Below are positions 1 through 27,331 of a stretch of DNA of 27,331 nucleotides, piece after piece. The notes under the pieces are model-generated. The model was not told the origin of the DNA, made no database searches, and worked only from the letters and a program-made list of their open reading frames with translations. A program made the position numbers and the translations under genes. This stretch comes from a virus. The stretch lies in the IMG/VR virus record IMGVR_UViG_3300025913_000094, positions 1 to 27,331 of that record. One strand, written 5' to 3'. Every line of letters starts with the position of its first letter. Position 1 is the stretch's first letter.

Positions 1-48
1 ATGAGTCGGTCAAACTTGCATCCAGCTTGATCGCCAAAATCTGGCCAT

Positions 49-69
49 AAAAAAACGGCCTAAGCCGTT
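49..69 (-). terminator. Rho-independent terminator after the tRNA-Val fragment
   Basis: On the minus strand a 6-bp stem AACGGC/GCCGTT with a TTAG loop is followed by seven T. It lies just beyond the tRNA CCA end, so it is probably the host tRNA's own terminator, left on the host side of the attachment site. Confidence 0.75.
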
Positions 70-77
70 GATTTATA

Positions 78-127
78 TGGTGGGCGGTACAGGGCTTGAA
101 CCTGTGACCCCTGCCGTGTGAAGGCTG
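78..127 (-). tRNA. 3' half of tRNA-Val(CAC), probable prophage attachment site
   Basis: On the minus strand the sequence reads as anticodon arm, 5-nt variable loop GGGTC, T arm (ACAGG, loop TTCAAGC, CCTGT), acceptor strand ACCGCCC, A, CCA. The loop TTCACAC gives anticodon CAC (Val). The 5' anticodon stem CAGCC pairs only four of five with GGCAG. Upstream of it (positions 128-180) there is no D arm and no GGGCGGT acceptor strand, so this is a fragment and not a working tRNA. Phages that integrate into tRNA genes rebuild the tRNA at one end and leave the displaced 3' half at the other, which fits here beside the last tail gene. It could also be attP of a circular phage if the flank is not host DNA. 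Positions 128-249 show nothing else I can name. Confidence 0.8.
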
Positions 128-249
128 TAGAGGGTCAGGAATATGCGGGAAACACGGGGATTTCAGGGTGTAGAGGCTCGTGAAAGGTCACGGAATCCCA
201 GCAATTCCCACCGAATCACCACCGGCTACTTCCAGCACCCCAGCGCCCA

Positions 250-2067
250 TCAGACCTGCCGCCAAAAATAAACCGACCCGTCCCACATCACGCGCAGGTT
301 CATCGTGGCCCCGACTGCGATCACGGTATTGGCACCCGAGGTCAGCCGCGTATTCGTGTCGTTGACGATGGTGCATTGGAAACCCTGCACCAGCACCGTC
401 ACCGTCTTGCCGAGCAGCGAGCCATCCGGGGCGAACAACGTGCAGGTGTGCGACACGCCGGACGTGTTGTTGAGGATGATCTGTTCCGGGCAACGCACGT
501 TGCCGTACTGGTCTTGGTCGAAGTGGTAGCTCGTGTTCGACGTGACCGTGTACGTCACCGGCCCGCGCGGGGTCATGTTCGCCGTGCGTTGCGTCGTGCC
601 GTCGTAGGTGTAGCCAACGCGGCCATCGGGGTTGATGATTTCCGCGATGCCGTTGAAGCTGCCGACGCCGGTAAACGCGAAGAAGTCCGCGCCGCCAGCT
701 GCAATCGCCTGCGCCTTGTTGTAGGACGTGCGCAGCCGAATGTTCTGTGATGCGACCGCCGAGGAGTTCGGGCAGAAGATCGACGCCAGCGGATGCGCGA
801 CGCCGATGCATTGCCGGTTCACGACCATATCGACCGAGCAGGCCGAGCCGAGCGCATGGACAATCGGATCGCTGCTGTTGGTCAGCACGATGGACGCCGC
901 AACCTTGGTATCGTGGCAGGTGAACATGCCGTCGCCCTGCACTTCGATGGGCAGCAGGAACATGTGTTCGAGATACAGGTGATTGACCACGAGCGAGCAA
1001 TGGTTCGCGACCACGATGCCGCCGCGCTGCGGCCCCCACGTTGCGTCCGTATTGGAGCAATAAAGCGCGTTGATGACGACGCCATATTCTTCAATGTGGA
1101 CGTTTTCAGCCGCGACGCCGAAACCGGAGTTGATTCGGCACTCGTTGATGATCACGTCCGCAGCCGAATTGCCGACCAGCCACAACGGATAGAAGTTGGA
1201 ATTATTTAGGTGGATCGTGCCGAAGTTCGCGCCGATCAATCCGCCCGAGCCGTTGTCGAGCGTGAACACGCCGCGATAGGCGTTGCTGACACTCAGCCAT
1301 TGCACGTTGAGCGCGTTGCCGCCGAGCGCCTGGTTGTGCGCCGTGCCGAACCCATTGAGGTGCGTGATGCTGGAACAGTTGAGCGACAGCCGCCCGCTGA
1401 TCGAGCCATTGGTCAGGCTGTCGCAGTTGAAGAACACGAACTCGCCGGAGTCCGTTGTGCCAGCAACGCCCGTGAAGCAGTGATCGTAGGTGCCGCCGAC
1501 CTTCGCGGTGAACGTCGCGCCGGACGATACGATATGCAGGTTGTCAGCGGCGAACTTGACCGACTTGCTGGTGAGGTAGTTGCCATATAGGCGCACGCCG
1601 ACCGACTGCCCCGCTGCTGTTCGCGCCTGCACGTCGGCATAGAACAGATCGAGCGCTGCCGTGTCGTCCCCTATACCGTCACCTCGCGCGCCCTTGTCCT
1701 GCGGACTGAGCCATTCGGCCATTTTTGCCGAAGCGTCGCGCGGGACAGACCCAGCGCCGGATTGCAGGAAGAGGCCAAGGCCAACCCCAAAATCCAGATA
1801 GTCTTCCGTCCATTGCAGAACATCTAGCGCATTGAATAAGGAGAGCTTGTACTGCCCGTCTTGTGCGTTGACGCGCACGCGCGCTTGGCCCTTGGAATCG
1901 AGAATGATCGGATTGGCGTTCGGAATCAGTCCGGCCGCGTCCGAATAGGTCGCCTTCGGGTTGTTTGTGCCGGCGTCGTAGGTGTAGAGCTTTCCTCCGG
2001 CTAGCGGTATGCCGGTTGCGGCATCTGTCCCCGTGAACACTGGGAAAATCGTGACACTGGTTGTCAT
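250..2067 (-). CDS. Tailspike / tail fibre with pectate-lyase-like beta-helix
   Basis: A 605-aa receptor-binding protein at the end of the late region. Residues about 1-85 resemble the N-terminal attachment domain of many podoviral tail proteins (GIPLAGGKLYTYDAGT, then NPIILDSKGQARV and a WTEDYL end). Around residues 125-145 the motif DKGARGDGIGDDTAALD is the usual entry to a right-handed parallel beta-helix of the pectin-lyase type. The middle is rich in Asn, Gly and Ser, as expected for helix coils, and a small C-terminal domain ends in FWRQV. It probably binds or cuts a surface polysaccharide; I cannot identify catalytic residues. The ATG has GGAG about 7 nt upstream. A terminator separates it from the preceding gene, so expression may need antitermination or a promoter of its own. 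Confidence 0.88.
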   Translation of the reverse strand: MTTSVTIFPVFTGTDAATGIPLAGGKLYTYDAGTNNPKATYSDAAGLIPNANPIILDSKGQARVRVNAQDGQYKLSLFNALDVLQWTEDYLDFGVGLGLFLQSGAGSVPRDASAKMAEWLSPQDKGARGDGIGDDTAALDLFYADVQARTAAGQSVGVRLYGNYLTSKSVKFAADNLHIVSSGATFTAKVGGTYDHCFTGVAGTTDSGEFVFFNCDSLTNGSISGRLSLNCSSITHLNGFGTAHNQALGGNALNVQWLSVSNAYRGVFTLDNGSGGLIGANFGTIHLNNSNFYPLWLVGNSAADVIINECRINSGFGVAAENVHIEEYGVVINALYCSNTDATWGPQRGGIVVANHCSLVVNHLYLEHMFLLPIEVQGDGMFTCHDTKVAASIVLTNSSDPIVHALGSACSVDMVVNRQCIGVAHPLASIFCPNSSAVASQNIRLRTSYNKAQAIAAGGADFFAFTGVGSFNGIAEIINPDGRVGYTYDGTTQRTANMTPRGPVTYTVTSNTSYHFDQDQYGNVRCPEQIILNNTSGVSHTCTLFAPDGSLLGKTVTVLVQGFQCTIVNDTNTRLTSGANTVIAVGATMNLRVMWDGSVYFWRQV

Positions 2068-2083
2068 TCAGGCGCTCCAAAAG

Positions 2084-2106
2084 AAAAACCCCGCACTTGG
2101 CGGGGT
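2084..2106 (-). terminator. Rho-independent terminator between gp16-like gene and tailspike
   Basis: The stem CCCCGC/GCGGGG (2089-2094 with 2100-2105) has a 5-nt loop and is followed on the minus strand by TTTTT (2084-2088). It lies in the 67-nt gap after the 742-aa gene. TCTTT on the other side could give weak termination on the plus strand as well. Confidence 0.8.
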
Positions 2107-2134
2107 CTTTGGGGTTGCGTTTGGTTACGTTCGG

Positions 2135-4363
2135 TTACGGCGCTGGCAGCGCTTTGTCGTAAGGTCGAAGCAGCGATTGCAGCGTTCCGCCGCGCACGGC
2201 CTTGCGGCGGTAAATGTCCATCGCCTTCGCAGCATCGGGCGCGTTCGCGGCTTTCTCGCCCATGCGCGTCATCACTTTCTGGTCGGCATCCTCAAGTAGC
2301 TTCTTGATGCCACTGAATGCGCCGACCGACACGGGAACATCCATCGCGCCAGCAGGCACGCCGAGATGATTTGCCAGCAGTGTTGCAAGGGTTCCGCCCG
2401 CGAGGGATGCAAGGTTCTTTCCGTCTTTCGACGGCTGCGTGAGCAGGTTCACGGCGGTCTGCGACCCCTTCGCGCCAGTCGATCCGGCAGGGACGGTGCG
2501 TTGTTGCAAGGCGTCGAGGATGTTTTCCACGCGTTCGCGCACGGCAGGACTCATGCCATACCGTGCCGCGTCGTCTTTCGTGAGGAGTTGCTTTACAGGA
2601 TTGAGGTTGACAGCTTGATTGCCGCTAGTGTCCCGCCCACCACTATCAATTCGGCCAAGAAGGCTCCGACCTGCTTCCATGTCGGTAATCGGCTGCGAAT
2701 GCTGCGCGTACGCTCCCAGGTAACCGCGATACCCACTCCCCGCGATTGCTGGGTCGGCGGGCATTGCCTTGTCGAGTAGATCCGTAATCGCAGACTGGAT
2801 AGGCGCAACACCAGCGGCCTCCTGCGTGCCAACTGCCCCGTGCGGAGCGTGCTTCGCCAGATAACGCGAGGCGTTCTGGCGGATGCCATCGAGTATATCA
2901 GCGGAAACCATGCCCCGCGTGTTGGCCCGGCTGGAAAGATCGGACAACAGGTCGCGCAATCCGCCCGCAACAATCGGATTCGTGCCGATGCCCGTATTGA
3001 TCTGCCGGTGGATCGCGTCCACGACGGACTGCACTGGAATCATGTTCTTGTTGATCGCCGCATGCGCCGCATCGAACGCCGCCATTGCTTTGGATGCACC
3101 GCCGCCGACCTTTTCCGGAACCGATGCCGCATGTTCCTGCAACGCGGCCACTGCTTCATCCTCTTGCGTCTTGCCGGAAATCACATCGCGGATTGTCTTG
3201 CGCGCGCCGTTGATGGCCGCAGCGGTGTCCTTGCCGGGATTCGGGTTCGCCGTGGCGAAATCGTTCAACGCTTTGAGCGCATTGCCGAACCGATCCGCGA
3301 TGGTTTGCGAAGTAAGGTGTTGGTCGATGAATGGCTGCGTCGCGGCTTTGCGTGCGTCGATTGCGCTCTGCATATCCGCGTCACTACCAGCAATGCTCGC
3401 GGCCTCGTTGCGCAGCGCGACGTTGTTCGCATCCTCCGCCGCCTTGAGCGGCAATCCGGCTGGGCCGTTCTGCATCGCGCGTTGCGCCATGACAACGCCG
3501 GGACTGGGCGCGGCTTCGGCAACGAACGGCTGGTAGCCGGGAACACGCGACTGATAGCCGGACAGTTGCGCCGGATCGACGCCGAGACGGTGCAAGGCTT
3601 CGCCCAACCGCTCGTTCGCAAGCCCTTCCCTGCCGCTGTCGAGCAGGTAGCGCAGCGGCGCAGCTACCTTACCAGCGACCGCAGTCCCCGCTGCAAGAAC
3701 AGGCGCAGCGACCGCGCCAGTAGCGATCTGCGTCGCTTTCTGCGCGGCATAGGGCTTTGTATTGTCCGTGACCGGCTGGGCCGCACCCATCGCGCCGCCT
3801 TCGCCAGCCAGCAACGCGAGTTTCTTGAGCGTGCCGCCGACTTTCGGCAGAACGCCGAGCGCGCGCAGTTCGGCAACGCCCGTCATCCACGGCGCAACTT
3901 CGCCAACCGTAGCGCCAATGTATGCGCCTGCACTGTTCGGCACGTCCTTTTGATACGCCTGTTCGCGCGCGGTGATGGCGCGGTCGTCGGATGCGAGGCG
4001 GCTGTCCATTGCTGCGCGGACGCCTTGCAGTACGCCTTGGGGTTGACCCGGGCGGCCAGCCACGACATCGGCAGTCGTCTGCTGCGGAGCCGGAAGCAGC
4101 TTGTCGCCGACCCAAGCAATGCTGTGTTCGGCACCCTGACCAAGCCCGATGATTGCGTTCGCGGCATGATGACCTGCAGCCTTCACTGCATCGACCGCCT
4201 GATCGCCAGCAGAGCGATCAAACAGGCCAGCGTTCGACTGCGCAAGGTGCGATTCCATATGCGCCTGTTGCTCGATGGACTTCGATACCTGATCCAATTC
4301 GTCCGGACTCAGGTCGTCCGGAATCGTGTGCATCGTCCCGAATGAATCCTTGTACTGGCTCAT
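2135..4363 (-). CDS. Probable DNA ejection protein (P22 gp16 position)
   Basis: A 742-aa protein, the last of three genes that follow the order 7-20-16 of P22, whose products are internal virion proteins released into the cell during DNA injection. The N-terminal 40 residues are charged (a DDLSPDELDQV segment). Residues about 140-240 form a long Ala/Gly-rich, partly hydrophobic stretch (NSAGAYIGATVGEVAPW, then GAVAAPVLAAGTAVAG) typical of large injected phage proteins. The rest is helical and Ala-rich. I see no transglycosylase motif. Its ATG overlaps the stop of the upstream gene by ATGA. P22 gp16 is shorter (609 aa). The assignment rests on order, size and composition, not on a signature motif. 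Confidence 0.6.
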   Translation of the reverse strand: MSQYKDSFGTMHTIPDDLSPDELDQVSKSIEQQAHMESHLAQSNAGLFDRSAGDQAVDAVKAAGHHAANAIIGLGQGAEHSIAWVGDKLLPAPQQTTADVVAGRPGQPQGVLQGVRAAMDSRLASDDRAITAREQAYQKDVPNSAGAYIGATVGEVAPWMTGVAELRALGVLPKVGGTLKKLALLAGEGGAMGAAQPVTDNTKPYAAQKATQIATGAVAAPVLAAGTAVAGKVAAPLRYLLDSGREGLANERLGEALHRLGVDPAQLSGYQSRVPGYQPFVAEAAPSPGVVMAQRAMQNGPAGLPLKAAEDANNVALRNEAASIAGSDADMQSAIDARKAATQPFIDQHLTSQTIADRFGNALKALNDFATANPNPGKDTAAAINGARKTIRDVISGKTQEDEAVAALQEHAASVPEKVGGGASKAMAAFDAAHAAINKNMIPVQSVVDAIHRQINTGIGTNPIVAGGLRDLLSDLSSRANTRGMVSADILDGIRQNASRYLAKHAPHGAVGTQEAAGVAPIQSAITDLLDKAMPADPAIAGSGYRGYLGAYAQHSQPITDMEAGRSLLGRIDSGGRDTSGNQAVNLNPVKQLLTKDDAARYGMSPAVRERVENILDALQQRTVPAGSTGAKGSQTAVNLLTQPSKDGKNLASLAGGTLATLLANHLGVPAGAMDVPVSVGAFSGIKKLLEDADQKVMTRMGEKAANAPDAAKAMDIYRRKAVRGGTLQSLLRPYDKALPAP

Positions 4364-6198
4364 TTAACTTGCACCAATTTTCCGGTCGCAGGATCACGCA
4401 TCCATACAGTTCCGCCTTGCGGTGCTGCGCTTTGTGCTGTGCCACCGGAGAGGATCGCGCGCGTCTCCGGCAGGATGCCAGGATCGCCAGCGCCACGACC
4501 GAGCGCGTTCTTGTACTTGCCCTCGATGATCGCGATGCGCGAGCCGATGAGGCGCTTGATCGCAGTCAATGCCGCCATCTTCTGCGCGGTCGATCCGTCG
4601 CCACTGAGTTGCTTGAGGTTCGCTTCCAGTTCCGATTGCGTGCCAGCGCCCTTGTTGTTGTTGAACACCGCGCGGGTTTCGTGCGCGACGGCATCGGCCA
4701 CCTGATTCCACGTGGTGAGGTCGCCGGTATTCACATCCTTGGCCGCGTTGACCGCGTGATTGACCATGCCCCCGACGTAAGGGATCGCCATGCCGCTGAG
4801 TTTGGGCGCGACTTGCTCGAGCTGCTGAAGATGCGCAGCGACCTGATTCAACGCCTGCACGTTCGCGGCGTCCTTGCCGTCCTTGAAGGACTTCATCGCG
4901 TCGTTGCGGGTGTTGAAGTCGGTCACGCTGAATGTCGGATCGGCACGCGAGGCCGCGATGGCGATCTGCATCGGCGTGATGTCCGCGCCTTTGGGCGTGC
5001 GGAAGTTCTCGGGTTTGTTGAGCCCATGAACGATGCTTTGGATATACGCGCGCAGTCCGGGATCTTCGATGCTCGCAAGGTAGGCGTCGCCGGTCTTGGT
5101 CTCGTCGCCCACACCGGCCATCGTCGCGGACTTGTCGGCCGGGCCACCTGGAATTACCGCGAGCGACCCGTCAGGCTTGAAGGAATAGCCGGCCGGCGCT
5201 TCTTTGCCATTGACGGGACGCGCAGAACCGGCAGGAAGAGGCGTGGCCGCAGCGGTCGGTGCGGGAGCGGTATGGGCTGCGCCTCGCGCTGCTTGTGGCG
5301 CGACGTACTGCGATCCGGTATTGCCTTGAAATCCGCCGCCCATGCCAATTTTGCCGCCTGCCATGACGGTCTGGACGATCTGGTTGCGCACGAACGGCGC
5401 GAACTTCTGGCCTTGCGTCTGTTCGGCTTGCGCCACGAGGGATTCCGCAACCGATTGCGTGACCGGCGTTCCGCCCGCGTACTGGAAGCCCGTCGAGCCG
5501 GCTTGTGGCGCGGCAACGGAAGGATTGGGCGCACTGACTTGCGTTTGCACGGCTGGCACCGTGGGCGCGCCATTGGTCTGTGGCGCTGGCCCAAGCGCGG
5601 TCTGTTGCCCGTTGCGCAGGTCGATGATGCTCGGATCGACGCCAGACACGTCGCGCAATTGCGTGCGTGGATCGGCCTTGCCAAGGACGCGCGTTGTTCC
5701 GTCTTTCGACACGCCGATCACGTTTCCGCTCGCGTCAATGAAATGCGTGTTCAGCGCGGAGAGCTTCGATGTGTCGTTATACATTCCCGCTGCCGCTTTG
5801 ATCTTCTGCACTTCCGGCAACACGATCGCGGGGTCGTACACGGGCGGAAGATGCTGCGCGAGGTCGGGGCCGAACTCGGGATGCGAGAGCAATTCCTGTC
5901 GCACGCCCTGATAGACCGCAGGTTTCTGGTCGTCGGGAGCGTCGAGAATCGCATCAGCTCCACGTCCGATGATTTCCTGCACATCAGCATGCATCTTGAT
6001 CGCGTTGGCGTTCTCGGCTTGCCGGCGCTCTCGACCTTGATTGTAGGAGTCGCCGAAGATCGCGCCAAGGACGCGGTTGTATTTCGGCATCGCGTATAGC
6101 GACGACGGCTGCGCGATAGATTGCAACGGGGCTGTCGGCTGCTGTGCTGCGATCTGCGCGTCGGGCGGGTTCATGATGTCCATCAGGTTGCCTGGCAT
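4360..6198 (-). CDS. Probable DNA ejection protein (P22 gp20 position)
   Basis: A 612-aa protein that I start at the ATG at 6198, because GGAGG stands 6 nt upstream; upstream residues in the same open frame run through the gp7-like gene and are unlikely. The sequence is low in Cys and rich in Ala, Gln and Pro. Residues about 200-340 are a Pro/Ala/Gln-rich linker. The C-terminal third, after TPMQIAIAASRADPTFSVTDF, is helical with an Asn/Lys-rich segment (FNNNKGAG) and resembles C-terminal parts of phage structural proteins of unknown function. Position between gp7-like and gp16-like genes suggests the second ejection protein. The function is inferred from gene order. Confidence 0.6.
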   Translation of the reverse strand: MPGNLMDIMNPPDAQIAAQQPTAPLQSIAQPSSLYAMPKYNRVLGAIFGDSYNQGRERRQAENANAIKMHADVQEIIGRGADAILDAPDDQKPAVYQGVRQELLSHPEFGPDLAQHLPPVYDPAIVLPEVQKIKAAAGMYNDTSKLSALNTHFIDASGNVIGVSKDGTTRVLGKADPRTQLRDVSGVDPSIIDLRNGQQTALGPAPQTNGAPTVPAVQTQVSAPNPSVAAPQAGSTGFQYAGGTPVTQSVAESLVAQAEQTQGQKFAPFVRNQIVQTVMAGGKIGMGGGFQGNTGSQYVAPQAARGAAHTAPAPTAAATPLPAGSARPVNGKEAPAGYSFKPDGSLAVIPGGPADKSATMAGVGDETKTGDAYLASIEDPGLRAYIQSIVHGLNKPENFRTPKGADITPMQIAIAASRADPTFSVTDFNTRNDAMKSFKDGKDAANVQALNQVAAHLQQLEQVAPKLSGMAIPYVGGMVNHAVNAAKDVNTGDLTTWNQVADAVAHETRAVFNNNKGAGTQSELEANLKQLSGDGSTAQKMAALTAIKRLIGSRIAIIEGKYKNALGRGAGDPGILPETRAILSGGTAQSAAPQGGTVWMRDPATGKLVQVK

Positions 6199-6199
6199 G

Positions 6200-6772
6200 T
6201 CAGCCTCCAAATCCGAATGCTTGCCCAATCTGGCCGATGCCCTGCCCGATGGAATGGCCGAACTGCTGGTACATGCTCGCGCGCGCGTTGCCGGCATTGA
6301 TTGTGTTCTGCCCGATCTGGTTGCCGGTCTGGATGCCCTGATTTCCGGTTGTAGTCGCCATGCTCGCGCCGGTACCGGACATGCCGGCGAGATCGCCGTA
6401 ATACCTCTGGAACTCATCCGAGCCAACGCCCTGCCCGTATTCCATCAGTGCCTTGAGGGTGGCACCCGAATTGAGTCCGCCTCGCGCTGCCGCGCTGCGC
6501 TGCACCGCTTGCTCGCCCTGCCCCATGCGGAACTTATAGCCGTCGCTGTTCTGGTACTGGTTGAAGGCGGCGTTCGCAGCGGCGGAATTGCCGCCCATGC
6601 CGAGGAGTGCCTGTTGCAACGTCAGCGCCTTCCCGCCAGCATCTCGCCACGGCGCTTCATCGGCGCGCGCTTGGTCGAACATTTGTAGTTCGGTGGCGCT
6701 CGCGGTGTTGGCGGCATCCTTGGATGCGCTGGCTGCCTTACTCGCGCCCCACATATCGGCAATGAAACTCAT
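6200..6772 (-). CDS. Probable DNA transfer/ejection protein (P22 gp7 position)
   Basis: A 190-aa protein starting MSFIADMWG with a strong GGAGGTG 3 nt before the ATG. An N-terminal Ala-rich helix (GASKAASASKDAANTASA) leads to a segment with KFRMGQGEQAVQRSAAARGGLNSGAT, which I associate with podoviral DNA transfer proteins. The C terminus is a run of Gly, Gln, Ile and Asn (GQGIGQIGQAFGFGG). P22 gp7 is a little longer (229 aa) and sits at the same place, after gene 14. It overlaps the acetyltransferase-like gene by ATGA and ends 1 nt before the next start codon. Confidence 0.68.
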   Translation of the reverse strand: MSFIADMWGASKAASASKDAANTASATELQMFDQARADEAPWRDAGGKALTLQQALLGMGGNSAAANAAFNQYQNSDGYKFRMGQGEQAVQRSAAARGGLNSGATLKALMEYGQGVGSDEFQRYYGDLAGMSGTGASMATTTGNQGIQTGNQIGQNTINAGNARASMYQQFGHSIGQGIGQIGQAFGFGG

Positions 6773-7203
6773 GGCACCTCCATCACAATGCGGGGATAGC
6801 GTTTGCCGTCGCGAAGCCACGGCGGCGCAGGAATGCGCGTATGCACGAAGCCGCAGCACTTGGCTGCCGCGATCGCGCGGATATTGACGAGCGGAACCAT
6901 TGCGAAAATCCGTTTCCCATGGAACTTCGAGCGCGCCCACGCGATGGCCTTGCGGCCCGCGTCGATCACGCATGCGCCGCGAAAATCCGGGCGCATCGCC
7001 ACATGCAAACTCAGCGCGTCCGTCCCTTCGGAGAAGGCAAAAAAACCGACCGCCTCGCCATCTTTGCGGAGCATCAGGTAGTGACGATTCGGGAGCGTCC
7101 AATCCTCTGGCACATCATCATCCGAGACCCATCGCCATACGTCCGGCTGTGCGACGATGGCGCGAATCGCTGCCTCGTCGGCACCTTCGATGATTTCGAT
7201 CAT
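6769..7203 (-). CDS. GNAT-fold protein, P22 gp14-like (DUF2824 type)
   Basis: A 144-aa protein of small-acetyltransferase shape: an N-terminal MIEIIEGADEAAIRAIV helix, a beta strand with HYLMLRKDGEAVGFFAF, a central LHVAMRPDFRGACVIDAGRKAIAWA (the usual strand 4 plus CoA-pyrophosphate loop and helix region) and a late VNIRAIAAAKCCGF helix as in GNAT enzymes. P22 gene 14, a head-assembly protein, encodes the same kind of fold at this place in the genome. The CoA-loop motif R/QxxGxG/A is degenerate here (RPDFRGACV), so catalytic activity is uncertain. The ATG overlaps the previous stop (ATGA). Confidence 0.72.
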   Translation of the reverse strand: MIEIIEGADEAAIRAIVAQPDVWRWVSDDDVPEDWTLPNRHYLMLRKDGEAVGFFAFSEGTDALSLHVAMRPDFRGACVIDAGRKAIAWARSKFHGKRIFAMVPLVNIRAIAAAKCCGFVHTRIPAPPWLRDGKRYPRIVMEVP

Positions 7204-7520
7204 TGCATTTGCTGGCCGCGTCGCACCCAGCCACCACCCCAGCCACCACCCCACATAGAAGGCGGCGGTTGGAGCGGATTGACTGGTTGCTGTGGCGGCT
7301 GCGCGGGTGGCTGCAATGGCTGGACAGGCAATGTGGATGGATTCTGTGCCACGCTTCCGAGTGTCCCACCCGGCTGGTCGGGAAGCCCCCATGCAGGACG
7401 CAATACCGAACCCTTCGACGGCGGTGCCCAGTAATTGGCGGCGTTGTACGCGTTCGGGTTCGCCGCTGTCGCGTGCCAGTCGCGAAAGAACGGTTGCGCG
7501 ATGGTCGAAAGTTTCGGCAT
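7200..7520 (-). CDS. Small Pro/Gln/Gly/Trp-rich protein, unknown
   Basis: A 106-aa protein starting MPKLSTIAQPFFRDWHATAA. The N-terminal half contains aromatic and Asn residues (NPNAYNAANYWAPPSKG); the second half is a Pro/Gln tract (LQPLQPPAQPPQQPV) followed by SMWGGGWGGGW. It looks disordered. It is one of three genes between the gp10-like and gp14-like genes, where P22 has only the tail needle gene 26. It might be a virion or assembly protein, but no known fold is visible. The Shine-Dalgarno is weak (AGG 7 nt before ATG), and it ends in an ATGA overlap with the next gene. Confidence 0.6.
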   Translation of the reverse strand: MPKLSTIAQPFFRDWHATAANPNAYNAANYWAPPSKGSVLRPAWGLPDQPGGTLGSVAQNPSTLPVQPLQPPAQPPQQPVNPLQPPPSMWGGGWGGGWVRRGQQMQ

Positions 7521-7527
7521 GGGATAC

Positions 7528-7989
7528 CTACTGTTGCAATACTGGGGCGACGTGCGGAATCGCGCTTGCGCCTGGCGTGCCGTCAGCAACCAATGTCGCC
7601 GTACTGGAATTGATGGCATCAACCGCCGCGTTCGTCGCAACAACGACTGTTGCAAGCCGCGCTCCGGCCTTCACCACTTCGGTTTGCGTAGCGGTCAATG
7701 CCGTATGCACCTCGCCGAGCGTCGGGCCTTGGAAATTACCAAGGCGGTTTACTATTTCCTCGAAAAAGCGATACCAAGACGGCGCAACGAGCCCGCCAGA
7801 ATCCACCAACGCCACGCGAGGCGATGGCATCCACGACACCAGCGATCGGCCCTTGGTGTTGCCAGCCCATGCAACATTTCCAGTCGCCACGCCAGCGCCA
7901 GCCACCGCCATTGCACTACAACTGCCAGCAAGTATCGGCAAGGCACGCACCAGAACGCCCGAGACGACCGTGGCCGAATCACTTCCCAT
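7528..7989 (-). CDS. Hypothetical virion-region protein
   Basis: A 153-aa protein with a hydrophobic, Ala/Val/Gly-rich N-terminal 40 residues (VLVRALPILAGSCSAMAVAGAG) that could be a signal or membrane segment, then SGGLVAPSWYRFFEEIVNRLG. The latter, a Trp-Phe-Phe helix after a Gly turn, occurs in small podoviral tail-associated proteins. The C-terminal half is a helix with Ala/Val/Thr spacing (TALTATQTEVVKAGARLATVVV), compatible with a short coiled coil. It sits where P22 has its tail needle, but I cannot show that it is one. It starts 1 nt after the previous stop, with only weak Shine-Dalgarno support. Confidence 0.6.
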   Translation of the reverse strand: MGSDSATVVSGVLVRALPILAGSCSAMAVAGAGVATGNVAWAGNTKGRSLVSWMPSPRVALVDSGGLVAPSWYRFFEEIVNRLGNFQGPTLGEVHTALTATQTEVVKAGARLATVVVATNAAVDAINSSTATLVADGTPGASAIPHVAPVLQQ

Positions 7990-7990
7990 G

Positions 7991-8572
7991 TCAGTCCGGC
8001 AACGCGAAGGTGGCTGTATTTAGCGTATGCGTGCCTTGCGCTGCATACACGGTTTCGGAAATGATCGAGATAAGGCACGCCGATCCGCCCGCCGTAGTGA
8101 GGCCAATGGGCGAGCCGCCAACGGACGCAGCAATCTGGAACGTGTCTGTCGCGGTGTTCACGACATAATAGATCGTTCCTTCCGTCAGTGGCGATGGCAC
8201 CGTGTCGCCGTAGAACACCACCGATTGTCCGTTGGTATAGCCATGCGCGAGCGAGCGCACCGTGTCGGCCACAACATCCACGATGAACTCTTTCGGCGAA
8301 CCGCTAGCCGGCGAATAGGCGTTGAACGTTGCGCCATTCCAAAATCCAATCCATCGCACCGTGCAGGCTGGCACATCGAAGGTGACGGCCGCATTGAGAC
8401 TGCGCACGCCGCCACTGGATGCGTTCACCGTCACTGCCTTGCGCGCATAGGCTGGCGCTCCGCCGACAACCTCATTGACTCCGGTCGCGCCGGGGAATGC
8501 GGTATGCAGCGATGCAGTGGTCAGCGTGAGCGCGTCGAGCATCACGCCCTTGGCAGTTGTCGTGAAACTCAT
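7991..8572 (-). CDS. Two-domain beta-rich tail-associated protein
   Basis: A 193-aa protein. Residues about 1-100 (GVNEVVGGAPAYARKAVTV, then VRWIGFWNGATF) look like the small beta domain found in phage tail-tip or fibre proteins. Residues about 105-175 (LAHGYTNGQSVVFYG, GTIYYVVNTATDTFQIA) match a beta-strand module that is common in phage tail proteins. It overlaps the gp10-like gene by ATGA, so it is probably made with the tail accessory factors. It could take the place of the needle or plug, or decorate the tail. The domain calls are from memory and the precise role is open. Confidence 0.65.
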   Translation of the reverse strand: MSFTTTAKGVMLDALTLTTASLHTAFPGATGVNEVVGGAPAYARKAVTVNASSGGVRSLNAAVTFDVPACTVRWIGFWNGATFNAYSPASGSPKEFIVDVVADTVRSLAHGYTNGQSVVFYGDTVPSPLTEGTIYYVVNTATDTFQIAASVGGSPIGLTTAGGSACLISIISETVYAAQGTHTLNTATFALPD

Positions 8573-9981
8573 GCGGCAAGTCCCTGTGCGTTGAGGTTTG
8601 CGCCGATCCAAGCCACCTTGACCGGATCGGTCGTCGCCAAGCGATAAATGCGGCGTCGGGCCATGCCGAGCTTGTTCCAGTAGGCGCGACGTTCGTATTG
8701 ACCGACCTTGCCAACGCTGCGCCAGTGCTCGTTCGACCACACCCTGCCGCCGTCGTCCGACCATTGCAGGAACACCTGCGGATCACTGCCTTGCCCGGAC
8801 TGCAGCCCGACGCCCATTTCCGCGATCAGCTCGAGACGGTTGTGGCGGATGCGATGGTTTTCGTCCTCCACATGCGCCCACGCCCGCTCGCGATAGATGG
8901 CGTCGCCATCGTCGGTATATTGGTCAAGGCGCATGGAATAAACGCGACCATCGACGTAATCGCCAGTCAGGTACATGCCATTCCAGAACACAAACGCATT
9001 GGCACGCGTGCGCCCACGGCTGCCACCGCTTGCGCGGTAGCACCGTTCTGACCATGTTTCAGTTGCCGCGTCGAACGCCCATGTCCTGTTGGCGCTCGGG
9101 AAAGTCAACACGTAGAAGCTATGGCCTTCCTGCTGGTAGCAATACGCCTGCGCATCGCTGATATCGCCATAACTGCCAATCGCAGTTTCGAGCGCATGCG
9201 TGGAGATGCGGGACGGCGAGTAACCTTGGGAGCGGCTAACAATACCCGCGCCCTTGTCGTCACGGCCTAGCCAGAACACGCTGTTGTCCATCTTCGCGAC
9301 AGAACGCCGCGCCGCACAACCGTGTTCGATGAACGCATTGCCGCTGCGCTCGAATGGAAACGCTGCCGCGCCCGTGTTGAACCAGACTTCAATCGTGCGC
9401 TCGCCGAACAACCACAGTTCGCGATGATCGGCCAGCACGGCAATCGTGTCGTCCGGCGCGCCTTCGGCGCTCGCGAAGTCCAGCGCATTGATGAAGAACG
9501 CATTGGACAGGTCGGTGATGCCGAACGTGTCGCCACCACGCGTAAAAATGACGTAGCCGTCCTGATAAGTGAGGATCGAATCAGTCGGCGCTCCAAGCAC
9601 CGCCGCCATAACCTGCGTCGTCAGATCTACACCCTGCCAGCCGATGGTATCGGCGATGACCAATTGCAGCCCGTTGTCCTCCATCGACACGAGACCGGCC
9701 GATGTGCCGAGCGTGCCGACCAGCGTGACAACGCCGGCAGTCGTCTCCCGAAAGACCTGATTGCCGCTGGTCACGTACAAATCGCCATTGGCAACGTGCA
9801 TCCCGCGAATCGGGCCAACGCCGAAAATCTTGTAGAGCAGTGCTCCTGGCGCATTGAGAAACGCGCCAAGTTCACTGCCTTCCTGCGAGCCGTCCATTTC
9901 CAGGTAGAGGTTGACCAGCGTTTGTGCAGCAAGCGGCAACGTCTTGGACGTATAGGCCGAGCCGAGGAATGGTGTTTTCAT
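8569..9981 (-). CDS. Packaged DNA stabilization protein, P22 gp10-like tail hub
   Basis: A 470-aa protein, close to the 472 aa of P22 gp10, which forms the tail hub between gp4 and the needle and seals the filled head. The N terminus MKTPFLGSAYTSKTLPLAAQTLVNLYLE is typical of the family, followed by repeated beta-propeller-like blades (VANGDLYVTSGNQVF, LVSMEDNGLQLVIADT, YQDGYVIFTRGGDTF, LWLFGERTIEVW). The C-terminal part includes SDDGGRVWSNEHW and the RRAYWNKLGMARRR motif seen in gp10 relatives. It overlaps the gp4-like stop by ATGA, as expected for proteins that assemble one after the other. Confidence 0.88.
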   Translation of the reverse strand: MKTPFLGSAYTSKTLPLAAQTLVNLYLEMDGSQEGSELGAFLNAPGALLYKIFGVGPIRGMHVANGDLYVTSGNQVFRETTAGVVTLVGTLGTSAGLVSMEDNGLQLVIADTIGWQGVDLTTQVMAAVLGAPTDSILTYQDGYVIFTRGGDTFGITDLSNAFFINALDFASAEGAPDDTIAVLADHRELWLFGERTIEVWFNTGAAAFPFERSGNAFIEHGCAARRSVAKMDNSVFWLGRDDKGAGIVSRSQGYSPSRISTHALETAIGSYGDISDAQAYCYQQEGHSFYVLTFPSANRTWAFDAATETWSERCYRASGGSRGRTRANAFVFWNGMYLTGDYVDGRVYSMRLDQYTDDGDAIYRERAWAHVEDENHRIRHNRLELIAEMGVGLQSGQGSDPQVFLQWSDDGGRVWSNEHWRSVGKVGQYERRAYWNKLGMARRRIYRLATTDPVKVAWIGANLNAQGLAA

Positions 9982-10682
9982 TGATTCGCGATGATGTTGA
10001 AGCGGCTGGCGCGATCCGACAGATATGCTGCCTCGTTGAACATGTGCGGCACTTCCGCATTCGCACGCTTGAGGTCGCGCAATGCAGCTGACGCGACGCG
10101 CTGCACAGATGCCGGGGCTTCCATGCCGTACTCTGGCGCAAGATCAAGCGCGAGGCAGTACGCCATCGCGCGAAAATAGTTGTTGGGAATGGTCATCGTG
10201 TCGTTCGCGGTCACAAACGCGCCAATCGGCAGCGATGCCGCGAAATACACCGTCTGCCCCGCGCTCGCTCCGGGCCATAGCGTGAGCTTGCCGTTACTCA
10301 GCGACGGGTCGTACCAGCCGAGCGTCGGATAGCCCATCTGCGACTTGTTCGCGATGTTGGCGTACCCCGCCGAGGTGATCGGCGTCACACCGTAATCCGT
10401 CACGCCAGCACGGACGAAGATGTTCGTTAATTCCGCAGGGCACGAAGGCGCGACCACATTGCCGGTCGGGCCGATGGTGAACGACGACAGCGCCGCCACC
10501 ACGGGGAAACTGAATTGAGTTTTTGAGTACAGGGTCAGCGATTCGTTCGCCGCCCAATGCGCGAGCATATCGTTGAGAACAGACAGCGCGTCGGATACTT
10601 CCGAGGCATCGTTGGATTCGCCGGACGCTGCGACGCCAAGCAATCGAAAGGCTCGCTGGATGATGGCCAACGCTTGGGTCAC
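9978..10682 (-). CDS. Tail accessory factor, P22 gp4-like
   Basis: A 234-aa protein whose first 70 residues (IIQRAFRLLGVAASGE, then ALSVLNDMLAHWAANE) are the hallmark of the P22 gp4 tail-accessory family, which attaches to the portal and closes the packaged head. A second half of similar size (YFRAMAYCLALDLAPEYGMEAPASV) resembles the helical C-terminal part of longer non-enteric relatives; P22 gp4 itself has 166 aa. I use the GTG start because GGAG lies 7 nt before it. It is the first gene after a hairpin that follows the coat gene. Confidence 0.85.
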   Translation of the reverse strand: MTQALAIIQRAFRLLGVAASGESNDASEVSDALSVLNDMLAHWAANESLTLYSKTQFSFPVVAALSSFTIGPTGNVVAPSCPAELTNIFVRAGVTDYGVTPITSAGYANIANKSQMGYPTLGWYDPSLSNGKLTLWPGASAGQTVYFAASLPIGAFVTANDTMTIPNNYFRAMAYCLALDLAPEYGMEAPASVQRVASAALRDLKRANAEVPHMFNEAAYLSDRASRFNIIANQ

Positions 10683-10700
10683 GCGATCACTCCGAAAAGA

Positions 10701-10723
10701 GAGGGGCGGAAAGCCCGCCCCTC
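10701..10723 (-). terminator. Terminator-like hairpin between coat and gp4-like genes
   Basis: A perfect 9-bp stem GAGGGGCGG/CCGCCCCTC with a 5-nt loop, followed on the minus strand by TCTTTTC. The short T tract suggests partial termination or an mRNA 3'-end stabilizer that lowers tail-gene expression relative to coat. Confidence 0.6.
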
Positions 10724-10743
10724 AAGAACCACACCGAGGAAAC

Positions 10744-12009
10744 TCAACCCGTCACGCGGCAAGCAAACTCCGGACGCAGGCAGTCGTAGGCCGCAAGGAT
10801 GTCGAAGCGGCACAGGCGCTTGTTGTTCGTGATGTCGAAGCCACGAACGAAGCGCAGCGAGACGCCCTCATAAACCGAGCGCGAGGCCATATCCATGCCG
10901 CCCGGCAAATCCATATCGACCGTAGCGAGCGTGAACGCGTCCTTGTGCCACACGAGGTTCTGCGGGTAGACCGCGCTCGCGGTGCCGGTCACTACGGTAA
11001 TTGCCGCACCGCTGGCCGGACGTGCCGTCACGTTCTGATACGCACTGGTCGAGCCTGGCACCGTCGCCGCGATGATCGCCGGAGAGACGATGATCGTCGC
11101 AGCACCAGCGCCATCGGACGACACGTCCGCAGTGACCACGAACTGGCGCAGGTAGCCAAGATCAGCCTTGGTTTCCGGATTGACTGCGTTGACGCCGGCA
11201 AACGTGATGACATCGCCGGCCTTAAGTCGCAATGCCGCCGCCGCCGTCCATGCCTGCGTCACGACCGAGGTCGTCGCCGCATACGGGTTGTCGGTAGCGC
11301 CCGCATTGATCAAGCCTTGGTTCGCGCCGTTGACGGTTGGAGCGCCACCCAGCGGCCCCACGGTGTGCGACGGCACGTTCTGCGACATATACATGTGCAG
11401 GCCGAGCGCATCGCCCATGAGGCCGGACTTGTACTGTTTGTCGATCACGCTGGCAGACTGGAACGTGGCCTTGAGGCCGTCCACCATCGACGCATTCGCG
11501 AGCGGTGCCAGTGCCATGTAGCGTTCGTCATCGCGCAAGCACGCGCCATCATCAAGTTTGGATTGCGCCTGCAACGCCACCAATTGCGTCGCCGGAGTCG
11601 TACCCGGTGTACCGACGAAGTTGGCGACCTTCTTGTACATCGCCTGCGCGATGCGCCAGTCGAGTTCGGTTGCAAGACGCTTGCCGAACGGTTGCAGGTA
11701 GCGATCCGAGAACTTGTCGATCGACAGCGACAGATCGAAGTCCTGGAACGCCCAGTCCACGCCGAACTCCGGCTGGACGGTCAGGCCGACGGTCGTTTCG
11801 TTGACGTCCTGGAAGTTCGCGGTCGCGCCGCTACGGATGGACGCCTGCACCGGACGGCGAACCTGGATGGTGCTGCCGGCTTTCGCGCCTTCCTTCGCCC
11901 ACTTGGGTTCGTATTCGCGATTGACGTACTTGAGAAAAACGGAATTGTTGTGGATGACGCGGAGTGTTTCGTTCGTGATGTAACTGGAGGTAATCAGGGC
12001 GTTGGCCAC
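10744..12009 (-). CDS. Major capsid (coat) protein, P22 gp5-like
   Basis: A 421-aa protein, close to the 430 aa of P22 coat. The N-terminal part has the pattern of the P22-type HK97-fold coat family: ITNETLRVIHNNSVFLKYVNREY, then GSTIQVRRP and NFQDVNETTVGLTV, then the DWAFQDFDLSLSIDKFSDRYLQP segment (E-loop and spine-helix region). A region rich in Ala, Thr and Val near residues 230-340 may be the inserted domain. The start is GTG (GTG GCC AAC), with AGGA 8 nt upstream. It follows the scaffold gene by 10 nt and precedes a hairpin. Confidence 0.92.
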   Translation of the reverse strand: MANALITSSYITNETLRVIHNNSVFLKYVNREYEPKWAKEGAKAGSTIQVRRPVQASIRSGATANFQDVNETTVGLTVQPEFGVDWAFQDFDLSLSIDKFSDRYLQPFGKRLATELDWRIAQAMYKKVANFVGTPGTTPATQLVALQAQSKLDDGACLRDDERYMALAPLANASMVDGLKATFQSASVIDKQYKSGLMGDALGLHMYMSQNVPSHTVGPLGGAPTVNGANQGLINAGATDNPYAATTSVVTQAWTAAAALRLKAGDVITFAGVNAVNPETKADLGYLRQFVVTADVSSDGAGAATIIVSPAIIAATVPGSTSAYQNVTARPASGAAITVVTGTASAVYPQNLVWHKDAFTLATVDMDLPGGMDMASRSVYEGVSLRFVRGFDITNNKRLCRFDILAAYDCLRPEFACRVTG

Positions 12010-12019
12010 GATCTATATC

Positions 12020-12772
12020 CTATGAGGTGCGACGCGCCTTGGCCTCCGACTCGTTGCGCCACTTGATCCACGCGGCGGTATCCGATTCTTTCGGAGCACC
12101 TGGGGTGGCGTTGGCGCGAACTGGGTCGAGCGGTTTGGGTGCGTTGCTGGGCTTGGGTTTCTCGGTCGCCTTGGATTCGAGGCGTCCGAGTTCACGAGCG
12201 AGGGCAATGGGCGAAAGCGTTGCGAGGCGTTCGGCCTCGTCGGGGTGCTTGGCGAGGTAGCGCATGACATCGACGCCCGAATCGGACGTGTCGATGTGAT
12301 CGCGGATAACCTCTAGCTGATCCGGTCGGAACTCCACGTCTGCCGACTCAAGTGCTTCGGCAAACTCCGGATCGGCCTTCGCGGCGGCGCTGACCTTCCC
12401 GGCGATGCGCTGGGCTTGTTCGGTCGCGCGCTGCTGCTGTTGCCACGACGAAAACTCACGCTCCATGTCGGCGCGGGTGATGGGCTTTTGTTCCGCAGGA
12501 TCTTGTTGCTGCGGCTGTTGCCGCCCCATCGCCTGCGTCTTGTAGAACTCGGCCTCTGCCCGCGCTTCGGCACGTTCGCGCACAAGGCGATTCGCCCTGC
12601 GCTCGAAGTCACGATTGCGCTTCTTTTCCCTTGCTTCTTCGGTTTCTTCCGCTGCCGGTGCGGGCTCGCCTTCCGTTTCCGGAGGCGTCACGGCTGGATC
12701 GCTCGGCGATGCGGACGCCGGGGCCGAGTCGTTCGTAGTGTTGCTGATGGTGTCGAGTGCGATATCGGGCAT
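12020..12772 (-). CDS. Scaffolding protein, P22 gp8-like
   Basis: A 250-aa, highly charged protein directly upstream of the coat gene, where P22 has gene 8. The N-terminal 40 residues are acidic and Pro/Ala-rich; residues about 45-110 form a long Glu/Arg/Gln-rich helix (RERAEARAEAEFYKTQAMG) likely to be a coiled coil; the C terminus is basic (WIKWRNESEAKARRTS), as expected for the coat-binding helix-turn-helix of scaffolds. P22 scaffold has 303 aa. The family evolves fast and the call rests on position and composition. The ATG has GAGG 8 nt upstream. Confidence 0.78.
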   Translation of the reverse strand: MPDIALDTISNTTNDSAPASASPSDPAVTPPETEGEPAPAAEETEEAREKKRNRDFERRANRLVRERAEARAEAEFYKTQAMGRQQPQQQDPAEQKPITRADMEREFSSWQQQQRATEQAQRIAGKVSAAAKADPEFAEALESADVEFRPDQLEVIRDHIDTSDSGVDVMRYLAKHPDEAERLATLSPIALARELGRLESKATEKPKPSNAPKPLDPVRANATPGAPKESDTAAWIKWRNESEAKARRTS

Positions 12773-12815
12773 GGTCTTTGCCTCAGACGGAAACCGCCGT
12801 CAGTCGGTCAGGCAC

Positions 12816-12839
12816 AAAAAAACCGCCATCTAGGCGGTT
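12816..12839 (-). terminator. Rho-independent terminator between portal and scaffold genes
   Basis: A 7-bp stem AACCGCC/GGCGGTT (12821-12827 with 12833-12839) and loop ATCTA, followed on the minus strand by seven T. It is the strongest terminator in the late region and lies in the 92-nt gap before the scaffold start. A smaller hairpin (GACGG/CCGTC, near 12786-12801) lies in the scaffold leader. Confidence 0.85.
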
Positions 12840-12864
12840 CGGTGCATTGCTCTGTTTGGTCGCC

Positions 12865-15012
12865 TTACATCGGCGCACCGGGGTTCATTGGCTGTTGCGG
12901 TGGCGGCATGCCTTGCGGCTGATTCGCCATCTGTTCGGCGATCTGGCTCATGGCAAGGAACATGTGCCCGTTCTGCTCGCCAAGCTGATTGGCAAGTTGA
13001 GACATGCTCTCCACCATCGCGGCCACGTCCTGGCCTTGCACGTTCTGGCCTTCCTTCGCCATCGCGTTGATCTTCGCCGTCTCCACTTCCGCCCACGCCT
13101 TGACCTGTTCGATCCGGAACGCATTGTCGCGATCGGCCTGCTTGTCCTTCTCGGCGTCCATGAGTTGTTGCGCGTGTTGCTGCAATCCCTGGATGACGTG
13201 ATCCCGCTCTTGGATCGCCTGCTGCGCCTGTTGAGTGACAGCCTGCACTTCCGGCGTCGGGCCGCCCTTGGCTGCCGCTTCGGCCTGTTGAACCTGCGAC
13301 GGCAACATCGCTGCGAGTCGCGCGCTGATTTTCTCGGCTTGCGGAATGTCCATCAGGCGCACGATTTCATCGCCCATCAGCGCCATCATTTGAGGGTTGC
13401 CATTGACCATTTCGGTCAATGCCTGCAACGCCTCTTGTCGGCGCGTGCCAAACGAAGCGCCAACTGTCACCGCTACGTCGTACTTGCCTACCGCTGGATT
13501 GAAACTCACCAACGCGGCATCCTTCATCACCGCCGCTTGTGGCTGGCTCGGATCGAGCGTCACCAGCGAATGCGTGCCATCGTCGCCGAGGATTCGCATG
13601 TCGCGCTTCGTGTCGATCACGCGCGGCATCATCTCGATAATGATCTTTCCGAGGTGCCGCAAGCTGCGTGACATGTTGTCGGAGTAGTGGAAATTAGCCG
13701 TCTCACCCTGCATCTTGCGAGCGTCGATGGCCTTGCCGCTGGTTTCATTCGACGGCGCGCCGAGGTTCGCGCGGTACATGCCAATCGCTGCCTGGATATC
13801 GTTTTGCGCAAGCTGACTGCCCTGCGCGAACGCCTGCGACGGTTGCGGCGGCATGATCCGCGACGGTGCCGGTAACGACTGTCCATCGCTGCCGATGTGG
13901 TTGTATGGCAAATACGCCGCATTGCTGCGGTTCGCTGCAGCCCACTGCGCCTCGTAACCTTCCAGTGCTTCGGCCGCAGCCAGATACGGAATCTTGGTCT
14001 GTAGCGAAACGTGTTCGATGTAGTTGCTGCGGTCGTAGTTGTACGCGCGCTGCGGGTCTTTCATCGGGCGCACGAGTCCGCACAGATGGCGCTTGCCCTC
14101 GATCCACAGTTCCGAACCGATGACCGGAATCAGCGGGACATAGCTCGCAGGAAACTCGCTCTGTTCAAGGATTTCCGTGCCGGTCAGCTTGTACCAAGCT
14201 GTCTTGCGCTTCTTGGCCCAATACGTGCGCAGAACGGGCGGCTTGTAGCCAGACTCTTTCGCCGCCGCCCAATAATCCTCTTCCGGCAGGCAGATTTCCT
14301 GTCCGATGTTGATCGGATCGGCCACGCAGAGCATGTTCGTCTTGGCTTCGGTTATATCGAAGTATTCGCACAACCGGATCGTCTTGTCGGTCGTCCAGCC
14401 GTCGCCATCAACCCAATTCGCAATCTCCGCATCCGGATATTGGCGATCGAACGCGCGGTGCGTCAGCGAGGATTCGACAAAGCCGAACATCGCATCCGAG
14501 CCGTCCGGCTCCTGCCAGTCGGGATCAAGATGCACCGACATTTGGTCGGCTATGCGGCCAATGATGATGTCCTGCTCGTTCGTTGCATCGTTCGACACGC
14601 GCGTCGTCACGCGCATCCACCCAAGGCCCATGCGGGCGGCGTATTCGAGCGCCGTGTCGTAGGCGATGTCAGCGCGCGATACGTCCTCGATGTGTCGCAT
14701 GATGCCCGTGAGAGCCTCTGCGACCTTCACGTCCGCACCCGAATCAACGGGGCGAATCTTGATCGACGGCTTGTTGCGGCGCGAGTCGTTGACGACCTGC
14801 GAGATGAACTGATTCGTCTGGTCAAACGTCAGGCATGGACGCGGACCACCTTCGGCCTGTTCGCGCATCGTGCGCACAACGTCCGGCCACTGCTGCGGAT
14901 CGGCTGGGTTGCTGAATCGCAGGTCATCCAGCATTTCCTCGCGCTGGTCGTTCGTCGCGTCCTTGCATGCGTCGAAGCGTTCCTTGGCGTCTTTCAGGAT
15001 GTCCTTGTCCAT
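12865..15012 (-). CDS. Portal protein, P22 gp1-like
   Basis: A 715-aa protein, close to the 725 aa of P22 gp1, the dodecameric vertex through which DNA is packaged. The start of the body carries family features: SGADVKVAEALTGIMRHIED and YDTALEYAARMGLGWMRV, then DPDWQEPDGSDAMFGF. The C-terminal 150 residues are a Gln-rich helix (AVTQQAQQAIQERDHVIQG and further) comparable to the P22 barrel, and it ends with a Met/Pro/Gln tail. The ATG at 15012 shares one base with the terL stop (TGATG). Confidence 0.92.
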   Translation of the reverse strand: MDKDILKDAKERFDACKDATNDQREEMLDDLRFSNPADPQQWPDVVRTMREQAEGGPRPCLTFDQTNQFISQVVNDSRRNKPSIKIRPVDSGADVKVAEALTGIMRHIEDVSRADIAYDTALEYAARMGLGWMRVTTRVSNDATNEQDIIIGRIADQMSVHLDPDWQEPDGSDAMFGFVESSLTHRAFDRQYPDAEIANWVDGDGWTTDKTIRLCEYFDITEAKTNMLCVADPINIGQEICLPEEDYWAAAKESGYKPPVLRTYWAKKRKTAWYKLTGTEILEQSEFPASYVPLIPVIGSELWIEGKRHLCGLVRPMKDPQRAYNYDRSNYIEHVSLQTKIPYLAAAEALEGYEAQWAAANRSNAAYLPYNHIGSDGQSLPAPSRIMPPQPSQAFAQGSQLAQNDIQAAIGMYRANLGAPSNETSGKAIDARKMQGETANFHYSDNMSRSLRHLGKIIIEMMPRVIDTKRDMRILGDDGTHSLVTLDPSQPQAAVMKDAALVSFNPAVGKYDVAVTVGASFGTRRQEALQALTEMVNGNPQMMALMGDEIVRLMDIPQAEKISARLAAMLPSQVQQAEAAAKGGPTPEVQAVTQQAQQAIQERDHVIQGLQQHAQQLMDAEKDKQADRDNAFRIEQVKAWAEVETAKINAMAKEGQNVQGQDVAAMVESMSQLANQLGEQNGHMFLAMSQIAEQMANQPQGMPPPQQPMNPGAPM

Positions 15013-16430
15013 CAGCCGCCCATCCATGCGCCGGCTGCATGCTGAACCTGCTTGCGCTCCAAGGGCTTGCGCTTCTCGCTCACCTTCGCGAAACGGCGAC
15101 ACATCACGGCATAGCGGATCGCGGACATGATGTCGTCAGCTTCCTTCACGATCAGTCCGTCCTTTCGGTGATAGCCGCGAAACTCGTCCCACGCATCATT
15201 GAGATGGCGCGCGATCTTGAGTCGGCCTGTTTTCATGCGATCAAGCATTTCGGTAATGCCAGCCTCAACGCCGCTCGTTCCATCCTCAAACGTCGCGCGA
15301 TTCGGAAGCATGGCGACGCCTTGCTTGCGGTATTGCGTTGCAATTTGTTCGCCCGAACCCTTGTCGTGTTGCAAACCGTCGTGCGGCCATGCCATCGGTA
15401 TCCATTCGCCACGTGCCTTGAGCGATGCGGCATGGATTACAGGGGTCTGCTGTCGCAACGCGTAACAGTCGTACACGTAGAGGCAGTCCGCGTCCTTGTC
15501 CCATGCGAGCCATGCGGCGGCGGTCGGATGATCCCAACCGAAATCCATCGCAGCGATGCGCGGCCACGAAGCCGGCAAGTCGAACGGCTCGAACCGGATT
15601 TCTTCCTCTTTGACCGGGAACACCGCACCAGAACCAAGAACAGGCGTTCCGTCCGCGCGGGCTTCGCGCTCATGCTCAGGATAGCTCGCGATGATCTGAG
15701 CGCGTTGCTCGGGCGTGTAATGGGCCGCATCCGCGATTCCCATCTTCACCACTCGCCGACTGTCGTCCTTTTCCGTCATGAACCGTTTCACCACCCGCGA
15801 CATGCCAAGCAACGGCGTAAAGGTCATCATCGCCATCCCGCCCGTAGCGTTCGTGCGCGTCAATCCTTCGCTGTAAATGTCCTCGGGCGGCTCTTCGTCC
15901 GGCCAGAAGATGTCGATCGTGTCGCCTTGGAACCGCTTGCGCCCTTGGTCGTACGACTTGAAGATGACCGTCGAAACGCCGCCGCTCGCGTGCTTGATCT
16001 TCGCGATACTCACCGCATCCTTGACGTTCGGATATGGCGACATTTCCTTGATGCAAACGCCAGGAATCGCTCCCTCGCCGCGCGATTCAGCGCGGCCCAA
16101 CAAGATGCGTTGCGGCGCGTCGCGAGAGACTTCCATCGTTTCCGATGCGACCCAAGCGACGACAGGGCGATCCCATCGCCGCCCATCCCACCAATCCGGA
16201 TACCGGCCAGTGAGGTGGATCGCCAGCTCCGATCCAGCGGCCAGCGTCTTGCCGAGCTGGTTACCGGCGATCAACAATCGCTCGCGATGCGTCTTTCCAA
16301 GCCGATGGAACTCGGCCTGCTTCGGGTAGGGTTTGTATCGGTCAAGCGCCGTTTGACGTGTCCGGCGATCCCTCTCCTCCAGCAGCGTCACTAGCTCCCG
16401 CTTTTCCGAGTAATTGAGCGATGCGGGCAT
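15012..16430 (-). CDS. terL: Terminase large subunit
   Basis: A 472-aa packaging motor. The ATPase part shows a Walker A AGNQLGKT at about residues 55-62 and a Walker B ending in IDIFWPDEE (about 172-180). The nuclease part shows AMDFGWDHP (Asp about 296) and WPHDG (Asp about 351) as metal-binding acids of an RNase H-like domain. The segment YKPYPKQAEFHRLG before Walker A is typical of P22-like large terminases, which cut at pac sites and package by headful. The start overlaps the end of the small subunit by 89 nt; no later start keeps the conserved N-terminal segment. The ribosome site is weak, so translational coupling is likely. Confidence 0.93.
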   Translation of the reverse strand: MPASLNYSEKRELVTLLEERDRRTRQTALDRYKPYPKQAEFHRLGKTHRERLLIAGNQLGKTLAAGSELAIHLTGRYPDWWDGRRWDRPVVAWVASETMEVSRDAPQRILLGRAESRGEGAIPGVCIKEMSPYPNVKDAVSIAKIKHASGGVSTVIFKSYDQGRKRFQGDTIDIFWPDEEPPEDIYSEGLTRTNATGGMAMMTFTPLLGMSRVVKRFMTEKDDSRRVVKMGIADAAHYTPEQRAQIIASYPEHEREARADGTPVLGSGAVFPVKEEEIRFEPFDLPASWPRIAAMDFGWDHPTAAAWLAWDKDADCLYVYDCYALRQQTPVIHAASLKARGEWIPMAWPHDGLQHDKGSGEQIATQYRKQGVAMLPNRATFEDGTSGVEAGITEMLDRMKTGRLKIARHLNDAWDEFRGYHRKDGLIVKEADDIMSAIRYAVMCRRFAKVSEKRKPLERKQVQHAAGAWMGG

Positions 16431-16860
16431 TGAGGTGTTCTTCTGTCTCGTTCTGGATCGAGCCGGAATGGTTTAGGTCGAGCTTGTTGCCGTAGCGCCG
16501 TGGATCCCATTTGGCGAGCAATTTTTCTCGCGTCTCGACACGCAATCGCGACCGCTGGATATGCTCTTGGTCGAGCATCAATCCGCGCTTCTCATCGAGG
16601 CGATAATCGTTCGATCCGTCGTCTGCGATGGCGAGCATTTCATCGGCGATTTCATCAAACCCGGCATCGCGTGCCTCGTCGAACATGGCGCCGACTTCTT
16701 CATGCGCCTTGCGCCATTGGTTGACTGTTCTTCGATCAAGGCGTTTTCCAATGCGCTCACTGATCTCGCGCAGCTTCACCGACATCGGCTTACCGCTCGC
16801 TATGTGGTCGGCGATTTCTTCGAGCAACTCCATGTCGAAAGGGATCGGTGACTGGCGCAT
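16342..16860 (-). CDS. terS: Terminase small subunit, P22 gp3-like
   Basis: A 172-aa protein (P22 gp3 has 162) that would recognise the packaging site and load the large subunit. The N-terminal 60 residues contain MELLEEIADHIASGKPMSVKLREISE and then RLDRRTVNQWRKAHEE, a homeodomain-like helix-turn-helix. A helical oligomerization region with DEIADEMLAIADDGSNDY and RLRVETREKLLAKWDPRRYG follows, a pattern very common in small terminases. The C terminus is disordered. It starts 2 nt after the preceding stop. A pac site often lies within this gene, but I cannot identify one. Confidence 0.88.
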   Translation of the reverse strand: MRQSPIPFDMELLEEIADHIASGKPMSVKLREISERIGKRLDRRTVNQWRKAHEEVGAMFDEARDAGFDEIADEMLAIADDGSNDYRLDEKRGLMLDQEHIQRSRLRVETREKLLAKWDPRRYGNKLDLNHSGSIQNETEEHLNARIAQLLGKAGASDAAGGEGSPDTSNGA

Positions 16861-16862
16861 CG

Positions 16863-17207
16863 TTACGGCTTCGGCACCTTGCAATCGTCCGGCGTGACCG
16901 TTTTGCCCGCATCGAGCTGGCGCACCAGGCCGCGAATGCAGACGAAGTAGTCGAACCATGCGTCGAGTGCGTTTTCCTGCGTCGCATGGCCGCCAACGGT
17001 GGTGTCTGGCAGTACCGGCTTCGCGACGGGTTTGTCGGCCCAATCCGGCAGCGGCTTGAACTTCTCGACGACGACCGTGTTGACCTTGGGAATCACCGGG
17101 GTTGATTTGCATCCGACGGCGCCGAACAGCAGTAGCGCGACGACCGCGAGCACGCATACGACGACGATCAGGCCCAGCCAGTCGATCTTTCCGTTCGCGG
17201 TTCTCAT
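16863..17207 (-). CDS. Rz1-like outer-membrane spanin lipoprotein
   Basis: A 114-aa protein with a hydrophobic N-terminal segment (about residues 11-31) that ends in FGAVGC, an acceptable lipobox with the lipidated Cys at 33. The mature part is Pro/Lys/Val-rich (KSTPVIPKVNTVVVEKFKPLPDWADKPVAKP), as in o-spanins, followed by a region with two Cys and a basic end. Its start overlaps the stop of the Rz-like gene by ATGA, a spanin arrangement. Ala at position -3 of the lipobox is not the most usual residue, and the protein is longer than lambda Rz1 (60 aa). Confidence 0.65.
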   Translation of the reverse strand: MRTANGKIDWLGLIVVVCVLAVVALLLFGAVGCKSTPVIPKVNTVVVEKFKPLPDWADKPVAKPVLPDTTVGGHATQENALDAWFDYFVCIRGLVRQLDAGKTVTPDDCKVPKP

Positions 17208-17689
17208 AGTCCACACACCTTGGCGACATCGGTACTGAGCAGCACCGCACATGGCGGATTCTTTCGCGCGGCATCGAGGCGCTTGCCGAAGCCTGCAATC
17301 TGCGCAGCCATGCGATCAGCGGCCTTGTCCGCGTCTTTCTTCGCCGCGTTCGCATCGCGCGTTGCCTGCTCGGCGTCCTTGATGCGCTGGGCATTGGCAA
17401 CGTCCTGCGCTCGCAAGGCATCGCCTGCGGCCTTCAGCTGCAAAGCGGCGTTCGTGAGCGCGATGTTTTTCTTTGCGATCAAGGCCGAATCCGCGCTGGC
17501 TTGCTGGCGCGCGCCGACATGCTCGAAATACAGGCTCGCGACCACGCACGTGACGATCAGGATCAACTGCTGCCAGTGGTTGCGCACGAAAGCCGCAGCA
17601 AGCACCGGCTGCGCGACGCATGCCGCGATGGCGAGCACAACGACCGCGATCAGCAGCCAGTGATGCGCGATGAACAAAAGGATGGACAT
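17204..17689 (-). CDS. Rz-like inner-membrane spanin
   Basis: A 161-aa protein with AGGAGG 5 nt before the ATG. Residues about 4-33 and 41-54 are hydrophobic; residues about 70-140 form a long periplasmic helix with heptad-like Ala/Lys/Asp/Arg pattern (KKNIALTNAALQLKAAGDALR, DAEQATRDANAAKKDADK), as in i-spanins that connect the inner membrane to Rz1 and fuse the membranes at lysis. Two Cys near the C terminus may form a disulfide. Two hydrophobic segments are one more than in lambda Rz. Its position after the endolysin and before the lipoprotein gene supports the call. Confidence 0.65.
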   Translation of the reverse strand: MSILLFIAHHWLLIAVVVLAIAACVAQPVLAAAFVRNHWQQLILIVTCVVASLYFEHVGARQQASADSALIAKKNIALTNAALQLKAAGDALRAQDVANAQRIKDAEQATRDANAAKKDADKAADRMAAQIAGFGKRLDAARKNPPCAVLLSTDVAKVCGL

Positions 17690-17697
17690 GCAGCCTC

Positions 17698-17889
17698 CTA
17701 CAGCTCTTGGCCGTCGCGATACGCACCCAACGCGCGAGCGCGCGCCTCGGCTCGTTCGCGAAAGCGTTGTTGCTCGTTGGCGATCACCGTATCGATGGGC
17801 GTCGGCTCGATCGCGTCTTGCCCGTCGCACGGTGGGCTGATCTTGTTGTCGATCCACAGCAGCAGTCGAACCCACCGACGCGCTTTCAC
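17698..17889 (-). CDS. Small protein between endolysin and spanin genes, unknown
   Basis: A 63-aa protein that starts with GTG in a GTGA overlap with the endolysin stop and ends 8 nt before the Rz-like start. The N terminus is basic and amphipathic (VKARRWVRLLLWIDNKISPP); the rest is a charged helix (ANEQQRFRERAEARARAL). It may be a lysis accessory protein or regulator, but nothing specific is visible. Support comes from the exact overlap and lack of another gene in the gap. Confidence 0.5.
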   Translation of the reverse strand: MKARRWVRLLLWIDNKISPPCDGQDAIEPTPIDTVIANEQQRFRERAEARARALGAYRDGQEL

Positions 17890-18413
17890 CACGCACCACC
17901 GGCGCAGGTGTCGATCTCCCACTGCCGGCGCTTGATGACGCCGCCGCAATTGTTCGCGCGGATGCGGCAGTCGCGACCACTGGCACGATAGAAGTGATCC
18001 AGCGCGCGGCATGCGGCCACGTGCCGATTCGCATTCACCAGGCGCACCGCATCGGACTTGCAGAACGCCGAAGCGCCTGTGTTCCAGCCGAAATGCGAAT
18101 ACGCCAGCCACTCGTTCCAGCTCAGGCCGTCGCCGGTCAGGCAGCGCGCCATTGCGTGACCGAGCCCGGTTGCGTAGTCGGTCTCGAGCGTGTTGCATTC
18201 CGCATCGGTGTAGATGTGGTGCGGATTGATCGAGGCGTTCGCGATGCCGGCGCATGCCGTCCAGTACCGTTCGCCCTGCAAGTGGTACGGCACGCTGAGC
18301 CGGCCGCCTTCGCCCGCTGGGCCGGGTTGCCGTAGCGTCAGCAATAGAACCGGGATCAAGGCGATCGGTAGCGCCTTGTAGCGCGTGCGGACGGCAGGTT
18401 GATCAGCAGCCAC
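17886..18413 (-). CDS. Divergent lysozyme-type endolysin (GH24-like)
   Basis: I start this 175-aa protein at the GTG at 18413, inside the end of the preceding membrane-protein gene. The N terminus has a basic stretch and a hydrophobic ALPIALIPVLLLTL (about 14-27), fitting a signal-anchor-release or Sec segment. The body aligns by eye with phage-21-type lysozymes: GEGGRLSVPY (candidate catalytic Glu35), YWTACAG (Thr52), YTDAECNTLLETD-like segment and a FGWNTGASAF motif matching the usual FNVG region. The catalytic Asp expected eight residues after Glu is not there (His44/Leu45), and one residue is inserted. It may use another acid (Glu48), belong to a sister family, or be less active. Neighbours are holin-like and spanin-like genes. 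Confidence 0.65.
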   Translation of the reverse strand: MAADQPAVRTRYKALPIALIPVLLLTLRQPGPAGEGGRLSVPYHLQGERYWTACAGIANASINPHHIYTDAECNTLETDYATGLGHAMARCLTGDGLSWNEWLAYSHFGWNTGASAFCKSDAVRLVNANRHVAACRALDHFYRASGRDCRIRANNCGGVIKRRQWEIDTCAGGAW

Positions 18414-18726
18414 TGTTCTGGCCGTCGTCTTCGTCGGCCGGTTCCTTCGGCTTGAGATTCGGTTGCCTGAACAGCTGCGATACCGTGCCGGCGATGACCA
18501 GGACAACGATCATCACCGAAAGCGCCAGATGCAGCTTCGGATAGACCGAGACGAACCCGACTAGCGGCGCGGCCCACAGCACGCCATTGGCGATCGCGGC
18601 GACAATGATCAGCGCGTTCGCCCAGATGCTCCAGAACTTCCAGCCCTGACGCCAGTTCGGGATGATCCATCCCTCGGCTGCCTTCTGGTCGAGCTTGGCG
18701 GCCAGTGGGGCAGGAACGATGCTCAT
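18403..18726 (-). CDS. Holin-like membrane protein
   Basis: A 107-aa protein with two transmembrane segments (about residues 31-58, WSIWANALIIVAAIANGVLW onwards, and 67-86, LALSVMIVVLVIAGTVSQLF) and a charged, acidic C-terminal tail. An N-terminal amphipathic helix with GWIIPNWRQGWKFWS precedes TM1, a layout I know from small phage proteins annotated as holin-like (DUF7940 type). It lies directly upstream of the endolysin and overlaps the upstream gene by ATGA. Holin function is inferred from topology and position. Confidence 0.68.
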   Translation of the reverse strand: MSIVPAPLAAKLDQKAAEGWIIPNWRQGWKFWSIWANALIIVAAIANGVLWAAPLVGFVSVYPKLHLALSVMIVVLVIAGTVSQLFRQPNLKPKEPADEDDGQNSGC

Positions 18727-19109
18727 AGCTCGCCTCTCCGCGGAGTGGACTGCACGCCACGCCGCACCAACTCGTCCAGCAACGCTTCGACTTTCATCGC
18801 CAGCGGATCGAACTTGTCGGCGAGCATGTCCCGAATCTCGGCCTTCGTTGGATACAGCGCGAGTTGCTTGACCATCGTCAATTCGAGTGCGGAAACCGAC
18901 TTCTCCGCGCGCGCAGCGTCCAGTCGCGCTTCGGCGATCTGCCGTTGCAACTGGTCACTGACCGTCTGCATTTGATGCTGCCTAGCATCGCGCTCGCCGA
19001 TGATCGCCGTATCGCGCTTGGACAGTTGGCTCCCAAGCCACCACACGCCAGCGATCGCATTGAGCAGCAACACAACGCCGATGGATATCCACTGCGCCGC
19101 GTCCGTCAT
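18723..19109 (-). CDS. Single-TM coiled-coil protein (DUF2730-like), lysis region
   Basis: A 128-aa protein with one N-terminal transmembrane helix (about residues 8-28, ISIGVVLLLNAIAGVWWLG) and then a charged coiled coil (RDARQHQMQTVSDQLQRQIA, ARAEKSVSALELTMVKQL). A segment YPTKAEIRDMLADKFDPL near residue 86 is reminiscent of the Mu-like DUF2730 family. It is the first gene after the terminator that follows the Q-like gene. It could be an antiholin or holin partner. The ATG has no good Shine-Dalgarno of its own; a six-codon ORF with AAGGGAC upstream ends in an ATGA overlap with it and may couple translation. Confidence 0.65.
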   Translation of the reverse strand: MTDAAQWISIGVVLLLNAIAGVWWLGSQLSKRDTAIIGERDARQHQMQTVSDQLQRQIAEARLDAARAEKSVSALELTMVKQLALYPTKAEIRDMLADKFDPLAMKVEALLDELVRRGVQSTPRRGEL

Positions 19110-19153
19110 TGGCGGATACGTCGCATGGTTCGTCCCTTCTGGGGTTGGAAACG

Positions 19154-19185
19154 AAAACGCCCCGCCAGATTGCTCGGGCAGGGCG
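19154..19185 (-). terminator. Terminator downstream of the Q-like gene
   Basis: The stem CGCCCCGCC (19158-19166) pairs with GGCAGGGCG (19177-19185) with one mismatch and a 10-nt loop, and TTTTCGTTT follows on the minus strand. It separates early/regulatory from lysis genes and is a natural target for late antitermination. Confidence 0.7.
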
Positions 19186-19227
19186 CAGGGATAGGTTCGG
19201 TTGTGCGGAATCTGCACCTGTTTTCGT

Positions 19228-19662
19228 CTAGACGCAAGCGATTATTTTCAGTGCCCCGGCGATGAAGAGCTTTCCCTCGTTCAACCGGTTGTGATATCCG
19301 GCCTTGCTGAGACTCACCCCGATGCGCCTGAGTTCGTCCAAACGCATGTCCATCGGCATCTTCGGATCGAAGTAATCGCAGCGCAGGACGCGGCTATGCA
19401 CGAAGTAGCCGCCGCGCTCCATTGATCGAACGATCCCCTCCACCTCATCAGCCGGCGTTCGATCGCCACCGATCCCACGCAGGCCGCCAGACTCCGGAAC
19501 GAATCCGCCGAACTGCATCAAGGTTTGGATCAGGTTACGGGTTCGCCAACCGTTATGTTCGTACCGGCCGCCGCCGTATTCCTGCGCCCATCCTTCCAAG
19601 CGGCCTTCCAGCACGGAACTCGTCATCTTCCGGGCGATCTGATAGGCGGCCGAATCGATCAT
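19228..19662 (-). CDS. Q-like late gene regulator (putative)
   Basis: A 144-aa basic protein placed after the replication genes and before a terminator and the lysis cassette, where lambdoid phages carry antiterminator Q. The C-terminal part (RVLRCDYFDPKMPMDMRLDELRRIGVSLSKAGYHNRLNEGKLFIAGAL, residues about 92-140, reported here only as a motif region) has the shape of a sigma-region-4-like helix-turn-helix: an 'R-aL-r-Y' helix, a turn and a 'GVSLSKAGYHNRL' recognition helix. The N-terminal 60 residues are helical with conserved-looking Gly/Trp (EGWAQEYGGGRY). It starts in an ATGA overlap. I am moderately sure of the regulatory role and less sure of the exact Q family. Confidence 0.5.
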   Translation of the reverse strand: MIDSAAYQIARKMTSSVLEGRLEGWAQEYGGGRYEHNGWRTRNLIQTLMQFGGFVPESGGLRGIGGDRTPADEVEGIVRSMERGGYFVHSRVLRCDYFDPKMPMDMRLDELRRIGVSLSKAGYHNRLNEGKLFIAGALKIIACV

Positions 19663-19898
19663 GCAATGCCCCTCTTGCGATCGAACACGAAGAAGACCTG
19701 CCGGCGAAACTCATCGAGGTCGCAGGCGCGCGTGAACCATCCGATGGTCGTTGCTCCCCGTGGAACATGCGCATCGTCCTTGCATGCGCCAATCAGGTTT
19801 TCGAGCGTGATGTAGAACAGGCGTTTCCCGATGCAGTCGTCCAGTGCGCACCATGCTTGCTCGATGCGATTGTTGAGGGATTCGGCTTCGTCGCTCAT
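19659..19898 (-). CDS. Small hypothetical protein
   Basis: A 79-aa protein starting at the ATGA overlap with the nuclease gene (MSDEAESLNNRIEQAWC). It has three Cys and a DLDEFRRQVFFVFDRKRG end; no motif I recognise. Its spot between the DUF1064-type nuclease and the Q-like gene suggests a recombination or regulation accessory. Supported by start and stop overlaps on both sides. Confidence 0.6.
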   Translation of the reverse strand: MSDEAESLNNRIEQAWCALDDCIGKRLFYITLENLIGACKDDAHVPRGATTIGWFTRACDLDEFRRQVFFVFDRKRGIA

Positions 19899-20356
19899 GT
19901 TCCGAATGTCTCCGAAATCCATCCACCACCACGGCACTTCGCTTCGGCTTTGAACGCCGCAAACCGGAACGGATATTGATCCGCCGCGATCTTGATCTTC
20001 GCGCGCGCGTCGTCTTGCCAGTGACCTTTCACCTCGTGCATTTCCATCACGCCATCGCCAGACATCACAGCGAAGTCTGGCGTGTAGAACGTGTTGTCGG
20101 CGAGCCTGAGCTTCACGCCCTCGAAGCGATACCAGACGATCTCGCCTGCCTGTTTCAGCAACTCCAGGTGCTGCGCGTAAGCTGCCTCCGTCTTGTTCAT
20201 CGTGCCGCGTGGAAGGCGACCGAGCGCGAAGCGTTGCGCGTTGCGAGCCGGATATTTCGGGGCAGGCTTCGCAATCTGATTCGGTGCGAAATTCGCGTGC
20301 GCGCGCGCGATGTGGGTTTCGCTTGGCGGCTCCGTCAGCTCCAACACAGCGCTCAT
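19895..20356 (-). CDS. Phage endonuclease, DUF1064-type PD-(D/E)XK nuclease
   Basis: A 153-aa protein with all main features of the DUF1064 family: an N-terminal NKTEAAYAQHL (Glu57), a beta strand with WYRFEGVKLRLADNTFYTPDF (Asp94), and EMHEVKG (Glu108, Lys110), which together give an E...PD...ExK active site. The end (KIAADQYPFRF) follows the family pattern. Such enzymes are probable Holliday-junction resolvases or recombination nucleases and often sit in this place in lambdoid phages, where RusA occurs in others. The start is MSAVLELTEPP, at an ATGA overlap. Confidence 0.82.
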   Translation of the reverse strand: MSAVLELTEPPSETHIARAHANFAPNQIAKPAPKYPARNAQRFALGRLPRGTMNKTEAAYAQHLELLKQAGEIVWYRFEGVKLRLADNTFYTPDFAVMSGDGVMEMHEVKGHWQDDARAKIKIAADQYPFRFAAFKAEAKCRGGGWISETFGT

Positions 20357-20559
20357 CGCGTCACATCTCCAAGCCAATAACTGCATCCACCGTTGCGAAT
20401 AGCTGGCTTCACGTCCGGCGTTGCACTCCATGTTCCGGCCGGAAGATTCGCGCGGTTTCGGCGGCATATGTCGCACGCCTTGACCTGGTACGGATCCGAG
20501 CAAAGCGGCGGGACGACGCGATTGGCGCTGGTGCGCTGGGTTGGGACGGCGCTTACCAT
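20353..20559 (-). CDS. Small Cys-containing protein, possible zinc binder
   Basis: A 68-aa protein with Cys in LCSD, ACDICRRN and GGCSYW and the segment VKPAIRNGGCSYW, which recalls small phage proteins of the 'C-x2-C-R-R ... W-x-PAIRxGxC' kind, usually taken as zinc-binding and of unknown role. Four Cys could bind one metal ion. It overlaps the previous gene by 7 nt and the nuclease gene by ATGA. Confidence 0.6.
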   Translation of the reverse strand: MVSAVPTQRTSANRVVPPLCSDPYQVKACDICRRNRANLPAGTWSATPDVKPAIRNGGCSYWLGDVTR

Positions 20560-20723
20560 GCCCGCACCTCAATCCCACCATCGAACTCCGCTTCTCGCAA
20601 TGCATGCGGAGCCGCCTTGATCTCGTCGTCGCTCAGCCCTTCGAGAAACTGATTCGCGATCAGCCATGCCATGCGGTCGGCGATGGTGGGTTCAGGTTCG
20701 CGGGGAACGTCGCCAGCGTTCAC
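20553..20723 (-). CDS. Small hypothetical protein
   Basis: A 56-aa protein starting with GTG in a GTGA overlap with the gene before it. The sequence (PTIADRMAWLIANQFLEGLSDDEIKAA) is helical and acidic, with a beta-like EFDGGIEVRAW end. No known family is recognised. It fills the gap exactly, which is the main support. Confidence 0.5.
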   Translation of the reverse strand: MNAGDVPREPEPTIADRMAWLIANQFLEGLSDDEIKAAPHALREAEFDGGIEVRAW

Positions 20724-21091
20724 GAGCGATCCATCCCGAAGTGCCGGCGCAGTTGTTGCACATCCCGGTTTGCATTGAGCTGTTCTCGCCATTCCTCGGG
20801 AGTTTTCGTTGGCCTCGGCAGCGCCCTGAAAGTTTCGAGCGGCGTCAGCGCATTCAGGTGTTCGAGAAACAGTTTCGGCGCAGGCCACGACGTGCAACTT
20901 TCGCCGAGCCTGCGAAACGCCTCGCGCATGAGCGGCACGTCGCGCCGTTCGCTCCAGCCGCGCGAGGGGATGAGCGCTTCCATCCACGCAGCGACCGTTC
21001 CCGCGACCATTTCCGCCGATGGCGTGTGGTCAAGGCTCAGGCAGAACAGGCGCTGGAAGCCGCTGCTGATTTCGTTCTGGATCCACGACAT
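20720..21091 (-). CDS. Hypothetical replication-region protein
   Basis: A 123-aa helical protein (MSWIQNEISSGFQRLFCLSLDHTP; then VAGTVAAWMEALIPSRGWSERRDVPLMREAF). Its place after the DUF1376 protein and its fold-like pattern recall proteins that stand in for replication accessory protein P, but I cannot support more than position. The ATG lies 62 nt inside the preceding gene, so it is read in another frame there. Confidence 0.6.
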   Translation of the reverse strand: MSWIQNEISSGFQRLFCLSLDHTPSAEMVAGTVAAWMEALIPSRGWSERRDVPLMREAFRRLGESCTSWPAPKLFLEHLNALTPLETFRALPRPTKTPEEWREQLNANRDVQQLRRHFGMDRS

Positions 21092-22034
21092 GGGAATTGC
21101 TCTTGAGGGATTCGAGGATGTGCATCGCCGCCACGGTTTTGCCTGGTGGTTTCTTGCCGTTGCTTCGCTGTCGGGTGCGATCGGCTGCTGCCATGAGCCA
21201 TGCCGCTGGCTCGCTCACGTCGTCGGCCTCGGCTTCGCGAGGATCACCGCGGTACCGATGTCGCCCCGCATGCTTGCGCAGCTTCCCGAGCAGGCTGCGG
21301 GCGGGTTTGTCGGGAATGCCCTTGCGGAGCAGGAAGGCGAGTCCGGTTCCCCAGATTGGATCGGGTAGCCCGGGAGGGTCAGCCGGCGCTTCTGCGCCAG
21401 ACCGAAGGTCTGAATGCTCTTGCTCTTGATCTTTAAGATCCTCTCCCTTCCCTTCCCTTCCCTTGGAAGGGGTTTCCCGGGGGACAGAGGGGGGACAATC
21501 TTCGATGTCTCCCGGGACTGATGGGCTGTTGTCCCCGGGGACAACCAGAGGAACTACACAGGTTGTCCACAACTCCGATCCGGTCGCAAGAAGGTGTGTC
21601 TCCCATTGTTCGAAGGTCGGGTAAACGGCATCGGTTCGCGACCGTTGGGCTGCCTTCTTGATGCGCGCGCATTCAGTGCGCCACCGTTGCTGCAGGCGCT
21701 GCGCCCATGCTTCGAGCGCCTTCTCCGCGACGACCGGGTGATACCAGCGGCCGTCGTCGCATTGCACCCATCCATGGAGTGCTTCGGTACGGTGTTTCTT
21801 CCACTCTTTCGTCGATCGTCCGAACCCAGCGTATTGCGCGAGCAGTACGTCATCGTCGGGAAGTGACGCTGCGGGCACCTGGTGCCATGCAACGCACCAA
21901 AGCAGCACAGCGCAACGGAATCCCTCGCCAGATGCGTGCGAAACGATCCTGCTGTCGCGCAGGCGTACAACGTCGAGCGGCATGTAGTGGAAGTCGCGCA
22001 GGTCAACGTTCGCGGGGACAAGGGGTTCGGTCAT
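21030..22034 (-). CDS. DUF1376 protein, likely replication initiator
   Basis: A 334-aa protein. Residues about 10-110 match the DUF1376 pattern (DLRDFHYMPLDVVRLRDSR; EGFRCAVLLWCVAWHQVPAASLPDDDVLLAQYAG; HGWVQCDDGRWYHPVVAEKALEAW), a winged-helix-like N-terminal domain of phage replication proteins at the position of lambda O. A Pro/Ser/Glu-rich linker (about 165-210) follows, partly encoded by a pentanucleotide repeat, then a C-terminal helical domain with LFRKGI-like pattern and AAWLMAAADRTRQ. Start MTEPLVPANVDLRDF at an ATGA overlap. It probably binds the origin or recruits the host helicase; this is inferred from family and place. Confidence 0.78.
   Translation of the reverse strand: MTEPLVPANVDLRDFHYMPLDVVRLRDSRIVSHASGEGFRCAVLLWCVAWHQVPAASLPDDDVLLAQYAGFGRSTKEWKKHRTEALHGWVQCDDGRWYHPVVAEKALEAWAQRLQQRWRTECARIKKAAQRSRTDAVYPTFEQWETHLLATGSELWTTCVVPLVVPGDNSPSVPGDIEDCPPSVPRETPSKGREGKGEDLKDQEQEHSDLRSGAEAPADPPGLPDPIWGTGLAFLLRKGIPDKPARSLLGKLRKHAGRHRYRGDPREAEADDVSEPAAWLMAAADRTRQRSNGKKPPGKTVAAMHILESLKSNSHVVDPERNQQRLPAPVLPEP
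21446..21465. repeat. (CCCTT)4 microsatellite inside the DUF1376 gene
   Basis: Four perfect tandem CCCTT units on the plus strand (AAGGG on the coding strand) encode part of the SKGREGKGED linker. Five-base units change the reading frame when one is gained or lost. Confidence 0.85.
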
Positions 22035-22360
22035 GTCACGCTCCGATAAACCCACGCGCGAATCCCCTTCCCTTCCGGCAGCGCGCGAACGATGCGGCCG
22101 ATCCCTTGCAGTCGCGTCAGCACGCGGTTCGTCTTCCAGTAGTCCCAGCGCATGGTTTCTTGAACCTCGGTGAACGTGCGCTCGCGCTCGGCGATCATGT
22201 TGGCGACGGCGTTGCAGGTGGCGATGAACGCCTTCCTGCGCTCGCGCATGCTGGATTCGATGATGGGTTCGGGCTTGCGCGCGGACTCGCCGGCAGGAAG
22301 CGGCGCGAGCGGTGCGTGGCGATTGCGGCAGCGGCCGCCGATGGTGTTGGCGAGGATCAT
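22031..22360 (-). CDS. Small winged-helix-like protein
   Basis: A 109-aa basic protein. The N-terminal 40 residues are Arg/Pro-rich; residues about 65-100 (RTFTEVQETMRWDYWKTNRVLTRLQGIGRIVRAL) read as a winged helix with a turn before KTNRVLTRL and a beta wing. It probably binds DNA in the replication module. The starts and stops overlap neighbours by ATGA at both ends. Confidence 0.62.
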   Translation of the reverse strand: MILANTIGGRCRNRHAPLAPLPAGESARKPEPIIESSMRERRKAFIATCNAVANMIAERERTFTEVQETMRWDYWKTNRVLTRLQGIGRIVRALPEGKGIRAWVYRSVT

Positions 22361-22674
22361 GCCGCGCGCCTGGCGTTGTGCTGCAACCGCGTCTCGAACA
22401 GGCCGGCGCGATCGGGGAATGTGTCGGCGTACAACCGCGCCATGTCCGGCGCGTAGTTGTTGTTGACCTTGAACTCGCCGCCAACTTCCGCGAGCGCGGT
22501 TTCATGGCGCAAGTATTCGATGATCGTGCGCGCCGACCAGTGGCGATGACCGCGACTCCAGACCTTGTCGGCTTCGGCGCAGAACCGATCCCAGATCGCA
22601 GGGTTCGCAGCAAGCCACGACGCGAAGTCGTTTCGGAACTTGCTGCGGTCGAAGGTGAGCGGAAGCTGTGTCAT
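22357..22674 (-). CDS. Conserved phage protein of unknown function
   Basis: A 105-aa protein with the motif order NPAIWDRF, SARTIIEYLRHET, FKVNNNYAPDMARLY and LFETR, a combination I know from small proteins spread widely in lambdoid phages and prophages (usually unnamed). The acidic and aromatic pattern and NNNYA segment may be a binding site. It overlaps the methyltransferase stop by ATGA. Confidence 0.7.
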   Translation of the reverse strand: MTQLPLTFDRSKFRNDFASWLAANPAIWDRFCAEADKVWSRGHRHWSARTIIEYLRHETALAEVGGEFKVNNNYAPDMARLYADTFPDRAGLFETRLQHNARRAA

Positions 22675-23492
22675 GCGACCGCCTGCGCTTCGGCGTTAGC
22701 GAACGCGAATGCCGGTTGCGTTGCATGGATACGTGCGTTGGCGATCGCGGCATAGGCCGGATCAAGTTCAATGCCATTGAAACGGAAACCTTCGGCCCGT
22801 GCCGCGCGACCAGTCGAACCGCTGCCGGTGAATGGATCGAGGATCAAGCCGCCTGGCGGTGTCACGAGTCGGCACAGCCAGCGCATCAGATCATGTGGCT
22901 TGACGGTCGGGTGGTTGTTCGCGCGCGGCGTGCTATGGCTTCCCGGAATATCCCAGCACCGCCCATCGCCACTCGGGCCATGCACCTTTGTTGGCTCTAC
23001 TCCTTCACAGCCCCAGTTCCGATCCTCGCGGTCGGCTTTGGCGCAATAGAAGAATCGTGCCGCGTTTCCGTTGTCGCCGCGCGGAAGGCTCGCTACCGAT
23101 CGCCCCATGTCTCCGTAGGCGTTCTTGAACGGGCTACTAGGCTCTGCTCCGGTGACTGCTCCGGACTGTCCGGCGCTATCGGGGAAGACGGCAAGAACTT
23201 CATCGCTGCCGTCGTGCACGAGATTGGCCGGCCACCTGCCGGCCGGGTCACCACCACGTTGCCCGGGCGTCGCTGCGGAGTTCGTCGCTCCGGATGCGGC
23301 GTAGCGTCGGGCGGCGCTGGCCTCGCCGTCCCTGCCGCGACCTTCGTTGGCGTGCATCGCGTCCCACGTACGGCCTGCGCCGGTTCTCAACGCTTCGTCC
23401 GTCTGGATCCTGCACCCGTCGATATTCAGAGCACCCGTGCCGAATCGCTGCACGTTCGATGCGACCGTCCCGATCAGGGGCTTACGCGCCAT
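22671..23492 (-). CDS. DNA methyltransferase, C-terminal part (after the frameshift)
   Basis: The frame is open from about 23540 and joins the N-terminal part at a G10 tract; the ATG at 23492 (MARKPLIG) is the first start inside it. It carries the target-recognition region and, near the end, the AdoMet-binding motif LDPFTGSGSTGRAARA followed by FNGIELD, after the catalytic motif of the other part (beta-class order). The wording GYGTALKPAWEPIIMARKP, which is nearly invariant in related enzymes, is readable only across the junction. The joined protein would have 390 aa, and the total span of 1174 nt is exactly one base too long. It would methylate adenine N6 or cytosine N4. As it stands in this sequence, it is probably not made or only as a fragment. 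Confidence 0.8.
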   Translation of the reverse strand: MARKPLIGTVASNVQRFGTGALNIDGCRIQTDEALRTGAGRTWDAMHANEGRGRDGEASAARRYAASGATNSAATPGQRGGDPAGRWPANLVHDGSDEVLAVFPDSAGQSGAVTGAEPSSPFKNAYGDMGRSVASLPRGDNGNAARFFYCAKADREDRNWGCEGVEPTKVHGPSGDGRCWDIPGSHSTPRANNHPTVKPHDLMRWLCRLVTPPGGLILDPFTGSGSTGRAARAEGFRFNGIELDPAYAAIANARIHATQPAFAFANAEAQAVA

Positions 23493-23844
23493 GATGATCG
23501 GCTCCCATGCGGGTTTCAGCGCGGTGCCATACCCCCCCCCCGATGTTCTTGGACTTCGGGAAACCCGAGCCGTACACCCACATCAGCGTGTCGCGAATCT
23601 CCCAGCCGGCATCCTCGATCGCGACCATCAGTCGGTGAAAGGTGCGCGTGCCGCCGAATGCGAGCAGGTGAGCGCCGGGCTTGGCGACGCGCAGCATTTC
23701 CTGCCAGAAACGAGTGCCTGGCACAACACGATCCCAGTCCTTGACCATGAAACCGATGCCGTACGGCGGGTCGGTCACGATCGCATCGACTGACGCGGGA
23801 TCGAGCGTTGGCAGGATGTCCAAGCAATTGCCAATGGCGATCAT
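23482..23844 (-). CDS. DNA methyltransferase, N-terminal part (ends after the frameshift)
   Basis: Starts at the ATG at 23844 (ATGA overlap with the CII-like gene). The 120-aa product begins MIAIGNCLDILPTLDPASVDAI and has the catalytic motif DPPYGIGF (residues 25-32), then LMVAIEDAGWEIRDTLMWVYGSGFPKSKNIGG. After the G10 tract the frame gives a foreign tail (VWHRAETRMGADHHGA) and stops. Removing one G puts it into the frame of the C-terminal part. Such enzymes in phages usually protect their DNA against host restriction. This could be a sequencing or assembly slip, a real lesion, or phase variation. Confidence 0.8.
   Translation of the reverse strand: MIAIGNCLDILPTLDPASVDAIVTDPPYGIGFMVKDWDRVVPGTRFWQEMLRVAKPGAHLLAFGGTRTFHRLMVAIEDAGWEIRDTLMWVYGSGFPKSKNIGGGVWHRAETRMGADHHGA
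23532..23541. repeat. G10 homopolymer (C10 on plus strand) causing the methyltransferase frameshift
   Basis: Ten consecutive C on the plus strand. On the coding strand AAC-ATC-G10-TA reads out of frame; nine G give AAC ATC GGG GGG GGG TAT GGC and the expected protein. Long G tracts are classic slip sites. Confidence 0.95.
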
Positions 23845-24236
23845 CGCCGCGCCTTCGTCGTGCCAAGACCAGCCGCAGCCAACATCGCCGGCAGTCCTTG
23901 CGCGAACTCCGCCAACGTCGCGAGCGCGTGCTGTTTCTGCGCCTCGGGATCGGACAGGAACTTGTCGATCAGATAGAAGATCGGCGTGTAGTCGCCGGTC
24001 TTGGTGAGGTAGTCCTCGAACAGCTCCAGCCCGACATCGCGCCTGCGATCGCCAGTCCCGCCGGACAGTTTCTCCGACAGCTTCGACGGCGACTCGTCCA
24101 GCTTCACCGCAACGCGATCAAGGCCGCGCGAATACACGCCAGCGGCAACGCACGCGCGCAGCGATATGTGCCGCGCGCTGATGCCTGGCTCAAGGCTGAG
24201 CGTCAATTGGGATGCTTGGGGATGAATCGTTCCCAC
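23841..24236 (-). CDS. CII-like phage regulator
   Basis: A 131-aa protein that sits after cro and before the replication genes, in the place of lambda cII. Residues about 25-62 (LRACVAAGVYSRGLDRVAVKLDESPSKLSEKLSGG) form a helix-turn-helix of the phage CII/CP76 kind, and residues about 66-95 (DVGLELFEDYLTKTGDYTPIFYLIDKFL) resemble the second part of that family ('...yl..TGD..pi.yL'). The start is GTG at 24236, chosen because AAGGGGA stands about 6 nt upstream. It could activate lysogeny promoters or act as a second repressor. The family is likely, the direction of regulation is not known. Confidence 0.62.
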   Translation of the reverse strand: MGTIHPQASQLTLSLEPGISARHISLRACVAAGVYSRGLDRVAVKLDESPSKLSEKLSGGTGDRRRDVGLELFEDYLTKTGDYTPIFYLIDKFLSDPEAQKQHALATLAEFAQGLPAMLAAAGLGTTKARR

Positions 24237-24371
24237 TGGTTCCCCTTCCCCACCTAAATGATTGGCCCGACCCCCTGCGAGGCCGAGCCGTGGAATTACT
24301 CAGTGCGATCGAAAGCCGCCCTGCCGGTAGGATTGGTGCTGGCAAAGGCCCAACCACTACCGGAGAGCGAC

Positions 24372-24686
24372 ATGGAACTGGAAGAACTCGAACGCTTCGA
24401 GAACATCGGCGCAGCGCTAGTGCGTTTGCAGGCGTTGTCTGGCGTGATGCGCAGGACGTTCTCAGTGCTCATCGCGTCACACCCCGAGCCCAAGAGACTG
24501 CGCGACGAATGGCAAGCCAGACGGGAGCAATGGATCGAGCAGGAAGCGACCGATGCGATGTATTGGGTCGTGCCGGAATACCGAGAGATGTTTCTCGACC
24601 TGTTGAACCAGTTGGCGGCAGAGATCGATGCGGCATCTGCACGCCATCGGCGTACCGCCTCGGATCCCAAGTCGCCAGCGCCCTGA
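24372..24686 (+). CDS. Small plus-strand protein between cro and cII-like genes
   Basis: A 104-aa protein starting MELEELERFENIG, with GGAGAG 4 nt before the ATG. An earlier in-frame ATG at 24258 has no good ribosome site. It is helical, rich in Glu, Arg and Leu, with EQWIEQEATDAMYWVVPEY in the middle, and its codons carry the G+C-rich third bases of real genes here. It lies on the strand opposite to the cro operon, facing the same way as cI, and would be transcribed toward cro. No family is recognised. It could be an antisense-acting or independently controlled gene. The minus-strand frames over it look like shadows. Confidence 0.55.
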   Translation: MELEELERFENIGAALVRLQALSGVMRRTFSVLIASHPEPKRLRDEWQARREQWIEQEATDAMYWVVPEYREMFLDLLNQLAAEIDAASARHRRTASDPKSPAP

Positions 24687-24721
24687 GGCGTTCGGAGATA
24701 GCTTGCGCGTGCGAGTCCATA

Positions 24722-24943
24722 TCAGGCTGCCCGCTCGGTGGATTGCGGGGATGGAACGAACACGTCAGGCCGCAGCAGTTCAAGAAACTGACGGCGCGCA
24801 TCAGGAAATCCGGTCTCTTTCCATCCCGTGACGGATGGTGGCTTGACCTTGCACAGCCTCGCGACCTTCGTCGTCCCGCCGAGAAGTTGGATCACCCGGC
24901 GAGCCTCCGCAGCTTTCAATTCAATTGCGTCCATATTTCGCAC
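24722..24943 (-). CDS. cro: Cro-like repressor
   Basis: A 73-aa protein divergent from cI. Residues about 20-45 (LLGGTTKVARLCKVKPPSVTGWKETG) are a helix-turn-helix whose recognition part K-x-P-P-S-V-T-x-W is the same as in the CI-like protein, so both should read the same operators. I choose the GTG at 24943 because AAGGAA lies 8 nt before it; for the ATG at 24934 the spacing is too long. That ribosome site lies inside operator O1. Such proteins turn off cI and reduce early transcription during lytic growth. Confidence 0.82.
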   Translation of the reverse strand: MRNMDAIELKAAEARRVIQLLGGTTKVARLCKVKPPSVTGWKETGFPDARRQFLELLRPDVFVPSPQSTERAA

Positions 24944-24944
24944 A

Positions 24945-24958
24945 TTAGGCGTTCCTTA
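24945..24958. promoter_or_regulatory. Operator O1 (TTAGGCGTTCCTTA)
   Basis: First of three similar inverted repeats between cro and cI, of form TTAGG-N4-CCTAA with one mismatched position in the right arm. Centre at 24951.5. It overlaps the cro Shine-Dalgarno. Confidence 0.75.
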
Positions 24959-24969
24959 CATCAAATGCA

Positions 24970-24983
24970 ATAGGCAGTCCTTC
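24970..24983. promoter_or_regulatory. Operator O2 (ATAGGCAGTCCTTC)
   Basis: The weakest of the three copies, centred at 24976.5, exactly 25 bp from each neighbour. A possible cro promoter on the minus strand (TTGGAA at 24981-24986, 17 bp, TGATGT at 24958-24963) overlaps it; the -10 is poor. Confidence 0.7.
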
Positions 24984-24994
24984 CAAATGCAGGT

Positions 24995-25008
24995 TTAGGC
25001 TTCCCTAA
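24995..25008. promoter_or_regulatory. Operator O3 (TTAGGCTTCCCTAA)
   Basis: A perfect TTAGG/CCTAA inverted repeat, centred at 25001.5. Its last base is the A of the cI start codon, so a bound repressor would block cI transcription or early elongation. Confidence 0.78.
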
Positions 25009-25697
25009 TGGACACGACTTTTGCTCAACGATTGGCCCAAGCGATGGAGGGCCCGCCTAAGGTCTCTCAGGCCGCCCTAGCCCGCGCCTGTGGCGTCAAG
25101 CCGCCCTCAGTAACCGATTGGCTGTCGGGGCGCACTAAGACGCTTGCTGGGCCGAATCTGTTGAAGGCTGCGCGATTCCTTGGAGTGTCGCCAGACTGGC
25201 TCGCTTCGGCGAAAGGGCCGATGCACTTGAAGGGAGCTAACCCGTCACGCTATCAAATCGCGGAAGCTGGCGAAGATGACGCGGTAGAAATCCCGTTGGA
25301 CACAACAAGAGGATCATGCGGCGGTGGATCATTTAATCACGAGGCCGAAAAGCTCCCGCCGTTGTTGAAGGAGCCTTCGTGGTTCCGGCGCTACAAGATC
25401 AAGCCTAAGGATGCGCTCGCGGTGTGGGCTGATGGCGACAGCATGGCCGACTTTATTGTGGACGGCGATATTGTTGTCTTCGACAAGTCGAAAGTAGCGC
25501 CTCGCTCAGGCCAGATATTTCTTATCGAACACCCAGACGGATTGCGCATCAAGAAGTTACGCCGAGAACTAGGTGGGACGTGGGTTTTAGAGAGCAACAA
25601 CGCGGACAAAAGGCGGTTCCCGGATGAGCGAATTACCGAGGAGCATGCTGACTTGCTTGTGATCCGCGGCGAGTTCGTTTACCGGCAAGGGGGATAG
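25008..25697 (+). CDS. cI: CI-like repressor with LexA-type autoprotease domain
   Basis: A 229-aa prophage repressor. Residues about 19-43 (KVSQAALARACGVKPPSVTDWLSGR) are a helix-turn-helix. The C-terminal S24 part has a cleavage-site-like Cys104-Gly105, the catalytic Ser145 in DGDSMADF and the Lys182 in LRIKKL; DGDIVVFDKS and LIEHPDGLRIKKL are typical. It should be cleaved on RecA activation, so the prophage is probably SOS-inducible. The leader is short, with only a weak AGG before the ATG, which starts inside operator O3. It is transcribed away from cro together with the next gene. Confidence 0.92.
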   Translation: MDTTFAQRLAQAMEGPPKVSQAALARACGVKPPSVTDWLSGRTKTLAGPNLLKAARFLGVSPDWLASAKGPMHLKGANPSRYQIAEAGEDDAVEIPLDTTRGSCGGGSFNHEAEKLPPLLKEPSWFRRYKIKPKDALAVWADGDSMADFIVDGDIVVFDKSKVAPRSGQIFLIEHPDGLRIKKLRRELGGTWVLESNNADKRRFPDERITEEHADLLVIRGEFVYRQGG

Positions 25698-25698
25698 C

Positions 25699-26184
25699 AT
25701 GACCCGACTAGGCGTTCGCGCTTCAATCGCTTGGACAATCACACTGGCGCTCGATTACGGGTATTGCCTGGTTGCCGCCTATTTCCTCGATCGCTCCAAC
25801 TTCTGGATGACATCGCTTGTATTCTTTATGGGCCTGCTCGTTGTGTTGATCGCGCTGTCGATACGCCGCACCATCGCGTTCACTATTGTGCATTCGATGA
25901 CATCCGAGCTACACGCCGTCAGCGTCGCCGAAGCTTTGGCGAAAGCGAAGATTCCACAAGGCGTTGTGCTATCTACTTCTGAGGGCTATTTAGCTCAGAT
26001 CGCTGATGACGAGACATTGCCAGTGCCAACGCGGATTGCTGCTGCGATCCATGCCGGGCGCATCGCCGGCGCCAAAGAGGCCGCCCTTTTCCGGGGTTTC
26101 CTGTACGACCAAACGTGCCAGAAGGCGCTGGTGACGACTGGCGTCAAATGGCCTGAGTCGCCGGCAACGGCGACCGAGATTTAA
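25699..26184 (+). CDS. Two-TM membrane protein coupled to cI, superinfection-exclusion candidate
   Basis: A 161-aa protein starting 1 nt after the cI stop with GGGGG about 5 nt upstream, so it is probably made in the lysogen from the cI transcript. Residues about 8-30 (SIAWTITLALDYGYCLVAAY) and 34-55 (FWMTSLVFFMGLLVVLIALS) are membrane helices, followed by a soluble Ala-rich helical part of about 100 residues (VAEALAKAKIPQGVVLS; IAAAIHAGRIAGAKEAAL). Place and topology are like lambda rexB or other exclusion proteins, but there is no sequence likeness that I can see. Confidence 0.7.
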   Translation: MTRLGVRASIAWTITLALDYGYCLVAAYFLDRSNFWMTSLVFFMGLLVVLIALSIRRTIAFTIVHSMTSELHAVSVAEALAKAKIPQGVVLSTSEGYLAQIADDETLPVPTRIAAAIHAGRIAGAKEAALFRGFLYDQTCQKALVTTGVKWPESPATATEI

Positions 26185-26208
26185 TCCAAGCCACCTACCG
26201 TTTGTCGG

Positions 26209-26237
26209 TTGACTGAAAAAAAGTTAGGCCATCCTAT
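26209..26237 (+). promoter_or_regulatory. Probable early promoter (pL-like)
   Basis: TTGACT (26209-26214), a 17-bp spacer and TCCTAT (26232-26237). The -35 box is good, the -10 is weak. Operator O4 covers the end of the spacer and the -10, which supports a repressor-controlled promoter. Confidence 0.5.
26224..26237. promoter_or_regulatory. Operator O4 (TTAGGCCATCCTAT)
   Basis: A fourth copy of the cI/cro operator, upstream of the 162-aa gene, centred at 26230.5. It matches TTAGG-N4-CCTAA at 9 of 10 arm bases. Confidence 0.75.
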
Positions 26238-26248
26238 TGCAAAATGAA

Positions 26249-26262
26249 TAAGGAATGCCTAA
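26249..26262. promoter_or_regulatory. Operator O5 (TAAGGAATGCCTAA)
   Basis: A fifth copy, in the opposite orientation like O1, centred at 26255.5, exactly 25 bp from O4. It lies before the 162-aa start codon. Confidence 0.75.
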
Positions 26263-26288
26263 TCTTCTCCCACCAACCGGGAGCCACC

Positions 26289-26777
26289 ATGAAAAACCAG
26301 CCGCAGCAAATGTTCCGCCAGGGCGACGCACTGATTCGCGCCGTCGCCGCGATCCCCGCCAACGCCACCGACGTAACCCCAAAGGGCGAGCGCATCGTCC
26401 TCGCGCATGGCGAAGTCACAGGCCACGCGCACGCCATCGCCGAAGGCGAAGCCCGCGAGTTCTCGATGCAAGACGCATCGGGTGTCGTGACACGCTTCCT
26501 GCAATCGCTTGGCAAGCACCAGCCGGCACCGTCGCGGATTCTGGAGCGTCTACAGAACTCGTTCGGCGAGCAACTGATGCTCGACACCGCAGCTGGCCCA
26601 ACGATGTTCGCCGCAAACGATGTCGAAGATGCTGGCGCCGTCGCAACGCCGCGCGCGCCGTTCTCGCGCTTGGTGCACGAAGAGCATGCCGCACACGGCC
26701 TGCTGGCCGGCTGCTACGGCATCAACAACCCCCAGCGCGAGTACCACCCGGAAGAACTTCGGAACGTGGTGGACTGA
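26289..26777 (+). CDS. Early protein with GHAH motif, unknown function
   Basis: A 162-aa protein starting MKNQPQQMFRQGDALI, preferred over the in-frame ATG at 26244 because GGGAG stands 5 nt before it and the earlier ATG lies between the operators. The N-terminal region has LIRAVAAIPANATDVTPKGERIVLAHGEVTGHAHAI, where 'LAxGExTGHAH' is a pattern I remember in proteins encoded next to DUF6745 genes. The C-terminal part ends with GCYGINNPQREYHPEELRNVVD, of the type '...QREY.P...R.V.D'. His-x-His may bind metal. It is the first gene of the pL-like operon, followed 1 nt later by the DUF6745-like gene. Confidence 0.65.
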   Translation: MKNQPQQMFRQGDALIRAVAAIPANATDVTPKGERIVLAHGEVTGHAHAIAEGEAREFSMQDASGVVTRFLQSLGKHQPAPSRILERLQNSFGEQLMLDTAAGPTMFAANDVEDAGAVATPRAPFSRLVHEEHAAHGLLAGCYGINNPQREYHPEELRNVVD

Positions 26778-26778
26778 C

Positions 26779-27331
26779 ATGGCCGCCAAGACCCAACTCA
26801 TCACCTCGCTCAGCGAGGCACAGAAGGCCGAATTCCCGCGTTTCGTCCGTAAGTGGACGGAGATCGGCCTGTGCACGAAGCCGGCTGATCGCGAGAAGGC
26901 CGAGCGCGCGATCAAGGGCCTGTACGCGCTCGCCAAGCTGCGCGAGCCGCGCGTGATCTGGCTTCCGTGCCCGATCAGTGCGGCGCTGGCATCGGTTGTG
27001 TACGCGACGCTGATCGCGAAGCGGCTTGTTGCCGTTGAGCCGAGCGCAGCGAGGCCCGTGGACAGCGCCGTGTACAGCGCCGCGGGCAGCGCCGTGGGCA
27101 GCGCCGTGGGCAGCGCCGTGCGCAGCGCCGTGTACAGCGCCGTGCGCAGCGCCGTGTACGGCGCCGTGGACAGCGCCGTGTACGGCGCCGTGGGCAGCGC
27201 CGTGGACAGCGCCGTGTACAGCGCCGTGCGCAGCGCCGTGTACGGCGCCGTGGACAGCGCCGTGTACGGCGCCGTGGGCAGCGCCGTGGACAGCGCCGTG
27301 TACAGCGCCGTGCGCAGCGCCGTGTACGGCG
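26779..27331 (+). CDS. DUF6745-like protein with expanding tetrapeptide repeat (cut by window end)
   Basis: The start ATG is 1 nt after the previous stop; 184 codons are visible and the gene runs off the window. Residues 1-90 (SLSEAQKAEFPRFVRKWTEIGL, PADREKAERAIKGLYALAKLREPRVIWLPCPISAALASVVY) fit the N-terminal part of proteins I know as DUF6745. From residue about 95 a tetrapeptide repeat [DYGR]-[SG]-A-V runs to the window end, at least 22 units. Related proteins have similar 'SVxxSVxxSV' variable stretches before a C-terminal domain, which is missing here. Role unknown. The transcript is under operators O4 and O5. Confidence 0.65.
   Translation, partial: MAAKTQLITSLSEAQKAEFPRFVRKWTEIGLCTKPADREKAERAIKGLYALAKLREPRVIWLPCPISAALASVVYATLIAKRLVAVEPSAARPVDSAVYSAAGSAVGSAVGSAVRSAVYSAVRSAVYGAVDSAVYGAVGSAVDSAVYSAVRSAVYGAVDSAVYGAVGSAVDSAVYSAVRSAVYG
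27061..27331 (+). repeat. 12-bp tandem repeat with an 84-bp higher-order unit
   Basis: Units of 12 bp (NNC-AGC-GCC-GTG, sometimes GGC for AGC) run from 27061 to the end. From 27157 seven units (first residues Y,D,Y,G,D,Y,R) form an 84-bp block that is repeated exactly at 27241 and starts again at 27325. Confidence 0.95.

Follow-up and report, generated by a model that had tools for sequence, protein, structure and literature searches.

The gene at positions 22671 to 23844 of the window, by which is meant the whole 27,331-base stretch of viral DNA that was analysed, raises the question of whether a run of ten Gs that divides a DNA methyltransferase into two reading frames can switch the enzyme on and off, or whether it holds one G too many. 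The window is a single assembled IMG/VR virus record without host genome. The parts of the gene are as follows.

22671..23844, minus strand: whole methyltransferase gene
23482..23844, minus strand: N-terminal frame of 120 amino acids, with DPPY (motif IV) at residue 25
23532..23541, minus strand: G10 tract (C10 on the plus strand), encoding three glycine codons if nine Gs are read
22671..23534, minus strand: C-terminal frame, with GTALKPAWEPI, a variable region and FTGSGSTG (motif I) near its end

The ATG of the methyltransferase overlaps the stop of the upstream gene and its TGA overlaps the downstream start, in both cases as ATGA. Overlaps of this type are typical of co-translated operon genes. 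The N-terminal frame contains about 104 residues homologous to the family, followed by out-of-frame residues up to a TAA, and the C-terminal frame carries GYGTALKPAWEPIIMARKP at its first codon. When the GTAT after nine Gs is read as one codon, a single frame of 390 amino acids is obtained. Thus, the gene is built as the sequence-only reading had described it, with the G10 run, the two frames and the DPPY and FTGSGSTG motifs all found in place, and the 390-residue methyltransferase that it predicted on removal of one G is indeed encoded. The repaired junction that it proposed also agrees with the family, since the nine-G junction, FPKSKNIGGGYGTALKP, is of the family type and equal in length to FPKSRNIGNGWGTALKP (L026) and FPKSKNLEGGRGTALKP (L013). 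The product of the ten-G gene, in turn, ends at 120 amino acids, upstream of the AdoMet motif FTGSGSTG. The C half is open across 287 codons, and the break is therefore recent, reversible or not real.

By homology, the gene product is a beta-class DNA methyltransferase and an ordinary member of its family. DPPY (motif IV) precedes FxGxG (motif I), and the Pfam profile N6_N4_Mtase (PF01555; cut-off 26.7 bits) is matched by the N half (36.8 bits), the C half (63.9 bits) and the joined reading (103 bits). The two halves cover complementary parts of this 221-position profile, namely positions 1-91 and 141-220, and the joined reading matches phrog_67 at 1.5e-70. All 43 columns that are invariant among 34 relatives are present in the nine-G reading, 18 of them before the run and 25 after it; the ten-G reading loses these 25, including the AdoMet motif. 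No second lesion was seen in the methyltransferase gene, and the run is its only break. The predicted model of the read-through protein (mean pLDDT 68, core above 90) has a methyltransferase fold like that of CcrM and RsrI. Its best matches among solved structures are CcrM, M.RsrI and M.BceJIV, all of which are N6-adenine methyltransferases (Foldseek E 9.5e-14 to 2e-11). We take the DPPY of this protein to point to adenine as the target base, and the enzyme probably acts on N6-adenine.

The tract itself is exceptional in its surroundings. No other G/C run of the window exceeds six bases, the next longest being one G6, and runs of at least ten appeared in 7, 0 and 1 of 300 simulated windows each under Markov orders 1, 2 and 3, respectively. 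Only three G/C runs of at least ten were counted in 2.58 Mb of viral loci, a viral background of about 0.03 per 27-kb window or 0.0014 per 1.17-kb gene. GGG makes up 12% of the glycine codons here, and three in succession would be expected at about 0.2%. The run lies in the linker between FPKS and GTALKP, which is hypervariable in relatives and ranges from a few (about six) to about 170 residues. In the read-through model, residues 93-102 form a low-confidence loop joining two strands, and the run adjoins this loop. Three glycines, encoded by nine rather than ten Gs, fit because the linker is variable and the length equals that in L026 and L013; a G tract would be easily tolerated at the junction because relatives differ freely in the length and sequence of this linker. 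The linker of one relative (L002) holds a helix-turn-helix-like insert (HTH_31, E 3.8e-10), with a weaker match in L009, and those of L008 and L162 carry inserts of similar size with no clear Pfam match.

Relatives were compared for the frame and for the tract. Among viral contigs, where 121 N-C pairings were compared and some loci recur, the two halves share a frame in 119; they do so too in all 24 bacterial-genome loci compared at the junction. The two exceptions, a short tandem duplication at L049:3550-3700 and an A5 near position 5530 of L104, are not at a G run and are likely to be assembly errors or lesions. No G/C run longer than six was present among the relatives whose junctions were listed, and the tract was found at the junction in none of about 145 relatives. 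A scan of IMG/VR with the pattern G8+TRBGGNACNGC returned six matches, all unrelated and none of them a family member, and an IMG/VR pattern scan for G8 at most 30 nt from GTALKP returned none. A pattern scan of 395 Luteimonas-family genomes for G7 within 30 nt was also empty. The idea that the tract is common to the family was rejected on these scans and junction comparisons, and the search for it in related methyltransferases that the sequence-only reading had proposed as a check came out negative in all relatives found, the nearest being 50-60% identical. No close relative carrying the methyltransferase gene was found among them. Because they stand at this distance, the relatives are uninformative on whether the tract varies within the phage's own lineage.

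Long runs do occur elsewhere in the family. In one member from a metagenome contig, a C10 (L058:1146-1155), which is one of the three background runs of at least ten, lies near the 3' end of the methyltransferase gene. With ten bases the frame of this gene enters the next one, and with nine it would end in DGQLSIFGSELEATA with an ATGA overlap; the gene may be a second one prone to slippage, or the run may reflect an assembly error of the same type. Two other members contain G8 runs just upstream of motif I (L101:4974-4981 and L027:2612-2619), apparently in frame. The idea that methyltransferase genes are enriched in long G/C runs was considered and dropped, as the three runs of at least eight in 200 kb of such genes, set beside 18 in the remainder of the same loci, are too few to claim an enrichment.

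The neighbouring genes place the methyltransferase in a phage regulatory region.

21030..22022, minus strand: DUF1376 replication protein (phrog_22470)
22357..22674, minus strand: downstream 105-residue phage protein of unknown function (phrog_13625)
23841..24236, minus strand: upstream CII-like regulator (phrog_101)
24722..24943, minus strand: Cro-like repressor (weak P22_Cro match)
25008..25697, plus strand: lysogeny repressor with HTH and S24 peptidase domains

The terminase and portal have P22-like relatives, and the phage is temperate and P22-like, with the methyltransferase in its early/immunity operon. The term prophage, used in the sequence-only reading, is not borne out here: on this viral contig, which carries genes for a repressor and for Cro-like and CII-like proteins, no flanking host sequence was seen. 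CII-like relatives occur in 7 of 395 Luteimonas-family genomes, and a methyltransferase of 58% identity is also found in that family; together they suggest, short of proof, a host in the Luteimonas family. In a phage whose CII-like protein is 97% identical (L282), nucleotide similarity stops at the start position of the methyltransferase. At exactly that position, in the region L282:5001-6094, L282 has an unrelated gene of 233 amino acids, which makes this place in the early operon a point of gene exchange. Two further phages (L283 and L284), which have other neighbours in common with the window, show no methyltransferase of this kind next to the shared gene. The search for close relatives through the neighbouring genes thus yielded L282, L283 and L284, all without the methyltransferase at that place. 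Phages with the same neighbours do without the gene, which marks it as a mosaic, accessory element. PADLOC gave no match in any of the three flanking ORFs scanned and hence no cognate endonuclease, and for this reason the methyltransferase appears to be an orphan; the families that flank it are CII-like, unknown and replication, not those of a restriction-modification system.

The strongest rival to phase variation is that the phage has nine Gs and an intact methyltransferase, one G having been inserted by assembly or base calling. It is ranked so because of published error rates: in metagenome contigs from 10x Illumina data, about 1% of genes contain a homopolymer error (PMC3277595). The source here is a single assembled virus record, no other G/C run in the window comes near this one in length, the gene is broken nowhere else, and L058 likewise has a ten-base run where nine would be in frame. 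Against this, homopolymer errors depend less on run length with Illumina than with 454 (PMC3277595), and a non-exhaustive look at the main genes of the window noticed no other frame break. A consensus-length error is nearly as likely as phase variation. If it is the explanation, the longest homopolymer of the contig is where false frameshifts fall, and the nine-G tract of the phage would still be prone to slippage.

Decay of the gene, in which a frameshift not under selection became fixed in a dispensable accessory gene, would agree with its absence from phages with the same neighbours, but there is no second lesion and all invariant residues are intact on both sides of the run, which makes a pseudogene quite improbable. 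It is also very unlikely that the halves are both used as they stand, either through recoding (a +1 or -2 ribosomal shift or RNA polymerase slippage) or as two parts that assemble after stop and restart at ATGGCGCGTAA. Known cases are a -2 shift in the decoding of phage Mu and herpesvirus thymidine kinase, of which enough product is made by low-level frameshifting at a run of Gs (PMC5009743). In the window, however, no stimulatory RNA structure beyond chance was found around the run (z +1.39), the shift site is present in no relative, and the 119 in-frame pairings have the halves fused; the locus thus has neither the conserved shift site nor the stimulatory structure of a programmed ribosomal frameshift. 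Restart would use two further features.

22671..23492, minus strand: possible re-initiated C-terminal ORF of 273 amino acids
23502..23506, minus strand: GGGAG, Shine-Dalgarno-like, 9 nt before the internal ATG and also coding for the conserved W-E

The internal ATG at 23492 lies 8 nt before the TAA stop of the N-terminal frame (23484-23482), and re-initiation at this ATG overlapping the stop is possible on paper. Both the ATG and GGGAG fall within codons of the conserved W-E-P-I-I-M stretch and need no explanation beyond chance.

We therefore lean, tentatively and at somewhat less than an even chance, towards a slippage-prone G run in an accessory orphan methyltransferase that is on with nine Gs, off with ten and phase-variable in the population. 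In this mechanism, the run in its length-tolerant linker loop would readily undergo slipped-strand mispairing. The 390-residue enzyme would come from nine Gs (or 6 or 12), and the ten-G form, if a real allele, would stop at residue 120, before the AdoMet site, and be off or nearly off. Slippage during replication would switch the gene off and later return it to on, and the on form would mark the DNA of the phage (and of a lysogen), with a presumed effect on phage protection or host methylation. The locus has a long coding repeat whose length sets the frame of an otherwise intact gene; the repeat is not kept in orthologues. Phase variation of the methyltransferase is thus plausible, and the population switch of the sequence-only reading is possible: the beta-class gene, intact apart from the tract, the temperate phage and the slippable run all speak for it, and the lack of the tract in every relative found speaks against it. 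Since none of these relatives carries the tract, there is no sign of selection for it, and we do not claim that it was selected as a switch.

If the variation is real, one phage stock would contain both marked and unmarked particles. A further proposal, which we regard as improbable, is that slippage between G9 and G10 in a phage-borne orphan methyltransferase makes each burst a mix of modified and unmodified phage as a hedge against two kinds of host, one restricting unmodified DNA and the other attacking DNA that is modified. Phase-variable methyltransferases are known from bacterial genomes. No clear case of a phage-borne methyltransferase with poly-G phase variation was found in the open-access papers searched.

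The predicted fold is common to CcrM, M.RsrI and M.BceJIV, although these are only 16-20% identical to the window enzyme and have another variable region. The phage methyltransferases of phrog_67 are closer, and include a copy in a Luteimonas saliphila contig (L149, 53% identical) and one in Pseudomonas phage PP9W2 (55% over the C half). While none of them has a G tract at the junction and nearly all are in a single frame, they share with the window enzyme the domain order, the invariant residues, the hypervariable FPKS...GTALKP linker and the phage setting. With regard to the tract, one report describes G/C runs of at least seven as the usual substrate of phase variation in Campylobacter (PMC4965091), and another includes methyltransferases among the genes that vary through such runs (PMC4889913). 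The window enzyme differs from Campylobacter cj0031 and the mod genes of Neisseria and Helicobacter in being a phage orphan whose tract is not conserved in relatives, but in those genes, as here, a single-base run within the coding sequence sets whether a full-length or a truncated enzyme is encoded.

Follow-up and report, generated by a model that had tools for sequence, protein, structure and literature searches.

The window analysed here spans the whole of a 27,331-base virus record and ends inside a gene that has run into a tandem array coding for tetrapeptides. The question raised by this locus is whether such an array is a harmless product of repeat slippage in the DNA or a working part of a phage protein and, in the latter case, what it might do. 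The relevant features, in window coordinates, are as follows.

24722–24943 (−), small DNA-binding Cro-like protein, divergent (phrog_8008, 3.6e-10)
24945–24958 (+), operator-like site, exact match, in the repressor/Cro-like intergenic region (motif scan)
24970–24983 (+), operator-like site in the repressor/Cro-like region, 25 bp further (motif scan)
24995–25008 (+), third operator-like site of the repressor/Cro-like region, again at a 25-bp step (motif scan)
25008–25697 (+), CI-like repressor, HTH plus S24 peptidase (Pfam S24, 8e-14; HTH_3, 9e-10; phrog_4, 1e-39)
26224–26237 (+), operator-like site upstream of the partner-array operon (motif scan)
26249–26262 (−), operator-like site facing the preceding one, 25 bp away (motif scan)
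26289–26777 (+), conserved partner gene, first of the putative operon (phrog_27831-like, E = 7.2e-13)
26779–27331 (+), tetrapeptide-array gene, 5′ part only (184 codons; the contig end falls inside the array)
26779–27055 (+), N-terminal domain common to DUF6745 proteins (HMM built in this study, E = 4.5e-31)
27056–27331 (+), 12-bp tandem array of at least 22 units, coding [YDGR][SG]AV (TRF)
27123–27331 (+), 84-bp superunit (27123–27247 matches 27207–27331 exactly)

The array gene, its contig end and its putative control

The gene starts with an ATG at 26779, and its frame is open up to the contig end. The array sets in after about 92 codons. It is by far the strongest tandem array in the window, with 22.4 copies of the 12-bp unit at 27056–27324 and a score of 356 (TRF), in agreement with the original prediction of at least 22 such units; a chance origin is ruled out as an issue. 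One unit deviates, with SAA in place of SAV. The perfect 84-bp repeat that had been described was also recovered, as 125 identical bases at period 84. Short-read (de Bruijn) assemblers end contigs where a repeat exceeds their word length, and, because the 125-base identity extends to the final base of the contig, it is most likely that the record stops where the assembler met a repeat that it could not cross. The true array is probably longer than the part seen, and continues past the contig.

The gene had been called repressor-controlled. That view is supported by five operator-like sites that resemble TTAGGCNNTCCTNA, three on the repressor/Cro-like side and two before the operon; with up to two mismatches allowed, this motif has 10 matches in the window, compared with 2.3 expected. 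From these sites, the partner-array operon would appear to be under the control of a CI-type repressor, and their position, together with the gene spacing, suggests that the partner and the array gene are co-transcribed. A consensus-based search detected no sigma-70 promoter, and searches for Rfam families and tRNAs gave none. The repressor and the operon are separated by a 161-residue ORF (25699–26184, +) that contains a hydrophobic stretch and matched no family.

The DUF6745 family, its partner and separate array genes

The 92-residue N-domain was used as a query against viral contigs, and 11 relatives were retrieved with 62–82% identity to it. The domain has the pattern W..IGL.T.PADR...AI.GLY....P..IWLPCPIS and, in the window, is predicted by AF2 with a pLDDT of mostly about 80–93. 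In the full-length relatives the order is N-domain, array and C-terminal DUF6745 (Pfam PF20530, E about 1e-27 to 1e-33); all four of the full-length relatives tested scored 96–117 bits for PF20530, for which the gathering cut-off is 27 bits. Pfam gave no PF20530 match in the window's 184 codons, and the contig ends ahead of that region. The likeness to DUF6745 noted earlier for the N-terminal part needs adjusting in this respect: DUF6745 itself is C-terminal in the relatives, and what the window contains is the conserved N-domain of DUF6745 proteins. By comparison with these relatives, the missing part of the gene would be a DUF6745 beyond the contig end. The relatives hold a full protein past the array, which speaks against the frame being closed right after the window.

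When an alignment of the C-terminal region served as the query, bacterial and archaeal genomes yielded 25 loci; in viral contigs, 194 stretches were confirmed, and the best 80 of these were kept for analysis. It is apparent that DUF6745 relatives do have the same kind of array, a point on which a search had been proposed: a period-4 array is present in 87 of the 122 ORFs examined, and the other 35 have none. Complete array ORFs contain 6.5 to 61 units; 31 of the 87, including that of the window, are cut by contig ends. Two scans of viral contigs with 12-bp SAVx DNA patterns, blind to the flanks, yielded 36 stretches (with a few contigs counted twice), and 35 of these sit in ORFs with the N-domain and/or DUF6745; the lone exception consists of three units only. 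A megablast search of the window against phages returned no match, and paper searches on DUF6745 and on the repeat peptides found nothing. Certain viral contigs yielded two stretches each (L187 and L191, L189 and L196, L203 and L206, L204 and L205, L208 and L210), one with the array and DUF6745 and the other with the N-domain and the array. These pairs probably represent circular phage genomes in which the array is the sole assembly gap.

Directly upstream of the array gene in the window is the partner gene, which had been missed in the original prediction. Its product matches an iterated HMM, seeded with the window protein itself, at E = 3.7e-37. Among 107 dereplicated loci, that HMM found a partner within 800 b of DUF6745 in 96, upstream in 21 and downstream in 75; seven loci have no partner match at all, and five of the seven are cut by contig ends. 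The partner is the commonest family among 90 neighbouring ORFs (14 occurrences; next best, 3). Other neighbours include recombination and HNH nuclease genes, and no known anti-defence gene is among the top neighbour families. In 50,697 phage records, tblastn detected the partner in 10, all of which also contain DUF6745, and in an eleventh DUF6745 phage record, prophiGD102-1, the partner was found by HMM. Its conserved residues are QG, H...H..H, G.Y and RE, the invariant ones including QG, three His, one Gly, one Glu and one Arg; no convincing Pfam match was obtained. Since array-less DUF6745 members, among them the Amycolatopsis chromosomal copies, retain the partner, the partner and DUF6745 are the core and the array is a variable addition.

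The array also occurs in trans, which likewise had gone unnoticed. Several array-less DUF6745 loci hold separate ORFs of about 60–90 residues that consist of the array only, for example MKSVKKQVWDQVRNQVWNQVDDQV. A search with one such mini-array gave 35 loci, of which 27, counted among the matches listed and including a few near-duplicates, hold mini-genes. These can stand in tandem (23 in L151, 11 in L157, 10 in L149 and 9 in L141), and the stop codon of one often overlaps the start codon of the next. Of the 27 loci, 11 have DUF6745 within 5 kb of the mini-genes and another 7 have it at a different place on the contig; it is present on seven of the eight mini-gene contigs of at least 40 kb. 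None of 14 control genomes contains mini-genes. That arrays exist as separate gene families speaks for a working module rather than a linker alone. Matches of the mini-array proteins to Pfam DUF4816 and phrog_5189 were below the cut-off or weak. Tandem mini-gene families were also observed on L139, L143 and other contigs that carry an array-less DUF6745.

Change and constraint in the arrays

That the repeat number would differ among strains had been predicted, and such differences were seen directly among its relatives. L105, L120 and L121, mycobacterial-type prophages whose nearest named genome is that of M. interjectum (L029), show no differences in 303 bases of the N-domain and 0–2 in 681 bases of DUF6745, and their arrays comprise 5.5, 39.5 and 56.5 units, respectively, in unlike order. 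The unit in these prophages is TCGGCGGTC followed by GAC, GGC, TAC or CGC. Three metagenomic phages (L008, L042 and L044) have 0–1 differences in 4,600 b downstream, and their arrays diverge already a few units from the unique flank. Assembly collapse was considered as a source of this variability and was rejected for L008, L042, L044 and L045, because the unit order differs near the unique flank; the short array of L105 may have arisen in that way. L184 and L185 are identical in the protein sequence of the N-domain and have two different arrays. The scaffold changes as well, with [DA]SV[WRG] in L123, of the same mycobacterial group, against SAVx in its relatives, and at least 18 switches when 67 DUF6745 domains are placed on a tree. 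No second strain of the window's own phage was found, and variation of the array, including the difference in copy number between close relatives, is known from family members alone.

The scaffold codons are nearly uniform within arrays (59 of 4,299 are synonymous variants), and this indicates recent duplication at the DNA level, as had been proposed. The accompanying claim, that DNA-level duplication and not protein-level selection alone accounts for the repeats, requires correction in that selection on the protein is strong too, to judge from the varied SAV codon sets and the single residue alphabet. The SAV motif is spelled with about a dozen codon sets across lineages; since the lineages use different codons for it, the peptide pattern has been kept rather than the DNA. 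Other lineages have scaffolds such as SQL, SQV, DQV, DQL, GQL, ANL and AAT, and the scaffold types across arrays include SAVx, SQLx, DQVx and ATxA. The fourth position of the unit is non-modal in 61% of cases. In C-ending arrays, GAC, GGC, CGC and TAC (Asp, Gly, Arg and Tyr) constitute 83% of the variable codons and, in G-ending arrays, GGG, TGG, AGG, CGG and GAG (Gly, Trp, Arg and Glu) constitute 87%, so that under both codon endings the alphabet is aromatic, Arg, Gly and acidic. His, Asn and Ser, which are one mutation away, each account for less than 2% in C-ending arrays. A diversity-generating retroelement target was also considered, and the variable codons do not fit one: AAC represents 1.7% of the variable codons in C-ending arrays, and the four prevailing codons are unlike the AAY pattern of adenine mutagenesis.

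These results bear on two alternatives. A neutral low-complexity linker, in which slippage would have left a harmless array between two functional domains, is unlikely. Near-identical DNA repeats that expand in blocks, the wide range of lengths in complete ORFs and the existence of members without an array would all accord with it, but the motif is kept with many codon sets, the residues are restricted to one alphabet of four types from which His, Asn and Ser are nearly missing in C-ending arrays, and there are both free-standing array gene families and the precedent of mycobacteriophage Tweety, described below. Alternatively, the array might be a DNA-level element (an iteron, packaging or recombination site) and not a protein feature, as the location of 12-bp iterons in the early region would permit. 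This is highly improbable, in that unrelated DNA units yield the same peptide motif and the reading frame of the array is maintained in the same gene.

Structure predictions were obtained for the array and its flanks. In the AlphaFold model of a full-length relative (L010), the N-domain and DUF6745 are confident (pLDDT mostly >90) and the array is modelled as a helix with a pLDDT of 50–70; the window array, for which an in-register alignment was used, is modelled as a single helix with a pLDDT of about 50. A β-solenoid or helical stack had been suggested for modelling; the helix predicted is tentative at these low pLDDT values. Foldseek found nothing in the PDB at E ≤ 0.001, and a second look with VIA-align brought up nothing but long-helix look-alikes and weak rows, with Z of 6 or less. 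The DUF6745 of phage LMM01 was matched in a viral structure library, together with two uncharacterised Caudovirales fragments. PDB sequence-search matches were weak or confined to the array, and were read as low complexity or chance. A helix all along the array, a sticker-like composition (R, Y, W, G and acidic residues) and array-only genes in trans would suit a self-assembling scaffold, in which helical bundles or condensates are built from arrays and mini-arrays co-assemble with DUF6745. In view of a pLDDT of only about 50–70 in the array, this explanation is considered improbable.

A putative tunable early protein and its known counterparts

In Tweety gp54, constant ends enclose a 12-bp tetrapeptide repeat, present in 48 copies, whose variation falls on the first and second positions of codons; Che8 (gp57) has 26 copies and PMC (gp51) has 15 (PMC2884959, PMC9262239, PMC8549241). 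In experiments by others, escape mutants in which the number of gp54 repeats has risen or fallen are reported to overcome the Phrann gp29/gp30 defence, repeat number thus tuning the counter-defence by a mechanism called obscure (PMC2884959, PMC9262239, PMC8549241). The gp54 array, [S/Y]AA[G/W/Q] in the register used here, resembles the SAVx of the present family, and in both cases a 12-bp, four-residue array with variable positions lies between constant ends. There are two variable residues per unit in gp54, which, like the window gene, is an early gene (of the right arm) near a repressor and Cro. Unlike the window gene, gp54 has neither the N-domain nor DUF6745 (HMM), and the Tweety genome is without the partner family; the analogy is therefore one of architecture. 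The window gene is thus gp54-like in design and outside the gp54 family.

The hypothesis presented here, the chances of which are judged to be about even, is that the gene encodes an early, tunable interaction protein, probably gp54-like in serving counter-defence. One phage early protein would combine a hypervariable tetrapeptide array with a constant domain on either side, the N-domain and the C-terminal DUF6745, and the small partner protein would be made from the same repressor-controlled operon. Recombination or slippage at the 12-bp repeats would alter the length and unit order of the array in single steps with the frame intact, both ends of the protein staying constant. The array would then be a fast-evolving, tunable interaction surface or spacer, with a role at the start of lytic growth against host- or prophage-encoded defence, and its length or letter order may set the target. 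The existence of mini-genes and of the partner suggests a binding module in preference to a simple ruler. Against this reading, array-less DUF6745 with a partner occurs in phages and in Amycolatopsis chromosomes, which indicates that the core needs no array of its own to act, and the top neighbour families include no known anti-defence gene. A wider version, possible although rather doubtful, is that the two-gene core (phrog_27831-like plus DUF6745) is a phage system not described before, which uses a string of combinatorial four-residue modules drawn from the small residue alphabet, in cis as an expandable array or in trans as tandem mini-protein families, with recombination rewriting target recognition, and that Tweety gp54 is an independent case.

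The opposite role, that of a prophage defence or superinfection-exclusion sensor whose array recognises invading phage and whose effector is DUF6745 with its partner, is quite unlikely. The hypervariable segment does look recognition-like, and the two-gene module is kept in bacterial chromosomes too, but the operator-like sites suggest silence in the lysogen, and PADLOC gave no convincing match, its one match, to a nuclease model, falling on the array alone.

As regards the counter-defence hypothesis, one mycobacteriophage gene of such design was already known to retune counter-defence via repeat number. What is new is a much larger family of the same design, from many environments and without detectable homology to gp54 outside the array, which adds strain-level change in copy number and order, a residue alphabet, a near-invariable partner and arrays as separate genes. 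The family points to an unrecognised fast route by which phages may vary an interaction protein and, given natural separate-gene arrays, the choice between ruler and binding module is now directly testable.

Other systems offer partial likenesses. Microcystis phage LMM01 gp174 has a C-terminal DUF6745, an N-terminal part of similar pattern and a partner nearby; in LMM01 and related Microcystis phages, unlike the window family, DUF6745 is without an array. Pentapeptide-repeat proteins also have short-period repeats with conserved small and hydrophobic positions, at period 5 as against 4 here, and no Pfam pentapeptide-repeat match was found in the window or the relatives examined. Variable region 2 of bbp36 in Bordetella phage BMP-1 is reported to be a variable-number in-frame repeat in a non-essential gene (PMC2884959); by description, it has a 24-bp unit with spacers, versus 12 bp here.

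Some minor observations were made in the course of the analysis. A Deinococcus plasmid (L136, 5374–6375) encodes a protein annotated as DUF6745, with a leucine-rich-repeat-like front and an end that corresponds to the last part of DUF6745, adjoining an STM4011–STM4015 gene cluster. Two records of Nocardia farcinica NCTC11134 (L137 and L138) contain near-identical DUF6745 array genes in one strain, with arrays that are unlike and one of them frame-shifted. In the window itself, adjoining ORFs at 22671–23492 and 23482–23844 (−) match different parts of the DNA methyltransferase phrog_67, which suggests that 22671–23844 is a single methyltransferase gene whose two parts have been separated by a frameshift or an error in sequencing.
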